DNA of 64,000 nt from Bdellovibrio sp. ZAP7 (GTDB lineage: Bacteria; Bdellovibrionota; Bdellovibrionia; Bdellovibrionales; Bdellovibrionaceae). Shown piece after piece: positions 1-64,000 of the stretch. Made by a program: the position numbers and the translations under genes. The stretch is from contig NZ_CP030082.1 in the NCBI RefSeq assembly GCF_006874645.1, positions 372,001 to 436,000 on the forward strand, written 5' to 3'. The notes beneath the pieces were generated by a model, which did no database searches, was not told where the DNA came from, and saw only the letters and a list, made by a program, of their open reading frames with translations. Each line of letters starts with the position of its first letter. Within the stretch, counting starts at the first letter, position 1.

Positions 1-301
1 TTTGGTTTTTCGCACTCAAAAAGCGTGAATCTACTGGCTCGGCCTCATTAAGGGAGTTTTCGCTTTGCTCTACAATTTGATTCTTAGGAACCGTCGGTAC
101 TGGAACTTTCTTAATCTGACTAGCATCCTGTGCCTCAACTAGCTTTTGCATTTCCTCGGGCGTAAGCAAATCGATGCTGACGCTTTCCTGTTTAGGAAAC
201 TTTTGCTGAAGAGCCTCTACCAAATAAAATGCGCCGAACACCAAAATGTGGACTGCGATGGAGAGCAACACATACTTTTTGAAAGACGGTGACTTCTTCA
301 T
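1..301 (-). CDS. TonB/TolA-like energy-transducer protein, N-terminal part
   Basis: The reading frame starts at an ATG whose first base is 301 and runs leftward off the window edge, so only the first 100 residues are visible. They show a short basic N-terminus (MKKSPSFKKY), one membrane segment (about residues 11-27, VLLSIAVHILVFGAFYLVE) and then an acidic and proline/valine-containing stretch. This is the usual layout of TonB or TolA family proteins, which span the inner membrane and reach through the periplasm. The C-terminal domain that would settle the family lies outside the window. An ExbB/ExbD-type pair exists at 53996-55033 but is far away. It is divergent from the PP2C gene at 434. 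Confidence 0.55.
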   Translation of the reverse strand, partial: MKKSPSFKKYVLLSIAVHILVFGAFYLVEALQQKFPKQESVSIDLLTPEEMQKLVEAQDASQIKKVPVPTVPKNQIVEQSENSLNEAEPVDSRFLSAKNQ

Positions 302-433
302 AGAACCTCGCCTCTCCTATCGGTATTATGACACCTGATAATGAGGAACAGGTGAGCCAGTATTTAATTATTCGACAGAGGTCTAGGGCCGGACTTTGAC
401 GTATGAAAGGCTTTAGGGGAGAATGTAACTTCT

Positions 434-1159
434 ATGAAATTTGACTGCTGGTATTTAACAGATAAAGGCCTCAGACGTGAATCTAATCAGGACTCATGCC
501 TCGTCAATAAGGAGCTTGGACTCTTTGTTGTTGCCGACGGAATGGGTGGGCACTCCGGTGGGGAAGTCGCTTCCAGCATGGCTGTGGAGACCGTTGAAGA
601 AATCATGCTTCAACCCGGATCAGCAAATCGCTCACCGCGTGAGATGATTCAACACTCGTATGAGGAAGCTTCGCGTAGAATTTTTGATAAAGCCGCCAAC
701 GAAAGACCCGAGCTTTCCGGAATGGGAACGACGATGGTGATGGCTTATTTGCGTGGCAATCACCTGTACGTCGGAAATGTTGGGGACTCGCGCTGCTACA
801 TGTATAAAAAACCGCAGCTTTGGCAAATCACTGAAGACCATTCTTTGATCAACGAGCAATTGCGCGCCGGTGTGATGAGTGAAGAGCAAGTTCGTCAGTT
901 CGTAGGTCGAAATGTGATCACGCGCAGCGTGGGATATGAAAGAGAAACATATCCAGATATTGTCGAAAGAGAAATTGCTCCCGGCGAAATGTTTTTGATG
1001 TGTTCCGATGGCCTTTCTGGTTTGGTTGAAGATCAAAAAATTTGCGACATCATCAATAAAAATAAACCTGACAAAGTAGTTAAAGCCTGTGTAGAACAAG
1101 CACTGGCAAATGGTGGTGATGACAATGTCACCGTTATGTTGATTCATTTTTACGAGTAA
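434..1159 (+). CDS. PP2C-family serine/threonine protein phosphatase
   Basis: A 241-residue PPM/PP2C phosphatase close to the compact bacterial Stp/PrpC type, expected in the cytoplasm and removing phosphate from Ser/Thr in a metal-dependent way. The metal-binding motifs are all present in order: ESNQD (Asp20), VVADGMGGHSGGEVA (Asp35), GMGTT, VGDSRCYM, CSDGLSGLV and GGDDNVTVML. The length is typical and no extra domain is attached. The purine-rich GGGGAG at 415-420 is a little far from the ATG. The M23 gene follows after 23 bases, so co-transcription is likely. It offers a contrast with the PP2C-like protein at 51417, which has lost the same aspartates. No kinase is visible in the window. Confidence 0.93.
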   Translation: MKFDCWYLTDKGLRRESNQDSCLVNKELGLFVVADGMGGHSGGEVASSMAVETVEEIMLQPGSANRSPREMIQHSYEEASRRIFDKAANERPELSGMGTTMVMAYLRGNHLYVGNVGDSRCYMYKKPQLWQITEDHSLINEQLRAGVMSEEQVRQFVGRNVITRSVGYERETYPDIVEREIAPGEMFLMCSDGLSGLVEDQKICDIINKNKPDKVVKACVEQALANGGDDNVTVMLIHFYE

Positions 1160-1182
1160 GCGGTTAGTGGATAGGGGAATTT

Positions 1183-2187
1183 TTGGATAAAAAGAAAGTC
1201 ACGCTATTTATAGTGAGTAACCAAACGGGCAAAACCCGTAAATTGGTACTCTCTGCAGCCTGGCTGAAAGCCGTGTCCTTTATTTCCGCCGTCGTCATCA
1301 TTATCTTTGCGGCTGGTATGGTCGATTATTTCGGTTTGCTTTTGCAAGCCATGGAAAATAAGCGCCTGAAAGCTGAAAATGCCCAGCTCACAAAACAATT
1401 CCAAGTTGTTGAAAGTAAAGTCAGCGCTTTGGAAAACTCGTTGGAGCGCGTAAAAACATTCACCACGAAATTGAAATTGATCACCAATGTCGATGCGGAA
1501 GACCGTATTACGAAACTGACAATGGGACCAAAGCCGGCTCCAAATCAGCCGGTTGAGGAATATGAACCAATGGAATCCCGTGATGACAGCGAGGGATTGG
1601 CTCAGCAGGACGCGACGTTTGCTAATAAAAAACCTCTGAACGATCAAGCGGGTGAACTTGCTAACGAAACCGCAGACAAAGATTACGCATCTTTGGTTAT
1701 TCGTATCGAAAAGGCAGTTAAAGAAACTCAGCTGAAAGAACAATCTGTTATCGACTTGTGGGAAAGTTTGTCAGAGCGCCAAAGCTTGCTGAACGCTACT
1801 CCGAATATGAAGCCTGCCAAAGGTTGGATCACATCGCGCTTCGGTTACAGAACTTCGCCATTTACTGGAAAAACAACTCTGCATGCGGGGCTTGATATCG
1901 CAGCAGCACCGGGTTCACCAATTTACGCACCAGCAGACGGTGTCGTGATCTTTGCAAGTTATGACGAGGGCTACGGTAAGTTAGTAAGTATCGACCACGG
2001 TTTCGGTGTAACAACTCGTTTCGGTCACATGTCACAGATCTATGTTCAAGTTGGTCAGCGTGTGAGCAAATGGGACGTTGTCGGCGCTGTAGGTAATACG
2101 GGTCGATCAACCGGACCTCACTGTCACTACGAAGTCAGAATTAACGGAACGCCCGTCGATCCAATCAACTATATCTTAGATGAATAA
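1183..2187 (+). CDS. M23-family (LytM-type) peptidoglycan endopeptidase, membrane-anchored
   Basis: A 334-residue protein with one N-terminal membrane segment (about residues 25-48), a coiled coil (about 50-100), an acidic linker, and a C-terminal peptidase M23 domain (about 205-330). The zinc ligands and catalytic residues are intact: His234 and Asp238 in HAGLDIA, and His313/His315 in HCHYE. Family members cut peptide cross-links in peptidoglycan; the coiled coil resembles envelope-tethered LytM factors. The start is TTG at 1183, read from the frame and the preceding AGGGGAA. In a predator such enzymes may act on its own wall or on prey wall; the sequence cannot say which. A terminator follows at 2195. 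Confidence 0.9.
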   Translation: MDKKKVTLFIVSNQTGKTRKLVLSAAWLKAVSFISAVVIIIFAAGMVDYFGLLLQAMENKRLKAENAQLTKQFQVVESKVSALENSLERVKTFTTKLKLITNVDAEDRITKLTMGPKPAPNQPVEEYEPMESRDDSEGLAQQDATFANKKPLNDQAGELANETADKDYASLVIRIEKAVKETQLKEQSVIDLWESLSERQSLLNATPNMKPAKGWITSRFGYRTSPFTGKTTLHAGLDIAAAPGSPIYAPADGVVIFASYDEGYGKLVSIDHGFGVTTRFGHMSQIYVQVGQRVSKWDVVGAVGNTGRSTGPHCHYEVRINGTPVDPINYILDE

Positions 2188-2194
2188 TCTCTTG

Positions 2195-2219
2195 AAAAGG
2201 CGCTCCAGGCGCCTTTTTT
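2195..2219 (+). terminator. Rho-independent terminator after the M23 gene
   Basis: Stem AAAAGGCGC / GCGCCTTTT with loop TCCAG, followed by a T run. It lies 7 bases after the M23 stop codon. Confidence 0.85.
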
Positions 2220-2234
2220 AATGTCATAAGGCAA

Positions 2235-2264
2235 TTGGATTTTATCATTTTAGGCTCCTACAAT
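2235..2264 (+). promoter_or_regulatory. Candidate sigma-70 promoter for the repeat protein gene
   Basis: TTGGAT at 2235-2240 and TACAAT at 2259-2264 are separated by 18 bases, giving a start site about 15 bases before the ATG at 2284. It sits in the short gap after the terminator at 2195. Five of six matches to the -10 consensus and four of six to the -35. Confidence 0.45.
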
Positions 2265-2283
2265 TTTTCTTGTGGGGGTTTTT

Positions 2284-2877
2284 ATGATTCTCCGAATTTA
2301 CTCATCTTTGATTTTGTTTTCATCCGTATCTTTGGCGGCTTTACCGCCGCAGTTTGCGGATTGCCTAAGTACGGAAGTCAGCTCTGCATCCATTTATGAT
2401 GTAAAGGAAATTGCAAAGGTGGCGAAGGTTAACTACTGCCAGAATCAGATGGGGTTGACGAACAAGTTTGATACCATCGATCTTCTTAAAACCGGTAATG
2501 CGAACGTTGGGATCTCTGTAGCTAAAACCACTTATACTCGAGAAGATCTATCTGACATGTCTAAATCAGGTAGTTTTGTTTTATATGTTGATAGCAATCG
2601 TATTGCTAAGGAATATTTAAATACCCTCGCTAGCCAAGGCGTGCAGTTGGTAGTGATGAGCGCTACCGCTGGTTTAAGCCAAGCAGATTTACTGACACTG
2701 GCAAGAGTTCGTCCGTTTGTTTACAATGTGAATTCAGCGGTAATTAAAGAAGATGTGATGGCTTTGGTTCAGGCAGGCGTGACCGTGGTTTTTCGCTCGA
2801 ATACTTCAGGATTAAGTCGTGAACAGATCGTAGAGATTGCTAAGGTGAACCCGTCACTGGTGACGCTTTCACCTTAG
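2284..2877 (+). CDS. Secreted protein with internal repeats, function unknown
   Basis: A 197-residue protein that I do not recognise. The ATG at 2284 is preferred because GGGGG sits 6 bases upstream; a GTG at 2272 in the same frame would add four residues. Residues 1-18 form a signal peptide (MILRIYSSLILFSSVSLA). The mature part holds a repeated unit: two clear copies read as S-x-x-I-x-K-E, then G-V-x-hydrophobic-V-V, then T-x-G-L-S and L-A-R/K-V-x-P, with a weaker third copy before them. Such alternation of short strands and helices is typical of a solenoid. It has its own candidate promoter and is convergent with the next gene, with only 13 bases between the stop codons. Confidence 0.7.
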   Translation: MILRIYSSLILFSSVSLAALPPQFADCLSTEVSSASIYDVKEIAKVAKVNYCQNQMGLTNKFDTIDLLKTGNANVGISVAKTTYTREDLSDMSKSGSFVLYVDSNRIAKEYLNTLASQGVQLVVMSATAGLSQADLLTLARVRPFVYNVNSAVIKEDVMALVQAGVTVVFRSNTSGLSREQIVEIAKVNPSLVTLSP

Positions 2878-2890
2878 CTTCTAATTGAGA

Positions 2891-5182
2891 TTACAATGAA
2901 GTGCTGCAGTTCAAACGAGTCATGCGATCGTTTAGCAACATTGCTTGCTTATAGTAAGACTGCAACTGTTGTTGAGTCGTGCTGATTGTGGAGATAGTGC
3001 CACTGAGCAACAAGTCTCCCGCGCAGTACTTGATGATTTTTTTATCCATAGAGTTATCAAGAACACCAGAAATCATGTCACACATAACTTGCACAGTTCC
3101 CAAGTGGTCCCAAGCGGCCGTGTATTGCACGTAAGTTTGCTTAAGTGTTTTACAAATAAGGGCGCGTTTTTCTTCGTTGATGTATTTATTTTGCGGGATC
3201 AAGTTCGAAAGAGCTGCTGCTTGTGCTTTGTCTTCTTTAAATTGCTGGCCAATAACCAACATTTGCGGGTCATTGATCTGTGATATGTGCTTACGAATGT
3301 CTGCCGCTGATTGCGTGATATTCATGGCAATAGTTTGCAGGTCTTTAATGCCTTTGTTGTAGGACGCCATTGATTGGTCATAGATTCCAACTGTGTATTT
3401 CAACCATGACCATACTGGAGCAACACCGCTACCACCGCCGAACAATCCCACTTTAATGGAATCTGCACCTTGGATGATGTTCGAGCGATTTACGATAGAG
3501 TTATCTTTCGCAAGCTCTTCCATAGCGTATTTCACACGGTCAAATGTTTTGCCTTCGTCACGAGCGCGCTCAGCATCGCTTTTCTTTCCGCCGTTGTTGG
3601 CAATGTTTGAACCGGCTGGACCGTCCACGATGATTTGTTCAATCTCAGTCAAAGTCTTCTTGATGCTTGTAATCCACTCTTTGGTGTTCGTCGCGCAATT
3701 GCGAACTTCGTTTGGATTTCTTGTGTTTGCTTTGGAAATTTCGCTTTCGTAGTACTTGATCGTGTTAATGCGGCCTTCAACGTTCACCCGTTTAATTTTT
3801 TTCGTTTGATCCAAGTTCAACGCGTCTTTCAAGTTCGCAAAGATGGAAGCTGGGAAATCGAAATCAGCTGATTTCATACGAGCCAGATCTTCCAAAGCAG
3901 AGCGACCAAAGAAACAGATGCCCATGTCTCCGCCATCAGCTTCACCATTGTAAGCCGCTTCAAGATCTTTAAAGTCTTTGATGTCTTTGATGTATTGAGC
4001 TTTCACTTGGTCAAATTTCGTGTTCGATACCAGATTTGTGAAAGTTGAAAGCTTTTTGTTATTCAAACTTGCTTTGTACAATGGAAGTTCAGCTCGCAGT
4101 GAATTTCTGAATTCATTAAAACGGTTTTCAGCAGTCAACTGAAGGTAAGTCACTTTTTTAGAGATTTTGATGTACTGACATGTGTTTTGGAAGACAGCCA
4201 TGCGCTGATCCTGCAATGACATATCAATAGTTTTATTTTCCATTACTTTAGTAAGCGCCGTAATACCTTTTGTCGCTACCGCACCACCAAGAACGAATGG
4301 AAGAGCCGGTGCCAAGGCTGCATTCATAGAAACCGCGAACAATGCCATTGGAGCCAAACCGTCCAACAATTCATTGAATGCCAAAAGTGCTTTACCGCTC
4401 TTCATAGAGTCGGATCCACATTTACTATTTAGGAATGAGTTATCACCCAGAATATCGCCGATAGTCGTCGTCGCATTCATGGTGTTTGTCATGGCATCGG
4501 AAAGTTCATTGTAGTTTACTTCTGTGCCCGGGCTTGCGTTCATAATTTTTTGCAAGACTTGAACGTTTTGCATCACGCTTTGGCTGTTCTTTTGCAACTG
4601 ATCAGCAGATGTATTCCCCGCGCAAGTGGACTTCGTCGAGATCTCACGATTCATATCCGTAATTGCTTGCATCAGCGCCGCTTGCGAGCTGTTTTCAAAT
4701 AAATTACATGCAAACTCGTCTGCGACTTTCACGGCCTTCATCGTTGGACGACTGCCGTTGTTATTGCTGGAAGAGCTGTTGTTCGAACCGTTCTGATTTG
4801 GATTTTGGTTCGGTCTATTATTGTTATTATTGTTGTTGTTTTGACTTTGGTTAGTGCCGCCGGTCTGAGGGCGAGGCAATGGCCCAAGGCGGTTGCCACC
4901 TTGATTGTTATTTCCACCAGATTGCTGGTTGCCGTTTTTATTGCCACCATTGTTATTCTGTTGAGAACTCTGCTGTTGCTTGTTCGCGTTGTTACCATTG
5001 TTAGGAGAGTCCGTGTTGGATTGAGTCCCCGTCGCCGGAGTTTCAGCGATATCGAATAGATCGATAGGGAAATTACTTGGAGCGTTCTCCGCTGCAAATA
5101 CTCTCGTTGGCATTTGCGGCGCCAAGAATCCAATTGAAAGAATGGCTGCAAGGGCACATCTTTTAACGTTCACTTTATTCAT
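2891..5182 (-). CDS. Large secreted protein with Asn/Gln-rich segment, function unknown
   Basis: A protein of about 763 residues, no recognised family. The ATG at 5182 is preferred (GGAG 9 bases upstream, then a clean signal peptide ending near MPTRVFAA); an ATG at 5197 in frame would add five residues. After the signal peptide comes a low-complexity segment, roughly residues 40-145, dominated by Asn, Gln, Gly and Ser. The remainder is mostly helical-looking, with six or more scattered cysteines that could form periplasmic disulfides, and a hydrophobic, Ala/Pro-rich stretch around residues 280-310. The segment may be a flexible or aggregation-prone linker; that is inference. It is convergent with the repeat protein gene and divergent from the gene at 5522. 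Confidence 0.75.
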   Translation of the reverse strand: MNKVNVKRCALAAILSIGFLAPQMPTRVFAAENAPSNFPIDLFDIAETPATGTQSNTDSPNNGNNANKQQQSSQQNNNGGNKNGNQQSGGNNNQGGNRLGPLPRPQTGGTNQSQNNNNNNNNRPNQNPNQNGSNNSSSSNNNGSRPTMKAVKVADEFACNLFENSSQAALMQAITDMNREISTKSTCAGNTSADQLQKNSQSVMQNVQVLQKIMNASPGTEVNYNELSDAMTNTMNATTTIGDILGDNSFLNSKCGSDSMKSGKALLAFNELLDGLAPMALFAVSMNAALAPALPFVLGGAVATKGITALTKVMENKTIDMSLQDQRMAVFQNTCQYIKISKKVTYLQLTAENRFNEFRNSLRAELPLYKASLNNKKLSTFTNLVSNTKFDQVKAQYIKDIKDFKDLEAAYNGEADGGDMGICFFGRSALEDLARMKSADFDFPASIFANLKDALNLDQTKKIKRVNVEGRINTIKYYESEISKANTRNPNEVRNCATNTKEWITSIKKTLTEIEQIIVDGPAGSNIANNGGKKSDAERARDEGKTFDRVKYAMEELAKDNSIVNRSNIIQGADSIKVGLFGGGSGVAPVWSWLKYTVGIYDQSMASYNKGIKDLQTIAMNITQSAADIRKHISQINDPQMLVIGQQFKEDKAQAAALSNLIPQNKYINEEKRALICKTLKQTYVQYTAAWDHLGTVQVMCDMISGVLDNSMDKKIIKYCAGDLLLSGTISTISTTQQQLQSYYKQAMLLNDRMTRLNCSTSL

Positions 5183-5521
5183 AGAGAACAACTCCATCTT
5201 CTGTCTAACAAATCAACGACTAACAATTTCTGCTGGTCAAATTCCGCTACTTTCCACCAAGTCTTCTGCTCTAAGCATTTGAAAAGACTTAATTCCGGTA
5301 GCGATTCTGAACGGCAAATTCTTCAGCCGTAAAGAGAGTTGCAAAAGGTGTCCCAGGTTGAAACAGACCGATTCTTTGGTGTCATTATGACGACAGCTGC
5401 AGCGATTAAAGGCACCTTTTGCGCCCAGAAAAGAGGAGCTCTTAGTTATTTGCTTTTGAGCTCAAATATAAGGGGAGTTTAGGATCTAAGATTGGAACGC
5501 AATTTGTATAGGAATAGAGCC
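5183..5521. other. Divergent intergenic region with a 10-bp inverted repeat
   Basis: A 339-base gap between divergent genes, so it should hold both promoters. GCAAAAGGTG at 5341-5350 and its exact reverse complement CACCTTTTGC at 5413-5422 face each other across 62 bases. A related copy of this motif occurs at 36779-36790. AGGGGAG at 5471-5477 and AGGA at 5510-5513 are possible ribosome sites for the rightward gene. I see no further gene here. Confidence 0.6.
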
Positions 5522-6076
5522 ATGGGATACATTTGGTCTTTCCTATTTTTTGTTTCATCCTTTTTATGCGCTGGAAAGTGCATGGCTGGCGTCGAGCTTT
5601 CAACGACCAAAAAACTGGTAATCCCAGTAGATAACGTGACTCCCAAGATCACTGCTCAAGACGTTAATAAAGTTATTCCTACCGATAATTTGGGTGCAGA
5701 AACAACTTCCACAATGATGGGAAGAATTGCGGATAGATCATTTAATCTATGGTTCAATTCTGATGTTGTCCAAGAAAGTATCTTGGGTCGAGTTGTTCAA
5801 GAGACTCAAGAAACATTAAAAACAGATGTTGTTGTTCCAGCAGCTTCCAAAACCGGAATCTCCCATAGATTTTCATTTAGAGTGGAGGCTTTCCAGGCTC
5901 TCGCAAAGATGGAATACAAAGGCTGGTTGAATGCGGCCGTGAATTACAACGCGCGTGCAGCAGAAACAGATGTCCAAGTTAAAGAGCGAGTCTTCTCTGA
6001 CAAAGATCTTATCGTCAGTCACAAGGGAACAAGCCGCGACAGTCTAGCCATGATAGGCCTTGCTTGGCAGTGGTAA
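5522..6076 (+). CDS. Exported protein of unknown function
   Basis: A 184-residue protein from the ATG at 5522, which is preceded by AGGAATAGAGCC; a TTG at 5492 would add ten residues ahead of the signal peptide and is less likely. Residues 1-27 form a signal peptide (MGYIWSFLFFVSSFLCAGK, then CMAG). The mature part is soluble-looking and ends in two tryptophans (MIGLAWQW), an aromatic end often seen in outer-membrane or autotransported proteins, but it is too short and not strand-rich enough for a clear barrel. I do not recognise a family. It is followed after 18 bases by the thiolase gene. Confidence 0.65.
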   Translation: MGYIWSFLFFVSSFLCAGKCMAGVELSTTKKLVIPVDNVTPKITAQDVNKVIPTDNLGAETTSTMMGRIADRSFNLWFNSDVVQESILGRVVQETQETLKTDVVVPAASKTGISHRFSFRVEAFQALAKMEYKGWLNAAVNYNARAAETDVQVKERVFSDKDLIVSHKGTSRDSLAMIGLAWQW

Positions 6077-6094
6077 TGAGCATACGCTTATGCC

Positions 6095-7276
6095 ATGGAA
6101 AAAATCGTATTTATCTCCGGAAAAAGAACTCCATTTGGCGCCTTCGGCGGATCTCTTAAAGATGTTTCAGGCACAGACCTGGGCGTAGCAGCAGCTAAAG
6201 CCACTCTTGAAGCCGCAAAAGTATCTCCCGAAAAAATTGATCACGTGGTATTTGGCAATGTTGTGCAATCGGGCGCAGACGCCGCATATCTTCCTCGTCA
6301 CATCGGTTTGAAATCAGGAGTTCCAATTAATGTTGGAGCACTGGGTGTGAATCGTCTTTGCGGCAGCGGTTTTCAATCTTGGGTCAACGCTGCTCAAATG
6401 ATTCAAACAGGTGAAGCCACGGCAGTTTTAGCTGGTGGTGTTGAACAGATGTCGCAAATTCCTTACGTTGCCAGAAAAGTTCGTTTCGATGGCATGCGCA
6501 TGGGGAACTTTGAACTTGAAGACATGATGACGTCTGCATTGACAGATGCCTACGCGGGAACACCGATGGCGATTACTGCAGAAAATCTGGCTGTGAAATA
6601 TTCCATCACTCGCGAGATGGTCGATAAATATTCAATCCAATCTCAAACTCGCTATAAAGCCGCTTTCGATAAAGGCTACTTTGCAGAAGAGATCGCTCCA
6701 GTCACGGTGGAAACTCGCAAAGGATCTGTTCTTATTGAAAAAGATGAACATCCAAAACCAGATTCTACATTGGAAAAAATTGCTGCGATGAAACCGATCT
6801 TTAAAAAAGACGGTGTCGTTACGGCAGCTGGTGCCTCCGGTATCGTCGACGGTGCTGCTTGTTCATTGTTGATGGGTGAAAGCAAAGCGAAAGAGTTGGG
6901 TTTGAAACCTTTGGCTCGCATCGTAAGTTATGCTTCCGTTGGTTGTGAACCAAGCATTATGGGTATTGGTCCTGCCGGTGCGGCTCGCATGGCTTTGCAA
7001 AAAGCTGGTTTGACGTTAGAGCAAATGGACTTGGTTGAAGTTAATGAGGCATTCGCCGCTCAATACTTGGCTGTAGAAAAAGAATTGAAGTTAGATCCGG
7101 CAAAAACAAACGTAAATGGTGGCGCGATCGCAGTAGGACATCCGTTGGGTGCTTCTGGAACTCGCATCATGAATCACCTAGTTTATGAACTTCACCGCAG
7201 AAATGCTAAGTACGCGTTGGGTTCTGCTTGTATCGGTGGCGGTCAAGGTATCGCTATTATTATCGAAAGAGTTTAA
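6095..7276 (+). CDS. Acetyl-CoA acetyltransferase / thiolase
   Basis: A 393-residue thiolase, the normal length. The catalytic residues are intact: Cys89 in RLCGSGFQS (acyl-enzyme), His349 in VGHPLGASGTR and Cys379 in CIGGGQG. It joins or cleaves acyl-CoA chains at the beta-keto position, either as an acetyl-CoA acetyltransferase or as the last step of beta-oxidation; the sequence does not decide between them. No good ribosome site precedes the ATG; instead GCATA-CGCT-TATGC at 6080-6093 forms a small hairpin touching the start. The SDR-like gene starts one base after this stop codon, and a hotdog thioesterase follows, so the three form a fatty-acyl-CoA operon. Confidence 0.95.
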   Translation: MEKIVFISGKRTPFGAFGGSLKDVSGTDLGVAAAKATLEAAKVSPEKIDHVVFGNVVQSGADAAYLPRHIGLKSGVPINVGALGVNRLCGSGFQSWVNAAQMIQTGEATAVLAGGVEQMSQIPYVARKVRFDGMRMGNFELEDMMTSALTDAYAGTPMAITAENLAVKYSITREMVDKYSIQSQTRYKAAFDKGYFAEEIAPVTVETRKGSVLIEKDEHPKPDSTLEKIAAMKPIFKKDGVVTAAGASGIVDGAACSLLMGESKAKELGLKPLARIVSYASVGCEPSIMGIGPAGAARMALQKAGLTLEQMDLVEVNEAFAAQYLAVEKELKLDPAKTNVNGGAIAVGHPLGASGTRIMNHLVYELHRRNAKYALGSACIGGGQGIAIIIERV

Positions 7277-8050
7277 ATGGATAACAGCCTGAATTTGCAC
7301 CAAAGAGTGGCCCTGATCGCAGGGCCGATGACGACGACTGTTTCTAGCATTGTGATGACCCTGACCAGAATGGGTGCGGACTGCGTGATCTTGGATCCAG
7401 ATAAAACGGTGGCATCACCTTTTATCAATCAGATCAATGATGCTCGCGAGATCAGTGATAAATACGGTCGCGCGATGGCGATTCAAACTGAATTGAAAAC
7501 TCCAGAGCAAATCAAAGATGCTGTCGGTAAAGCGGCAACAACGTTTGGTGGCTTGGATATTTACATTGATGCCAACATGATGCAAAAGCCTTCGCCGATT
7601 CGTATGGATGGCGGAATTGATCTGGTGGACGAATTGTTGGATCGTCACTTGAAGCTTCCATTGATGCTGACTCAAGCAGTGATTGGATATCTGAAAAGCC
7701 GTAAAAAAGGCCGTATCATTTATCTTTTGAATGATTCTCCAGTCGCAAAAATCAAAGAGGACGTTATGGGCCATGGTGTACGTTCTGGTCTGATTGATTT
7801 TGCCGGAGCTTTGGCGAAACAAACTTCTGAATTCAACGTCACTGTGAATACTTTGACTGTGGCTTTGACCGAAGAATACATCTTGGCTCACGATCCAGAA
7901 TCTAAATCCATCAAAGAAGCCATGGAAAAAATGAAACTGATCGATCCTTCATTGAAAATCACAGAGGCCGACAAGATTTCCCAAACTGTGGCATTCCTGG
8001 TAAGTCCGATGGGTGCGACAATGAACGGTCAAAAGTTCTCTTTGTCGTAA
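7277..8050 (+). CDS. SDR-fold protein, probably catalytically inactive
   Basis: A 257-residue protein with the overall pattern of short-chain dehydrogenases (Rossmann start, a hydrophobic strand GRIIYLLND, a following helix, and a C-terminal PMGATMNGQKFSLS that matches the usual ending). The family motifs are degraded: the TGxxxGxG cofactor loop reads IAGPMTTTVSS, and the YxxxK pair expected around residues 165-175 is absent (GHGVRSGLIDFAGALAK). It may bind but not reduce a substrate, or be a partner for the thiolase. ATG directly abuts the thiolase stop codon, so translation is probably coupled. The SDR assignment is fairly secure; loss of activity is inference from the missing residues. Confidence 0.8.
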   Translation: MDNSLNLHQRVALIAGPMTTTVSSIVMTLTRMGADCVILDPDKTVASPFINQINDAREISDKYGRAMAIQTELKTPEQIKDAVGKAATTFGGLDIYIDANMMQKPSPIRMDGGIDLVDELLDRHLKLPLMLTQAVIGYLKSRKKGRIIYLLNDSPVAKIKEDVMGHGVRSGLIDFAGALAKQTSEFNVTVNTLTVALTEEYILAHDPESKSIKEAMEKMKLIDPSLKITEADKISQTVAFLVSPMGATMNGQKFSLS

Positions 8051-8062
8051 CAGGGCCTTTCG

Positions 8063-8605
8063 ATGAATCTTATATTCCGTCTGATATATACACTCTTGTT
8101 CTCGCGCTTTCGCTCAAAGGTTGGCGCGTTGGACGAATGCTTAACTCCCTACCGTTGCTGGCCAACGGATTTGGATGTTCTTCGTCACATCAATAATGGT
8201 GTGTATTTCTCTCTGCAGGATTTGGCTCGTGTTGATTATATGATCCGCATGGGAGCGATGCCGAAGATGAACGCGAACGGCTGGTACCCGGTTGTCGTGG
8301 CAGAACGCATGCGTTTTAAAAAATCCATCAAGCCTTTTCAAAAATTCCACATCAGCACGCGATTGGCTTATTGGGACGACAAATACACATATATTGAGCA
8401 CAAGTTCATCGTAAAAGGCGAGCCAGTCGCTTTCGGCATGATCCGTGCGCGTTTCTTAAAAAAGTCTGGCGGCTTGGTGACAACAGAAGAATTGATCAAC
8501 TTGGTAGGCGTAACTTCAGAGCGACCTGCATTGCCTGATCACCTAAAAGCCTGGATCGAAGCAGAAGACCGCCACATCGAAGCGGTCGTTCCACCGAAAA
8601 ACTAA
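8063..8605 (+). CDS. Hotdog-fold acyl-CoA thioesterase
   Basis: A 180-residue protein of the 4HBT/THEM6-like thioesterase group. The diagnostic stretch is WPTDLDVLRHINNGVYF followed by DLARVDYM (residues about 33-58), where the Asp, His and Asn-Asn of the hotdog active helix are visible. Residues 1-13 are hydrophobic and may be a membrane anchor. It should hydrolyse acyl-CoA to free acid and CoA, which suits its place 12 bases after the SDR-like gene in the thiolase operon. The transcript ends at the terminator at 8608. The natural substrate cannot be read from the sequence. Confidence 0.85.
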   Translation: MNLIFRLIYTLLFSRFRSKVGALDECLTPYRCWPTDLDVLRHINNGVYFSLQDLARVDYMIRMGAMPKMNANGWYPVVVAERMRFKKSIKPFQKFHISTRLAYWDDKYTYIEHKFIVKGEPVAFGMIRARFLKKSGGLVTTEELINLVGVTSERPALPDHLKAWIEAEDRHIEAVVPPKN

Positions 8606-8607
8606 AT

Positions 8608-8638
8608 AAAAAAGCCCTTCTTTTGGAAGGGCTTTTTT
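8608..8638. terminator. Bidirectional terminator between thioesterase and HD genes
   Basis: Stem AAAGCCCTTC / GAAGGGCTTT flanked by an A run on the left and a T run on the right, so it works in both directions. It sits between two genes whose stop codons face each other. Confidence 0.9.
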
Positions 8639-8640
8639 CG

Positions 8641-9957
8641 TTAGATCTTAATTGTGCGTAGGATTTTATCGGCGCGTTCGAACTCTTCAGGAGCTACGTA
8701 CAGGCGGTCGATGATACGAGTGCCTTCATAGCGGCGGAAAATTTCCGTCGATTGATTGATTGGCGTTGGATGGCTCCAAGGATCCAATTGGTCGACGACG
8801 AAGATTTGTGAAGCCCGCTCTTCTGGAGAAGCCGAGTGATATTTTGACAGGCGCGCGTGTGACGACGCCCAGATCACTTCCAAGCCTTCTTTTTCCAAAG
8901 CTTTTTTCACCAGTTCAGGACGATCGGATTCAGTCGTATTGTGCTGCTCTAGCAAAACTTTGAATGGACGACGTTGGGCAATTCTTTGGGCCCACGGATT
9001 GTTTGCGGAACGCAAATGTTCGTGCAGGCGATAGTCATTGTACAAAGTGTATTCGTCGATATTACCTGGAAGTTGGAATGTGCAATCTGGAGAAGTCAGG
9101 TAGCGATTCAACATCTCTTCGTAAATGATCGATTTGTGATGTCCGTAAACCATCAAATGCATATGGTGACGAGAAATCAAGAAATCGTCGAACGAATAAA
9201 GAGCTCTGCGATTCAAGGCCAAATACAATTTATCTTCCATGCGGTGGAAGGTCATATTTTGAATCAGCCAGTGAGAGTCGATTTTTCCGTAGTTAGTTCC
9301 ACAGAAGTATGAATCGCGCTCAAGGTAATCCATACGATCCGCATCGATCTCAGAAGAAACCAATTGCGAAAGAATAGGGCGGAAGTCCACACCGTTATCG
9401 ATAAAGAAATCATCAGGGCAGTGCAAAGCCTTATCAATCAAACAGGCGATATAAATAGGAGCGATGTCAGAAAAGTTATTTTCAATCGTTTTCGAAATAT
9501 TTGAATCCGTCACATAACGAATCGTGTAGTCCTCGTGATTCGCACGGCGATTTTTGTACATCACCGTATGAGCCGCATCTCCATATTTCATTTCTTCATC
9601 ATAAAGTTTGATTTTAAGCTCAGACAACTGTGGCATCACTGTTTCAGTTGTATGCGACAGGGGACCGTGACCCACGTCATGAAGCAACGCTGCCAAACGA
9701 ACTGTCTGACGGAAGCGAGTTTTCACTGAAGGTTTCGAGAAAGGATAAATGCGGAAGATAGAATCAAAAACTCTTCCCACCAAATGAGCAACGCCGACCG
9801 AGTGCAAGTAACGATTGTGAGTGGCACCAGGGAAACTCATCTCAGAGAAACCAAGTTGTTTGATGGCGCGAAGACGTTGGTATTCAGCGGTGTCTAAGAT
9901 AGCTACTTCAGGCTCTGCATAATAGATCGAACCGTGAATGGGATCTCTGATTTCCAC
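8641..9957 (-). CDS. HD-domain phosphohydrolase (COG1078-like, dNTPase-related)
   Basis: A 438-residue protein of the HD superfamily related to dGTPases and SAMHD1-like enzymes. Metal ligands are visible: His in THNRYLHSVGVAHLV, the HD pair in LLHDVGHGPLSHTTE, and a later Asp in SSEIDADRMDYLERDSYF, a stretch typical of this subgroup. Members usually hydrolyse nucleoside triphosphates or related nucleotides; the exact substrate is not evident. The start is GTG at 9957, chosen because GGAGG lies 5 bases upstream. A TTGACA on the same strand at 10020-10025 could be its -35 element. It is a single-gene unit. Confidence 0.88.
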   Translation of the reverse strand: MEIRDPIHGSIYYAEPEVAILDTAEYQRLRAIKQLGFSEMSFPGATHNRYLHSVGVAHLVGRVFDSIFRIYPFSKPSVKTRFRQTVRLAALLHDVGHGPLSHTTETVMPQLSELKIKLYDEEMKYGDAAHTVMYKNRRANHEDYTIRYVTDSNISKTIENNFSDIAPIYIACLIDKALHCPDDFFIDNGVDFRPILSQLVSSEIDADRMDYLERDSYFCGTNYGKIDSHWLIQNMTFHRMEDKLYLALNRRALYSFDDFLISRHHMHLMVYGHHKSIIYEEMLNRYLTSPDCTFQLPGNIDEYTLYNDYRLHEHLRSANNPWAQRIAQRRPFKVLLEQHNTTESDRPELVKKALEKEGLEVIWASSHARLSKYHSASPEERASQIFVVDQLDPWSHPTPINQSTEIFRRYEGTRIIDRLYVAPEEFERADKILRTIKI

Positions 9958-9989
9958 TAAAACCTCCGCGAATGGGTGCTGAAACTGGC

Positions 9990-10025
9990 AGATCTATATA
10001 TGTAAGGTAGAAAACAGGCTGTCAA
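9990..10025 (-). promoter_or_regulatory. Possible sigma-70 promoter of the HD gene
   Basis: On the minus strand a perfect TTGACA (plus-strand TGTCAA at 10020-10025) is followed by the AT-rich stretch CATATATAG about 17-19 bases later. The -10 match is weak, so only the -35 is convincing. Confidence 0.35.
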
Positions 10026-10118
10026 TCACGGCAAAACTCCCTTTTTTGAGGTCAGGACGAGGGCACTAGCCCTAGCCCTGAGACATTTTCTTAAGGTCTA
10101 GATACAGAATGCGGTATT

Positions 10119-10126
10119 GCCGATAT
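10119..10126 (+). promoter_or_regulatory. Candidate sigma-28 -10 box of the first flagellin gene
   Basis: GCCGATAT differs from the FliA -10 consensus GCCGATAA in the last base. The matching -35 position (TAGATACA with a 12-base spacer) fits poorly. Flagellin genes are usual sigma-28 targets, which supports the call. Confidence 0.4.
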
Positions 10127-10330
10127 GTAGTAATTTCAATAAGTTATGCCGCATCATGCCCTCTGTTGACCTGTTCTTTAGCCCAGAAATGCATTTTTTT
10201 GAGACGTATCACTTTAGGAATTCTGAGACACACCGATCAGTAAGGGGAGAGATGAACTACCCAACGGTACCAGTAAGGTGCCTCGAGTTTCAAGGATCGA
10301 GACTCGGTAAATCTTCAAGGAGGAGGAATT

Positions 10331-11179
10331 ATGGGTTTACGTATTAACACGAATACAGCTTCGTTGAATGCACAGAGAGTTCTGTGGGGCACGAAGATCG
10401 GTCTTGATAAGAGTATGGAAAAGCTCGCATCAGGATTCCGAATCAATAGAGCAGGCGACGATGCCGCCGGTCTAGCGATCTCTGAGAATTTAAAAGCTCA
10501 GGTTCGCGGTCTTAAACAAGCATCAAGAAATGCTCAAGACGGTATCTCCCTAGTCCAAGTGGCTGAGGGTTCGATGAATGAGATCTCTGGGATCTTGATT
10601 CGTCTAAGAGAGTTGTCTGTACAAGCAGCTTCTGACACGGTCGGACCGACTGAGCGTCAGTTCCTGAACGTGGAGTATGATCAATTGGTATCTGAGATCG
10701 ATCGTATCGCAGAAGGTACAGAGTTCAACGGAACTCAACTTTTGGCGGGTGTCGGTTCTATCTTGGACTTCCAAGTAGGTACTAGAAATAATCCTGAAAT
10801 CGACCGTATCTCTTTCGATGCTTCTAAAGCTGACGCAAACTCTGCGGCACTTGGTGTAAACTTGACGTCTGTAGCTGATAAAGCTTCTGCGCAAAATGCA
10901 CTAGCAGCGATCGATACAGCAATCGTAAGCGTTTCCGCGATGAGAGCTGACTTCGGTGCGATCCAAAATCGTCTTCAATCAACTGTTTCGAATATCCAAG
11001 TTTCAGTTGAGAATATGTCAGCCGCTAACTCTCGTATCAGAGATGTGGATGTAGCTGAAGAGACATCTGAAATGACTAGAAATAATATCTTGTTGCAAGC
11101 AGGTACTAGCGTACTAGCACAAGCGAACCAACAAGCTAACGTAGCACTTGGACTCTTGAACAAATCTTTCCAAGGTTAA
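10331..11179 (+). CDS. Flagellin (first of a tandem pair)
   Basis: A 282-residue flagellin, subunit of the flagellar filament. Both conserved ends are present: the N-terminal D0/D1 region (MGLRINTNTASLNAQR, then KLASGFRINRAGDDAAGLAI) and the C-terminal D1/D0 region (SRIRDVDVAEETSEMTRNNIL, ending in VALGLLNKSFQG). The middle is short, so the variable D2/D3 domains are essentially absent, as in other compact flagellins. A strong ribosome site AGGAGGAGGA precedes the ATG by 3-5 bases. The paralogue at 11739 shares most of the D0/D1 sequence. Expected control is by sigma-28 through the box at 10119; no ordinary T-run terminator follows, only the hairpin at 11189. Confidence 0.97.
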   Translation: MGLRINTNTASLNAQRVLWGTKIGLDKSMEKLASGFRINRAGDDAAGLAISENLKAQVRGLKQASRNAQDGISLVQVAEGSMNEISGILIRLRELSVQAASDTVGPTERQFLNVEYDQLVSEIDRIAEGTEFNGTQLLAGVGSILDFQVGTRNNPEIDRISFDASKADANSAALGVNLTSVADKASAQNALAAIDTAIVSVSAMRADFGAIQNRLQSTVSNIQVSVENMSAANSRIRDVDVAEETSEMTRNNILLQAGTSVLAQANQQANVALGLLNKSFQG

Positions 11180-11188
11180 TAGTCTGAT

Positions 11189-11222
11189 GAACTTATCCTA
11201 ACAAGGATGCTAGGGTAAGTTC
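11189..11222 (+). other. Stable hairpin at the 3-prime end of the first flagellin mRNA
   Basis: GAACTTATCCTA at 11189-11200 pairs with TAGGGTAAGTTC at 11211-11222 with one T-G wobble, and a 10-base loop. It begins 10 bases after the stop codon but is not followed by a T run, so it is more likely a 3-prime stability element or part of a longer RNA than a terminator. Confidence 0.6.
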
Positions 11223-11378
11223 CGACTCCGACCACGAAAGACCCGGTTCACGATCTTATCTTCAATGATCAGATCACCCTCATAGAGAACACTCATCTTA
11301 TTGGTGAGTGGTTCCGAGTGTACAAGCCCGAAGCTCACTTTACGAGCTGACAATTGATCTCTGTTTCCTGCGACGTGA

Positions 11379-11411
11379 CCCCCACAGAAATGTGGGGGAC
11401 CCACATTTCTG
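11379..11411 (+). promoter_or_regulatory. Mutually exclusive hairpins (GAAA tetraloop versus long arm)
   Basis: CCCCCACA (11379-11386), loop GAAA, TGTGGGGG (11391-11398) forms an 8-bp hairpin with a GNRA tetraloop. The sequence CAGAAATGTGGG (11385-11396) can instead pair perfectly with CCCACATTTCTG (11400-11411) across 3 bases. The two folds share bases and exclude each other, as in attenuators and riboswitches. Confidence 0.55.
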
Positions 11412-11707
11412 AGAAATTGGAAATTGGAAAATAGAAGTTAATGCGGGGAGTGTTTTTTCTTTTTTGACGACGACTTCTGTTCGTTGTTTGCGGCGTTCTG
11501 GTCGCTGATCTTTTTGTGTGCCTTGCACACTCGACATTGTTCTAAAAAATTCCCTTAGAAATAATTTAAAAAATTTGAATGAAACTGGACTCGAGTGACT
11601 TCATTTTTTTCCCGATGAGAATAGCGTCAGCTTTTCGCAAGCAGACAGATTATTAATTTAACAGACGCACGGATCGCGTCTTATGCCAATGGATGGCAAC
11701 ACTTCAC

Positions 11708-11737
11708 GGAGGAAGAAACATGATGCACGGAGGATAG
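11708..11737 (+). promoter_or_regulatory. Leader mini-ORF (five codons) overlapping the flagellin ribosome site
   Basis: GGAGGA at 11708-11713 is followed 6 bases later by ATG ATG CAC GGA GGA TAG (11720-11737), encoding Met-Met-His-Gly-Gly. The two Gly codons are themselves the GGAGGA ribosome site for the flagellin ATG at 11739, one base after the mini-ORF stop. Translation of the leader would therefore pass over, and could control, the flagellin ribosome site. Confidence 0.5.
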
Positions 11738-11738
11738 A

Positions 11739-12572
11739 ATGGGATTAAGAATTGGTACAAACGTGTCAGCGTTGAATGCACAAAAAAACCTGTACATGAC
11801 ACGAATCAACGCAGATAGATCAATGGCAAGATTGGCCTCTGGACAAAGAATCAATCAAGCTGCTGACGATGCTGCGGGACTTGCGATCAGTGAGAATTTG
11901 AAGGGGCAAATTCGTGGTATGCGCCAAGCTAATAGAAATGCCAACGACGGTATCTCTTTAGTTCAGGTTGCAGAGGGTAGCTTGAATGAAGTTTCCAATA
12001 TGCTTATCCGCTTGAGAGAGTTGGGTGTGCAGGCTTCGTCAGACACTATTGGTAATACAGAAAGAAAGTTCCTGGATGTCGAGTATCAACAATTGAAGTC
12101 TGAGATTCAGCGTGTAACTGAATCAACGAAATTCAACGGATACGAGCTTCTGAATGGAACAGGCGGAATGATTGATATTCAAGTTGGTGTTAACAATGAT
12201 CCATTCCAGGATCGTATTAGCTTCAACGCCGGTGCAGCGAATTCATCGCTGGACTCCTTGGGATTGACTGCGGAATCAGTTGGTACCAAAGAAGGCGCTC
12301 AAACGAGCTTGAGCTTAATCGATGGCGCTTTGACTTCGGTAAATGCGATTCGTGCGAACTTTGGTGCGCTACAAAATCGTCTGGTTTCAACATCCAATAA
12401 CTTGTTGATTGCAGATGAAAACTTGTCAGCCGCGAACTCTCGAATCAGAGATACTGACGTGGCGGCAGAGACTTCTGAGATGACAAGAAATAACATCTTG
12501 TTGCAAGCAGGTGTGTCTGTATTGGGCCAGGCTAATCAGTCCCAACAATTGGCACTGAAACTCTTGGGCTAA
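11739..12572 (+). CDS. Flagellin (second of a tandem pair)
   Basis: A 277-residue flagellin with intact ends: MGLRIGTNVSALNAQKNL, RLASGQRINQAADDAAGLAI, and at the C-terminus SRIRDTDVAAETSEMTRNNIL then LALKLLG. It is a filament subunit and a clear paralogue of the gene at 10331; differences concentrate in the short middle region. The ATG follows a GGAGGA by 4 bases, and a five-codon leader ORF precedes it (11720-11737). A strong terminator follows at 12602, so it can be transcribed on its own or as the last gene of the pair. CCCGATGA at 11611-11618 is a weak sigma-28-like -10 with no matching -35. Confidence 0.97.
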   Translation: MGLRIGTNVSALNAQKNLYMTRINADRSMARLASGQRINQAADDAAGLAISENLKGQIRGMRQANRNANDGISLVQVAEGSLNEVSNMLIRLRELGVQASSDTIGNTERKFLDVEYQQLKSEIQRVTESTKFNGYELLNGTGGMIDIQVGVNNDPFQDRISFNAGAANSSLDSLGLTAESVGTKEGAQTSLSLIDGALTSVNAIRANFGALQNRLVSTSNNLLIADENLSAANSRIRDTDVAAETSEMTRNNILLQAGVSVLGQANQSQQLALKLLG

Positions 12573-12601
12573 TAGCTGAAATTACGAAAGTTCCTATTCA
12601 A

Positions 12602-12638
12602 CCCCCCGATGGTAAAAGCCTTCGGGGGGTTGTTTTTT
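12602..12638 (+). terminator. Rho-independent terminator of the second flagellin gene
   Basis: CCCCCCGA at 12602-12609 pairs with TCGGGGGG at 12622-12629, followed by a T-rich tract. A very stable GC stem, fitting a highly transcribed gene. Confidence 0.92.
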
Positions 12639-12724
12639 GTTTCAATTGATTTTCAAGACGCCAAATTTCGCAAAAAGTCAGAATAAACGGTTGCTTCATG
12701 GCTGCAAATTTGGAATTTAGAGCC

Positions 12725-13873
12725 ATGAACAAAATCGCCGTATTTTTACTTAGCTGCCTGACTTCTTTTTCAGCATTTGGTTTCTGGGATTTGAACGACG
12801 TTTCTTATCTGATGCCTCTTCCACGAAAAGTTGGCCAAGACCAACTTTTAAGCCTGAAATCAAATGGGGCGGGTGGGCCGATTCTGCCAGTTCGTTTCAT
12901 GGATACGATTCCGCCACTTTCTCCAGTGATGACCCAAGATCAGACCAATGAAGCTTTGCGTGTGGTAGCCATGCGTATTGATCCTTGTTTCCCGCTTCCC
13001 ACTCCCCAAAACTGTCAGCGCCAATTACGTTTGGTATGGCAACCATTGGAGGAAGGTCGTTTTAAATCTCAAACAATCGATGCAGCCCTTCACTCTTTCT
13101 ATGTTTTGACAGATGAAGAGTTCATGTCTTTGCTAAATGACCTGCAAGCCTGGAAATACAAATACCAAATGAACACCACGGGTTTGCCGTTGCAAGTTCA
13201 TCCGGTGTGGGCGCACGTTCAGGAAAATCACCCGTCGATTACTGATTTCAACAACATCGTTTTAAAGTATGCCGGCTTAAAGAATCTTTCCCGCGTGACG
13301 GCAATGGTTCTGCGTGGCGCAGGTGATATGTGGGCATTCGGTGGTTTTGACGTTAAGGGCGGTAAGCTGCAGATGTTTAAAATTCATCGCACAGATCGCG
13401 CAGCACAGGCTTTTATCAATCGCGCAGTGCCAGCAGACCACTTTGACCAAGGGATGATTTCCCCCGCTCCTGCAGGCGACGACACGATCAATAAGATCGT
13501 TGTGAATTCAGCGAATCTGCAAACGGGGAATGAAGAATTGATTCGTAAGGAAGTTTTCGCCGCTTATCGCATTGAAAATCCAAAAATATTTCATGCTGAA
13601 AATATGGATTGTGTGAGTTGCCACGTAGCTCAGACGGCTCGCGACTGGGCTTTCAAAAAACGTGCTGACATCAATTATACAGATCTGTTTCAAACAGCAT
13701 CTTATCAAAACGCAAAATATAACATGCAAAACGTCACTCCAATTTTGGGACATACTCAGAACATCCGTGCGTTTGGATACTTCATTGAAAACGTAGCCAT
13801 CAGCCAGCGCGTGATCAATGAGTCTGCTGAAGTGGCAGATATCATCAATCAGTTTGTCTCTGCTCAACGATAA
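12725..13873 (+). CDS. Secreted protein with one c-type heme site
   Basis: A 382-residue protein from the ATG at 12725; GGAATTTAGAGCC precedes it, and the earlier in-frame ATG at 12698 would put nine residues before the signal peptide. Residues 1-19 are a signal peptide (MNKIAVFLLSCLTSFSAFG). A single CXXCH heme-attachment motif, CVSCH, starts at residue 296, so one covalent heme is expected and the protein should act in the periplasm or at the surface. The remaining 290 residues match no family that I know. Redox partner or sensor roles are possible. It stands between two terminators and is probably monocistronic. Confidence 0.75.
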   Translation: MNKIAVFLLSCLTSFSAFGFWDLNDVSYLMPLPRKVGQDQLLSLKSNGAGGPILPVRFMDTIPPLSPVMTQDQTNEALRVVAMRIDPCFPLPTPQNCQRQLRLVWQPLEEGRFKSQTIDAALHSFYVLTDEEFMSLLNDLQAWKYKYQMNTTGLPLQVHPVWAHVQENHPSITDFNNIVLKYAGLKNLSRVTAMVLRGAGDMWAFGGFDVKGGKLQMFKIHRTDRAAQAFINRAVPADHFDQGMISPAPAGDDTINKIVVNSANLQTGNEELIRKEVFAAYRIENPKIFHAENMDCVSCHVAQTARDWAFKKRADINYTDLFQTASYQNAKYNMQNVTPILGHTQNIRAFGYFIENVAISQRVINESAEVADIINQFVSAQR

Positions 13874-13900
13874 TTATCAGTCCAGTTTTAAGTCACATTG

Positions 13901-13928
13901 AAAGGCGACAGAAATGTCGCCTTTTTCA
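13901..13928 (+). terminator. Rho-independent terminator with GAAA tetraloop
   Basis: AAAGGCGACA, loop GAAA, TGTCGCCTTT, then T run. It ends the heme-protein transcript. Confidence 0.92.
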
Positions 13929-14025
13929 TGTCTTTCATCCACCGACTTGCGTCCCTCTCCTGGATAGTTCCGAATAAGAGCTACACAAAAATATTTCCAA
14001 TCAAGGAAGATAAAAGGAGAGATTC

Positions 14026-14583
14026 ATGAAGAAGCTGCTCGTTGTATTAGCTGTAGGTTTAGCAGGGATGGTTGCGAAAGCAGAAACTGCAGACATGTCT
14101 ATGATGACTGATGACGTATCTATGCAAGGTGGTCGCACTTGGGTGTGCGGTATGCACTTTAAAGGTGTCTCGAAAGGTTTCAAAATCATCGCAGGTAAAT
14201 TCAAAACAACTGCATATGGTATGTTGAAATGTACAAGTTTCAATGGCACGAAATGGAGCCGTCCTGTGAAGATCACGATGGGCGCTCATTGCATTGGACC
14301 TCAAGTGGGTCTTGGCTGGTTGAAATTCCACGGTATCGGTGGCGAGCTTAGCTTGTTCAACGCTGATCCAGACGTAATCTTGGGTAAATACTTGGCAGTA
14401 AACGGCGATGCAGCTGTGATTATCGGTGCAGGTTCTTTCAGAGCAGTTAAAGTGGGCTGGCCACAACTTGCAATGAACATGTCGATCAAACTTGACGCCG
14501 GTTTGGGTGCAACGGTTGGTCTTGACCACCTTTACATCTCTGAAAACGGTGGCGAAGTAATTGAACCCCCAACTCCACACTAA
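14026..14583 (+). CDS. Small secreted protein, weakly DUF992-like
   Basis: A 185-residue exported protein with a clear signal peptide (MKKLLVVLAVGLAGMVAKA, cleavage near AKA-ET). The mature protein has three cysteines and many short glycine-rich hydrophobic strands (for example GKYLAVNGDAAVIIGAGSF and LDAGLGATVGL). The overall look recalls DUF992 proteins, small beta-rich exported proteins of unknown role, but I am not certain. AGGAGAGATTC lies 6-12 bases before the ATG. It is flanked by terminators at 13901 and 14607, so it forms its own transcript; the codon use suggests good expression. Confidence 0.75.
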   Translation: MKKLLVVLAVGLAGMVAKAETADMSMMTDDVSMQGGRTWVCGMHFKGVSKGFKIIAGKFKTTAYGMLKCTSFNGTKWSRPVKITMGAHCIGPQVGLGWLKFHGIGGELSLFNADPDVILGKYLAVNGDAAVIIGAGSFRAVKVGWPQLAMNMSIKLDAGLGATVGLDHLYISENGGEVIEPPTPH

Positions 14584-14606
14584 TCGTTAGTTAGAGTTAA
14601 AATGAA

Positions 14607-14638
14607 AAGAGGATCTGTTGTGCAGATCCTCTTTTTTA
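14607..14638. terminator. Bidirectional terminator between the small secreted protein and lysR genes
   Basis: AAGAGGATCTG at 14607-14617 pairs with CAGATCCTCTT at 14623-14633, A-rich on the left and T-rich on the right. It ends both converging transcripts; the lysR stop codon is at 14636. Confidence 0.88.
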
Positions 14639-15406
14639 TTCGCTGATAGCTTCAGTGATATTTTCCCATAAGACGGGATTTAAAAGTTCCGAACCGATCA
14701 TCAAGACCGGTTCCGCATCTTTGGCTTTACCACGCTTGGCCTCTGTGGGCAGATGACCCGTTCCGCCGGTTTCGCTCAGCCACGAACGACGCACAGACAA
14801 GGAATTCGAGACAAAGATGTGTGGAAAACGCTCCAGTTCTTTTTTATTTGCGCGGCCGTATTCGAAAGTACTCAAAACGGCATAGTTCTTGTTGGTTTCG
14901 ATCAACTCCAGCTTTTGAAATCCCAATTCGGTCAGGTATTTAAATTTTTGACGCCCTGGAGATTTCGAAGTGAAGATTAAATCCAAGTTTCCGGAAAGAA
15001 AATTGGCTTCGAGTTCGTTTAAATCAAAAATATCCAAAGTGATTTTGCTTACGCCAACTTCTTTAAAGCATTGGCGGCAAGTGTTCATTGCAAAGTCTGA
15101 AAGACCTTCCAAAGTTCCAATGTGAAGTTCGCCGACCATTTGGTTGTTGCTGATCCCTTGCAGTTCCGTTTCCAGTCTGCGAATGGATTTTTCAAAAATT
15201 TCGGAAAGCTGAAATGCGACTGCTGTCCAACCAGATTTTCTTTTTGCCGAGCGATCTAAAAGAACGATTTTAAGTTCGTCCTCGATTTTGGCGATAATTC
15301 GGGAAAGTTGCGGTTGGCTAAGTCCCACATGAAGAGCGGCAGCTGAAAGATTTTTAAAGTTCACGGCTTTCGCTAAAATACTCATTTCGTAATACAACTG
15401 CTGCAT
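14636..15406 (-). CDS. LysR-family transcriptional regulator, short
   Basis: The N-terminal winged helix-turn-helix is clear (FKNLSAAALHVGLSQPQLSRI, then KIEDELKIVLLDR). The effector-binding half follows (VGELHIGTLEGLSDFAM) but the protein is 256 residues, shorter than the usual 290-310, so the second effector lobe is reduced at the C-terminus. The ATG has AGGAA 5 bases upstream. It begins 8 bases after the ABC1-kinase stop codon, so it is the last gene of the rnr-kinase-lysR unit. LysR regulators usually control a neighbouring gene; none of the neighbours is an obvious target. Confidence 0.88.
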   Translation of the reverse strand: MQQLYYEMSILAKAVNFKNLSAAALHVGLSQPQLSRIIAKIEDELKIVLLDRSAKRKSGWTAVAFQLSEIFEKSIRRLETELQGISNNQMVGELHIGTLEGLSDFAMNTCRQCFKEVGVSKITLDIFDLNELEANFLSGNLDLIFTSKSPGRQKFKYLTELGFQKLELIETNKNYAVLSTFEYGRANKKELERFPHIFVSNSLSVRRSWLSETGGTGHLPTEAKRGKAKDAEPVLMIGSELLNPVLWENITEAISE

Positions 15407-15414
15407 CTGAGTTC

Positions 15415-17088
15415 CTATGACTTTTTAATATAGTTAATGAAAGCAATAAATCCGATCCCCATGGCCAGACCAAACCCAATAAAGCTCATGGTTGGAATGC
15501 CTGCGATGTGGTTTTCCGTCGGATGAACGGAAATATAGGCGGAACTTAAAATCAAAGAACCAATGATCACGCCTAAGAATAGTAGATTAAAGGAAACCTC
15601 GAGGGACTTCTTTAAATCACTCAGTTCCGATATTTTGATGCGGAAGGAGTGATCCGGGCTGTTGATTTTTCTAAAATAGAAATTCAGCTGGCGAGGCAGG
15701 GCGTTTAGGAAGCTACGGGATTCGCGCGCAATTTGCGACATCTCATCCATCACTCTTGCGGGTCCCAATTGCGTTTTTGCCAAATCTCCAGCGAAAGCCA
15801 AGGAGTATTGAAGGAAATCGAAATCCTTATGAAGTTTTCGACCAATGCCTTCAATTGAAATAATGGATTTAAAGAACATCATAAGTTCTGTTGGAACTTT
15901 GATGTGATGTCTCGCCGCAATTCCTGATGATCTTAAAAGCAGTTTACCCAAATTAACGTTTTTAAGTGTCAATCCATAGTAAGGAGCGATTAATTCGCGC
16001 AATTCCTTGGCGAACAGATCCACATTCACTTGATCCGAGAAAGGAGCCAGGTCCACGTACTCAAACGCCAGGCGCTCGTAATCTTCAGTGGAAAGAGCCA
16101 ATAGCATATTGGCGATGGTGGCTTGAGTGCGTTTGTTTAAACGACCCACGACGCCGAAGTCGATCAACCCGATGTGATTGTCTGGCAGGATAAAGAAATT
16201 CCCGGCATGCAAATCACCGTGGAAAAGACCGTCTTCAAAGACCATTTGCAGATAAGCGCCCAAAGCGCGTTTGATCACCTCGTGGGAGTCAATGCCTTCA
16301 CGCATTGTGGGCTCTGCACTGAGGGGAACCCCGGGAAGAGCTTCCATGATTAAAACGCGCTCTGTGGAAAGATCCAGATGAACGCGTGGAATTTTGATCG
16401 TGACATCGTCTTTGAAATTTTCTTTAAAGCGGCGGATGTTATTTGCTTCCACGATAAAGTCCGTCTCAAGCTCCAGAGTTTTAAAATACTCCTGCACAAT
16501 CGCTTGAGGATTAAAGGGACGACTTTCTGGAACGTAGGTTTCCAAAAGATCTGAAAGCAAATACAGTACATTCAAATCATCATTGATCGTTTGAATGATA
16601 CCAGGGCGTTGAACTTTGATAACCACTTCTTCGCCAGTGGACAAGCGAGCTTTATGGACTTGAGCGATGCTGGCTGAACCCAGCGGTTCAGGATCGATAC
16701 TTGTAAAAGTCTTATAAAGCATCTCGCCGAATTCATCTTTTAAGACACCTTCAATAATCGAGAAGGGCAAAGGCTGAACACGGTCATGGAGTTTTTCGAA
16801 TTCATTAAGATAAGCTTCAGGAACCAAATCGGGACGAGTCGCTAAAAGTTGTCCCAACTTTACAAACGTGGGACCTAATTCTTCGAAGCTCATACGCATG
16901 CGCTCTGGCATTGAATAGGTTTCAATGTCAGAGGATGCGTTTAGACGGTCAATGATGAATCTACCGAGTTTTACCTTTTCCGCGACCTTGTGAAACCCGT
17001 GCTTTGCGAACACCCCGACTATCGTTCGAAGTCTCGCCGCGTTTTTTAGAGTCTTTCCGATTTGGCTTCCGGTCTTTAAGGCTGTCAC
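15415..17088 (-). CDS. ABC1/UbiB-family atypical kinase
   Basis: A 557-residue UbiB/AarF protein. Key motifs: KxGQ in FVKLGQLLATRPDL, the Ala-rich nucleotide loop LGSASIAQVHKARL, catalytic HGDLHAGNFFI, and metal-binding LIDFGVVG. Two C-terminal membrane segments follow (LLFLGVIIGSLILSSAYI and MSFIGFGLAMGIGFIAFI). Family members support ubiquinone or other isoprenoid lipid metabolism and have ATPase rather than protein-kinase activity. The start is set at a GTG (17088) with GGAG 8 bases upstream; an ATG at 17139 would add 17 residues. Either choice makes the gene overlap the rnr 3-prime end, by 128 bases here, in another frame. Confidence 0.88.
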   Translation of the reverse strand: MTALKTGSQIGKTLKNAARLRTIVGVFAKHGFHKVAEKVKLGRFIIDRLNASSDIETYSMPERMRMSFEELGPTFVKLGQLLATRPDLVPEAYLNEFEKLHDRVQPLPFSIIEGVLKDEFGEMLYKTFTSIDPEPLGSASIAQVHKARLSTGEEVVIKVQRPGIIQTINDDLNVLYLLSDLLETYVPESRPFNPQAIVQEYFKTLELETDFIVEANNIRRFKENFKDDVTIKIPRVHLDLSTERVLIMEALPGVPLSAEPTMREGIDSHEVIKRALGAYLQMVFEDGLFHGDLHAGNFFILPDNHIGLIDFGVVGRLNKRTQATIANMLLALSTEDYERLAFEYVDLAPFSDQVNVDLFAKELRELIAPYYGLTLKNVNLGKLLLRSSGIAARHHIKVPTELMMFFKSIISIEGIGRKLHKDFDFLQYSLAFAGDLAKTQLGPARVMDEMSQIARESRSFLNALPRQLNFYFRKINSPDHSFRIKISELSDLKKSLEVSFNLLFLGVIIGSLILSSAYISVHPTENHIAGIPTMSFIGFGLAMGIGFIAFINYIKKS

Positions 17089-19582
17089 TGTTCTTCTCCG
17101 AGTTTTCGTCATTATCACGAAGTTTGCTTTGCTCGGCAAACAGCAATTTCTTACTTAATTTCGGTTTGTCCTGAGAGTCTTCTCTATTGGCTTTGCGCAA
17201 CTCGGCGGGGCCCAAGATCATGCGGAGCAGACTCTCATCCGGTCCCTTTTTCTGTTGGTCTTCACCGGCTGGGCGGAATTGGAAAGCTTTCTGTTGCTTT
17301 TCTTCGCGTCCACCTTGTTCTTCGCGTTTATCACCAAAATAGCGTGATTTCTGATTTGGATTTCTGTTTTCGTTCTGAGTCTTTTTAGGGCCGCCACCGC
17401 GTTCTTGATCGCGACGATTTTTTTGGTCCTTATGACCTTTGCGATCTTCACGAACGCTGAAAGACTTTTCGTCCTTTGGTCCACGGCGATCCGTCTGACG
17501 ACGGTCATCACCACGACGGCGGTCTTCTCCGCTCCATTCGTTATTTTGTTTTTCTTTTTTACGCAGACGATTCAAATACTTTTCTGCAGACTTAGCGGCT
17601 GGGGATTTACCTTCGCCAGTTTCGTCGTCAAATTCCTCGTCCATTTCATCTTTGATTTCCATGCCAGCTTTAACAAAGTTAATTTGACCCAGTTCAGGAT
17701 CAGCGGCGGAAACTTGGATGCGGATGTTGTCACCGATATTATAAGACATTCCCGAACGCTTCGCGATCAAGCGCAGATTTTCTTCGTCGAATTCCCACTT
17801 GTCGTTACCAAGGTCATCCAGGCGAACCAGTCCATCGATATCGTATTCACGAAGCAGGACAAAGATACCAAACTTCGCTACGGAACTGATCATGCCATCA
17901 AACTCTTGGCCCAGGAATTTCTCCATGAAACGGGCTTTTTTGATCGATTGAACCTGACGTTCTGCTTTTGTGGATCTTTGCTCGGCCGCCGACAAAATCG
18001 TTCCTGCTGAAGCTAAATCATCTTCGCTCATCAAACGGTATTGATTGCTTTTCACCACTTGAGTTTTAAGCAACCGGTGGATGATCAAGTCCGGGTAACG
18101 ACGGATCGGAGAGGTAAAGTGAGCATAGAATTCAAAGCCCAAACCAAAGTGGCCCACATTGTTCGGGCTGTATTTGGCTTGGCTCATCGATCTTAATGTC
18201 AGGATATTTAGAATTTGGGCTTCGGGGCGGTTTTCAAACTCTTCCAAAGCTTTCGTCAGGCGTTTTTGCAATTTGCCCTGACCCAACTTCGTTTTACCAC
18301 CGAAAGTTGCCATGTACTTTTCAAGAGTGCGAATAGCCATTTCATTTGGTGGTTCATGGATACGGTAAAGAGCTGGAACATTTTTTCCATGAAGGAATTT
18401 TGCGACACCTACGTTTGCAGCAAGCATCATCTCTTCAATCAGGCGATGGGCGAAAAGGCGTTCAGAACGTTGAATATCGATTGGCACACCGGCACCATCG
18501 ATAACCAATTCAGTTTCAGGAATTTCAAGATCTAAAGAGCCTTCTTTGAATCTTTTCGCCATCAGAATCTTGGCAAGGTCGGCCAGGCGAAGAATATTGT
18601 CCTTCACATGGTTGAATTTTTCATCGCCATTGCCATCGATAACTTCTTGCGCTTGACCATAGGTAACGCGGGCCTTGCTTTCCATAACCGCTTCATAGAA
18701 TTCGGACTTGGTCATTTCACCATTAAAGTCGAACTGCATTTCTGCGACCATACAGAGGCGGGGAACGTGCGGATTCAGGGAGCAAAGTCCGTTACTTAGA
18801 ACTTCTGGGAGCATCGGCACCACAAAGTTCGGGAAGTAAACGGAAGTACCGCGTTCGTAAGCATCACGGTCAATTGCAGAACCCGTTTGCACATAATGGC
18901 TGACATCGGCAATGGCTACATAAAGAAGAAAGCCTTCGCCATTCATTTCCACATAGACAGCGTCATCGAAATCTTTCGCTGTCGCGCCGTCAATCGTGAT
19001 TAAATCAAGATCGCGCAAATCTGTACGGCCTTTATAATCTTTTTCTTCGGGAACTTCCTTAAAGCGTTTTGCTTCTTCTAAAGTATCTGCTGAAAATTCC
19101 TGAGGAATGTTAGAGGACAAAATTACGCGCTTAATATCAGTCAAAGGATCTAAAGCATCTCCGATGACAGAGGTCACTTTACCGGTAAAGGATTTACCAC
19201 TTTCAGGGTAAGTCAGAACTTCGGCCGCAACCAATTCCTTATCTTTAGCCTGCATGGAGTCTTCTATTTTGATCTTAAGATCCTGCCCCCAGCCCTTGCC
19301 TTCATCACGCAAGATTCCGATTTTATCGTTTAAGCGATAAAATCGACCGACAAAAGTTTTTGTTCCTCTTTGTACGACACGAATGATCTCGCCACGGAAA
19401 CGATCACTGTTTTTTTCAGGATAGACTTCGACGGTGACCTTATCGTTGGTCATCACGCCTTCCATAGAATTGCGGGGAATATAAACGTCAGGGTGTTCCT
19501 TATCTTCTGGGATAAAGAAACCGAAGCCATCTGGATGTCTTTTGATTGTGCCGGTAAGGATGGACTTTTTATGAGTGCTCAA
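16961..19582 (-). CDS. rnr: Ribonuclease R
   Basis: An 873-residue 3-to-5 exoribonuclease that degrades structured RNA. Domains in order: cold-shock OB folds (about residues 1-150, starting GTIKRHPDGFGFFIP), the RNB catalytic domain with IDGATAKDFDDAVYVE holding the metal-binding aspartates, an S1 domain (FDGMISSVAKFGIFVLL) near 610-690, and a long basic tail rich in Arg, Lys, Gly and Asp (about 700-873). The start codon is TTG at 19582, read from AAGGAAG 6 bases upstream. The tail region overlaps the start of the kinase gene by 128 bases. Confidence 0.97.
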   Translation of the reverse strand: MSTHKKSILTGTIKRHPDGFGFFIPEDKEHPDVYIPRNSMEGVMTNDKVTVEVYPEKNSDRFRGEIIRVVQRGTKTFVGRFYRLNDKIGILRDEGKGWGQDLKIKIEDSMQAKDKELVAAEVLTYPESGKSFTGKVTSVIGDALDPLTDIKRVILSSNIPQEFSADTLEEAKRFKEVPEEKDYKGRTDLRDLDLITIDGATAKDFDDAVYVEMNGEGFLLYVAIADVSHYVQTGSAIDRDAYERGTSVYFPNFVVPMLPEVLSNGLCSLNPHVPRLCMVAEMQFDFNGEMTKSEFYEAVMESKARVTYGQAQEVIDGNGDEKFNHVKDNILRLADLAKILMAKRFKEGSLDLEIPETELVIDGAGVPIDIQRSERLFAHRLIEEMMLAANVGVAKFLHGKNVPALYRIHEPPNEMAIRTLEKYMATFGGKTKLGQGKLQKRLTKALEEFENRPEAQILNILTLRSMSQAKYSPNNVGHFGLGFEFYAHFTSPIRRYPDLIIHRLLKTQVVKSNQYRLMSEDDLASAGTILSAAEQRSTKAERQVQSIKKARFMEKFLGQEFDGMISSVAKFGIFVLLREYDIDGLVRLDDLGNDKWEFDEENLRLIAKRSGMSYNIGDNIRIQVSAADPELGQINFVKAGMEIKDEMDEEFDDETGEGKSPAAKSAEKYLNRLRKKEKQNNEWSGEDRRRGDDRRQTDRRGPKDEKSFSVREDRKGHKDQKNRRDQERGGGPKKTQNENRNPNQKSRYFGDKREEQGGREEKQQKAFQFRPAGEDQQKKGPDESLLRMILGPAELRKANREDSQDKPKLSKKLLFAEQSKLRDNDENSEKNSDSLKDRKPNRKDSKKRGETSNDSRGVRKARVSQGRGKGKTR

Positions 19583-19635
19583 GGTTGCTTCCTTTACTAA
19601 GAATTATGGTAGCACACTTGATGGGGATGTCGAAA

Positions 19636-19662
19636 AAAAAGGGACCCCGAGGGTCCCTTTTT
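19636..19662 (-). terminator. Terminator after the barrel gene at 19670
   Basis: AAAAAGGGACCC, loop CGA, GGGTCCCTTTTT: symmetrical, with an A/T run on both sides. It ends the leftward barrel transcript before rnr. Confidence 0.9.
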
Positions 19663-19669
19663 GCGGGAA

Positions 19670-20740
19670 TTAGAATTTTGCTAAAACACCCAGTGTTAAC
19701 AGTTGGGCATTTTCGGTTGAATTACCGTCGGTATCGGTGAAACATTTTTCATCGGCGTGATCGGCACGGTATTCTAGGTATACATTTAAGTTCGGATTTA
19801 ACTCGATTTTGTCATTCAAAGTCAGAGAATTAACTTTATCGGCACTTCCATATACAAGAGTATCAAATTCTCTTAAGTGCATTGCTCCGCGCACCATTTC
19901 ATAGCGTGCCGCGAAGGAATTGTTCCAAAGCTTATAGTTAACAACAACGCCCAAATCGTCTGACCAACCCGCAACATCGTTGTCAGGCTTATATGTTTTA
20001 GAGTCGTACATTGCTGCTATCATCCAAGAATCATTGATGCGGTAAGAAGCCCAAACATTGCTTGATGTGTTTTCCGCAGTGCCTGTTGTCGGTGAAAGGG
20101 CTGCGTCTTTACCGAAATAATAGGCAGCAAACCATTGCAAGTCACCGAACGCACCGTTCGCAGAAAGCTCGGTCGTTTTTGTTGGTGTATAGTCGTCGCC
20201 GTACATATTGTATTTAGATTGGTTGTAAGTAGAAACAGTTGCCGTCAACAGGTCGCTCATCACGTATCGTGCGCGCAAGCCTTCGCCGTAGCCTGGTGTG
20301 ATTCCCTGGAATGCAATCGAGTATCCGTAAAACAAATTTTCTGATCTCAAAACAGATTCATAACCCATTGTCGTCAGGAAACGACCCGCACCTATATATA
20401 GATTCGGAAGAGGTTTATAGTACACCTCAACTTGGTCCAGCATTCCAAGGTTGCTTGTGGACTTAACTTCTGCAGGTGTTGTCGCAGTTACATAAGTTGT
20501 TGGTGTGTAAACCAAGCGTGCTAAAACATAGAATTGTTCTGTCTCTTTTTTTGCCAAGATCTGGCTCGTGTTAATCCTGTAAGTTTCATTCGAAGCAGAG
20601 CCGGAAAATGGCAGTGAATTGACATCCAAAAAGTTGTAATCAAATGCGATCTCACCATTCACCGTGATTCCACCAATATCAGCGGCATTCGCAAAAGAAG
20701 CAGCAAGAGTCATGAATGCCAATAACTTGAAAATTCGCAC
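19670..20740 (-). CDS. Outer-membrane beta-barrel protein, porin-like
   Basis: A 356-residue protein with signal peptide (MRIFKLLAFMTLAASFANA) and many alternating amphipathic strands, ending in LGVLAKF with the terminal Phe expected for BAM-inserted barrels. Sequence such as LDQVEVYYKPLPNLYIGAGRF, and the long mature region with few cysteines, point to a general porin or channel of the beta-barrel porin type. I cannot assign a substrate. Two cysteines near the end may not be paired. It has its own terminator (19636) and is divergent from the major porin at 21261 across 520 bases. Confidence 0.8.
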   Translation of the reverse strand: MRIFKLLAFMTLAASFANAADIGGITVNGEIAFDYNFLDVNSLPFSGSASNETYRINTSQILAKKETEQFYVLARLVYTPTTYVTATTPAEVKSTSNLGMLDQVEVYYKPLPNLYIGAGRFLTTMGYESVLRSENLFYGYSIAFQGITPGYGEGLRARYVMSDLLTATVSTYNQSKYNMYGDDYTPTKTTELSANGAFGDLQWFAAYYFGKDAALSPTTGTAENTSSNVWASYRINDSWMIAAMYDSKTYKPDNDVAGWSDDLGVVVNYKLWNNSFAARYEMVRGAMHLREFDTLVYGSADKVNSLTLNDKIELNPNLNVYLEYRADHADEKCFTDTDGNSTENAQLLTLGVLAKF

Positions 20741-21260
20741 CGGGTTTCTCCTTTATATGTTTTGTTTATTGGATTCGTTCACACTCGGTTTGTCATTTCT
20801 CTGCTGAGAGATAAGACCTAGGTCCAGTCAAATGACATACTCATGATATGTTACTAGACCATCAGCGAGGTTCTTAAGACTAGATTGGGATTTTGCGTCA
20901 ATCAAAGTTGTTTTGGCCCTAAGTAAACAACAATTTTTATGTGGATATCTTGAACTTTGTTGTGCGTACGAGTTGGGTTTTCAGAATGATTTGTCTGCAT
21001 AAAAATCGCTGCCCTCGCGGATTTGCGTGGAGTGAGTTCGAAAATATTTTGAGGTCATTTTTTGAGAAACATAAAAATATTGATGATCAAAACTTTTTGC
21101 TTCCGGCGAAGTAATTACTCCATTTTTTGTATGATTCACGTGTTTCCCGGCATTTTTGTTGTTGATCTTGCCGAAGGTCCTATTTAGCATTTTTTGTATA
21201 AACAAAGCTTTTAAACGAATTGAAAGTTCAAATTTGCAACGAAATTGAAAGGATGCATTT
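20741..21260. other. 520-base divergent AT-rich region upstream of the porin gene
   Basis: No convincing gene; a 74-codon minus-strand ORF at 20981-21205 has neither a ribosome site nor protein-like composition. The region is AT-rich. CGGCA and TGCCG bracket a 16-base stretch around 21150-21176. TATAAA near 21199 could be a -10 box for the rightward porin but has no good -35. The ribosome site GAAAGGATGCATTT sits ahead of the ATG. Length and AT content suggest a regulated promoter with a long leader. Confidence 0.4.
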
Positions 21261-22355
21261 ATGAAAAAACTCTTAGTATTAGCAGCGACTTTTGCAGCTA
21301 GCTCGGCTTTCGCAGGTGTTAAATTGGAAGTACGTTCTGACTACGTTAACACGGCAGACTACTCTGCAGCTAACGGCGCAAACGTAGCTGGTTCTTCTTT
21401 GTTCACTCCGAATGTAGCTCGTCTTTACTTGAACGGTAACGTTGGTGAAGCAGTTGTTGAATCTGCTTGGAACTTGCGTTCTTTCGAAGCGTTCGTAGAT
21501 TCTACTGGCGATCTTCATAAAAACATGACTGTTGATAAATTCGTTGACCACCTTTGGGCTGGTAAAGGAATGGGCGCATGGATGTTCAAAGCTGGTAAGC
21601 TTGAAGTGAACACTGGTGGTTTTGAGCGTCAAAAAACTCTACACGGTGACACTTACCTTACTTCTATGGCGAACAGCGGTGTTGGTGCTAACTCAACTGC
21701 AACTTCTTCTGACGTAGCTCTTATCGCTAACCCAGAAAACTCTTCTGGTATCTCTGCTGGTTACACAATCACTGAGAACCACAAGTTGGAAGCTCAAGTA
21801 ACTAACCAAACTAACACGACTACAGTTGATGGCGGCGTTCGTTCTACTGATAAACGTCACAACATGGGTTTGAACTACCTTGGTTCTTTCATCGACAAAA
21901 TGTTGGTTCTTAACTTGAACTACACTTCTGGCGCTGGCGACGTAGTTGGTACTGGTCATGAGCAAAGCTTCACAGCTGCATCTCTTCGTGTAGCTCCAAT
22001 GGCTGATTTGACTATCGACCTTGAGTACTTCGGTAACGTAGACAAAGCTACTACTACTGCAACTACTATTGAAAGAAAAACGAACTCAACTATCGTTGAA
22101 GCTCGTTACAACATCAACGGTTGGATCCCAGTTCTTAAGTACGAAATGTCTGAAAACAAATCAGACACTGCTTCTGAGCAATTCAAACGCGATGCTTTCG
22201 CAGTTGCTCTTGAGTACGTACCTAAAGCTGACGAAGCTTTCCGTTACCACGTAGCTTACACGTCTATCAAAGACAAAGATTTCTCAACTGCTGGTGATTC
22301 TACTAAAAACGTGATCACTGTTGGTTTCAAATACACTGGCGACATGGCTAAGTAA
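21261..22355 (+). CDS. Porin-like outer-membrane protein (probably abundant)
   Basis: A 364-residue barrel protein with signal peptide (MKKLLVLAATFAASSAFA). Strand pairs such as AVVESAWNLRSFEAFV, LVLNLNYTSGAG and FRYHVAYTSIKD run through the mature protein. Codons are strongly biased (GCT, AAC, GTT, CGT, ACT), unlike its neighbours, which points to very high expression, as for a major outer-membrane protein. The protein at 36889 is a paralogue and shares the FRYHVAY stretch and nearby residues. The end (VGFKYTGDMAK) lacks the terminal Phe, so membrane insertion signals are atypical. A strong bidirectional terminator follows. Confidence 0.82.
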   Translation: MKKLLVLAATFAASSAFAGVKLEVRSDYVNTADYSAANGANVAGSSLFTPNVARLYLNGNVGEAVVESAWNLRSFEAFVDSTGDLHKNMTVDKFVDHLWAGKGMGAWMFKAGKLEVNTGGFERQKTLHGDTYLTSMANSGVGANSTATSSDVALIANPENSSGISAGYTITENHKLEAQVTNQTNTTTVDGGVRSTDKRHNMGLNYLGSFIDKMLVLNLNYTSGAGDVVGTGHEQSFTAASLRVAPMADLTIDLEYFGNVDKATTTATTIERKTNSTIVEARYNINGWIPVLKYEMSENKSDTASEQFKRDAFAVALEYVPKADEAFRYHVAYTSIKDKDFSTAGDSTKNVITVGFKYTGDMAK

Positions 22356-22381
22356 TTTGATTCTCACAAGCTGAGGTCATA

Positions 22382-22412
22382 AAAAAAGCCCAGGGCAACC
22401 TGGGCTTTTTTG
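22382..22412. terminator. Bidirectional terminator after the porin gene
   Basis: AAAAAAGCCCAGG, loop GCAA, CCTGGGCTTTTTT. It serves the rightward porin and also the leftward gene ending at 22436. Confidence 0.93.
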
Positions 22413-22435
22413 CGTTTAGAATATTGAAAAACCGA

Positions 22436-22870
22436 TTACTTGGATTTCGGCAAAGACTGGATGCTGGCATCCAAGATACTAGAAACATCTTTTGCATGCT
22501 TCATATCGAACTTATTTTCGAGTGAAGTGTAGTCTGCTTCTGCTGCAAACAATGCCTGACCGCGGCTTACAGTTTGGCTGCCAACTTTTACTTCATCTAA
22601 AAATTTTGATTTTTCAGCCAGAACCATAATTTTCTCTCTGATTTCGCCAAGCTTTTCCGCTTTTGCCAGTTCGGCTTCAGCAGTTTGTGTTTTGCTGATT
22701 TGGTTCTCGATCATGGCATCGTTCATGAGCATGTCATCGGAACTCATGATGGAATCTTCCTCAGAAGCTTCCGTTTTTGTACGTTGATTTTCATCATAAG
22801 CTGATGCCATCGCTTTAACAGAACCCAACAACATGACGATCGCCATCGCAAGCATTACTCTCTTTTTCAT
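22436..22870 (-). CDS. Small periplasmic coiled-coil protein, function unknown
   Basis: A 144-residue exported protein with signal peptide (MKKRVMLAMAIVMLLGSVKAMA). The mature part is almost entirely charged and helical: an acidic first half (DEDS-rich and Met-rich around residues 38-55) and a heptad-like coil (about 55-105, AELAKAEKLGEIREKIMVLA). No cysteines, no known domain. AGGGAGAGATCT precedes the ATG on this strand. It stands alone between the porin gene and the chemoreceptor. A chaperone-like or scaffolding role is possible but only inferred. Confidence 0.7.
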   Translation of the reverse strand: MKKRVMLAMAIVMLLGSVKAMASAYDENQRTKTEASEEDSIMSSDDMLMNDAMIENQISKTQTAEAELAKAEKLGEIREKIMVLAEKSKFLDEVKVGSQTVSRGQALFAAEADYTSLENKFDMKHAKDVSSILDASIQSLPKSK

Positions 22871-22967
22871 AGATCTCTCCCTTTAGTTATAAGAACCCAT
22901 CTTTATCTGTGCGAGGGCTGTGCCTGGTTATTAAGGAATAGGGGGGCTTTGACGGCGAAAAAGTTAA

Positions 22968-22993
22968 ACAGGAGCCGTTAAATGGCTCCTGTT
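22968..22993 (-). terminator. Terminator of the chemoreceptor gene
   Basis: AACAGGAGCC / GGCTCCTGTT with a 7-base loop; on the minus strand it is followed by TAACTTTTT. It lies 31 bases past the chemoreceptor stop. Confidence 0.75.
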
Positions 22994-23024
22994 GATGGAT
23001 GTTGTCTTATTATGAGATTGGTAA

Positions 23025-24539
23025 TTAGCCTGCCTTTTCAAGCAGTTCGGTGCGTTTCAAAGGGGTGCTATTGTGCGAAAGCTGAGGCACAGTTATCTCG
23101 TTTTGTTCGGCGTGGCTTTGGCCACGAATTGCGTAGGCGAGTTCCTGAATAACGTTACTTAAGCTTTCCGCTTGAGCGGCTAACTCTTCTGATGAGGCAG
23201 CAGCCTCTTCGGATGATGCCGCGTTGATTTGAGTTGTTTGATCAAGCTGATTTAAGGCTTTGCTGATTTGCTCAATGCCATTTGATTGTTCCATACTTGC
23301 TGAGGAAATTTCCTGGTTTAGCGCAGATACCTTTATTACAGAGTTTAGAATTTCGGCCAAGACCGCCGCACTTTTTTGGGCTTGTCCGCTGCCAGTATCA
23401 ATTCGTGTGACACTGGAGCGGATTAATTCGCCAATATCTTTGGCTGCAGCTGAACTTCGTTGCGATAGCGCGCGTACAGCCTCTGCAACGACCGCAAAAC
23501 CTTTGCCTTGCTCTCCCGCTCGGGCGGCTTCAACTGCTGCGTTAAGGGCCAATAGGTTCGTTTGAAAGGCAATATCGTCGATGACCGCGATGATATCGTT
23601 AATCTTTTTGGAATCCGCAGCGATATCCGTCATGGATTGAGAAAGAGCATTCATCTCGCCTTCGCCACGTTTGGCTATTTCGCTGGTATCACTGGATAGC
23701 TTTGCTGCCGCAGCGGCATTTTCGGAATTAATTTTGACCATCGATGAGAGTTCCTCGATGGTGGCAACAGATTCCTCCAAAGAGGCGGCCTGTTCGGTCG
23801 TAGCTTCGGACAATTCTGTCGCAGCCGTGGCGATTTGATCGGAGGCAGAAGAAACCTCTCGGGAAGAAAGAGTGAGGTTGCTAATCACCCCGTTGATCGA
23901 CTTGCTCAGTTTATATAAGACGATCCCAGCAATGCCGCCGCCGATGATCATTGAAAGAGCGGTCGCCAAAAGCATCATAAGGCGAGCTTCTTTGTACTGC
24001 TCAGACATATGAATAACTTCTTCCTGCATTTTCTTTTCGTTGCGGTCCACCGTTGAATCAATAATAGCTTCACCATTCAGACGAAGGTCCCTATTGGCGA
24101 CCGTGCTGATCTTGGAGGCCTCGTCTTTATTGCCGGCTTGTACATGCCTGCGAAGTTCTTGAGAGTTTTCCCACCAGGTACCATAGACGGCTTTGAATTT
24201 TGTCAGTTCTTCTTTTCCAACTTCAGTTGAGATCGCAATCAGTTCGTCGATCTTTTTTAAAAGTTCGTCGTGACGTTTATTCATTCTCTCTTCAATAATC
24301 GCGACGTCCTTTTTGTCTTCCACCAGAATATAATTCTTTTCATTGATCAACTGAATATAAAACAACCCCCGGATATCTTTGATTAAAGAGACTCGGGCAC
24401 TTTTTTCGTGAACCAATGCGTGAATTGCGTCGTTCATATGTCCTAGCTTGGATAACCCGATTCCAGTGATAGAAAGGGAACCTGCAAGTAAGATTCCCAT
24501 GACGAAAATCATTTTAAAATTAAGACTTCTGTTTTTCAT
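23025..24539 (-). CDS. Methyl-accepting chemotaxis protein, apparently without a full HAMP domain
   Basis: A 504-residue chemoreceptor from the ATG at 24539 (GGAGAAATTTAG upstream; an ATG at 24566 would add nine residues). Order: first membrane segment (about 8-30), a helical periplasmic sensor of about 150 residues (four-helix-bundle type), second membrane segment (about 180-205, [20 protein letters not shown]), then the cytoplasmic coil with the conserved tip [20 protein letters not shown] and [12 protein letters not shown]. Only about 25 residues lie between the membrane and the methylation helix, less than a normal HAMP of about 50. It relays an unknown ligand to CheW/CheA; no che genes are in the window. 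Confidence 0.93.
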
Positions 24540-24734
24540 TCTAAATTTCTCCATTGGAGTTCTCATCGGAAATGTTCTATTTAGAATAAATTAAATTTCG
24601 ATTACAAAGTTCAGATGTGACCTCTCTGGCAATCAAGTTTTCTTGATGTCAGAGTAAAACAACATTTGTTAAGGCTGTTCGTCGTGAATATGCTGCTAAG
24701 TTCTCCACGCCCGTTGGAGAGAATGTGAAAAAAA

Positions 24735-24755
24735 AGGCCGCTTTGGGAGCGGCCT
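24735..24755 (-). terminator. Terminator of the nucleoside importer / nuclease operon
   Basis: AGGCCGCT / AGCGGCCT with a 5-base loop; on the minus strand a run of T follows. It lies 9 bases past the nuclease stop. Confidence 0.9.
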
Positions 24756-24763
24756 AAATCTAA

Positions 24764-25837
24764 TTATTTTTTGTCTGTTTTTGTTTCTGCTGGTGGAGTG
24801 TAGTAATCAGGCATTACGAAATCCACAGTGAAGGGATACTTATAAGACTTGTAAGCGCCGATCTTGGGGCTTCCCGCTTTCACATAAGCTTCATCCCAAA
24901 GAGCTGCAAGTAACAAGGCACCGCGGGCCATATCGTTTACGATGACTGGTTTCATTCTCTTGAAAGCAACAGCTGCCGGTTTTCTTTCGGCTTTCGTTTT
25001 GATTTCCATTCCGTGTTCTTTTTTAAGTTCAGACGGCTTTGTTACCGTATCCATTTTAAGAATTTTCGGAATTTCTGTATTGGAGATCACAGAAAGAGAC
25101 TTCATTTTTTCGATCACTGTCGCAGGCTTCAAGAACGGCGCATTTTTAATTGTGCGCGCTTGTTTTAATACCAACCAATCAAGGTCGCCATCAAACTCAC
25201 CCACCACCGCATCTTCAAAGTACGCGTGGATGCCGCCGTGACCTGCTGCCCATCCATCATAGTCAGCCGTCGTGTGGAATGGCTGAGAGATATCGCCAAC
25301 GAAGTGACCCATCAAACCCATGTCCACCGCCATTTGATAAGCAAGCTTATTGAATGGCAAGTTCTCGTCTTGTTCTTCCTTAAAGTTCGTTGGAGCTTTC
25401 GCCGCCGCGAATTCAGGTTTCAGAGCGGCGATACGATTTACGAATTGATCCGCTCTCCACCAAGCAGAACCAAATTCAGTTGGAATGTCCTTGATAGTCG
25501 TTCCATCATTTCTGAATTTGTTTTCTTTGCCAGTGAAGTCTGTCATGATTTTTTTATAATCAGTGGAGATGTCTGCCACCTTAAGACCAATCACTTCGAT
25601 ATCGATAAAGTGTGCGGGGTTACCGTGTTTAGCAGCGTCACCACCCAAGCTCTTCCAATAAAAGTCTGGGATGTTACACAAGTGACCCATCATTTGAGGC
25701 TTGTTGCGCATGTATTCTTTCAAACCTTCTTCTTTAACCAAGAAAACAGCAGCACGGCAGATTGCATCGTGACCGCGGCCTCCCCAAGCAAAAGCTGAAG
25801 AAGAAACCAACAGCAGGGGCAAAATAATTTTAAACAT
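24764..25837 (-). CDS. Secreted S1/P1-type nuclease
   Basis: A 357-residue protein of the S1/P1 nuclease (zinc phospholipase C-like) family. Signal peptide residues 1-17; the mature protein starts with Trp18 (WGGRGHDAICRAA), and this terminal Trp is a zinc ligand in the family. Other ligand motifs: GHLCNIPDFYW, HFIDIEV, MGHFVGDISQPFHT, and DYDG with HGGIHAYFED. It should cut single-stranded nucleic acids, or remove 3-prime phosphates, outside the inner membrane. It begins 13 bases after the second permease gene with a perfect AGAAGGAG, so it is the last gene of the nucleoside importer operon. This placement argues for feeding nucleic acid breakdown products to the importer. Confidence 0.92.
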   Translation of the reverse strand: MFKIILPLLLVSSSAFAWGGRGHDAICRAAVFLVKEEGLKEYMRNKPQMMGHLCNIPDFYWKSLGGDAAKHGNPAHFIDIEVIGLKVADISTDYKKIMTDFTGKENKFRNDGTTIKDIPTEFGSAWWRADQFVNRIAALKPEFAAAKAPTNFKEEQDENLPFNKLAYQMAVDMGLMGHFVGDISQPFHTTADYDGWAAGHGGIHAYFEDAVVGEFDGDLDWLVLKQARTIKNAPFLKPATVIEKMKSLSVISNTEIPKILKMDTVTKPSELKKEHGMEIKTKAERKPAAVAFKRMKPVIVNDMARGALLLAALWDEAYVKAGSPKIGAYKSYKYPFTVDFVMPDYYTPPAETKTDKK

Positions 25838-25850
25838 GACGAACTCCTTC

Positions 25851-26726
25851 TTACAACTCGCGGCCTAAGGCTTTAGGAGGGCGGCTGGCGCCGATAAATC
25901 CCGCCAAGGCAACAATTGTAACGATGTATGGTAAAATCTGAATAAATTGAACGGGAATAGTCATGCCGCCGATTTGCACACCTTGCAAACGGATTTGGAC
26001 CGCATCTGCAAAAGCGAACAACAGGCAGGCAAAGAATGCTGGTAAAGGTTTCCATTTACCAAAGATCAAAGCTGCTAACGCCATAAAGCCGCGACCGCCT
26101 GACATCATCGGTGAATAAGAAGAAGCGAGGAACAAAGAAAGACTTGCGCCACCCCAAGCCGCGAAAGCACCGCTCAAAGAAACCGCAGCCCAGCGAACTT
26201 TACGAACACTGATGCCCGCAGCCAGCAAGGCCTCAGGATTTTCACCAGCAAATAACAACCACAAACCAGAGCGGGATTTTTTAAGCCAGAAAGTCAGCAA
26301 TGCCACCAATACGAACGCGAAAATCAAGGGTTCGTATGCAAAACGGAACTCTGCTGGCAATGGAGGGGTAGAGCCTGTGGAGTTAAACAGAATCTTTGTG
26401 GCAAAAGGAATCACACCCATCACCAAAAGATTAAATGCCATGCCGGTTACGATTTGATCGGCACCCAACTCAATAACGAACAAAGCGTAAAGCGCACCAA
26501 TGATCAGTCCGGCAACCAAAGCGGCACCCCAACCCAGCCACGCTGATGAAGAATAAACTGCGACTACCGAGCCGGCGAAAGCACCCACCAGCATAAAGCT
26601 TTCCAGGGCTACGTTCACGACACCAGAGCGTTCGCTCATCATGCCACCCATGGAGGCAAAGATCAGTGGAGTTGCCAAACGCAAAGTCGCCAGGGCTAAA
26701 GCAAATATCATGAAAAAGAATTCCAT
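25851..26726 (-). CDS. BMP-type ABC importer, permease 2
   Basis: A 291-residue permease of the branched-chain-like/nucleoside (BmpA-NupOPQ) family with about eight membrane segments. Family-typical stretches: MGGMMSERSGVVNVALESFMLVGAF and GWGAALVAGLIIGALYALF, then AGISVRKVRWAAVSLSGAFA and MSGGRGFMALAALIFGKWKP. It forms the translocation channel with the permease encoded just before it. Its ATG shares one base with the upstream stop codon (TAATG), so the two permeases are translationally coupled. Nucleosides are the best supported substrate class, by family. Confidence 0.93.
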   Translation of the reverse strand: MEFFFMIFALALATLRLATPLIFASMGGMMSERSGVVNVALESFMLVGAFAGSVVAVYSSSAWLGWGAALVAGLIIGALYALFVIELGADQIVTGMAFNLLVMGVIPFATKILFNSTGSTPPLPAEFRFAYEPLIFAFVLVALLTFWLKKSRSGLWLLFAGENPEALLAAGISVRKVRWAAVSLSGAFAAWGGASLSLFLASSYSPMMSGGRGFMALAALIFGKWKPLPAFFACLLFAFADAVQIRLQGVQIGGMTIPVQFIQILPYIVTIVALAGFIGASRPPKALGREL

Positions 26727-27757
26727 TAGTCCTTCTTCCTTTTGCGACGAACGCGATATTCCCAGTAAGCACTCGCCGCCACACCAAGAATGATAAATGC
26801 CTGAATAATACGAGAGAAATCACGAGTGATAGTGGAAGTTTCCAAATCCAGATCGGAAGCACCCTTGTGAAGGGCTCCCATTAAGAAACCAGCAGCGATA
26901 ATTCCCAAAGGATTGTTCGCCGCCAGCAGTGCAACGGCGATACCGATGAAACCATAGTCGGGAGAGAAGCCCACACGGTATTGGCCCGCACTGCCGATAA
27001 CTTCAGACAAAGCCACGCAACCAGCGCAAGCGCCAGCCAAAGCCATCGCAATAATTTGAATACGTTTGGCAGAAATACCTGAACGTTGAGCCGCTTCGGG
27101 ATTTGAGCCAACCGCCCGCAACTCGAAGCCCCACGTGGTTTTCCAAAGGAATATCCACATCAAAACCGCAAGAATAATAGCGATTACCAAGGACGCATTC
27201 ACAGGAGTGTCAGGGAAAAAGCGAGCAATCAAATCATAGTCTTTAAACATATAGTTCGCAGACACCATCGCCGTTTCAGGATTTTGTGAATTTGGATTTG
27301 GAATAACTTTAAGAGCAAACCAGCTGGCAAGGCCAGCTGCGATAAAATTCATCATGATCGTGATGATAACTTCATGGCTTCCACGCAAAGCTTTCAACAG
27401 ACCCACAATCCAACCCCAGAATGCACCGACGGCTAGCGCGCCCAAGAAAGCCACAAGGGGAGCCACGGGAAACGGAACGTTTGGAAAAAACACACCAATC
27501 GCAGCGGCTGTGACAGCAGCCATGGTCAGCTGACCTTCAGCTCCGATATTGAACATGCCTGCATGGAAACCAATCGCAACTGATAAACCGCAAAAGATCA
27601 TTGGAGTTGCATAAGACAAAGTCATGCCCAGGTCATAAGTTGAACCAAAGGCACTCTTTAAAAGAATCATAAAAATATTCAGTGGATTTTCACCAGCCAA
27701 GAAGGTCAGTGAAAGGGCCGCTACCAAACCAATGGCGAAACCTAGTAAGCGTCTCAA
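26726..27757 (-). CDS. BMP-type ABC importer, permease 1
   Basis: A 343-residue permease, partner of the gene at 25851, with about ten membrane segments. Family-typical motifs include FHAGMFNIGAEGQLTMAAV and GSHEVIITIMMNFIAAG, then GFELRAVGSNPEAAQRSGIS and YGFIGIAVALLAANNPLG. It starts 4 bases inside the ATPase gene (ATGA overlap). The C-terminal end is basic (VRRKRKKD). Together with permease 2 it should form the inner-membrane pore for a nucleoside-type solute. Confidence 0.93.
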   Translation of the reverse strand: MRRLLGFAIGLVAALSLTFLAGENPLNIFMILLKSAFGSTYDLGMTLSYATPMIFCGLSVAIGFHAGMFNIGAEGQLTMAAVTAAAIGVFFPNVPFPVAPLVAFLGALAVGAFWGWIVGLLKALRGSHEVIITIMMNFIAAGLASWFALKVIPNPNSQNPETAMVSANYMFKDYDLIARFFPDTPVNASLVIAIILAVLMWIFLWKTTWGFELRAVGSNPEAAQRSGISAKRIQIIAMALAGACAGCVALSEVIGSAGQYRVGFSPDYGFIGIAVALLAANNPLGIIAAGFLMGALHKGASDLDLETSTITRDFSRIIQAFIILGVAASAYWEYRVRRKRKKD

Positions 27758-29229
27758 TGGCCACCTCCCATCGCTGCGCCGATTTTGATCTCATCAAATT
27801 CCTGACGAGAGAACTCAGCGACAAAGTGACCTTTATAAAGAACCAAAATACGATCAGACAGAGCCATCAATTCATCCAACTCGGAAGAAATCAGTAAAAC
27901 ACCCGCACCCGCATCACGGGCGGCGCGAATTTCATTGTGAATAAACTCAATCGCACCAATATCCACACCACGAGTCGGTTGAGCGGCAATAACGGCCTGG
28001 GGGTGTTGCAATAGGGCACGCGCTACAACCAGCTTCTGCTGGTTACCGCCTGAGAAACTTGAAAACGTTAGGTTTTCATTGCGAGGGCGAACATCATATT
28101 GCTCCATCGCTTTGCGAGTCGCTTGAATGACGTCTTTCATTTTCAAGAAAATACCGCGCGCAAACTTTGCTGAACGGTGTTGGCCCAAAAGATAGTTTTC
28201 ATAAGCCGGGCGAGTCGGCAAAACGCCAAAACGCAAACGGTCTTCCGGGAAGGATCCTACTTGACCGTGAGTCGCGATTTTACCTGACAAGTGTTTTTTG
28301 GAAAACGCATGCTTGTCTAACAATGCCCGAATCAAAATATCCTGACCATTGCCTTCAACTCCTGCCACACCCACGACTTCGCGTGTATGCACCGTCAGAT
28401 TCAAGTTTTCAACGGAGTGATTGCCCAACGTCGCAGAAAGGTTTTGAATTTCGATCACAGGTTTTGGATCGATTGTCGTATTGCGCTCGTGAGGATTTTG
28501 CAGGCGGCGACCGACCATCATCTCTGCAAGCTCCGGGATGGATGTTTCAGACGTTTTACGACAGCCGATGACTTTGCCCGAACGGAATACAGTCACTTCA
28601 TCCGTTAGTGCCATCACTTCTTTCAATTTATGAGTGATGATAAGGATGGTTTTACCTTCCGCCTTTAACTGACGAAGATTTTTAAAGAAGTCTTGAACCT
28701 CTTGTGGAGTCAAAACTGCTGTTGGCTCATCCAGAATCAAAATTTCAGAATTTTGTGAAAGGATTTTTAGAATCTCGACACGTTGTTGAGCGCCGACAGA
28801 AAGATCTTCGACCTTGGCATGCAGATCGACTTCGAAACCATAGCGTTTCGCCACTTCGTTCAAATGTTTGATTTGTTCTGCGCGAGGAAGAAGTGAAAAT
28901 GGACCGCCTTCTTGTTGAAGAAGGATATTGTCCAAAGCCGTCAGGGGTTCTGCCAACATAAAGTGCTGGTGAACCATTCCGATTTTGGCCTTCATGGCGT
29001 CGATCGAGGAGGTGAACTCTTGAGTGGTGCCATGAACCAGGAACTCTCCACCAGATGGTGTGTAAAGTCCGAAGAGGATTTTCATGGCGGTGGATTTGCC
29101 GGCGCCGTTTTCGCCTACGATCCCGTGGATCGTGCCTGCTGTGACTTTGAAAGAGATATCTTCATTGGCGACGCAATCACCGAAAATTTTCGAGATACGT
29201 CGGAATTCAACAGCAGGAACTTGGTTCAT
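27754..29229 (-). CDS. BMP-type ABC importer, double ATP-binding protein
   Basis: A 491-residue ATPase with two ABC domains, as in the YufO/NupO group. The first half has Walker A VGENGAGKST, signature LSVGAQQRVEIL and Walker B ILILDEPTAVL. The second half has an altered Walker A (VEGNGQDILIRAL, no Lys-Ser/Thr), a signature FSGGNQQKLVVARA, and AAQPTRGVDIGA. A weakened second site is usual in this family. It powers import by the two permeases and lies 5 bases after the binding-protein gene. Confidence 0.94.
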   Translation of the reverse strand: MNQVPAVEFRRISKIFGDCVANEDISFKVTAGTIHGIVGENGAGKSTAMKILFGLYTPSGGEFLVHGTTQEFTSSIDAMKAKIGMVHQHFMLAEPLTALDNILLQQEGGPFSLLPRAEQIKHLNEVAKRYGFEVDLHAKVEDLSVGAQQRVEILKILSQNSEILILDEPTAVLTPQEVQDFFKNLRQLKAEGKTILIITHKLKEVMALTDEVTVFRSGKVIGCRKTSETSIPELAEMMVGRRLQNPHERNTTIDPKPVIEIQNLSATLGNHSVENLNLTVHTREVVGVAGVEGNGQDILIRALLDKHAFSKKHLSGKIATHGQVGSFPEDRLRFGVLPTRPAYENYLLGQHRSAKFARGIFLKMKDVIQATRKAMEQYDVRPRNENLTFSSFSGGNQQKLVVARALLQHPQAVIAAQPTRGVDIGAIEFIHNEIRAARDAGAGVLLISSELDELMALSDRILVLYKGHFVAEFSRQEFDEIKIGAAMGGGH

Positions 29230-29234
29230 CGCAA

Positions 29235-30212
29235 TTACTTCTTCTTATAGTAATCCGGAACTTGAATTTGGCCTGCGATGATTTTCTTTTTAATCTCGTC
29301 GACCTTTTTCTTCATTTCCGGGGTGATCAACTTTTCGTTATATTTATCCAGCGTGTAGTCCACGCCGTTGTTTTTCAATCCAAAGCGAGCAACCTCAGCC
29401 TTGAATTTACCATCTTTAGTTTCTTTGATGGTTTCGTATACTGCTACATCAACTGCCTTCAACATGGAAGTTAGGATTGTGCCAGGTTTCATCCAGTTCT
29501 GATTCGAATCAACACCGATAGCAAATTTCTTTTTCTCTTCAGCAGCGTCAAACACACCAGAGTTCGAAGCACCAGCCGCAACAAAGATCACGTCAACGCC
29601 TTTACCGTACTGAGCAAGTGCCAATTCTTTGGATTTGGCTGGATTGTTCCAAGCCTCACCCGTAACGCCCACATAGTTTTCAGAAATTTTGATTTTTGGA
29701 TCAACGTATTTTGCGCCAGCATCGTAACCCATTGCAAATCTGCGGATCAAAGGAATGTCCATGCCGCCAACGAAACCGATAGAGTGAGATTTAGAAGCCA
29801 TTGCCGCCAAAGCACCGACCAAGAAAGAACCTTCGTGCTCTTCAAACATCAAGGAACGAACGTTCGCTGCTGTTACTTCACCATCAACGATAGCGAATTT
29901 TACTTTAGGAAATTGTGCTGCAACTTTTTTTACTGCATCCGTTTGTGCAAAGCCAACACCGATAACCAAGTCATAATTTTTGCGAGCAAAGTTACGATGC
30001 AAATTTTCAATCGCATTCGTGTCGGTTGCTTCAACGTATTTCAATTCGATTTGTAGATCTTTTTCTGCTTTTGTCGCGCCAGCGTAGGCTGCAGAGTTGA
30101 AAGATTTGTCGTCCTTACCACCTTTATCAAGGACAAGGCCGACTTTAATATTTGCGAAAGTTGTGGTGCTGATTGACAGAAGAAACAGTGTAACGAAAAA
30201 CTTTTTTGTCAT
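29235..30212 (-). CDS. BMP-family substrate-binding protein of the nucleoside importer
   Basis: A 325-residue periplasmic binding protein of the BmpA/Med type. Signal peptide about residues 1-20 (MTKKFFVTLFLLSISTTTFA), then typical motifs KVGLVLDKGGKDDKSFN, HEGSFLVGALAAM, SIGFVGGMDIPLIRRF and FAIGVDSNQNWM. There is no lipobox cysteine, so it should be soluble in the periplasm, unlike the lipoproteins of Gram-positive relatives. It is the first gene of the operon, as expected for the most highly needed subunit. Nucleosides or purine bases are the expected ligands; the sequence does not decide among them. Confidence 0.93.
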   Translation of the reverse strand: MTKKFFVTLFLLSISTTTFANIKVGLVLDKGGKDDKSFNSAAYAGATKAEKDLQIELKYVEATDTNAIENLHRNFARKNYDLVIGVGFAQTDAVKKVAAQFPKVKFAIVDGEVTAANVRSLMFEEHEGSFLVGALAAMASKSHSIGFVGGMDIPLIRRFAMGYDAGAKYVDPKIKISENYVGVTGEAWNNPAKSKELALAQYGKGVDVIFVAAGASNSGVFDAAEEKKKFAIGVDSNQNWMKPGTILTSMLKAVDVAVYETIKETKDGKFKAEVARFGLKNNGVDYTLDKYNEKLITPEMKKKVDEIKKKIIAGQIQVPDYYKKK

Positions 30213-30474
30213 TTGATGATTCCTTCACACGCGCTAAATTTCATGCGTCTGCGCATTTAATAAGCGTTTGATTTCACAAATTTTTTAAGATTTTTTGTCG
30301 GGGTGAAATTACGAGGCTCTACTTTATGAGTCAAGGCAAATCATTTCAATCGCCTAATGGTCAACTCTTACAAGTCGGTTATGTCTTAATTTCAATTAGG
30401 CACTTGTTTTATACCAGATTAGGATGGCCTAAACGTTAACCAACAACTCAGATAACGCACGGAGGACTAAGAGC

Positions 30475-31191
30475 ATGGAATCGCAAACGATACTCAACGG
30501 CGGAGTTAACTCCCTAGGTTTTATGGGCCAACAAAACATCAACATCCAAACAACTTCGAATGTGCCATACGAAGTTATTCACCTTAAAGAAGAAGAGATG
30601 ATCTTCAAGGAAGGCGATACTCCTAAAGGATTGTATTATGTGCAATCAGGATGTGTGAAAGTTGTCGTAAATCGTTCTCACGCAAGAGGCCGTACAACGA
30701 CAAATGAATATGTCACAAAGCTTGTATCTCCAGGGGAATACTTTGGCTACAAGGCATTGGTGAAAGGTGCCACAGCACAATGTCACGCTAAAGCAGTGAA
30801 ATCGACCGTCTTGTGGTTGTACCCTCGCGAGTTGATCCAAGTTGCTATGGCACAGGCTTCACCAATGGTGAAACTACTTTTGAATCAATCGGTAAATGAT
30901 TTGGAAGCATTCGAAAACACAAGCCAATTGCATTATTTGGCTTCGGTTCAAGAGCGTATTGCTTACCAATTGGTGATTTTGGCAGACCGCTTCGGTACGC
31001 AAACTCCAAATGGAATCTCTTTAAATCTAAAACTAACTCGTAATGAGTTCGCTCAGCTCGCAAGCACGATCAATGAATCGTTGTCTCGTCATCTGACTGA
31101 GTTCAAAAACGAAGGTTTGATCGACTTGAACGGTAAAGAAATCATCATCAAAAATCGTGATGGTTTGATGAGACGTTCCGGTAACTTCTAG
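30475..31191 (+). CDS. Crp/Fnr-family transcriptional regulator
   Basis: A 238-residue regulator. Residues about 33-150 form a cyclic-nucleotide-binding-type fold (EEMIFKEGDTPKGLYYVQSG, then GEYFGYKAL), and residues about 160-232 are the winged helix (VQERIAYQLVIL, LTRNEFAQLASTINESLSRHL, EGLIDLNGKEIII). The phosphate-binding cassette lacks the usual Arg (GATAQCHAKA), and the cysteines do not form an Fnr iron-sulfur set, so cAMP or oxygen sensing is doubtful. GGAGGA lies 10 bases before the ATG. It is preceded by a 262-base gap and followed by its own terminator. It could act on the neighbouring importer operon, divergent from it; that is inference. Confidence 0.9.
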   Translation: MESQTILNGGVNSLGFMGQQNINIQTTSNVPYEVIHLKEEEMIFKEGDTPKGLYYVQSGCVKVVVNRSHARGRTTTNEYVTKLVSPGEYFGYKALVKGATAQCHAKAVKSTVLWLYPRELIQVAMAQASPMVKLLLNQSVNDLEAFENTSQLHYLASVQERIAYQLVILADRFGTQTPNGISLNLKLTRNEFAQLASTINESLSRHLTEFKNEGLIDLNGKEIIIKNRDGLMRRSGNF

Positions 31192-31219
31192 AATCTCTCC
31201 CGAAAATTGAAAAACCACT

Positions 31220-31248
31220 AAAGGCTGATCCAAAAGATCGGCCTTTTT
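31220..31248 (+). terminator. Rho-independent terminator of the Crp-like gene
   Basis: AAAGGCTGATC, loop CAAAA, GATCGGCCTTT (one wobble), then T run. Confidence 0.85.
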
Positions 31249-31272
31249 TCTTGACGCGTCGAACCCCCAAAA

Positions 31273-31285
31273 GGTACGCCGTACC
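31273..31285 (+). promoter_or_regulatory. 13-base near-palindrome just ahead of the trmO start
   Basis: GGTAC-GCC-GTACC ends one base before the ATG at 31287, and AAAAGG, the only ribosome-site-like purine stretch, overlaps its left arm. Folding would hide the ribosome site. The core GGTACG recurs at 33821 and 33841. Confidence 0.35.
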
Positions 31286-31286
31286 T

Positions 31287-31997
31287 ATGGAACCAATTGG
31301 ATTTATTGAGAGTTGCTTTAAGGATAAATTTGGCACCCCGCGCCAGCCTGGGTTGGTGAAGAGCGCGTGGGCTAAATTGAAAATCCGCGCGGATCTTCAG
31401 CCCGAAGAAGCACTTCAGGGGCTGGAAGGCTTCAGTCATGTCTGGCTGGTGTGGGTCTTCCATCAAAATAAAGTCGCTCGTTATCACGCCAAGGTTCATC
31501 CTCCACGCATGGGTGGAAAGAGCATCGGATTGTTTGCGACTCGCACTCCTCATCGGCCGAATCCTATTGGTTTGTCATTAGTGGAGCTCATCAAAGTTGA
31601 AAAAGATGGCATCATTGTTTCCGGTGCTGATTTGGTGGATGGAACGCCGATTTTGGATATCAAACCTTATCTTCCTGAAATTGAATCTATCCCGAATGCC
31701 AAGACTGGGTGGACTTCCGAAGTTGTAAAGGATCCGATCCAGGTGGAGTTCACTGAGCACGCGTCAAAAGTTCTTGCTCAATGGCAGCAACGAAATCCTG
31801 ACAAAAAACTGCAAGAAGTGATCGAGGATACATTGAAGTTGGATCCGCGCCCTGTCGTTTATCGTGGTTACGAGGGTGCTGGCGAAGCTCCCTATCGAAA
31901 TAAACATGCTGTTCGACTGTTTGATGGTGATGTGCACTTTGAATTTGAGAGTGCAAATCTAGTCAGAGTTCTCGATATTCTTTTTACGCATAATTAG
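31287..31997 (+). CDS. trmO: tRNA(Thr-type) t6A37 methyltransferase, TrmO family
   Basis: A 236-residue protein of the TsaA/TrmO family, which uses S-adenosylmethionine to methylate N6-threonylcarbamoyladenosine at tRNA position 37. Characteristic stretches: IGFIESCFKDKFGTPRQPGLV, LEGFSHVWLVWVFHQN, RMGGKSIGLFATRTPHRPNPIGLS (here given in parts: GLFATR, PHRPNPIGLS), and DLVDGTPILDIKPYLP, then a C-terminal TrmO domain (about 150-230). An earlier TTG at 31251 in frame is rejected because it overlaps the terminator. Translation may be affected by the palindrome at 31273. Confidence 0.93.
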   Translation: MEPIGFIESCFKDKFGTPRQPGLVKSAWAKLKIRADLQPEEALQGLEGFSHVWLVWVFHQNKVARYHAKVHPPRMGGKSIGLFATRTPHRPNPIGLSLVELIKVEKDGIIVSGADLVDGTPILDIKPYLPEIESIPNAKTGWTSEVVKDPIQVEFTEHASKVLAQWQQRNPDKKLQEVIEDTLKLDPRPVVYRGYEGAGEAPYRNKHAVRLFDGDVHFEFESANLVRVLDILFTHN

Positions 31998-32058
31998 TTG
32001 CTGTTGCCTTTAGAATAAGCAACTTGGTATTGTCCATTCATCAAAAAAGGGGATAACC

Positions 32059-33045
32059 ATGAGAACGATCGAAACTAGCTCTCACGCAGAGAACAGCACT
32101 CTTCGCAAAGTTCCAACTTTAAGCCTGGCAAGTTACACGAAAGGTTCTGGATCTGAAAAAGCCCGTTTCATTGATCAACTTTTCACTGGCCTTAAAGAAT
32201 ACGGTTTCATCATCCTGAAAGATCACGACGTTAAAGCAGCGGATCTTCATAAAGCTTATGACCTTCTTGAAAAATTCTATGCACTTCCCGAAGACGTAAA
32301 GAAGTCCTATATCTCTCCGACTGCGGGTTTCCAACGTGGTTACACTCCGTTTGGTAAGGAACACGCGAAAGACTCTCCAGTAATGGATTTGAAAGAGTTC
32401 TGGCATGTGGGCCGCGAACTTGTGGTCGCGAGCGAGTTGAAATCTATCTATCCAGACAACATTTGGCCAACGGATGTTATCCCTGAATTCAAAGATCATT
32501 TCTTGAAATTATTTGCCGCGCTTGAAGAAGCGGGGGATGTGATGCTTGAAGCTTTGACGATGCCTTTGGAAGTCGACAAAGATTTCTTTGCACGCATGAC
32601 GAAAGATGGAAATTCAATTCTTCGTTTGTTGCATTATCCACCAATTCCAGAGGGTGTAGATCCTCGTTGCGTGCGTGCAGCGGCTCACGAAGACATTAAC
32701 TTCATCACAATCCTTCCAGCAGCAACGGCTTCAGGTCTTCAATTGCAAGACCGCGATGGCACATGGTTGGATATCGAATCTGAACCAGATACTTTGATCG
32801 TTGACGTGGGTGACATGTTGGCTCGTCTGACAAATGACGTTTTGCCTTCGACTACTCACCGTGTGATCAATCCTCAGGATGGAAAAAACTCGCACCGTTA
32901 TTCAATGCCGTTCTTTATGCATCCACATCCAACTGCGATGCTAAGCTGCTTGCCATCCTGCAAAGGAACTGGCGCAAAATACGCGGATATCACGGGCCAG
33001 GATTTCCTGATGCAACGTCTGCGTGAAATCGGTCTTATCAAATAG
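32059..33045 (+). CDS. 2-oxoglutarate/Fe(II)-dependent oxygenase (isopenicillin-N-synthase-like)
   Basis: A 328-residue non-heme iron oxygenase of the IPNS/2OG-Fe(II) group. The iron triad is intact: His210 and Asp212 in HEDINF, and His267 in TTHRV; Arg280 in HRYSMPFF should bind 2-oxoglutarate. The N-terminal DIOX_N half is present (VPTLSLASYT, LKEYGFIILKDHDV). Members hydroxylate or cyclise small molecules; the substrate is unknown. AAAAGGGGATAACC precedes the ATG. It is followed after 41 bases by an anchored protein that may be co-transcribed. Confidence 0.92.
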   Translation: MRTIETSSHAENSTLRKVPTLSLASYTKGSGSEKARFIDQLFTGLKEYGFIILKDHDVKAADLHKAYDLLEKFYALPEDVKKSYISPTAGFQRGYTPFGKEHAKDSPVMDLKEFWHVGRELVVASELKSIYPDNIWPTDVIPEFKDHFLKLFAALEEAGDVMLEALTMPLEVDKDFFARMTKDGNSILRLLHYPPIPEGVDPRCVRAAAHEDINFITILPAATASGLQLQDRDGTWLDIESEPDTLIVDVGDMLARLTNDVLPSTTHRVINPQDGKNSHRYSMPFFMHPHPTAMLSCLPSCKGTGAKYADITGQDFLMQRLREIGLIK

Positions 33046-33086
33046 AGCACGTTGACCGGGACCGCATATAAATCGATAGTTAGGGA

Positions 33087-33812
33087 ATGATGAATTCAAA
33101 GCAGAAAATCATTGTTCCCGTTGTTGTGGTCCTGGCATTAGCTGCCGTCAGTCTTTTTATTCTAAAGCAAAGAGCAGGGTATACAGGGCATTTTCCTGAC
33201 GACATGCCTGATTTCAACTATACTGCTGAAGACAAATCAAAGTCTGATGCTTCGGGCTTTTTGCCGACTCAAATGGAAAATCCAGAATTGTTTCAAGCTT
33301 GGGCCAAGAATGCCCCTGCAATGTCTGAATGCCTTGATGTTGAAGTTACGGCTCCCACAGCCCAAGAGGATCTTACATTAAATGCGTTAAGCAGAATCGT
33401 TCGGAATTCTTTTGGTGAAGTCTTGGGCGTTCAGAATAAATGGACTGTGGTGGATTATAAAACCAAGTACGGTGAAATCCGCCGCGTGTATGTGGAATAT
33501 TCAACGGATCGCACTGAATCTTTGGCGCGCAGAGTTCAGCACTTCACAATTTTAACCAGCGGAAAAGTTCGCGATATTCACTTGGACAAAGAGCTTACCG
33601 ACAATCCAACTGATGAAGAAATTCAAAACCTGTCGGCAGACGGAACGGTGCTGGCAACCGCAAAATCCAGTCGAATCAATTTCGCCAATGGTGATGAAAT
33701 CAATTTCGTAGAAAAGAACGGCAAGGTTCATTCTTTCATCGCCAGCCATTTGGGAAAATACTTCCGCTGCGAAAACACCGACTCCGAAAAAATGTCCTGC
33801 TCCTGCAACTAA
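33087..33812 (+). CDS. Membrane-anchored or exported protein of unknown function
   Basis: A 241-residue protein with an N-terminal hydrophobic segment (residues 7-27, KIIVPVVVVLALAAVSLFI), then a mostly polar periplasmic part. The end has two cysteines in CSCN after CENTDSEKM, and an earlier Cys near 85, so disulfides are possible. ATG ATG at 33087-33092 gives two possible starts; AGGGA is upstream. I recognise no family. The gene ends in the repeat and terminator region at 33819-33911. Confidence 0.65.
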   Translation: MMNSKQKIIVPVVVVLALAAVSLFILKQRAGYTGHFPDDMPDFNYTAEDKSKSDASGFLPTQMENPELFQAWAKNAPAMSECLDVEVTAPTAQEDLTLNALSRIVRNSFGEVLGVQNKWTVVDYKTKYGEIRRVYVEYSTDRTESLARRVQHFTILTSGKVRDIHLDKELTDNPTDEEIQNLSADGTVLATAKSSRINFANGDEINFVEKNGKVHSFIASHLGKYFRCENTDSEKMSCSCN

Positions 33813-33818
33813 GGCCAT

Positions 33819-33874
33819 AAGGTACGGACTTACCTGAAAAGGTACGGACTTACTTCAATAGGTAAGTCCGTACC
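33819..33874. repeat. Compound repeat: two direct and one inverted copy of a 14-mer
   Basis: GGTACGGACTTACC at 33821-33834, GGTACGGACTTACT at 33841-33854 (period 20), and the inverted copy GGTAAGTCCGTACC at 33861-33874. Copy 1 and the inverted copy are perfect complements over 14 bases; copy 2 mismatches at its last base. The inverted copy can pair with either. A terminator follows at once. The AAGGTAC core recurs near other genes in this window. Confidence 0.85.
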
Positions 33875-33880
33875 CAATAA

Positions 33881-33911
33881 AAAAAGGCTTCCAGTTACGG
33901 AAGCCTTTTTT
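33881..33911. terminator. Bidirectional terminator before valS
   Basis: AAAAAGGCTTCC, loop AGTTAC, GGAAGCCTTTTTT. It can end both the rightward gene at 33087 and leftward valS. Confidence 0.92.
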
Positions 33912-33985
33912 GTTTGTGCTCAAAGTTGTCGTTTTCGTTTCCGCTGCGGTACTGCACCGCATACGTAAACAGGACCTGGTACCTT

Positions 33986-36667
33986 TTATTGGAAGCGGGT
34001 TAGGGCGTCTTTCAAAGATTCCAATTGAACCTTTGATTGCGCTAGCAACGCGCGGTCTGCGGCGATCACATCTTCGTCTGCGTTTGCGACGAATTTCTCG
34101 TTCGACAATTTGCCAGACAGGATCTGGATGTCTTTGTTGAACTTTTCGATCGCCTTATTGATACGTTTGATCTCTTCGTCGAAATCAACCAAACCTTCAA
34201 GTGGGATGATCACTTTAACATTCGCATCTTTGACTGCTACTGGGGCCACTGCGCATTTCATTAGGTTGCCTTCAGCACCGATTTCCATGTTTTCAAGACG
34301 GCCCATAGTCATCAAAGCTGTGCGATTGTTTTCCAGGATGTGTTTCACTTGATCGTTCGCAACACCCAGGCGTACGTTTAATTTGATTGCCGGGCTGATG
34401 CGGTTTTCCCCACGGATGTTACGCATTGCTGTGATCACTTCTTTCACGATATCGATTTCAAAAGCAGATTCATTGGAAGCCAGCGCCAAGAACTCTTTAT
34501 CGTTACTAGTTGTTGGATATTGATCCACGATACAAGCCTCGCCTCTGATCGGAAGTTTTTGGTAAATTTCCTCAGAGATAAACGGTGTGAACGGGTGAAT
34601 CAGGCGCATGATACGATTCAGAACCTGAGCGATCACCAATTGAGTTGCCGCTTTTTCTTCTGCGTTGTTCCCATTCATGATTGGTTTTGTGAATTCGATA
34701 TACCAGTCGCAGAATTGATTCCAGATGAACTGATACAAAGCGATGGATGCATCAGAGAATCTCTCTTGATCCATGGCTTCTTCAACTTCTCTCGTTACTT
34801 CAGCAAGCTTTGTGATGATCCATTTATCGAAAACGCTGATGTGCGCTTTGTTAGGCAAAGCCTTTACACCTGCGGCTGGAGCTTTGAAATCAGAAAGATT
34901 TGAAAGTGCGAAACGAGCCGCATTCCAGATCTTATTCATAAAGTTGCGGTAGCCTTCCAAGCGTTGTTCGCTGAACTTAAAGTCTTTACCCGAGAACAAG
35001 TGAGCAGAGAAAGTAAAGCGCAGGGCATCTGCACCGTGCTTATCAATCATCTCTACCGGATCGATCGAGTTCCCCAAAGACTTGGACATCTTACGGCCCT
35101 GAGAGTCGCGAACCAAACCGTGGATGTAAACCGTTCTGAACGGAACATCACGTTTAAATTCCAGACCCATCATGATCATACGTGCAACCCAGAAGAAAAT
35201 AATATCGTGACCAGTTACCAGGTAACTAGTTGGGTAGAACGTTTTCAATGTTTCAGTCTCATTCGGCCAACCCATTGTAGAAAAAGGCCAAAGTGCAGAC
35301 GAGAACCAAGTATCCAAAACGTCGTCGTCCTGGTGAAGATCGTGCTTGCCGCACTTTTCACAAGCTGTGACGTCGGTTTCAGAAACTGTTTGATGGTTAC
35401 AGGAGTTGCAATACCAAACTGGAATACGGTGACCCCACCACAATTGGCGAGAGATACACCAGTCTTCGATGTTGTTTAACCAATGAAGGTAAACTTTTGT
35501 CCAAGACTCGGGTTCGAAACGGATGGTACCGCTTTCTACCACGCGTTTAGCAGGAGTTGCCAGCTGCTCCATTTTAACGAACCACTGTTCAGACAAGAAT
35601 GGTTCAACTACGGCGCCCGAGCGAGAGCAGTGACCTACAGAGTGAACGTGTGGTTCTTCTTTAACCAGCAAGTTTTGCTCTTTTAGATCTTCCACAACTT
35701 TCTTGCGAGCTTCCGCCACTTTCATGCCAGCGTATGGGCCCGCGTTTTCATTCATCTCGGCTTTTTTAGTCAAAAGATTGATGAATTCAAGATGGTGAGT
35801 TTTACCGATTTTATAGTCGTTGAAATCATGCGCCGGAGTGATTTTCACCACGCCCGAACCAAACGCTTTATCAACGTAAGTGTCAGCGATGATTTTGATC
35901 TTTCTGTTGATCAACGGAACGATCACAGTTTTTCCGATCAATGCCTTGTAACGTTCGTCTTCTGGATGAACGCACAAAGCTGTATCGCCCAGCATTGTCT
36001 CTGGACGAGTTGTCGCAACCGTCAAGAAACCAGAGCCATCCTCCAAAGGATAGTTAATGTGGTAAAGAGCGCCCTTCACTTGTTTGTGTTCAACTTCCAA
36101 GTCAGAAATTGCAGTTTCAAGAGGGCCTGACCAGTTCACCAAGCGTTGACCACGATAGATCAGACCTTTTTGGTGAAGAGTTACGAATACTTTGCGAACG
36201 GCTTTAGAAACACCATCATCCAAAGTAAAGACAGCGCGATCCCAATCACAAGAATCACCCAAGCGACGCATTTGAGAATAAATGCGATTTCCGTATTGAT
36301 GCTTCCAGTCCCAAACTTTTTCAACGAAAGCTTCGCGGCCTAATTCGTGGCGAGATTTGCCACCTTCTTTTTTAAGTTCACGTTCAACCACAGATTGAGT
36401 TGCGATACCGGCGTGGTCCGTACCTGGCAACCACATCGTGTTGTAGCCGCTCATACGCTTCCAACGGATAAGGATATCTTGGATCGTGTGATCCAATGCA
36501 TGACCCATGTGCAAGAAACCTGTGACGTTCGGAGGAGGTAAGATGATGGAGAATGGTGGTTTTGTGGATTTGTCCTGCGCTTTAAAAAAGCCGGAATTTT
36601 CCCACCACTGATAGGTTCTGTTTTCTACATCCGCGGGATTGTAGCGATCTGATAATTGTTCTGACAT
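33986..36667 (-). CDS. valS: Valyl-tRNA synthetase
   Basis: An 893-residue class I synthetase charging tRNA-Val. Signature motifs: PNVTGFLHMGHALDHT (HIGH-type), GRKMSKSLGNSIDP (KMSKS), and the editing domain with TTRPETMLGDTA. A zinc-ribbon-like CNSC / CEKC pair sits near 400. The C-terminal coiled arm (from LEGLVDFDEEIKRI) is typical of ValS. The ATG at 36667 is preferred over one eight residues earlier (36691) since GGGGTGCC precedes it and the earlier start adds no family sequence. It stands alone on the minus strand, with a terminator on its 3-prime side at 33881. Confidence 0.97.
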   Translation of the reverse strand: MSEQLSDRYNPADVENRTYQWWENSGFFKAQDKSTKPPFSIILPPPNVTGFLHMGHALDHTIQDILIRWKRMSGYNTMWLPGTDHAGIATQSVVERELKKEGGKSRHELGREAFVEKVWDWKHQYGNRIYSQMRRLGDSCDWDRAVFTLDDGVSKAVRKVFVTLHQKGLIYRGQRLVNWSGPLETAISDLEVEHKQVKGALYHINYPLEDGSGFLTVATTRPETMLGDTALCVHPEDERYKALIGKTVIVPLINRKIKIIADTYVDKAFGSGVVKITPAHDFNDYKIGKTHHLEFINLLTKKAEMNENAGPYAGMKVAEARKKVVEDLKEQNLLVKEEPHVHSVGHCSRSGAVVEPFLSEQWFVKMEQLATPAKRVVESGTIRFEPESWTKVYLHWLNNIEDWCISRQLWWGHRIPVWYCNSCNHQTVSETDVTACEKCGKHDLHQDDDVLDTWFSSALWPFSTMGWPNETETLKTFYPTSYLVTGHDIIFFWVARMIMMGLEFKRDVPFRTVYIHGLVRDSQGRKMSKSLGNSIDPVEMIDKHGADALRFTFSAHLFSGKDFKFSEQRLEGYRNFMNKIWNAARFALSNLSDFKAPAAGVKALPNKAHISVFDKWIITKLAEVTREVEEAMDQERFSDASIALYQFIWNQFCDWYIEFTKPIMNGNNAEEKAATQLVIAQVLNRIMRLIHPFTPFISEEIYQKLPIRGEACIVDQYPTTSNDKEFLALASNESAFEIDIVKEVITAMRNIRGENRISPAIKLNVRLGVANDQVKHILENNRTALMTMGRLENMEIGAEGNLMKCAVAPVAVKDANVKVIIPLEGLVDFDEEIKRINKAIEKFNKDIQILSGKLSNEKFVANADEDVIAADRALLAQSKVQLESLKDALTRFQ

Positions 36668-36778
36668 TGAGGCACCCCAATAGGTCTGCACTCCGACGTT
36701 GTCGGAGTAAGATTTTTAACCGTTTGAGTCTATCAGATTCAAGCCCTTAAGGATAGATCCAGCTCCGAAAACGTACTC

Positions 36779-36790
36779 GCAAAAGGTGCC
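36779..36790 (+). repeat. Copy of the dispersed GCAAAAGGTGCC motif
   Basis: GCAAAAGGTGCC in the gap between valS and the porin gene, matching the inverted pair at 5341-5350 and 5413-5422 in its first ten bases. No gene lies here. Confidence 0.55.
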
Positions 36791-36835
36791 TGGCGGTTTC
36801 TGCAGAAGCGATGCGTCGAGTTTTGGGCAAAAAAG

Positions 36836-36859
36836 AAGGGAGGCGATGAGGCCTCCCTT
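36836..36859 (-). terminator. Terminator of the second porin gene
   Basis: AAGGGAGGC / GCCTCCCTT with loop GATGAG; on the minus strand it is followed by CTTTTTT. It lies 30 bases past the porin stop. Confidence 0.9.
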
Positions 36860-36888
36860 GATAAAAGTCGGTTATGCGACTCTTTTGA

Positions 36889-37992
36889 CTATTTCAAGAA
36901 GTCAGCGTTCATACGAGCGCCGATCGTGATTTGGTCAACTTTAGCATCCGCTAAATTCGTTGCTGGAGCAGTTCTGTCTGAGAACTTCTGAGTCGTGTTG
37001 CTGTATGCAACGTGGTAACGGAAGTTAGTGTCAGCCATTGGTTTGAACTCAAGAACAGCACCATAACCCATGAATTCATTTGTACCGTTGTTAGCTGCAG
37101 TTGCGCTTGTTTCAACTTTTTCTGAAGAAGAAATAAGCTCTAGGCGTGGAGTCCATTGTTCCCAACCAGTGTAAGCAAGTTTACCGATCGCAGACCAGAT
37201 AGAGTCTTTCGCGCCAGTAGCGTCTCTTTTAAAGTCAGAAGCTGTGTAATCAACTTCCAAGTTCCAAGCTGCACCCATTGTCCAGTTGAAGCCAGCTGAG
37301 TACAAGTTGTACATGTCTTTAGTAGGTGTGCCTGTACCGTAGTGGTAAGACGCCATTACTTTGAAGTTTTTATCCATGAAAGCGCCTTTATAGATAAGGC
37401 CTTCCATCATTGCATTTGAAGTTGCAGCTGGAGGAGGTGCAGTTGGTGTTGTAGAACCATCTGGCGTTTTGAAAGCTACCAACGATAGAGATTGGTCTGG
37501 AGTTATGTTCCAAGCCAATTTAGCACCCAACACGTATAATAGGCTGGATGTATTCAACCAAAGACCTTGCAAATTTCCGTTTGGACCAGTCTTTGTGTAG
37601 GCTTGAGAGGTAAGGTACAAGTCTGCACCAGAAGTTTGAGACTCTAGAGTACCGTACTCAGATCCCAATTTACCGATTTGCAAAGACATGTCGCCCATTT
37701 TGTGTGTCAAGTAAGCGAACTCAAGAGCGGTTTGAGAGTTGTCACCCGCACCTGCAGTTTGTGTTGCATTTTTATTGTATGCAGCACGTAGACGCATAGA
37801 AAGTTCTTCGTTAACTTTTCCTTGGTAATCCAAGCGAATAGTTTTGAAGTAAAATTTGTTGGAATCCTGAAGCGCAGAGTCCGTGTACGTCGACGTATCG
37901 TAGTCTGCGCGAGCATCAAAATTCAAAGTACCAGCTTGTGCAGCAGATACAGCTGTTGTCGTAGCCAAAGCGGCGATGAAAAACTTTTTCAT
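36889..37992 (-). CDS. Porin-like outer-membrane protein, paralogue of the one at 21261
   Basis: A 367-residue barrel with signal peptide (MKKFFIAALATTTAVSAAQA) and alternating strands. It shares with the protein at 21261 a similar N-terminal strand, GKLGSEYGTLESQT against GKLEVNTGGFERQK, and FRYHVAYSN against FRYHVAYTS near the C-terminus, so they are paralogues of one family. The C-terminus (MNADFLK) again lacks a terminal Phe. Codon use is biased toward abundant-protein codons, though less so than in the other copy. Its promoter region is 37993-38245; TTGACT lies about 60 bases upstream of the ATG on this strand. Confidence 0.82.
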   Translation of the reverse strand: MKKFFIAALATTTAVSAAQAGTLNFDARADYDTSTYTDSALQDSNKFYFKTIRLDYQGKVNEELSMRLRAAYNKNATQTAGAGDNSQTALEFAYLTHKMGDMSLQIGKLGSEYGTLESQTSGADLYLTSQAYTKTGPNGNLQGLWLNTSSLLYVLGAKLAWNITPDQSLSLVAFKTPDGSTTPTAPPPAATSNAMMEGLIYKGAFMDKNFKVMASYHYGTGTPTKDMYNLYSAGFNWTMGAAWNLEVDYTASDFKRDATGAKDSIWSAIGKLAYTGWEQWTPRLELISSSEKVETSATAANNGTNEFMGYGAVLEFKPMADTNFRYHVAYSNTTQKFSDRTAPATNLADAKVDQITIGARMNADFLK

Positions 37993-38215
37993 TAAATGTC
38001 CTTCTATAAAAAGTTTTGGTTAATGTTCGTTATGTCCGTTAACGATGCCATTATGCTATAGTCAATTCTTTGGGCCAACAACGGAATATCCATTTATGTC
38101 GCTTGTCGGTGCTTTGCGTGTAAAAGACTTATCGTGCTTGGGAAATGACAGAGTGAAGTAAGGTTGTTGTTTCTAAGACACTAACAAAAAACTAACCAAG
38201 TAATGATGAAAAAGA

Positions 38216-38241
38216 AAACGGGGATTTTGAAATCCCCGTTT
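38216..38241 (-). terminator. Terminator of the MFS-rhodanese pair
   Basis: AAACGGGGATTT / AAATCCCCGTTT, with a T-rich run on the minus strand after the stem. Confidence 0.88.
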
Positions 38242-38245
38242 ATGC

Positions 38246-38575
38246 TTATTGGTTTTCTTTTTGTAATCCGGTGAAGCCGTTCTTCACCGTGTAGACATTG
38301 TTGAAGCCTTTTTCCTCCAGGGCTTGTACCACCGGGGAGTAAGTGTTTCCGTTTTGGTCGATGATAACGATGGGGTAGTGAGCAGGAAGCTTTTTGCTTT
38401 CAACCTGACTTACTATTTCATCTGTTGATCCCATGATCTGGCAGTTGTCGATATGTAGAGCTTCCACTTGTCCGTACAAAGACTTTAAATCCACTCCCAA
38501 GTTTACCAAAATCATGGGAATGCGGCCCCTGATCAAATTGTTGAATTGGAAATATCCAAGTTGAGAAATATCCAT
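38246..38575 (-). CDS. Rhodanese-like protein lacking the catalytic cysteine
   Basis: A 109-residue single-domain rhodanese fold: IPMILVNLGVD, PIVIIDQNGNTYSPVVQAL and GFNNVYTVKNGF follow the family layout. In the active-site loop the expected Cys is Asp73 (IIDQNGNTYS), so sulfur transfer is not expected; the only cysteine is Cys45. Similar inactive domains act as sensors or binding modules. It starts 3 bases after the MFS gene and is probably its co-transcribed partner. Confidence 0.85.
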   Translation of the reverse strand: MDISQLGYFQFNNLIRGRIPMILVNLGVDLKSLYGQVEALHIDNCQIMGSTDEIVSQVESKKLPAHYPIVIIDQNGNTYSPVVQALEEKGFNNVYTVKNGFTGLQKENQ

Positions 38576-38578
38576 GTT

Positions 38579-39796
38579 TTAACCTACACGCGCATGATCA
38601 GGGATCAGCTTGAAGTTGATGATAACGATAGCTAAAGCTGCAAATGCCAAGGTTCCAGAAACCCAGAAAGGCGCAGTCATCGCAACACTGCCGTAAAGGG
38701 CTCCACCGATTGCTGGTCCAAGGATGCGCCCCAAGGATGCCATGCTTTGAGTAACTCCCATTGCAGCACCTTGCTCTTTAGGATCTGTCAGCAAGCTGAT
38801 ACTGCCAAGCACGGAAGGATTTGATAAGCCATTACCCAAAGAAAGCAAAGTCATCGCGATCGCCATTCCGAAAAGAGTATCAGAGATAGCAATTGTAGTT
38901 AGTCCCACAGCAAAGCAAACCAAGCCCACGCGCAATACTTGGCGTTCGCCAAACTTGGGCAGCATACGGCGTACTAAAAAACCTTGCGTGAAAATAATAA
39001 TCAAACCGATGTAAGCAAAACCAAAGCTGACTTGTTTGATCGTCCATTGGAACTTATCACCCATGAACAGAATCAACGTGGCTTCCATTCCCGACATTGC
39101 CAGAGAGGAAAGCAAGAAAACCGACATCAAGGCGCCCACTGTTTTGGTGTTCAAATATTGCCACATAACAGAGAAACGTTTTTTCTTAGCTGCTGATTCA
39201 CTTTTCTCTGATAAAGATTCTTTCAGGAATTTGATGCCGAAAAGAAAGTTTGCAAAGCACAAAGCAGCGACCCAGCAAAATGAGAAAGAAGTATCAAAGT
39301 GCGGAGCTTCATTGATGTGATGACCCCAGACTGCAAGGAGACCACCCAGTGCCGGGCCCACCACGAAACCCAAGCCGAAAGCGGCGCCAATTAAGGCCAT
39401 GCCTTTGGAACGTTCGTGTTTGGGAGTGATATCGGAAATGTAAGCTGAAGCCGTGGATAGACTTGCGCCAAAGAATCCAGCAAGGAGGCGCGCAACAAAC
39501 AACCACTCAAGACTGCGGGCCCAAGCGAACAAGATATAAGAAAGTCCCTCGCCCAAAAGGCAGAACAATAAAATCGGGCGGCGCCCCATGCGATCACTCA
39601 GGCGGCCCCAAAACGGAGAAAACAGAAACTGCATCAAAGAATATACTGAGAGAAGCAAACCAGTTTGCAGAGCCGTGGCTCCAAAATTTTTGCTCAGGAG
39701 TGGGATGATTGGAATGACTACACCAAAGCCCACAAGATAAAGGAAAACAGTAAAAAATATGATAGCGAGCTGTGATTTATTTGATGTCGTGGTCAT
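38579..39796 (-). CDS. MFS transporter, TetA/multidrug-like
   Basis: A 405-residue 12-segment MFS transporter of the drug:H+ antiporter type. Motif A is plain (GRLSDRMGRRPILLF) and a motif-C-like stretch GLGFVVGPALGG is present. The start is ATG at 39796. It is divergent from the barrel gene at 39820 with only 23 bases between start codons, so promoters must overlap coding DNA or lie within this short gap. The rhodanese-like gene follows directly. Substrate unknown. Confidence 0.9.
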   Translation of the reverse strand: MTTTSNKSQLAIIFFTVFLYLVGFGVVIPIIPLLSKNFGATALQTGLLLSVYSLMQFLFSPFWGRLSDRMGRRPILLFCLLGEGLSYILFAWARSLEWLFVARLLAGFFGASLSTASAYISDITPKHERSKGMALIGAAFGLGFVVGPALGGLLAVWGHHINEAPHFDTSFSFCWVAALCFANFLFGIKFLKESLSEKSESAAKKKRFSVMWQYLNTKTVGALMSVFLLSSLAMSGMEATLILFMGDKFQWTIKQVSFGFAYIGLIIIFTQGFLVRRMLPKFGERQVLRVGLVCFAVGLTTIAISDTLFGMAIAMTLLSLGNGLSNPSVLGSISLLTDPKEQGAAMGVTQSMASLGRILGPAIGGALYGSVAMTAPFWVSGTLAFAALAIVIINFKLIPDHARVG

Positions 39797-39819
39797 GGGG
39801 TTGTTATTATTAGGAACTT

Positions 39820-40980
39820 ATGAAAATGGCAAATAATCTTCAGTGTTTGAGCGCGTTCCTATTGAGTTTATTGGTGGCAAGTTCCACCGCGATGGCCTTT
39901 GATAATTACAAAGAGTTTCGCCGGGATCGCTGGGATTTCGAATTGGGCACCAATTTCTTTTATTCTGAAGCCAATTATGAAAACTTTGGAGATGGATCAA
40001 ACAACCTAACCAGTGGAAACCATTACCAACTTTTGGATATGGATTTTAGCACGCGCTACATGCCGGCTAAGAATTGGTCCGTTTTCGCTTCAGGAACCAT
40101 GAGTTCGGCCGAAAGTAAGAACTCCGTCGCAACGCGCACCAACACGAGCTTTACGGATTTCATCGGGGGCCTAGATTTCATCGCCTATGATGGTTGGTTA
40201 CAGCTGGTGCCTGAGTTTGGGTTGTTGATTCCCTTTCAAGAGGTCAATGGAACTGGCGATGACGCTTTAAATTCCGAAGGCGTCTTTGAATTCTGGGGTC
40301 GCTTAACGGCGCAAAAAGATTTCGGCACAGTTCGCATGTATGGCTGGTTAGGATATGACTATCGTGGTGATGGCAGATCTTCGTTGTTTCCGTGGGGAGC
40401 TGGTTTGCAATTAAAAGCCAATGCGTTTCGCTTCGGTGGGGAGTTGATCGGCAGTCAGTCTTTATCCAACGACAAAGACACGAACACAAAATATATCCGC
40501 AATGCTTATCTGCAAAATGTGAATGCGGGATCTTATAAGTTTTATTCTGTGAATCCGTCTGTGATCGACACTCTTTTTTATGCCACGTGGGTGATTGATT
40601 CCAAGTGGAGTTTGCAAGCGAATGGTGGTGCAACGGTAGCTGGGGAAAATGCAGCTGCAGGTTACCACGTTGGCGGCTTTATTCGCTATAGCTTCGATAT
40701 GGCTGCAGGTTATGCTGAAGAAACATATACTCCGACTTACACTCCGACACCAAGCTCTGCGCCTGTTCCGACGGGACGTTCCGGTATGTATGATCGTTCT
40801 GATACTCAAATCAGCACTCCGAATACTCGCAAATTCAAAGAAGCGACTGACGATGGTGTGGATCAAAAGCAGTTCAAGCCTCGCCCGACAAAAAAGAAGA
40901 AAAAGAAATCTGATGTGAACCTGCAGCAGCAGTTGGATAAAACTGAATTTGAAGTAGAGCTAAAACGCGGCGGTCACTAA
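39820..40980 (+). CDS. Outer-membrane barrel protein with a lysine-rich C-terminal tail
   Basis: A 386-residue protein. Residues 1-27 are a signal peptide (ending SSTAMA). Residues about 30-290 alternate amphipathic strands and look like a beta-barrel. Then comes a threonine/proline linker (TYTPTYTPTPSS), and a tail of about 80 residues with a run of six lysines and a charged helix (KSDVNLQQQLDKTEFEVEL). Barrels normally end with the last strand; a long soluble, basic tail is unusual and could bind DNA, peptidoglycan or a partner on the periplasmic side. AGGAACTT precedes the ATG. The 3-prime end overlaps the convergent yggU gene by 21 bases. Confidence 0.78.
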   Translation: MKMANNLQCLSAFLLSLLVASSTAMAFDNYKEFRRDRWDFELGTNFFYSEANYENFGDGSNNLTSGNHYQLLDMDFSTRYMPAKNWSVFASGTMSSAESKNSVATRTNTSFTDFIGGLDFIAYDGWLQLVPEFGLLIPFQEVNGTGDDALNSEGVFEFWGRLTAQKDFGTVRMYGWLGYDYRGDGRSSLFPWGAGLQLKANAFRFGGELIGSQSLSNDKDTNTKYIRNAYLQNVNAGSYKFYSVNPSVIDTLFYATWVIDSKWSLQANGGATVAGENAAAGYHVGGFIRYSFDMAAGYAEETYTPTYTPTPSSAPVPTGRSGMYDRSDTQISTPNTRKFKEATDDGVDQKQFKPRPTKKKKKKSDVNLQQQLDKTEFEVELKRGGH

Positions 40981-41247
40981 AGCCTGAGCGTCGCTTAAAG
41001 AAATACCTTCGACATCGACAGTTTTCTGCCTGCCGGTGTCGCCTTTAACCAAAGTTATATTGCGCTTTGGAACCTTAAAAAATTTAGCCAGATATTCGAT
41101 CAGTTCGGCATTCGCTTCACCGTCAACCGGTGGGGCGGAGATCTTAATTTTTAGCATGCCGTTGTGGGGACCCACGATTTGATTCTTGGAAGACTTGGGC
41201 TGAATAAAAAGGTGGAGCCGAACTCCACCTTTGATTTCTTCAATCAC
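40960..41247 (-). CDS. yggU: YggU/DUF167-family protein
   Basis: A 95-residue protein of the DUF167 (YggU) family: RLHLFIQPKSSKNQIVGPHNG, KIKISAPPVDGEANAELIEYLAKF and NITLVKGDTGRQKTVDV follow the family closely. Its biochemical role is unknown. It is the last gene of the yggS-proC-divIVA-yggU unit and starts 9 bases after divIVA. It overlaps the convergent barrel gene by 21 bases, so no terminator separates them. Confidence 0.92.
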   Translation of the reverse strand: MIEEIKGGVRLHLFIQPKSSKNQIVGPHNGMLKIKISAPPVDGEANAELIEYLAKFFKVPKRNITLVKGDTGRQKTVDVEGISLSDAQALVTAAF

Positions 41248-41256
41248 GGACTTTAT

Positions 41257-41814
41257 TTACTCTGCAGATAGCGGAGAAATATTTGTCGAGCGTGTGTTGC
41301 CAGTCGCAGGACTTGTGCCATTTGGGTTATTTACAAAGTTTTGATTTTGCAAATGCATTTGTGGCATATACTTTTCGCCTTGTTCAAGCAATGAAAGATG
41401 AGCTTGCGCCAACGCTTTCAAATTTGCTTCAAACTGCATGCGAGCACGTTTAAGCTCATTCACTTCTTGATACATGCGTTTCAAAGAATCGCGGGAATCA
41501 CGAGTGATGATCTCGGCTTTTTGGTTGGCATCGGCAGTGATAAGCTTAGCCTCGCGTTCAGCATCCTGACGAAGGCGGTCTGCCATCTGAGTTGCTGTAG
41601 CGATTGTTTCTTTCAAAACTTGATCGCGCTCTTTATATTCCATCAAGGAAAGTTCTTTTTCGCGAAGAGCTTCTTTCAGAGAGTTTCTATCTTGAATCAA
41701 AGCTTCCATTTGTGCGGCGACCTGTTGGAGGAAATCCATAACCTCATCAGTGTCGAGACCCATCATTCTTTTACCAAATGATTTGTGAGCTATATCAATG
41801 GGTGTGATTTTCAT
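41257..41814 (-). CDS. divIVA: DivIVA-domain cell-shape/division protein
   Basis: A 185-residue DivIVA protein. The N-terminal membrane-binding motif is visible (ITPIDIAHKSFGKRMMGLDTDEV), followed by a long coiled coil (about residues 28-140) and a disordered Asn/Thr-rich tail. DivIVA gathers at curved membranes such as poles and septa and recruits partners. It is rare in Gram-negatives outside this group; in Bdellovibrio a DivIVA is known to influence cell morphology. It lies 61 bases after proC in a unit seen in many Gram-positives next to yggS and yggU. TGTTCCTCC on the complementary strand gives GGAGGAACA before its ATG. Confidence 0.93.
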   Translation of the reverse strand: MKITPIDIAHKSFGKRMMGLDTDEVMDFLQQVAAQMEALIQDRNSLKEALREKELSLMEYKERDQVLKETIATATQMADRLRQDAEREAKLITADANQKAEIITRDSRDSLKRMYQEVNELKRARMQFEANLKALAQAHLSLLEQGEKYMPQMHLQNQNFVNNPNGTSPATGNTRSTNISPLSAE

Positions 41815-41875
41815 GTCTGTTCCTCCTTGAACACTATGAAATAAGGATAAAAGTCTATTCAGGCACCCGGCAAGG

Positions 41876-42703
41876 TTATTTGATTTCCCGGGCCATTTCT
41901 TTGTTTCTCATCGCGGCCTTTTCGAAGCTGATTCGAAGGGCGCGCTCGATTTCAAGCTCTCTCATGGACTGAAGTCCAGCTGCAGTGACACCTTTTTTGG
42001 ATGTAACGCGGGCTTGGAGGTCTTCCACATTTTCCCGAGCTTGAGCTGCCAACAAAGAAGCTCCTACAAATGTCTCAATGGTCATGACTCGGGCTTCCTC
42101 GATCGAAAACCCGTGTTCTTCGATCCAATCCTGCCAGTACATCATCATTTCAAAGACAAATCCCGTTCCGCTGGAGCAAGAAATCATCAAAGCTTCGAAC
42201 TGATCTTCATCAGTTACTTTGATCACTCGGCCCAGGGGTTCGAACAGATCTTCAACTGTGCTTTCTAAAGCATCATCCTCGTCTTCATTTAATAGGTATC
42301 CTATAACTCCGCGACCGATAACGGAGGGAGTGTTGGGCATGACGCGAGCGATGCGAGCTCCATTTAAGAAGCGTTCAAGCATTTGCATGCGCACACCGGC
42401 GGCAACGCTGATAACAATTTTGTTTTCATCAAAAGCTCTTCCAACGGGTTCTAAAGCAGTTAGAAGATCCTGAGGCTTTACTGCCAGGATAATGATGTCA
42501 CAAATATCAATTAGGTCTTCGTTGTTCGGAAGAGAATTGATTTTATACTGTTCAACCAGTTTTACCAATTTTCCTTCTGATCTGTTGGTAGCGTAAATGT
42601 GATTAGCAGGAATACCGCCTTCGATAAGGCCTTTGATCATGGCTTGAGCCATGTTACCTGCACCCAGAAATCCGATTTTTTGAGCTTTGAGCAGTGGGTT
42701 CAT
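41876..42703 (-). CDS. proC: Pyrroline-5-carboxylate reductase
   Basis: A 275-residue ProC, the last step of proline synthesis (NAD(P)H-dependent reduction). Rossmann motif KIGFLGAGNMAQAMIKGL, then ILAVKPQDL, RVMPNTPSVIGRGV, SCSSGTGFVFEMM, and near the end VTSKKGVTAAGL. The usual GSGPAYVF and VTSPGGTT motifs are present in altered form, as in some other bacteria. It stands between yggS and divIVA and is likely co-transcribed with them. Cytoplasmic. Confidence 0.94.
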   Translation of the reverse strand: MNPLLKAQKIGFLGAGNMAQAMIKGLIEGGIPANHIYATNRSEGKLVKLVEQYKINSLPNNEDLIDICDIIILAVKPQDLLTALEPVGRAFDENKIVISVAAGVRMQMLERFLNGARIARVMPNTPSVIGRGVIGYLLNEDEDDALESTVEDLFEPLGRVIKVTDEDQFEALMISCSSGTGFVFEMMMYWQDWIEEHGFSIEEARVMTIETFVGASLLAAQARENVEDLQARVTSKKGVTAAGLQSMRELEIERALRISFEKAAMRNKEMAREIK

Positions 42704-42782
42704 AGATTCATCCTACCTTCAGCTTTGGTATTCGCCAAACGAAATCATCCACTATGTCAGACTCCGCCGAGCCTAATTTCGG

Positions 42783-43433
42783 TTAATTTCTTGCTCCAAA
42801 TAGAATTGTACCTAAGCGAACCAATGTGGCGCCCTCTTGGAGGGCAACCCTAAAATCATTGCTGGTTCCCATGGAGAGCGTTTTAAGAGGGTGTCGCGTT
42901 AAATCCGTATTTTTAGCAAGCGATTGTTGAAGTTCACGCAGTTCCCGGAAGTAATGGCGAACCTCTTCACCCGTTTCTGTCAGGGGAGGCATGGTCATTA
43001 AGCCGTCGATGGTTAAATGGGCAAGGCTTGTGACCTCTTGCCAGTTGGCGATCAGGGAGTCTTTATCAAAACCACCCTTGCTTTCTTCGTGGGCAAGGTT
43101 CACCTGAATCAATATCTTTTGACTGACCTTTTTGCTTTCGCATTGGCGGCTTAGAGTTTGTGCAAGTTCCAAAGAATCCACGGAATGAATGAGGGTGAAT
43201 TGACCCACCACGAACTTTGCTTTGTTCTTTTGAAGGTGGCCGATCAGATGCCATTCGATATCGCTTAAGTCTTTCAGTTGCTCTTGCTTATCTAAAGCTT
43301 CCTGAACGTAGTTTTCGCCAAACTTGCGCTGACCTTGTTGGTAAAGATCGCGGATCTTTACAACCGGTTGAAGTTTGGAAACGGCAAGAATTTTGTCAGC
43401 ACCGATTTCGGTGCGAATTTCCTGAAAGCTCAT
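42783..43433 (-). CDS. yggS: YggS-family PLP-binding protein
   Basis: A 216-residue protein of the YggS/PROSC family, which binds pyridoxal phosphate and helps keep vitamin B6 and amino-acid pools balanced without being an enzyme. Motifs: LAVSKLQP (the Lys that binds PLP), RKFGENYVQEAL, IEWHLIGHLQKNKAKF, HSVDSLELAQ, TMSLG-type MGTSNDF and VRLGTILFGARN. First gene of the yggS-proC-divIVA-yggU unit; the upstream region 43434-43573 also holds the divergent RAYT-like promoter. Confidence 0.94.
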   Translation of the reverse strand: MSFQEIRTEIGADKILAVSKLQPVVKIRDLYQQGQRKFGENYVQEALDKQEQLKDLSDIEWHLIGHLQKNKAKFVVGQFTLIHSVDSLELAQTLSRQCESKKVSQKILIQVNLAHEESKGGFDKDSLIANWQEVTSLAHLTIDGLMTMPPLTETGEEVRHYFRELRELQQSLAKNTDLTRHPLKTLSMGTSNDFRVALQEGATLVRLGTILFGARN

Positions 43434-43537
43434 GGGGTAAACCTATCAATCATTTTAACCTCCCGCCATCTTTGCTGCGATGCGATCTCATTAATTCCTG
43501 GAAATTTCACTTTGAAAATACCATCGCTACTTTTTTC

Positions 43538-43566
43538 TTGACGAAGGTTGGGGGTACTCCTATAAC
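43538..43566 (+). promoter_or_regulatory. Strong sigma-70-like promoter abutting a start codon
   Basis: TTGACG at 43538-43543, 17 bases, TATAAC at 43561-43566. Spacing is ideal and both boxes match in five of six positions. The expected start site (about 43573) is at the ATG 43574, so the mRNA would have no 5-prime leader. Confidence 0.75.
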
Positions 43567-43573
43567 ATGGTCC

Positions 43574-44098
43574 ATGTACCGCTCCTCCCGTCGAATAGCG
43601 ATATACAAATCTCAGGACCCTCGGCTGCGAAAACAGTTCGGGGGTGCGCTTTTAAAACGCAGCAATGCCAAGAAAGCGCGACCGATCAGCACCAAGCATG
43701 CGATGCACGTGGTGTTGCATTCCGATCAGGCCAAGGGTGCGTGGTCATTTCGTCATCATAAAAATTGGAAGCGCATTTCCGAGATTCTGTCTGTGCAGGC
43801 GCGACGCTATGGTGTTCAGTTGCGCGAAGTTGTGAACGGTGGGGATCATCTTCAGCTCGTTTTAAAAATTAAAAACCGCGAACTTTTTAATTCTTTTATC
43901 CGATCCATCAGTGGGATCATTGCGATGAGGGTAACAGGGGCGGCAAAAACTCGGGCCTTGAAGGAAAAGTTTTGGGATTTTCGACCGTGGAGCCGAGTTG
44001 TTGCTCTAATCCGTAAATATTCGGTGCAAGCAGATCAGACTGTGCAGAAATACTTGGTCGAGGCCAAAATTTTCAATTTTAAAGAGGCACCAGCCTGA
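43574..44098 (+). CDS. RAYT/Y1-transposase-like protein with a broken HUH motif
   Basis: A 174-residue protein of the REP-associated tyrosine transposase-like family known from Bdellovibrio genomes: FGGALLKRSNAKKARPIS, HAMHVVLHSDQAKGAWSF, FNSFIRSISGIIAMRVTGA and FWDFRPWSRVVALIRKY match the family pattern (here in pieces). The HUH motif, which should read H-U-H, is His92-Leu93-Gln94, so one metal ligand is lost; Tyr160 in QKYLVEA could be the nucleophile position. It is therefore likely a domesticated or inactive remnant. No inverted repeats or target duplications flank it. The ATG at 43574 fits the promoter at 43538; an in-frame extension to 43217 overlaps yggS and is rejected. Confidence 0.75.
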   Translation: MYRSSRRIAIYKSQDPRLRKQFGGALLKRSNAKKARPISTKHAMHVVLHSDQAKGAWSFRHHKNWKRISEILSVQARRYGVQLREVVNGGDHLQLVLKIKNRELFNSFIRSISGIIAMRVTGAAKTRALKEKFWDFRPWSRVVALIRKYSVQADQTVQKYLVEAKIFNFKEAPA

Positions 44099-44136
44099 CG
44101 TAAACTAGTCACGATTGATTCATCTTGGAGGATACA

Positions 44137-44823
44137 ATGAAGAAGATCGTTTTAGTTTTCGCCCTTTTGTTGTCAGTGACTGCGGGCGCTCAAGAAAAAT
44201 CTGCAGACGAAATCGCTGCGATGAAAGAGGACGATAGCAAATCTGCACCAAGCAGTGGACCTGGCTCGCACTCCGGGCACTTCGTGTTAGGTGCTTATCT
44301 TAATACCTTGAGCGACATGAAGTTCAAGGACGCAAAATCAACAACAGGATCGACAACAACTGCGGCAGAGTACGATTTAAAATCATCTGCAAGTTTGGGC
44401 ATTGATGCTCATTTCCTTTTCTGGGGAGAGCAGGCGTGGGGCTTTTCCGTTGGTGGATTTTTCGATCTGGGTCGTAAAGTTAAAAGCGAAAGCGTTGCAA
44501 TTTTCGGAACAACTAAAGATGAATATCTTGGAATCATCGGTTTCGAGGGGAATGCCATTTACCGCTTTAAGCAGCTTTATATTCCGTTCGGTCTGAATTC
44601 TTCACTTCCGGTTATCGGCTTGGAAGACAGCGAGATCACAGATCTTCAACCTGGCGTCGGGGTTCAGGCGGGTGTGGGTTACATGATTTCTGCAGGCAAC
44701 GCCTTGGAAGCAAAAGTTCGCACGACTGCATTTGGTTATACGCAAACAGTTAACAACGTAAAACTTGAAACAGGTCGTGGCACAGGTGTCGGCTTGGTTC
44801 TTGGTTGGAAATACGTTTTCTAA
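44137..44823 (+). CDS. Outer-membrane beta-barrel protein, small
   Basis: A 228-residue barrel of the OmpA-like/OmpW-like size class. Signal peptide residues 1-19 (MKKIVLVFALLLSVTAGAQ), a short charged linker, and about eight to ten strands (for example GHFVLGAYLNTL, WGFSVGGFFDLG, GVQAGVGYMISAG). It ends GVGLVLGWKYVF, with the terminal Phe preferred by the BAM machine. GGAGGATACA gives a strong ribosome site at 44126. Stop overlaps the maf stop codon on the opposite strand by 4 bases. No ligand can be named. Confidence 0.8.
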   Translation: MKKIVLVFALLLSVTAGAQEKSADEIAAMKEDDSKSAPSSGPGSHSGHFVLGAYLNTLSDMKFKDAKSTTGSTTTAAEYDLKSSASLGIDAHFLFWGEQAWGFSVGGFFDLGRKVKSESVAIFGTTKDEYLGIIGFEGNAIYRFKQLYIPFGLNSSLPVIGLEDSEITDLQPGVGVQAGVGYMISAGNALEAKVRTTAFGYTQTVNNVKLETGRGTGVGLVLGWKYVF

Positions 44824-45395
44824 ATTTTCGCGAGCATAGATTTAACGAGTTCAACCGGAAGGCCCACGACGTTATCGAATGGGCCTTCGTATTTTTCGAC
44901 AAACTTCCCACCCAAGCCTTGAATTCCATAGGCTCCGGCTTTGTCCATCGGTTCTCCCGATTCAATATAGGTCCAGATTTCTTGATCCGTCAGATTCTTG
45001 AAAAAAACTTTTGTCGTTTCAATCTGAGACAGCTCTTTACCAGTCGCAGAGTCGATGATGCAGACTCCGGTCTGTACATCATGAGGTTTCCCGGACAAAC
45101 GTCTTAACATTTGGAAGGCGTCGTCCTTGTCAGCGGGCTTTCCTTGTAGCTGACCGTCGAAAATCACCTCCGTGTCGGCGGAAATAAGAGTAAACTCCTG
45201 TAATTTACTGGACTTTAGGTGAGTAAACGCCGCTCTGGCTTTACGTCTGGCGATGTCTAAAATCTGCTCCGTTGCATTCAGGTTTTTGTCAGGAATTTCC
45301 GATACTTTTACTGATACCACGTCGAATGAAAAACCGGCTTGTTGAAGCAGTTGTTTACGGCGTGGAGACTCTGAAGCCAGGATCAATGTTTTCAT
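44820..45395 (-). CDS. maf: Maf-family nucleotide pyrophosphatase
   Basis: A 191-residue Maf protein from the ATG at 45395; an in-frame extension upstream (to 45509) adds unrelated residues and is rejected. Motifs: ASESPRRKQLLQQAGFSF, LISADTEVIFDGQLQGKP, RLSGKPHDVQTGV and AGAYGIQGLGGKFVEK (given in parts). Family members hydrolyse non-canonical or excess nucleoside triphosphates, mainly dTTP/UTP in the YhdE group. Divergent from the TadC gene with 29 bases between start codons. Confidence 0.93.
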   Translation of the reverse strand: MKTLILASESPRRKQLLQQAGFSFDVVSVKVSEIPDKNLNATEQILDIARRKARAAFTHLKSSKLQEFTLISADTEVIFDGQLQGKPADKDDAFQMLRRLSGKPHDVQTGVCIIDSATGKELSQIETTKVFFKNLTDQEIWTYIESGEPMDKAGAYGIQGLGGKFVEKYEGPFDNVVGLPVELVKSMLAKI

Positions 45396-45424
45396 GAGTC
45401 TGAATAGAACACGAAGAGGCCAAA

Positions 45425-46333
45425 ATGGGAAGTGCAGAGTTAATGCTGATTTTGGGTCTGCTCCTAGCGGGAGTAGCGGTCTTCCTATTCGTAAATTCGA
45501 TCTTTGCAAGCAACAACGATAAGCAACAATTATCCTGGGCTAACAATGACGAGCCCGTTAAATCCAAAAATCCAATTATCAACTTTTCTCGTCCGTTGGT
45601 GCATCAATTCACTTTGCAACATGCGCTTAGAATTCGCAGTGAATCTTATCGCAAAAAAGTGCGCAAGTTCATTATGACTTCGGGTCTGTCACAGGAATTG
45701 AACGAAGATGAATTTATCGGTTTGCAGCTCCTGTGGGGCGTGATGTTCCCGATCTTTTTGTTGATCATGAACTTCTCCCTGCAGTTGGAACTACCACTTG
45801 CAGGTTGTATCGGGGTGGGTTTGATAGGTTTTTATCTGCCACAAATCCACGCCAAAGGTGAGAAAAAGAAACGTGAGCTTTCGGTTCGGGGTGATTTGCC
45901 ATTCTTTATCGATCTGTTGGCTTTGTCTGTGGAAGCGGGTTTGGACTTTTTCTCGGCGATCCAAAAAATCGTGGATAAGGCTCAAGGTACTAAGAGTGTC
46001 CTGGCTGATGAGTTCAACATTGTTCTGAAAGATATCAAAATCGGTTCTTCCAAATCCCAAGCCCTGAAAGAAATGGGCGAGCGCTTGGATATGAACGAGA
46101 TTACCAGTTTCGTAGCGGTCCTGATTGATGCCGAAGCGACCGGGGCAAGTATTTCCCAGGTTTTGAAAGATCAATCTGTGCAAATGCGTTTGGAGCGTTT
46201 CGTGCGTGCGGAAAAAGCCGGTGCACAAGCGTCTCAGGCAATTTTGATTCCGTTGATGTTATTTATTTTACCAGCCGTGTTCATTATGGTTTTTGGGCCG
46301 GTAGCGATTTCATTTATGTATGGACCTAAATAA
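45425..46333 (+). CDS. tadC: TadC-like type II secretion system F-family protein
   Basis: A 302-residue inner-membrane protein with a T2SF/GspF domain (about residues 155-290: ELSVRGDLPFFIDLLALSVEAGLDFFSAIQKIV) and membrane segments near 5-25, 105-140, 265-295. This is the TadC side of the TadB/TadC pair that forms the inner-membrane platform of Tad (Flp) pili. No tadA, tadB or flp lies in the window, so it may act with a locus elsewhere or have another role. It is the first gene of a tightly packed operon; the DUF192 ATG starts at its last stop base. Confidence 0.88.
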   Translation: MGSAELMLILGLLLAGVAVFLFVNSIFASNNDKQQLSWANNDEPVKSKNPIINFSRPLVHQFTLQHALRIRSESYRKKVRKFIMTSGLSQELNEDEFIGLQLLWGVMFPIFLLIMNFSLQLELPLAGCIGVGLIGFYLPQIHAKGEKKKRELSVRGDLPFFIDLLALSVEAGLDFFSAIQKIVDKAQGTKSVLADEFNIVLKDIKIGSSKSQALKEMGERLDMNEITSFVAVLIDAEATGASISQVLKDQSVQMRLERFVRAEKAGAQASQAILIPLMLFILPAVFIMVFGPVAISFMYGPK

Positions 46334-46683
46334 TGATGAAGAAGCTTGAGAACTCGACAACTAAAACCACTTTGATCCCGAATCTCGAGGTCGCAGATGA
46401 TATGCGCACTCGTGGCGTGGGTCTTTTGGGTCGCAGTTCACTGGCGGAAGATCAGGCTTTGTGGATTCTAAGATGCAATAGCATCCATACGTTTTTCATG
46501 AAGTTCGCAATTGATTGTGTATTTGTAGATAAGAATTTGAAAGTGAAAGCTGTCTATAAAGATGTGAAACCCTGGAGGCTCTTGCTTCCGGTATGGGGTG
46601 CCAGATCTGTATTTGAGATGGCTTCAGGTGTAAGCAGCAAGTTGAACATCAGAGTGGGAGATCAGCTGAATGTGGGCGCTTAG
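46333..46683 (+). CDS. DUF192-family protein
   Basis: A 116-residue DUF192 domain: LEVADDMRTRGVGLLGRSSL, ALWILRCNSIHTFFMKFAID, CVFVDKNLKVKAVYKDVKPW and FEMASGVSSKLNIRVGDQL cover the family. Most relatives are exported; this one has no signal peptide, so it is cytoplasmic or attached to a partner. Role unknown. Its first base is the last base of the tadC stop codon, and its 3-prime end overlaps the first FHA gene by 14 bases, so translation is coupled on both sides. Confidence 0.88.
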   Translation: MMKKLENSTTKTTLIPNLEVADDMRTRGVGLLGRSSLAEDQALWILRCNSIHTFFMKFAIDCVFVDKNLKVKAVYKDVKPWRLLLPVWGARSVFEMASGVSSKLNIRVGDQLNVGA

Positions 46684-48295
46684 AATCTTGTCCGGCCCTC
46701 AAGCCGGCGGCATTTTAGAGCTAAAAATGGGGAGAAACCTAGTCGGTCGCTCTCCGCATTGTGATATTAAAATCACAAGCCCGGGCGTGTCCAAAGAACA
46801 CAGCGAGATCGTAGTTTACAGTGATAAAATTGTCGTAACTGATTTGAAGTCCAGCAACGGAACATATTTAAACGGTGTGCGCATGCAGACTGGGTTGATG
46901 CGTTTGGGTGATAAGCTGGGCATTCATGATGTCCTGGTGGATATTATTCCAGCTCCAGAAAAAAGAGCGCAAGCTCCAGTGATGCAGCAACCGGGTTACG
47001 GTATTCCGCAAGGAATGCCAATGCCACAAGGAATGCCGCAGCCGATGGGCATGCCTCAGCCCATGGGTGCTGGTCCTGTGGGTCCTGCTCCAGAAGCAGC
47101 GCCGGCTTACAGTCCCGGTGGTTTGAAAGCAGTTTGGGAAAGATTCCTGGAATATTTAGATCGCGTGGCTTTGCCTGGCGTTTATAAAATTCCAACATAT
47201 CTGGAATTCCGCATGGTTCTTTTGGGCTTTGTGGTGCTGTTTATTTTTGTCACGACGTTGCTCGCGATGATTCCAATGGTGCAAATCACTCGTGCCAGTA
47301 TCATCACGGAAAGTAAACGTCGTGCAGCGTCGATTGCCAGAACTTTGGCGACGATCAATCAATCTGCTCTTTTGCAGAACAGTTATTCTTCTTTGACAAC
47401 AAATCAGGCGGAAGCTGAAGACGGTGTTAAGCAAGTTCTGATTGTGCAACAGTCAGATGGTATGATCCTCGCTCCAGCCACTCGTGCGGGAACAACCCCA
47501 GATTTGCCATTCGTACACCAGGCCCGTCGTGAAATGCGCCCGGAATCCGTCGAAGTCGACTCGACCACGATCGGTGCAAGTTTCCCTATCGGTCTATTTG
47601 ATCCAAATACCGGAGAACAATCGGTAAAAGCTCACGCGATTGTCCTTTATGATATTGGCAGCATGGCTTTTGATGATGGTCGCGCGATCAGTTTGTTCAT
47701 GCAGACGCTGGTGATTGCAACATTGGTGGGTTTAATCTTGTACTTCTTTATGTACAAACTGGTTGAGTATCCTCTGGTGACATTGAATCAACAGCTCGAT
47801 ACCGCTATGAGAGAGAAAACAGATAATACCAGCGTGGACTTTATGTTCCCGCCACTTCAAGCATTGATTGGAAATATCAATAGTCTGCTTACACGCTATA
47901 TTCACGGTGAAGGTGCAGGTGCTGAAGGTGGAATGGGTAGTTTCGTCAATAAAGATGGCGAAGCTGAAAATCTGGTTCAATTGATCGGATTCCCTTCGAT
48001 TGCGATTTCTAAAGACGGTCGCATTATGGCGGGAAGCTCTTCATTCGGACAAGTGGCCCGCACGGAGGTTGCGCAACTGATCGGACAGCAATACCAAGCG
48101 ATTCCGGATGTGGCTCTTCAGCAAAATATAGATAGCCTTATGCAAAAGACCCGCGAAAATGCCCGCGTGATTCATACGGATCAGCTGGAGTTCAACGGTC
48201 ACCCATGTGTTTTAAGTTGTCAGGGAATGTCTTCACAGCCAAATGATATCGATTACTTTGTAATTACGATCTCTCCGGCTGAGGGAGGATCCTAA
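46670..48295 (+). CDS. FHA-domain membrane sensor (FHA, linker, TM, TM, PAS-like)
   Basis: A 541-residue protein. FHA domain residues about 1-95 with all key positions: Gly26-Arg27, Ser41 and His44 (GVSKEHSE), Asn63-Gly64 and Asn68-Gly69 (SSNGTYLNG); it should bind phosphothreonine peptides in the cytoplasm. A Met/Pro/Gln linker (about 105-150) follows, then a membrane segment (about 181-203), a periplasmic domain (about 205-335), a second segment (about 342-362), a short helical linker and a PAS-like cytoplasmic domain (about 433-541). The order FHA outside and PAS inside joins two sensing modules. Second FHA protein starts at its last base. Confidence 0.9.
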   Translation: MWALRILSGPQAGGILELKMGRNLVGRSPHCDIKITSPGVSKEHSEIVVYSDKIVVTDLKSSNGTYLNGVRMQTGLMRLGDKLGIHDVLVDIIPAPEKRAQAPVMQQPGYGIPQGMPMPQGMPQPMGMPQPMGAGPVGPAPEAAPAYSPGGLKAVWERFLEYLDRVALPGVYKIPTYLEFRMVLLGFVVLFIFVTTLLAMIPMVQITRASIITESKRRAASIARTLATINQSALLQNSYSSLTTNQAEAEDGVKQVLIVQQSDGMILAPATRAGTTPDLPFVHQARREMRPESVEVDSTTIGASFPIGLFDPNTGEQSVKAHAIVLYDIGSMAFDDGRAISLFMQTLVIATLVGLILYFFMYKLVEYPLVTLNQQLDTAMREKTDNTSVDFMFPPLQALIGNINSLLTRYIHGEGAGAEGGMGSFVNKDGEAENLVQLIGFPSIAISKDGRIMAGSSSFGQVARTEVAQLIGQQYQAIPDVALQQNIDSLMQKTRENARVIHTDQLEFNGHPCVLSCQGMSSQPNDIDYFVITISPAEGGS

Positions 48296-49398
48296 TGGGA
48301 GCAGCTCCTAAGGTGAAAGATGCATTGAAGTTTGATATTGAAGTGGTGAAGGGTCCGCACACGGGGCTTCGTCTTTCATTTGCAAATGGCACTGCCACTG
48401 TGGGGCGTGGTCCAGAGAATGATATCGTTTTGGCGAATGATCCACGTATCAGCCGTCAGCACGCTGAAATCCGTCAGCGTGGAAATGAATTCCTGATCGT
48501 CAATTTAAGTCAGAAAAACTTCGTCATGCTCAATGGCGAAAGTATTCAGTCCGAGATTTTACATAAAGGCTCGGTGATTCAAATTGGTGATTCTGAAATT
48601 CGCTTTACACCAGAAACAGTTGCTGCAGAGCCCGTCATGCCGGTTATGCCAGCAGCTCCGCCAGTGCCAACTCCGTCAGCGTCGGTATTAAAACCGGTTG
48701 CACCGACAGGTTTGCCACAAATGCCAGCGGCGGGAATGCCAAGCATGCCACCAGGTGGTGTAAGACCGCAAATGCCGATGGGTCATCCGCAGGGAGTGGG
48801 TTATCAGCAGCAAGCGCCTCGTCCAGCAGCACGCCCTGCCAGCAATGGCGGTCTGCTGTCGAATCCGAAGGCGCGTTTTTACGGCATCATCGTGATTTTG
48901 GGTTTGATCGGTTGGTATCTGATGACGCCAACTAAGAAAGGCAAAGATCAAAATGCCTTCCGTACGTCTGCGATCAGTATGCAAGATGTAGCAGAGGCGG
49001 AAAAGCGCACTCAGGAATTGATGAATATTAAAAAGGAAAAGTACGACTCCGTTCAATACAAGCGAGCGCAGGAAAACTTTATCCGTGGTTTCCGTGACTT
49101 CCAACAGGGCCAATACGCACGTGCGCGTGAGGCGTTCCAAGTGGTATTGAATCTGGATCCAGAAAATGAACTGGCAAAACGTTATTACCATCTTTCGAAA
49201 ATCAAATTCGATGAGTTGGTGAAATTCAATTTGATCCAGGGCAGTCGTTATCGTGAAAAGAAAAACTGGCGTATGTGCCAGTCGAATTATTCTAATGTGA
49301 TTACAATGTTGCAGAACCGCAGAGATGATCCAAGTTATAAAGAAGCGAAGCAGTTTTACGAGGAATGTACTTTAAATCTGGAAGGAGGACGACTCTAA
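48295..49398 (+). CDS. FHA-domain single-pass membrane protein with TPR-like tail
   Basis: A 367-residue protein. FHA domain about residues 14-105 with Gly37-Arg38, Ser53 and His56 (RISRQHAEI), and Asn80-Gly81; phosphothreonine binding is expected. A Met/Pro/Gln/Ala linker (about 110-190) leads to one membrane segment (about 193-211, GIIVILGLIGWYLM), then a helical periplasmic tail (about 235-366) with TPR-like pairs such as FQQGQYARAREAFQVVLNL. Such tails usually bind protein partners. Start overlaps the stop of the preceding FHA gene (TAATG), and the next gene starts two bases after its stop. Confidence 0.9.
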   Translation: MGAAPKVKDALKFDIEVVKGPHTGLRLSFANGTATVGRGPENDIVLANDPRISRQHAEIRQRGNEFLIVNLSQKNFVMLNGESIQSEILHKGSVIQIGDSEIRFTPETVAAEPVMPVMPAAPPVPTPSASVLKPVAPTGLPQMPAAGMPSMPPGGVRPQMPMGHPQGVGYQQQAPRPAARPASNGGLLSNPKARFYGIIVILGLIGWYLMTPTKKGKDQNAFRTSAISMQDVAEAEKRTQELMNIKKEKYDSVQYKRAQENFIRGFRDFQQGQYARAREAFQVVLNLDPENELAKRYYHLSKIKFDELVKFNLIQGSRYREKKNWRMCQSNYSNVITMLQNRRDDPSYKEAKQFYEECTLNLEGGRL

Positions 49399-49399
49399 T

Positions 49400-51415
49400 A
49401 TGGCACATCTTATAGTTCGTCTTCGTGGAAAGACAATATATAACATGCCTCTGGAAGAGGGCCGTTCGTATGTGGCAGGCCGTAAAGAGGACTGTGACAT
49501 CGTTCTGCAACCTGAAAAAGGCATTTCCCGTGAGCACTTTAAAATAGTCTCTGAAAATGGTCAGTGGACTTTGCAAGTGATTTCTCGTTACGGCGAAGTG
49601 ATGGTGAATGGTGAGCCGACTCAGCAAGTGACTTTGGACCATGGCTTTACTTTTACCATTGCACCTTATGAGTTTGATTTCCTGATGTCTTCAGCAATGG
49701 CGCAACCAGCTCCTGCGATGGAATCCCCATCGCATCCTGAGGGCAGTTACTTGCCTGCAGTTCAAAGTGGAACTTCAGGTGGCGAGGAAAAAACCATTGT
49801 CGGGGCGGCTCCGACAGCGGCCTATATTAAAATTGTTGATTCCAATAGTGACGCGAAAGAATTGATCCGTTTGGATGAGGGCGATTCCTGGATTGCAGGA
49901 CGAGATCCTTCTTGTCATATACAGATTCGTGACCAACGTGTCAGCCGTCGCCAATTTGAACTTCGTCGCAATGGCAATCAATACCAAATTATTGATTTGG
50001 GCAGTGTGAATGGAACTTTGGTTAACGGGAACCCGATTTCATCCACAGATTTGACGAATATCCGCAGTGGCGATGCCATTACGGTTTTGGATAATTATTT
50101 ATTCTTTGAATTGCACGATGCTCACTTCCAAAGTCGTTTGGATATGGTGAAGGTGGCTCCGCCAAATCCTTTGGTGCAGATGTCGCATAATCCAGTGCCT
50201 GCAGAGTATGATCAGCAATACGGCATCGCTCCTTATCAACAGCAAGGTGGCGTGCCGATGCAGTATCAGGGTTACGGTCAAATGCCGGGCCCTGTGGCGC
50301 CAGCTCCTGAAGTAAAGCCTAAATTCGACTTCCAAAAGCATCGTCCAAAATTGATGATCGGTGCAGTGGCGTTGTTAGTTGTCGTGTATCTGGTTAAAGG
50401 TGGCGATAAAGATACAGCTCCAGTGGGTGCACCGGGCACAGTGGCAGCTCCGGGTTCTCCTCAGGAAGTATTTAATAAATTGAAGCCTGAACAGCAGTCT
50501 TTGATCCGTCAACGTTATAAAGATGCCAAAAATCTTTATATGCAAGGTAAGTATCAATTGGCTCAGGATGAAATCGTTAAGATTCACGAATTGGTTCCTG
50601 ATTACGAAGACACGAAAGAGATTCAACGCTTGGCTAAAGAGGCGATTTATTTAGAGCAGGAAAAAATTCGTATTCAGCAGATCGAAGCTGCCAAAGCTGA
50701 GGCTGAGCAAAAAATTTTGGCTCAAACAGCTATCTGCCAAAAAAAGCTCAATCCAAATATCACGATGGATGAGATGGAGAATTGCTTAACATCTGTTTTG
50801 CAATTCAATCCGGATCATCCGAAAATCCTGGATTTGAAATCCCAAGTGGAAGCTTTGACGACTGCTCGTGAAGTGAAGAAAGCAGCCAATGCGGAATATG
50901 CGGCAAGGGTTGCGCGTCTAAAAGCGATCTATGACAAGGCTCAAGCCCTCCATAAAGTGGGCAAAAAGCCTTTGGACATCATTGATGCTTATTCGAAGGT
51001 GACAAGCTCATCACTCCCAGATCCGAATGGTTATAAGGGGATGGCGGGAAGAAGTATCGCTTCCGTTCGTAATCAGATGAACCAAAAGATCAAAGGCAGT
51101 TTGGAAAAAGCTGACAAGTTCTACCAAAATGGAAATCTTAAAGATGCCATCGGTGCCTTAAGAGAAGCGAAAGCTATTGATCCAGAAAATCCAGAGGTCC
51201 CACCAAGAATCGAAAAGATGGTGTTGGAACTTCGTAAGCAAATGATGGCTCTTTATCAAGAAGGTATTCTTGAAGAAAGCTTTGGTAACGTCGATGGTGG
51301 CGAGTCCAAAGCTGGTGCCAAAGAGAAATGGAAGAAAATCCTGGAGCTCGATATTTCTGACGGCGAGTACTATAAGAAAGCCTATATCAAGCTTAAGAAA
51401 TACGGAGCTATGTAA
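49400..51415 (+). CDS. Double-FHA membrane protein with TPR-like tail
   Basis: A 671-residue protein. First FHA residues about 1-95 with Gly27-Arg28, Ser43 and His46 (ISREHFKI) and Asn70-Gly71. Second FHA about 145-240 (WIAGRDPSCHIQI, VSRRQFELRR, GSVNGTLVNGNP) where the usual His is Gln, so binding there may be altered. A Pro/Gln/Met linker, a membrane segment (about 317-333), and a long helical tail (about 350-671) with TPR-like units follow. Together with the two other FHA proteins it may form a scaffold. Coupled to the pseudophosphatase gene by one intervening base. Confidence 0.9.
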   Translation: MAHLIVRLRGKTIYNMPLEEGRSYVAGRKEDCDIVLQPEKGISREHFKIVSENGQWTLQVISRYGEVMVNGEPTQQVTLDHGFTFTIAPYEFDFLMSSAMAQPAPAMESPSHPEGSYLPAVQSGTSGGEEKTIVGAAPTAAYIKIVDSNSDAKELIRLDEGDSWIAGRDPSCHIQIRDQRVSRRQFELRRNGNQYQIIDLGSVNGTLVNGNPISSTDLTNIRSGDAITVLDNYLFFELHDAHFQSRLDMVKVAPPNPLVQMSHNPVPAEYDQQYGIAPYQQQGGVPMQYQGYGQMPGPVAPAPEVKPKFDFQKHRPKLMIGAVALLVVVYLVKGGDKDTAPVGAPGTVAAPGSPQEVFNKLKPEQQSLIRQRYKDAKNLYMQGKYQLAQDEIVKIHELVPDYEDTKEIQRLAKEAIYLEQEKIRIQQIEAAKAEAEQKILAQTAICQKKLNPNITMDEMENCLTSVLQFNPDHPKILDLKSQVEALTTAREVKKAANAEYAARVARLKAIYDKAQALHKVGKKPLDIIDAYSKVTSSSLPDPNGYKGMAGRSIASVRNQMNQKIKGSLEKADKFYQNGNLKDAIGALREAKAIDPENPEVPPRIEKMVLELRKQMMALYQEGILEESFGNVDGGESKAGAKEKWKKILELDISDGEYYKKAYIKLKKYGAM

Positions 51416-51416
51416 A

Positions 51417-52094
51417 ATGAAACTTCAGGAACGCTCTTATAGCAGCAAGATCATGCGCCCTAAACCACAGATCCATGTGGAAGAGGACGGGTCATTGATC
51501 GTTGTCGTGACGGCTTGGGGGCAACCTGAGCACGGGGAGCGAGCATTAACTGAAGTAGTGAAATACGTCAGTGCCGCCAAAGCAGACGTCGAAGTGACGT
51601 CGCCATTTGAATTCCTGACTTGTATCAGTGATGAAGCGAACTATGTACGCACAGCATTGATGATAGCAAATGATGCCCTTTACAGAGGGGAAAATCGCAA
51701 AGAATATGCTTCTGGTGTGGAAGTTCTGGCATTATTCAGAAGAGGCTCGCAGGTGGCATGGGCTCAAGTCGGAGCTCCCAGCATTTTCGTACAAAGACTG
51801 AATCAACGTGTGCAGCCTTTAAGTATAGCGAGTGATCTGGCCTCTGAACTTCGTGATGGGGACAGTCTGCCGCCGCTTCCAGCTCAGCTTTTGGGATTGG
51901 ATCCAACGGTGAATATCCAGACGGGACACACTCACGTAAAAGAGGGCGACAAGTTAATCCTGCTGGCAGGAACATCTGTAGCGACCGCGTTGTGGGGTCT
52001 GCAATCCAATGAAACTGATTTGAATCTTATTACTCAGTCGATGGTTCAAGAAGAGCCTGAATTGCCATTCTGGCTGGGACTGATTGCCGTTTAA
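51417..52094 (+). CDS. PP2C-fold pseudophosphatase
   Basis: A 225-residue protein from the ATG at 51417. Its strand order follows PP2C: DGSLIVVVTAWGQPEHGERA where FVVADGMGGH is usual, VEVLALFRRGSQVAWAQVGAPSIFV where VGDSR is usual (GAPS at 119-122), and LILLAGTSVATAL where CSDGL is usual. All three metal-binding aspartate positions are changed, so phosphatase activity is not expected. It could bind phospho-ligands or FHA partners instead. It is the last gene of the TadC/DUF192/FHA operon and stands tail-to-tail with the sulfatase-like gene. Confidence 0.7.
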   Translation: MKLQERSYSSKIMRPKPQIHVEEDGSLIVVVTAWGQPEHGERALTEVVKYVSAAKADVEVTSPFEFLTCISDEANYVRTALMIANDALYRGENRKEYASGVEVLALFRRGSQVAWAQVGAPSIFVQRLNQRVQPLSIASDLASELRDGDSLPPLPAQLLGLDPTVNIQTGHTHVKEGDKLILLAGTSVATALWGLQSNETDLNLITQSMVQEEPELPFWLGLIAV

Positions 52095-53918
52095 CTATTC
52101 TTCCTGATCAATTGTAGCCAGGGATTTATAAACCTGTGCGCGAATTTTTGCATATTCCGGAAGGTGCAAGGCTAATTCTGCGCGCGATGGTGCATAGTTA
52201 TTTTCTCTTGCCGTATCCCAGATCATTCCTAAAGCGATATTGCTGCGCTGGATTTCCTGATCCAGCATATAGTTCTTAAAGGAGCGTTCGAATTTTTTGC
52301 GCTGGGTTTCTTTGGAAAGTCCGCGAATATCCGAACGAAGCCAATCCACCAACTCGATAAAAAGATTGTCATTACAGTCTTTCAAATGCGAGCTGTCGAT
52401 TTCTTTGATTGATAGGAGCTCTACGCAGGAATCGGTGTTTTTCAGATTTTTTGCATTGAGATTTTTGTCAGCGACGTACTGCCACAGAGTCACATTGTTT
52501 TTCTTGCCCAAAGTGCGCAAAGTTTCCCAGTCTTTTTGGTTCAATGCGACCTGGGCTGTCCAATTTAGAATGTTCAGGCTGTGGTAATTGTTACTGCTGC
52601 TCAGACGTTTTAAATCGCGAAGCAACAAAGGCTCTTGATCCGCGCGGGTCCAACGATCATAAGGAATGCTTAATCTTGCCATCCACTCTTCATTTGGAGG
52701 AGTGAATGAAGGGAATTGATTTTTCTTAAGCAATGCCTGGATGCGATTTGTGGTAGGCAACAAACTTTGTTGCAAAAGCGGCAAAGGATTTAACTCCATG
52801 CGGTCCACAAGTGTGTTGAATAGCTTCGGATTCGCATCGTTGATGTACAAAACATGGTGAGAAATCGCAGCCGTACGTAAAGGACCCGCATTTCTCCACA
52901 AAGACCAACCTGATTCCAAAACAAAAGGCCGATCTTCTGCCCAGTCCGCCACAGGGGATTTCAAAACACCCGCCAAAGAGTGAGCCGGGAAATCACTGTT
53001 GTCATTTTCCACGACGCTTTCCCCAAGAATTTCAAAAAGCGTTTTGCCCAGGTCTGCCAGATTTACGTTTTGGTCGACTTTCCAGTAAATCGGCTGATCT
53101 GTTTTCTTTTTTTGCGCAGGCTTGATGAAAAGCGCCACTTGAGTGTTTTCAGAATGTAAATTCAAAGTCGAAAGATCGCGGTGGTCGCCGTTTTCATGAC
53201 CGCTTAACCCCACCAAAATCACTGTGGTGTTATCCCAGCGACGAGCCGTTTTCATCTGCATAAATAACTCGTGAAGGCTTTCGTCGAACTCATCGATTTG
53301 CGATTCAAAACTTAAGTTTCGAGTTTCACCCAGTTCTGTTGTGGTAATGGTATTGGTGAATTGCAAATCGGGTGCATAAAGAACACTGAAGAATGGGCCG
53401 TTGCCTACATCATGGCGAAGCCACTGCATGAAGCTATTTGCATTCTTTTTAAAGGGACGAAATAGATTCGAGAATCCCGGAACCAGGGAGTCATCAAATA
53501 GTTCGAAACCCTGATTTAATCCCGAACGGCGAAAGATGGGTGGGCCGCCCGTGAAAAAACTGGTGCGATATTCCTGATGAACGGCAATTTCTGATGCGAG
53601 TTCAAACTCGGGGGCCAAACCCGGCGCGCCATTGTGTCGCACATTATGTTCATAAGGATAAAGACCCGTCATAATAGAACTCAACGCGGGTGCGCTCAAA
53701 GTTGAAGTCGTAAACGCGTGAGTAAAACGAACTGACTCGTTGCAAAGCAATTGAAAACCAGACTTAGTGCCGGAGATGGTGTCAGGAGAACAAGAGATAT
53801 CCGACACTGCAAGATTGTCTGCAGCGATAATAAGAATTGAACTCTTGTCACTTGATTGGCAACCAATCTGGACCAGGCTCAATACGCATAGTGCGAAGGC
53901 TAAAATGATTCTCTGCAT
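52095..53918 (-). CDS. Sulfatase-fold (alkaline phosphatase superfamily) lipoprotein, active-site residues altered
   Basis: A 607-residue exported protein. Signal peptide with an approximate lipobox (ALCVLSLVQIGC), then a sulfatase-type core: SSILIIAADN, TSTLSAPALSSIMTGLYPYE and VILVGLSGHENGDH. In active relatives the metal and nucleophile positions are Asp, Cys/Ser and Arg; here the nucleophile motif is S-A-P-A-L, missing the Arg, and the SDHG metal motif is L-S-G-H. Activity is doubtful. The ATG at 53918 is preferred; one at 53936 is possible but has no ribosome site. Divergent from the ExbB-like gene. Confidence 0.72.
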   Translation of the reverse strand: MQRIILAFALCVLSLVQIGCQSSDKSSILIIAADNLAVSDISCSPDTISGTKSGFQLLCNESVRFTHAFTTSTLSAPALSSIMTGLYPYEHNVRHNGAPGLAPEFELASEIAVHQEYRTSFFTGGPPIFRRSGLNQGFELFDDSLVPGFSNLFRPFKKNANSFMQWLRHDVGNGPFFSVLYAPDLQFTNTITTTELGETRNLSFESQIDEFDESLHELFMQMKTARRWDNTTVILVGLSGHENGDHRDLSTLNLHSENTQVALFIKPAQKKKTDQPIYWKVDQNVNLADLGKTLFEILGESVVENDNSDFPAHSLAGVLKSPVADWAEDRPFVLESGWSLWRNAGPLRTAAISHHVLYINDANPKLFNTLVDRMELNPLPLLQQSLLPTTNRIQALLKKNQFPSFTPPNEEWMARLSIPYDRWTRADQEPLLLRDLKRLSSSNNYHSLNILNWTAQVALNQKDWETLRTLGKKNNVTLWQYVADKNLNAKNLKNTDSCVELLSIKEIDSSHLKDCNDNLFIELVDWLRSDIRGLSKETQRKKFERSFKNYMLDQEIQRSNIALGMIWDTARENNYAPSRAELALHLPEYAKIRAQVYKSLATIDQEE

Positions 53919-53995
53919 ATCTTGACCATGTGTCATGGATCTAGAGATAATGGATCAATAATTTTTGCTAGTCAAAGTTTTGAAAGGACAGCTCG

Positions 53996-54625
53996 ATGCT
54001 TGCAGAGAAAATTTTTGGTGTTGCTCATTTGGCCGATCAGGTTGTGTTGTGGTTATTGCTTGTTCTCAGCATTTTAAGTATCGGCATGATTCTTGAGAGA
54101 TTTTTTGCTTTAAGAAAAGTTTCTAATGAATCTCAACGTGTTAGAGCGAAAATCAAGCTAGCATTACAAAGCAACAGTGTTGAAGACATTGAAGATCTTG
54201 CGAAAGATCCAGATTCTTTGGAGGGTCGCGCAGCTGGTCAAGCAATGAAATACTTGCGTACTTCTGGCAGCAAAGGTTTGGAAGAAATCTTTAACACGAT
54301 TGCTCTTTCTGAACGCCCTGATTTGGAAAGATATTTGAACTTCTTGGCAACATTGGGATCGAATGCACCTTATATCGGTTTGTTCGGTACAGTTTTGGGT
54401 ATTATGAAAGCCTTCAATGACTTAGCGACTGCTGCAGAGGCAGGTCAGCAAACGGTGATGGCCGGGATTTCAATGGCCCTTGTTGCAACAGCAGCCGGCC
54501 TTTTCGTAGCGATTCCAGCAGTTATTGCTTACAACTACTACAGCAAACAAGTGCGCGGTATCTTCAACTCTTTGGAGAGTGTGAAGGAATTGTGCCTTGC
54601 TTACGCTAAGAAAAAAGGTATCTAA
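53996..54625 (+). CDS. ExbB/TolQ/MotA-family proton channel subunit
   Basis: A 209-residue protein with three membrane segments (about 15-37, 120-142, 160-182). The core is family-typical: LGSNAPYIGLFGTVLGIMKAF and MALVATAAGLFVAIPAVIAYNYY. With the ExbD-like product of the next gene it should form a proton-driven stator that energises a TonB or TolA-type protein. Either the Tol-Pal or TonB system is possible. AAAGGACAGCTC precedes the ATG. The next gene starts 3 bases after its stop. Confidence 0.93.
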   Translation: MLAEKIFGVAHLADQVVLWLLLVLSILSIGMILERFFALRKVSNESQRVRAKIKLALQSNSVEDIEDLAKDPDSLEGRAAGQAMKYLRTSGSKGLEEIFNTIALSERPDLERYLNFLATLGSNAPYIGLFGTVLGIMKAFNDLATAAEAGQQTVMAGISMALVATAAGLFVAIPAVIAYNYYSKQVRGIFNSLESVKELCLAYAKKKGI

Positions 54626-54628
54626 ACC

Positions 54629-55033
54629 ATGGCAATGAAGAATGGTGAAAACAACGATGCCATATCGGACATTAACGTTGTCCCTTTGGTCGATATCATC
54701 CTGGTGGTTCTGATCATCTTCATGGTGACGGCTCCAATGTTCATCAAGCCTTCGATTAACGTTAATTTGCCAAAAGCCGCTAGCGGTGATCAAACGGCCC
54801 CAAGCAAATTGAACATCTCGTTAACAGCGGATGGTCGTATTAATCTGAACGGAACATTCGTAAATGAAGAAGCGGTCCGCGCGAAAGCGACTGAGGAAGT
54901 GACTAAAAACACGGAAGTTCAGGCGATCATTTCCGCCGATAAAGACGTTCCACATGGTAAGGTGGTCGGGTTGCTCGACATCGTGAAGTCAGCCGGAGTC
55001 AAAAAATTCGCGATCAGTATCGATAAAAAATAA
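54629..55033 (+). CDS. ExbD/TolR-family biopolymer transport protein
   Basis: A 134-residue protein with one membrane segment holding the key Asp (INVVPLVDIILVVLIIFMV) and a periplasmic domain (about 45-134) ending KSAGVKKFAISID, as in ExbD and TolR. It pairs with the ExbB-like gene 3 bases upstream. A terminator follows at 55045, so the two form an operon. No TonB, TolA or Tol-Pal gene follows. Confidence 0.93.
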   Translation: MAMKNGENNDAISDINVVPLVDIILVVLIIFMVTAPMFIKPSINVNLPKAASGDQTAPSKLNISLTADGRINLNGTFVNEEAVRAKATEEVTKNTEVQAIISADKDVPHGKVVGLLDIVKSAGVKKFAISIDKK

Positions 55034-55044
55034 TTCTCAAATGG

Positions 55045-55072
55045 AGGCCTTCTGCAAAGAAGGCCTTTTTTC
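55045..55072 (+). terminator. Terminator of the exbB-exbD-like pair
   Basis: AGGCCTTCT, loop GCAA, AGAAGGCCT, then T run. Confidence 0.92.
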
Positions 55073-55280
55073 TTTTCGGCCACTACTGTCGCTTTGCGGG
55101 ACTTATTTTACTATTTCAAAAAAATATTGTTATCCCTTGGTGGAGTTTTTCAGAGGGAATTCGCAGAAAATTTGCTTCGTTTTTAAACTTCCATAACTCA
55201 AAAGCAAATTACCCGTACGCCGCTCGTTACGGCCGGACCATAGAGTGGGTTCTCGAGGGGGAATCTCAAATTGATACGGC

Positions 55281-55307
55281 TAAAGTCCTGCTCCGGAACG
55301 CCGATCA
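55281..55307 (+). promoter_or_regulatory. Textbook sigma-28 (FliA) promoter
   Basis: TAAAGTCC at 55281-55288, 11 bases, GCCGATCA at 55300-55307. The FliA consensus is TAAAGTTT-N11-GCCGATAA, so spacing is exact and the matches are 6 of 8 and 7 of 8. The expected start site (about 55313) is next to the ATG at 55315. Confidence 0.85.
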
Positions 55308-55314
55308 AACAATC

Positions 55315-55821
55315 ATGTTCAAAAGAGCTGCATCAGAAATTCAATTTATCGCAATCACGTTCATCCTTGTTGTACTTTTGGGTGCTCGTACGTTTGCCAG
55401 TTTGACTGAAGCAGATAGCGTTATGTCGGAAGAAACAACGATGGCCTCAGTCGTTGATTCCAATACCCGTACTCCTGCATCTTTACCACCGACAGCGGTT
55501 GCGCCTAAAAAAATCGAGTCATCTTTGCATCAGTCTGCTGATGTGGACTTGAATTGCGCTAAGAAAAACGGCCAGCTTGAAGTTCACGCGGGCTATGTAC
55601 AGCTCAAAGGTAAAAGCTGCACCAGCGGTGTGCGCATGGGTGAAATCCAAATTGTGAATAAAAGCAACGGTTACACTGCATCTGTGTTCGACCGGGGTTC
55701 TGACAAATATCAAACGGACCTGATCCAGCTTCAACCAGGCGAAAACGAAATCTCCATTCGTTATGAAAGCTCTGGACGTCAAGTTGAAGAAATCATCCGT
55801 GTGAGCTCCACCAAAATTTAA
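55315..55821 (+). CDS. Exported protein of unknown function under sigma-28 control
   Basis: A 168-residue protein. One hydrophobic N-terminal segment (about residues 9-29, IAITFILVVLLGARTFA) acts as signal peptide or anchor. A disordered Thr/Ala/Pro stretch (about 40-70) leads to a compact beta-rich domain (about 78-165, ending in a strand-like stretch) with one Cys pair (near DLNC and KSCTSG). No family recognised. The FliA-type promoter ends 7 bases before the ATG, leaving no leader or ribosome site, so translation would be leaderless. Flagellar-regulon and attack-phase genes in Bdellovibrio are known sigma-28 targets; a motile-cell envelope role is an inference. Confidence 0.75.
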   Translation: MFKRAASEIQFIAITFILVVLLGARTFASLTEADSVMSEETTMASVVDSNTRTPASLPPTAVAPKKIESSLHQSADVDLNCAKKNGQLEVHAGYVQLKGKSCTSGVRMGEIQIVNKSNGYTASVFDRGSDKYQTDLIQLQPGENEISIRYESSGRQVEEIIRVSSTKI

Positions 55822-55885
55822 AACTCATTTATTTTTTCTGTTTTCTTTCGCACAATAAAAGAACCACATCTAAAGAGGATCTTTT

Positions 55886-58009
55886 ATGCGCGTTCTGTTG
55901 TTGGCCTTCGTCATCTGTCTGGTTCAATGCACCTCCGTAAAAAACAAAGACGCTGATTATGCGCAAAGATCTGCCGCATCTGCAAAAATGGTTTTAGATA
56001 AAAGCGGTTACTTGTACGATCCAACCGATCGCTCCTGTGATGGCTATCCTCGTCTGATGGTAGAAACTATGCCGGGTACTTGCCTGGGTATGGTTTTACC
56101 ACGCGATCGCGCTTTGGATCCGGCGACGAACAAAGGTTTTGTAAAGCCGCGTACTATTTTGCAACTTCCAGGCACTGAGCAGTTTTTGGTTGTCGACATG
56201 GGCGGTTGGGCTCCAAAAAATGGCCGACTGTTTTTGTTGAAGCCAGGTGCGGGTGGTAATTACGGACTGACATTGATCAAAGCCGGCTTGGACAATCCTC
56301 ATGGCTTAAGAATGGGACCAGATGGTTTCATTTATATTGGCGAGAAAAATCAGATTTCCAAATTCCATTTCGTGAATGGCAAACTCGCTGACTGGAGACT
56401 TGTGTTCGGTAATATGCCTCGCAAAGAGGGCTATATGCATCCTCTTTCCCAGTTCACTTTCGATCCAAGAAATGGCGACATGTATATCAACTCGGGATCA
56501 CCGAGTGATCACTGCATCGTACAAGGGACTGGCGAATACAAATACTGTCCAGAAGATCAAGCGCAAGGGAATGGTGCGATCTATCGTATTCCTGCGCATC
56601 TGTTACAGAAACTTCCTCCTAATGGAGTCGAGATTTTTGAATATGCGGCAGCTGGTTTAAGAAACTCCATGGCGATGGTTGTTTCAAATGCAGGATTTTT
56701 AGTTCAAGGTGAAAACAGCCGCGACTTTCCGGAGCTTGAAGAACCTTATGAAGAAATGAATGTCATTGATTTGGATAAAGGCCGAGTGGCGCATTACGGT
56801 TGGCCGTACTGTTATGACTTCCATGCGACGTCACCGGAATGGGAATTTCCCGAAAATAAAAAACTTCCGATTCATAAACAATTCAGAAAGCCGGTTAACT
56901 GTGCGCAAGCCAGTGCCCAGGGGCCGGGCGAGTATCAACCTCCGTATATCTTAATGCCTCCACATGTGGCGCCTCTGCACATGGATTATTATCACGGCAA
57001 TATGTTCCGTGACTCTTTGGGTGGAAAGTTATTAGTGACATGGCACGGTTATCAACCGAGTGGTCAGCGTCTGGTGGCTTACAATGTGGATGAAAAAGGT
57101 TTGCCCGTACTGGATGCATCCATAGCGAAAGCGTCGTATCAGTTCAATCAGCCGGGTGGTTGTCCCGTCCCAAAACCATTCCAGCCACGTGGCGGAATGG
57201 ATCGTCATGCATCCTATACAGAAGTGATTTCGAAATGGAACGAAGTGAAAGGTCAACGGCCAAAAGGTGCGCCGGTCGCATTCACCGAAGCAAGCGATGG
57301 TTCCATCTGGATTGTCGAAGACCGTGAAAATCGCACAATCGTCCGTCTGGCTCGCACTCAGACGGCAAATTTCCGTGAGGCTTGTGATCGTTCTGTTATT
57401 ACGTTCGACCCGCAGGTGCAAATGCTGGCTTGGAGATCTGCGGTTAAAGAGGATTCCAAATTGCTTGAGGGATATAAGGGTATTCAAAGTCAGCTGATTC
57501 AAAATTATTGCACGGGTTGCCACGGCAATCTGGAGGCAGATGATATCGCCAAAGATCGCTTCAGCAATCTTGATTTCCTGGTGAAAAATGGCTGGATCGC
57601 GCCACAGGATTTGGAGCGTAGTAAAGCTTATGGTGCCATTGCGCACCTTGAGGGTTACACACCCATGCCTCCTGCTGATAAGCCCCAATTTTTCGGAACT
57701 GCCGAAGGGGACAGGTTAAATAAACTGGTTTCTCAATGGGTGAATGCTTTACCGAAAGACATTGATTCCAGTTATGCCAAATACACAGCAAAAGATAAGC
57801 GGAACATTCGTCTTCAGCCGTCGACTTCAGCAAAAGCTTGCGGTCAGTTAAATCCTGGAGATATCGTGTTCATCGATCCAAGAGCCAGCAGAGTGATTTC
57901 ACAAGATGGCTACAAGTGGAATCGAGTGTATTTGGTTACTGCGCACAGTCGCCTCTTCAAGGATGCATGCCCTGCTCCCGAAGATGGCGTTTATTATATC
58001 GCGCAATAA
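55886..58009 (+). CDS. Lipoprotein: sugar-dehydrogenase-type propeller fused to cytochrome c
   Basis: A 707-residue protein. Signal peptide with lipobox ending at Cys15 (ICLVQC), so it should be a lipoprotein. Residues about 60-430 match soluble glucose/sorbosone dehydrogenase-type beta-propellers: DNPHGLRMGPDGFIYIGEKN, HPLSQFTFDPRNGDMYINSG and RNSMAMVVSNAGFLVQGEN. A c-type heme motif CTGCH starts at residue 542, followed by a cytochrome domain. Electrons from a sugar or aldehyde could pass from the propeller to the heme and out to the respiratory chain. Substrate unknown. The stop codon sits in the first copy of the 25-base repeat. Confidence 0.82.
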   Translation: MRVLLLAFVICLVQCTSVKNKDADYAQRSAASAKMVLDKSGYLYDPTDRSCDGYPRLMVETMPGTCLGMVLPRDRALDPATNKGFVKPRTILQLPGTEQFLVVDMGGWAPKNGRLFLLKPGAGGNYGLTLIKAGLDNPHGLRMGPDGFIYIGEKNQISKFHFVNGKLADWRLVFGNMPRKEGYMHPLSQFTFDPRNGDMYINSGSPSDHCIVQGTGEYKYCPEDQAQGNGAIYRIPAHLLQKLPPNGVEIFEYAAAGLRNSMAMVVSNAGFLVQGENSRDFPELEEPYEEMNVIDLDKGRVAHYGWPYCYDFHATSPEWEFPENKKLPIHKQFRKPVNCAQASAQGPGEYQPPYILMPPHVAPLHMDYYHGNMFRDSLGGKLLVTWHGYQPSGQRLVAYNVDEKGLPVLDASIAKASYQFNQPGGCPVPKPFQPRGGMDRHASYTEVISKWNEVKGQRPKGAPVAFTEASDGSIWIVEDRENRTIVRLARTQTANFREACDRSVITFDPQVQMLAWRSAVKEDSKLLEGYKGIQSQLIQNYCTGCHGNLEADDIAKDRFSNLDFLVKNGWIAPQDLERSKAYGAIAHLEGYTPMPPADKPQFFGTAEGDRLNKLVSQWVNALPKDIDSSYAKYTAKDKRNIRLQPSTSAKACGQLNPGDIVFIDPRASRVISQDGYKWNRVYLVTAHSRLFKDACPAPEDGVYYIAQ

Positions 58010-58060
58010 GCGCGTGCTTTATCTAGTGCAATAGGCGCGTGCATTTTCTAGCGCAGTAAG
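58003..58060 (+). repeat. 25-base tandem repeat over the gene end
   Basis: Copies start at 58003 (GCAATAAG), 58028 (GCAATAGG) and 58053 (GCAGTAAG), period 25, about 2.3 copies with several changes. Copy 1 contains the TAA of the preceding gene; copies 2 and 3 carry TAG and TAA in the other two frames. Confidence 0.8.
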
Positions 58061-58071
58061 AAAGTATTTCG

Positions 58072-59292
58072 ATGATCAAGGCCCTTAAGCAACCGCAGTT
58101 ACAACGTCTTTGGATAGGGCAGGCATTTTCATCCATCGGTGATGAAATTTATCGAGTGGGTTTAACTTGGTTCGCCGTGAATCTGATGGGCTCCAATACG
58201 GGATACCTGGCTGCGGGGCAAACGGCTTCGTTGATGCTATTAAGTTTCATCGGCGGTAAGTGGGCGGATCGTTGGAATCCTCAGCAGACGATGTATCGTG
58301 TGGATTTAATCCGCATGGTGATTGTGCTGATTCCAGTGATGGTTTCATTTTTCACCGATGTCCCATTGTCGCTTTTGATCGTGATGGCGTTGATTCTTTC
58401 TGCACTGAGTGCATTTTTTGATCCCGCCACCCAAGCAACGATTCCTATGCTCGCAAAAGATCTTGAGACTTTGCAGTCCACGAATGGTTTGATGGGCACG
58501 ACGATTCGTGGCGCACGCATGGTGGGGCCCGCGGTTGTGGGATTGCTTGCCGCCGTTGTACCGATGATTCATTTCTTTACTATCGATGCGCTGACCTTTT
58601 TTATTTCGGCTCTTTCCGTGCGTTCGCTAAAAAAATACTTACCTGAACATGTGCCTCCACCCAAGGCCCGCACTGGTTTTGCGGAAGCTGTCATGAGCGG
58701 TTTTCGTTTAATTCAAGGCCAGTCGGGCATGATGTATGTTTTTATTTCACGGGCGTTGACTGCCGGTGCATGGAATTTATCGATCATCGTGGGCTTTGCT
58801 TTGTTGGTGCATCAGGTATCGGGCGGGGATGCTCGAATGTTCGGTTTCGTGATGGCTTCTTATGGTGTCGGAAATCTTACGGGTGCTTTGTATTTTGGAA
58901 ATCGTTCCCGCGCAGGTCATCGATTGTTATTTTTGATGTATGGCGGTTACGTCTTGTGGGGGTTGGGAATTGCTGCGGTTGGCTTTGCTCCCACAGTGGC
59001 GTGGATTGCCGTTGCCTCCATTTTCACGGGATTTATGGGGCCCTTAAACGACCTCGCTTTCATTGATTTGATGCAAAGAAAATTTCCTGTCTCCGATCTC
59101 ACCAAAGTGTTTCGCCTGCGCATGGCTTTGGAGTCATTGGGTACATTGATTTGTACTTTAGCGTCACCGTGGTTGATCCAAATGACTTCCATTCGCGCGG
59201 TGATGGTTGGGTGTGGACTTCTTTGGATAATCTGTGGGGGAGTGGGCCTCTTATTAAAACCTCTTCCCGCTTCGTCATCCACAAGTTCCTAA
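58072..59292 (+). CDS. MFS exporter (EntS/MefA-like)
   Basis: A 406-residue transporter with about 12 membrane segments, of the MFS_3 group that holds siderophore and macrolide exporters. Motif A is GGKWADRWNPQQTM. Segments near 10-35, 45-65, 75-95 and 145-165 are well defined. No regulator is adjacent. It follows the propeller-cytochrome gene across the tandem repeat and may not share its transcript. Substrate unknown. Confidence 0.88.
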   Translation: MIKALKQPQLQRLWIGQAFSSIGDEIYRVGLTWFAVNLMGSNTGYLAAGQTASLMLLSFIGGKWADRWNPQQTMYRVDLIRMVIVLIPVMVSFFTDVPLSLLIVMALILSALSAFFDPATQATIPMLAKDLETLQSTNGLMGTTIRGARMVGPAVVGLLAAVVPMIHFFTIDALTFFISALSVRSLKKYLPEHVPPPKARTGFAEAVMSGFRLIQGQSGMMYVFISRALTAGAWNLSIIVGFALLVHQVSGGDARMFGFVMASYGVGNLTGALYFGNRSRAGHRLLFLMYGGYVLWGLGIAAVGFAPTVAWIAVASIFTGFMGPLNDLAFIDLMQRKFPVSDLTKVFRLRMALESLGTLICTLASPWLIQMTSIRAVMVGCGLLWIICGGVGLLLKPLPASSSTSS

Positions 59293-59425
59293 ATCCTGAA
59301 TTTTGACACAGAAAAACACCTGCGTGATTTATATAAGTCGAAGCAAATCATAAGGTTGATGCGAGCCGCTAGAGTAGTATCATTTAAATTGATCTTGCTC
59401 CGTCGAGCCTTTAAGTTGAGCTCGA

Positions 59426-60082
59426 ATGATTACAGAAGGATTCTTTAACTTGGTAGATCTTAAGAAGCGCTCGGACATCCATTATGCTCGAAAAATTTGG
59501 CATATGTCGGCTGTGTTCGCCATGTTCTTGGCCTACGTGTATCTACCCAAAGAAGTTTCACTTTCGCTATTGGTTATCGGTTGGCTTTTATTCGTTCCTT
59601 TTGATTTCTTGCGCCACCGTTACGCAGTCTTAAACGATTTCGCAGTTCACGCCTTCAAGCCTATCATGCGCCAAAGCGAAGTTAAAAAGCTCGCGGGAAC
59701 TACCTTCTTGTTGTCAGGTGTTCTGATTGTTTACGTTATTTTCCCGCGTCCAATCGTGGCTCTAACGTTGTTGTTCTTGGCCTTCGCGGATCCTATCGCC
59801 AGCTATTTTGGAATTCTTTACGGTAAGGACAAAATTTTCGGTCATAAATCCATCCAAGGTTTTATGGCTGCGTTCTTTGTTTGCGCCGCTCTGACTTTAT
59901 CTTTCTTGTTATATCACAACTATCTAACGGATCGCGTGATCGTGGTGAGCTTGCTTGCCGGTCTTGTGGGCGCGTTTGCAGAGTTGATTCCAATCGGAAA
60001 ATTGGATGACAACCTGACGTTGCCGTTGATGAGTGCCGTTGGACTGTCTATCCTCTTTTATTTCTTTGGATTTTTCGCTTAA
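59426..60082 (+). CDS. Diacylglycerol/dolichol-kinase-like membrane protein (CTP-type)
   Basis: A 218-residue polytopic protein with about seven membrane segments. Motifs AFADPIASYFGILYG, GHKSIQGFMAAFF and ELIPIGKLDDNLTLPL are those of the CTP-dependent diacylglycerol or polyprenol kinase family (SEC59-like). It should phosphorylate a lipid alcohol in the inner membrane, possibly feeding the phospholipid genes that follow. The ATG at 59426 is used; a TTG downstream with AGAAGGA upstream is an alternative. A stem CGAGC / GCTCG overlaps the start. Confidence 0.8.
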   Translation: MITEGFFNLVDLKKRSDIHYARKIWHMSAVFAMFLAYVYLPKEVSLSLLVIGWLLFVPFDFLRHRYAVLNDFAVHAFKPIMRQSEVKKLAGTTFLLSGVLIVYVIFPRPIVALTLLFLAFADPIASYFGILYGKDKIFGHKSIQGFMAAFFVCAALTLSFLLYHNYLTDRVIVVSLLAGLVGAFAELIPIGKLDDNLTLPLMSAVGLSILFYFFGFFA

Positions 60083-60100
60083 GTCGGCTAAAACCGATAC

Positions 60101-60964
60101 ATGGCAAACGAACATACAGCAAATTCGCATTTAGATACTGAAGAAGCACGCGCTCAACGCATGCACATGTACATTTATATCCTTCCAAATCTGATGACCA
60201 CTGGAAATCTTTTCTCTGGTTTCTTCGCAGTTATTCAATCCATCAAAGGAAATTTTGAATGGGCAGCATACGCAATCGTCGTCGCAGCTGTATTCGATCA
60301 ATTAGATGGTCGTTTGGCACGGTTGACTCGTTCAACAAGTAAGTTCGGCGCGGAATACGATTCACTTTGTGACCTTGTCAGCTTCGGTATGGCACCGGGT
60401 GTGTTGTTGTTCTTGTGGGCATTGCAACCATTCGGTCGTTTGGGCTGGGTTGCCTGTTTCCTTTTCGTGGCATGCGGAGCTTTGCGCTTGGCTCGTTTTA
60501 ACGTGCAAGCAAACGTGGTCGAGAAAAACTATTTCCAAGGTCTTCCAATTCCGATGGCTGCGGGTATCGTGGCATCTTCTGTCTTGGCGATCAAAGACTT
60601 GGGCTTGGAACCATCCGGCAACTACGGCTTGTTGGTGATGGCGATCTTGCTGGCCTTGGTGATGGTTTCAAACTTCCGTTTCCGCAGCTTTAAAGATTTG
60701 GATTTGAAAGAACGTTTGCCATTCCGCTATTTGATTTTGGGAGTGGGCGTTCTGGTTATCGTCGCACTTCGCCCTGAGGTGATGTTGTTCGTACTGTTCA
60801 TGGGTTACGCCGCTCTTGGTGCCGTTTTCGGTGTCTTCAGATTGGGTAAAAACATCCGTAAGATCAGACCATCAGTTTATGCACCGGCAGCGGTTCATGA
60901 AAGTGACTTAGTCGAAGAGCTTGAGGAAGAGGAAGAGATCAAGAAAGATGAAAAGAAAACTTAA
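60101..60964 (+). CDS. pssA: CDP-diacylglycerol-serine O-phosphatidyltransferase
   Basis: A 287-residue CDP-alcohol phosphatidyltransferase. The family motif is complete: DQLDGRLARLTRSTSKFG, then AEYDSLCDLVS. It has about eight membrane segments, and the fold and length match the Bacillus-type PssA that makes phosphatidylserine, the precursor of phosphatidylethanolamine. The C-terminus carries a long acidic tail (EELEEEEEIKKDE). No psd is in the window. It starts 18 bases after the kinase-like gene, and its last 17 bases overlap asd. Confidence 0.93.
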   Translation: MANEHTANSHLDTEEARAQRMHMYIYILPNLMTTGNLFSGFFAVIQSIKGNFEWAAYAIVVAAVFDQLDGRLARLTRSTSKFGAEYDSLCDLVSFGMAPGVLLFLWALQPFGRLGWVACFLFVACGALRLARFNVQANVVEKNYFQGLPIPMAAGIVASSVLAIKDLGLEPSGNYGLLVMAILLALVMVSNFRFRSFKDLDLKERLPFRYLILGVGVLVIVALRPEVMLFVLFMGYAALGAVFGVFRLGKNIRKIRPSVYAPAAVHESDLVEELEEEEEIKKDEKKT

Positions 60965-61955
60965 AGTAGGCGTCGTTGGCGCGACCGGAATGGTCGGCCA
61001 GACGTTCATGACACTTCTTGCAGAGCGCGAGTTCCCTATTGCGGAACTCCGTCCTTTCGCTTCTGAAAATTCCCTTGGAAAAAAAATCGAGTTGCAAGGT
61101 CAGCAGTGGCCTTGTCAGATTTTAAAAGAAGGCTGTTTCGAAGGTCTTGATCTTGTTTTCTTTTCTTCTGGCGATGATATCTCTGCCGAGTGGGCACCGA
61201 AAGCTGTTAAAGCGGGGGCCTTTGCCGTAGATAACTCTGCTGCTTTCCGTATGGATCCAAACACAGTCTTGATCGTGCCTGAAGTGAACGGTCATCTGTT
61301 GAACAAGGATTCAAAACCGCAAGTGATCGCAAATCCAAACTGCTCCACTATTCAATTGGTGGTGGCATTGAAACCTTTGTCAGAAAAATTCGGCTTGGAT
61401 GAGGTGCGTGTCAGCACTTATCAAGCGGTGAGTGGCGCAGGCCAAGGTGGCTATGATGAGCTGATGGAGCAAACCTCCAAAGCGACTCAAGCTCAGCACG
61501 AACCTAAAACTTTCCCTCACACAATCCTGTTCAATTGCATCCCGCAAATTGGTTCCTTTAATGATGACGGTTTCTGCAGTGAAGAAGTCAAAATCATGAA
61601 AGAGACGCGCAAGATTTTGGGACTGCCCCAATTGAAAGTATCTGCATTCACAGTTCGTATCCCTGCATTGAATGCCCACAGTGAATCTGTTTGGGTGACA
61701 TTGAAAAAAGATACGACACGCGAAGCGATTACGGATGCCCTGGCATCTCATGAAGGTATCGTGGTTCAAGACGACCCTAAAAGAAGCGTTTACCCGCTCG
61801 CAAGAGAAGTTTCTGGTAAAGACCCTGTCTATGTCGGCCGTATCCACCGAGATCCAGAAGATTCCAAGCTATGGATGATGTGGGTGGTATCTGACAATAT
61901 CCGTAAGGGTGCTGCTCTAAACGGTATTCAAATCGCCGAGCAAATATTCTTTTAA
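60948..61955 (+). CDS. asd: Aspartate-semialdehyde dehydrogenase
   Basis: A 335-residue enzyme of lysine, threonine, methionine and diaminopimelate synthesis: reduces aspartyl phosphate to aspartate semialdehyde with NADPH. Rossmann motif GVVGATGMVGQTF, catalytic Cys132 in NPNCSTIQ, AVSGAGQGGYDEL and IPALNAHSESVWV are all present. The ATG at 60948 is preferred (GGAAGAG upstream) over one nine residues earlier. It overlaps pssA by 17 bases, so it is coupled to it. Confidence 0.95.
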   Translation: MKRKLKVGVVGATGMVGQTFMTLLAEREFPIAELRPFASENSLGKKIELQGQQWPCQILKEGCFEGLDLVFFSSGDDISAEWAPKAVKAGAFAVDNSAAFRMDPNTVLIVPEVNGHLLNKDSKPQVIANPNCSTIQLVVALKPLSEKFGLDEVRVSTYQAVSGAGQGGYDELMEQTSKATQAQHEPKTFPHTILFNCIPQIGSFNDDGFCSEEVKIMKETRKILGLPQLKVSAFTVRIPALNAHSESVWVTLKKDTTREAITDALASHEGIVVQDDPKRSVYPLAREVSGKDPVYVGRIHRDPEDSKLWMMWVVSDNIRKGAALNGIQIAEQIFF

Positions 61956-62075
61956 AGGTAGCCTTGCGCCTTAAGTTCGCTACCAACCTCAGAGGGTGGT
62001 ATGACGAAGGTCTGGATGGGTCCCCCATGGTCCGGTTGCTTTGACTAACGGCTCGTCCAGTGGTTCGATAGAGAT

Positions 62076-63389
62076 ATGCGTCTGTTGAAGCTTTCCGCTT
62101 TATTTGCTACGTCCTTTTTCTTGTCGTCGGTTGCGATGGCTGCAGCATTTACGTCAGTCACCATTGGCGGGGCTTCGTACTATGATCTTACAACAACTCC
62201 GACCAAGCCGGTTATCTATGGGGGCTTTGCGGGTTCATGTACGGGTGATGGCAATTCAACTTGCGATAGCTGTACGGGATCTGGACTTACTCCTTGTAAC
62301 AAGAATGCCACGTATCCAACTTTGATTCTAACGATCACCTTAACTGCGGATACAACTCTTCCAACGAATGGAACTGTCACAGTTAAGATCGACGACACCT
62401 CCGTGCAGTTGAATTCGACACCTTATATTTCAGGAAGTTCGCTGACTGTTAAGATGTTGTGGTCGCAGATTTGTTCCAAAGTTCAAGGCGGTACAACGGA
62501 TTGTTCGAATGCTGTGAATTCGGATCTGGTTGTTTCGATTTCGGGTACTGGCACCACAACGACTTCGATCTCTGCAACGATGCAGGTGATTACTTCAGCC
62601 GCTACGACAGCGACTTACGCTGATTGTCCGGAGGGCACGCCAGCAACTGCGAATACTGGTTTCTGCCATTTCACGGCATTCCCTGGTGACTCTAAGATTT
62701 ATACAGATCCCATCGTGTCTGATGGCTATCCAACCAGCACCTCAGGAATTGACTTCAGAGATTTGATTTTCTTTTATGAAGAACAAATTCCTGCAGATGG
62801 AAATGACCCTGCAACGACAGTCGGAAGAATCACGAACGCTTCGCCAACTTCCGTTATACCAGTATCATCAACCGTGTTTCCGCCAGATGTGGATGATCGT
62901 TTAACGGGTCTTACAAATGGAAAAACATATTGTGCCGTTATGGCAAACCGTGACTTGGCTGGAAATATTTATTACTTCACTCCAGCAACCGTAGATCCGA
63001 CAACGTTGTGTGCGACACCTGAACCGGTTGTAGGACTACTTGATGATAAACACTGCTTCATCGCAACCGCGGCTTTCGGCAGTGACATGGCTCCTGAAGT
63101 TCAAAGCTTCCGCGAGTTCAGGAACAAATACTTGATCCCATATGCTTGGGGTCAAAATTTCGTTAAAACGTACTATAAATACAGTCCAAAATACGCAGCA
63201 ATGATCTCGCAAAATGAAACCGCTAAAATCGCCGTGCGCGGTGTTTTGTGGCCGTTGTTATTCTTTGCTCGCTTAAGTGTCGCTTTGGGATTCTGGTTCG
63301 CACTTGCAATCACAGTTTTCGGTTGCTTGACGATTTGGGGCTTGTACCGTCGCTTGATCTTGGGAGAAAACGTTCGGGGTGAACTATGA
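62076..63389 (+). CDS. Exported protein with C-terminal CFI-box domain
   Basis: A 437-residue protein. Signal peptide residues 1-22 (ending SSVAMA). A large extracytoplasmic region (about 23-320) contains Thr-rich, beta-sandwich-like stretches and several Cys pairs, for example CTGDGNSTCDSC. The C-terminal CFI-box starts at Cys327: CFIATAAFGSDMAPEV, then SFREFRNKYL and KTYYKYSPKYA. It ends with one membrane segment (about 405-428) and a basic tail. CFI-box proteins are exported, of unknown role, and common in deltaproteobacteria and relatives. The next gene starts inside the stop codon. Confidence 0.82.
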   Translation: MRLLKLSALFATSFFLSSVAMAAAFTSVTIGGASYYDLTTTPTKPVIYGGFAGSCTGDGNSTCDSCTGSGLTPCNKNATYPTLILTITLTADTTLPTNGTVTVKIDDTSVQLNSTPYISGSSLTVKMLWSQICSKVQGGTTDCSNAVNSDLVVSISGTGTTTTSISATMQVITSAATTATYADCPEGTPATANTGFCHFTAFPGDSKIYTDPIVSDGYPTSTSGIDFRDLIFFYEEQIPADGNDPATTVGRITNASPTSVIPVSSTVFPPDVDDRLTGLTNGKTYCAVMANRDLAGNIYYFTPATVDPTTLCATPEPVVGLLDDKHCFIATAAFGSDMAPEVQSFREFRNKYLIPYAWGQNFVKTYYKYSPKYAAMISQNETAKIAVRGVLWPLLFFARLSVALGFWFALAITVFGCLTIWGLYRRLILGENVRGEL

Positions 63390-64000
63390 AATCGTTATGG
63401 TTGGTCTTAGTTGCCTTGCTTGCTGTTTCGATTTTTCACACCGCAAATGCCCAAACGAAAACGAAAGAATCAGCTCCTAAAGAGCCACCATTCGTTGAAG
63501 AAAGCGAATTCGATGCTCCACCAGCCGCTTCAGTGGATCCTTTGCAATCTGAAACGGACGATGCTGCAAGTATCGAAAACGAAATTCTGCAAAGTGGTGG
63601 CGAGCCGGTGGCAACTCCGCCGCCTGCTTCCAACACTGTTGATTTAAACAAAGATGTTCCTGAAGCCGGTTCTTCACTTCCAGATGATTTGATCCTTGAA
63701 GACGAAGCTCCAGCGATCGCAGCACCTAATAATGAAATTCCATCCAGCGATGCTCCGATCGAAGAACCAGTCCGCGTAAAACCTGCCCCTGTCGTTTACA
63801 GCAACGAAGTGGTTCGCAAATCTCCATCGGGTGGCGTTGAGTACATTCATCATCCCCAAGCAGCTGTCGGTTTGATTCGTATCGAAAAAGACGGCACCTA
63901 CGTTTATAAAACAAAAGACAAAGGTGAAGTTAAGTCGACTGGTTCCTTCCGTTTCGGCGCGATGGATGCACCGATCATCAAAGCCGCTGACGGCGTGACA
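63386..64000 (+). CDS. Exported protein, N-terminal part, coupled to the CFI-box gene
   Basis: The first 205 codons of a gene that runs off the window. Signal peptide residues 1-22 (MKSLWLVLVALLAVSIFHTANA), then a disordered acidic Pro/Ala/Ser/Glu stretch (about 25-135) and the beginning of a beta-rich domain (VGLIRIEKDGTYVYKTKDK). ATG overlaps the CFI-box gene stop codon (ATGA), so the two are translated together and probably work together on the surface. I do not recognise the family. Confidence 0.8.
   Translation, partial: MKSLWLVLVALLAVSIFHTANAQTKTKESAPKEPPFVEESEFDAPPAASVDPLQSETDDAASIENEILQSGGEPVATPPPASNTVDLNKDVPEAGSSLPDDLILEDEAPAIAAPNNEIPSSDAPIEEPVRVKPAPVVYSNEVVRKSPSGGVEYIHHPQAAVGLIRIEKDGTYVYKTKDKGEVKSTGSFRFGAMDAPIIKAADGVT

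Follow-up and report, generated by a model that had tools for sequence, protein, structure and literature searches.

A conserved operon of TadC and FHA-domain proteins as the probable platform and regulator half of a split Kil-like Tad machine in Bdellovibrio

Introduction

The Kil system of Myxococcus xanthus is a Tad-like system that is needed for predation (Seef 2021, PMC8460266; PMC12075869). How the Tad machine of a predator is switched on at contact with the prey is a question posed by the discoverers of Kil, who pointed to the FHA proteins. In Bdellovibrio bacteriovorus HD100, the genes Bd0470-Bd0475 have been published as an operon (Duncan 2019, PMC6561027; Abulude 2025, PMC12034629). 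According to these reports, a transposon mutant of the TadC gene (Bd0470::tn) shows no attachment to, killing or rounding of the prey, and a Bd0474::tn mutant keeps attachment and has lost killing and rounding (PMC6561027, PMC12034629). The HD100 operon literature also describes binding of Bd0474 to Bd0075 by two-hybrid and a predicted pair of Bd0473 with Bd0475 (ipTM 0.60). According to the literature, Bd0470 and bd0108-0121 are down-regulated in host-independent strains, and Bdellovibrio has flp1/flp2 but no TadV.

Here, we analysed a stretch of 64,000 nucleotides, below called the window, which covers positions 372001-436000 of the 4.12-Mb single-contig genome of Bdellovibrio sp. ZAP7. The operon in it is real and important to predation, but both the operon and the type of machine to which it belongs were known before. 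A previous annotation of the same stretch, here called the sequence-only reading, had stated that the arrangement matched no system that could be named, a view that we abandon because the genes belong to a Tad-type machine and the operon of HD100 has been published with predation phenotypes.

Results

All six genes lie on the same strand and are closely joined (Table 1), as the sequence-only reading had described. TadC and DUF192 overlap by 1 base, DUF192 and FHA1 by 14 bases and FHA1 and FHA2 by 1 base, and gaps of 1 base separate FHA2 from FHA3 and FHA3 from the PP2C-like gene. Hydropathy analysis bore out the membrane segments that had been claimed for the three FHA proteins and showed them in TadC as well, with three TM-like segments in TadC, two in FHA1 and one each in FHA2 and FHA3. 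The Pfam profiles T2SSF, DUF192 and FHA were matched as foreseen, and PP2C_2 was matched below its threshold (21 bits, cut-off 24). The FHA and phosphothreonine theme was retained, with the count of domains corrected to four FHA domains in three proteins. Pfam also identified the TPR tails on FHA2 and FHA3. FHA1 consists of a cytoplasmic FHA domain, two transmembrane segments that flank an extracytoplasmic stretch of ~130 amino acids, and a HAMP/PAS-like C-terminus; its matches in the PDB, to a VicK-like protein and to PAS domains, are weak. A promoter search identified no FliA-type promoter in the window. AlphaFold2 models made without alignments were too poor to be used and were discarded (mean pLDDT of 39 for the PP2C-like protein and 42 for FHA1).

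Table 1. Genes of the operon, and domains and a candidate site within them, with positions in the window.
Feature	Position	Strand	Evidence
TadC/CpaH-type inner-membrane platform protein, orthologue of Bd0470	45425..46333	+	PF00482, 60 bits
DUF192 protein	46333..46683	+	PF02643, 71 bits; 56/59 loci
FHA1, orthologue of Bd0472	46670..48295	+	PF00498, 56 bits
FHA domain of FHA1	46739..46915	+	Pfam
FHA2 (FHA, one TM, TPR-like tail), orthologue of Bd0473	48295..49398	+	PF00498, 61 bits; TPR_2; alignment A4
FHA domain of FHA2	48397..48588	+	Pfam
FHA3 (two FHA, one TM, long TPR-like tail), orthologue of Bd0474	49400..51415	+	PF00498 x2, 108 bits
First FHA domain of FHA3	49469..49660	+	Pocket Asn missing throughout phylum sample
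Thr132 codon in EEKTIVG, candidate phosphosite in linker 5' of second FHA domain of FHA3	49793..49795	+	
Second FHA domain of FHA3	49889..50083	+	Pfam
PP2C-like putative pseudophosphatase, ATG start, orthologue of Bd0475	51417..52094	+	PP2C_2, 21 bits; motif table

Six T2SSF matches were identified in the genome, and these come from two double-domain PilC/GspF genes, TadB and the TadC of the window. The only two single-domain T2SSF genes are the window TadC and the TadB gene at C1:127564-128463 on the same contig (C1), and both platform proteins of a Tad system are present. TadB adjoins a TadZ-TadA fusion, a secretin and CpaB in a cluster with no TadC, the TadA/CpaF ATPase, the CpaC secretin and CpaB being located at C1:128-133 kb. 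The Tad genes are found in two clusters of one contig, at 417 kb and 128 kb, which are ~288 kb apart. The TadZ-like and TadA-like ATPases form a single frame of 739 codons (C1:about 128466-130674; L013/L014), and long fused TadZ/TadA frames of 618-730 amino acids recur across the phylum. The N-terminus of the ATPase in this genome has a P-loop and is TadZ/ParA-like, and the FHA search gave no match at this protein.

Since the sole TadB/TadA cluster has no TadC, the TadC of the window is its missing partner. Judging from gene content, the Tad machine is split and this operon contributes the TadC that the other cluster lacks; TadB and TadC are predicted to pair, and the identity of the operon as the TadC and FHA half of a Tad-type machine is solid. 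The sequence-only reading had correctly reported that there is no TadA or TadB in the window, and both are present elsewhere in the genome, where the lone TadB and the TadA-type ATPase strengthen the proposed tie to a Tad-type machine. Its idea of a separate system fails, because the lone TadB/TadA has no partner other than the window TadC and the six genes are contiguous with Tad genes in distant families.

A gene for an RHS-repeat/DUF6531 protein directly follows TadB in this genome (L013:15880-17532, corresponding to C1:125879-127531) and also follows TadB in three distant families (L106:7745-9454, L107:7798-9483 and L109:5436-7133; Pfam-confirmed in two). Its counterpart in the hit locus is Bd0109, and the protein looks like a standing member of the Tad locus.

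TadC matches were recovered from 191 of 192 genomes in the phylum, and the gene neighbourhood was sampled in 59 loci from about 18 families. FHA1, FHA2 and FHA3 are consecutive and follow TadC in 57 of these loci, and the other two consist of TadC alone. DUF192 is present in 56/59 loci and PP2C in 51/59, where some of the PP2C gaps are contig ends. Because the same order recurs in 57/59 loci phylum-wide, the operon is beyond chance, and an arrangement by chance was ruled out; the expectations that the six genes are a co-transcribed-looking set and stay together in distant genomes were borne out. This phylum-wide fixed gene order is a new detail. A congeneric genome that we take to be that of B. 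bacteriovorus HD100 (L085) has the same six genes and a TadC that is 89% identical. The only interruption seen was a three-gene ABC-transporter set on the opposite strand between TadC and DUF192 (L083:10920-13398).

In at least five distant families (f10, f13, f17, f18 and f22), the six-gene cluster runs on into CpaB-CpaC-CpaE/F-TadB, and pilin-like, leader-peptidase and TadE-like genes lie in between in those contiguous loci for which the ORFs were inspected. The genes identified in distant relatives include pilin-like ORFs with GQAxxEY and a peptidase of PF01478. No continuation into Tad genes was seen in the window's order, nor in the genomes of f9, f12 and f14 that were extended downstream (three of f14). 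The sequence-only reading had held that Tad genes beside the cluster in all relatives would make this an ordinary Tad locus, and such an arrangement was found in the five families and not in all relatives. A single locus in distant relatives is the equivalent of both Tad clusters of Bdellovibrio, and we infer, from gene order, that a single contiguous locus was ancestral and later split.

For comparison with Kil, protein S was used as the probe to reach four myxobacterial genomes. The best TadC in these genomes is found in the order CpaB-TadB-TadC-FHA-FHA/TPR-XseA, and the FHA/TPR protein two genes after it ranked first against the FHA3 profile in three of the four genomes. A profile of the FHA3 tail, searched in a small database, indicated that this protein has the tail too. 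A second myxobacterial cluster contains an FHA protein, a secretin, an FHA-ATPase and a double-FHA protein, and neither PP2C nor DUF192 was found in either Myxococcus kil cluster. The arrangement agrees with the Kil system as published. Several FHA proteins beside Tad platform genes, and Tad genes distributed over two clusters, are likewise present in our genome, and we use the term Kil-like rather than strict Kil member because its own ATPase is without an N-terminal FHA domain.

By eye, the large subunit of exonuclease VII, XseA, was seen near the Tad/Kil genes in Myxococcus and in one family of the Bdellovibrionota (L137:14145-15857 and L109:8033-9337). Also by eye, a Ser/Thr kinase-like gene was seen in Myxococcus (L141:16845-19367), at a distance of ~10 kb from the kil cluster with the secretin and the ATPase, and this gene is a possible candidate for the writer of the FHA proteins.

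A profile of the PP2C-like family matches PP2C crystal structures at 1e-32. None of the four metal-ligand positions (NED, DG, DG, DN) is present in the window copy, and the first Asp (NED) and the Asp of DGxGG are kept in 0/28 copies from the window's order. Outside the order, however, the first Asp is kept in 22/23 copies and the second in 23/23, and all four positions are present in 10/23, including 7 of the 9 copies of family f14, although even these copies have a degenerate GDSR motif. Because the ligand motifs are lost inside the order and present outside it, an active-looking operon phosphatase appears to have decayed in the window's order and yet been retained. The pseudophosphatase of the sequence-only reading is thus supported for the window's order, but not for the phylum. 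The apparent change from phosphatase to pseudophosphatase in the Bdellovibrio order is a new detail. The window also contains, at positions 434-1159, a canonical PP2C that has every catalytic motif and that the sequence-only reading had passed over; it is a candidate for the true phosphatase of the order.

All 57 copies of FHA1 have the R/S/H/N residues of the phosphothreonine pocket, and nearly all copies of FHA2 have them too. In FHA3, besides the loss of Asn from the first domain (Table 1), Gln replaces His in the second domain in 16/29 copies from the window's order. The linker 5' of this second domain is hypervariable with one exception, an acidic-x-Thr-x-hydrophobic motif that takes forms such as EEKTIVG, DEKTMIG, DGATKVF and ESTRVF. 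The motif is found in 45/56 FHA3 orthologues as compared with 10.4 +/- 2.8 after shuffling, a post hoc statistic that gives an effect size and no clean probability because the motif was defined after inspection of the linkers, an earlier placement of the segment having given 12/56. There was no excess in the distal FHA3 linker (4/37 versus 4.3 shuffled) and no comparable excess in the linkers that follow the FHA domain in FHA1 and in FHA2, their highest count being 12/57 versus 6.1 +/- 2.1. Thr132 is an invariant column, and the only Thr among the invariant columns, in the 13-sequence alignment A1. We therefore consider it a candidate phosphosite in FHA3, which is another new detail drawn from sequence conservation, and it is also possible that the motif is structural, beside the first strand of the FHA domain, instead of phosphorylated. 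The genome contains three Pkinase genes, all of which lie elsewhere, and none was found near the operon.

Several other identities for the FHA proteins were rejected. Their scores were 43.9 and 65 bits for TagH of the T6SS (cut-off 120), 28.6 bits for SctD of the T3SS (TIGR02500; cut-off 86) and 69.2 bits for the GarA/OdhI family (NCBIfam OdhI; cut-off 200), and the match to GltG was weak and below the cut-off.

Discussion

We favor, as the probable interpretation, that the operon encodes the platform and regulator half of a split Kil-like Tad machine (type IVc pilus) of predatory bacteria, equipped with a phosphothreonine switch. TadC would pair with TadB, and both would be powered by the TadZ-TadA ATPase, whose gene lies at a distance of 288 kb. 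FHA1-3 would be located in the inner membrane with their FHA domains in the cytoplasm, with extracytoplasmic TPR tails on FHA2 and FHA3 and with FHA1 being receptor-like through its extracytoplasmic domain and HAMP/PAS-like end. Upon contact with the prey, a Ser/Thr kinase encoded elsewhere may phosphorylate the Thr in the FHA3 linker (T132 here), as in GarA/OdhI, and the FHA domains of FHA1, FHA2 or FHA3 could then bind the phospho-Thr, so that the machine is gathered at the contact site. The ancestral operon PP2C would have removed the phospho-mark, while the PP2C-like protein of the Bdellovibrio order is probably a pseudophosphatase that docks on or shields a partner such as FHA2.

The phosphothreonine switch on Tad assembly may thus have been inherited along with an active phosphatase that turned pseudophosphatase in the Bdellovibrio order. 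We infer the phosphorylation, the identity of the kinase, the gathering through FHA domains, the receptor role of FHA1 and the role of the pseudophosphatase. The full version, a phylum-wide switch in which a distant kinase would place the mark on the FHA3 Thr, FHA1-3 would read it and PP2C would erase it, with the pseudophosphatase guarding or presenting the mark in the Bdellovibrio order, is a tentative proposal, and we consider it rather doubtful in all its parts. Several observations speak against a switch, namely that there is no kinase near the operon, that the pocket Asn is missing from the first FHA domain of FHA3 and the His often from the second, that the linker motif is post hoc, that the kil clusters are without PP2C and DUF192, and that DUF192 has no role in the model. 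If the full version is true, commitment triggered by contact would be hard to reverse in the Bdellovibrio order. With this operon, the question of the switch is narrowed to a single candidate phosphosite, the four FHA domains and a putative phosphatase-turned-pseudophosphatase.

The same machine could also be built with the FHA proteins as a scaffold, forming a ring or cage around TadC independently of phosphorylation, with the PP2C-like protein serving a structural purpose only. The cytoplasmic domain of SctD in the T3SS is FHA-like, and the FHA domains examined here also match Pfam Yop-YscD_cpl. The absence of the pocket Asn from one FHA domain and frequently of the His from another, the dead phosphatase in the window's order and the TPR tails all fit a scaffold. 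It is nevertheless difficult to reconcile with an R/S/H/N pocket that is invariant in all 57 copies of FHA1, with a Thr motif conserved inside a variable linker and with an active-looking PP2C in the same operon of other families, and we think that a scaffold of this kind is unlikely.

The two remaining alternatives would detach the FHA proteins from the Tad machine altogether. The separate envelope complex of the sequence-only reading, sharing or borrowing TadC, is strongly disfavoured: TadC does lie apart from TadA/TadB throughout the window's order, as it does in the three genomes of f14 that were extended downstream, but there is no other TadC for the only TadB/TadA, the Tad locus is contiguous in five distant families, and Myxococcus provides the Kil parallel. 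It seems equally improbable that the FHA module acts chiefly in the control of a different contact machine, such as the type IVa pilus or the gliding motor, and is merely co-transcribed with TadC. A link of this kind is suggested by an FHA domain in the gliding protein GltG (weak match) and by a protein of the hit locus that has been connected to type IVa pili (PMC3818213), yet the family matches are weak and under every cut-off, whereas the position of the module is fixed to Tad genes in two phyla.

Our preferred interpretation, a Tad half with a phosphothreonine switch, has elements in common with several known systems. As in GarA/OdhI, with which FHA similarity is also seen, an FHA domain is preceded by an acidic Thr motif, but those proteins are soluble metabolic inhibitors and the phosphosite in FHA3 is a candidate. 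The threonine phosphorylation pathway of the T6SS (PpkA-PppA-Fha/TagH) also has FHA and PP2C proteins encoded with a contact-dependent machine, but here there is no kinase in the operon and the machine is Tad, not T6SS. The operon of HD100 is orthologous with the same six genes, although from a different genome, and the accessible part of the HD100 paper lists Bd0475 as a 'hypothetical protein' and gives neither its PP2C origin and active-site loss nor the Thr motif in the linker. The likeness to Kil consists of split Tad clusters, a TadB/TadC platform and over-represented FHA proteins, with an FHA/TPR homologue two genes after TadC in Myxococcus, whereas the N-terminal domain of the ATPase is FHA in Myxococcus (KilF) and TadZ/ParA-like in Bdellovibrio.
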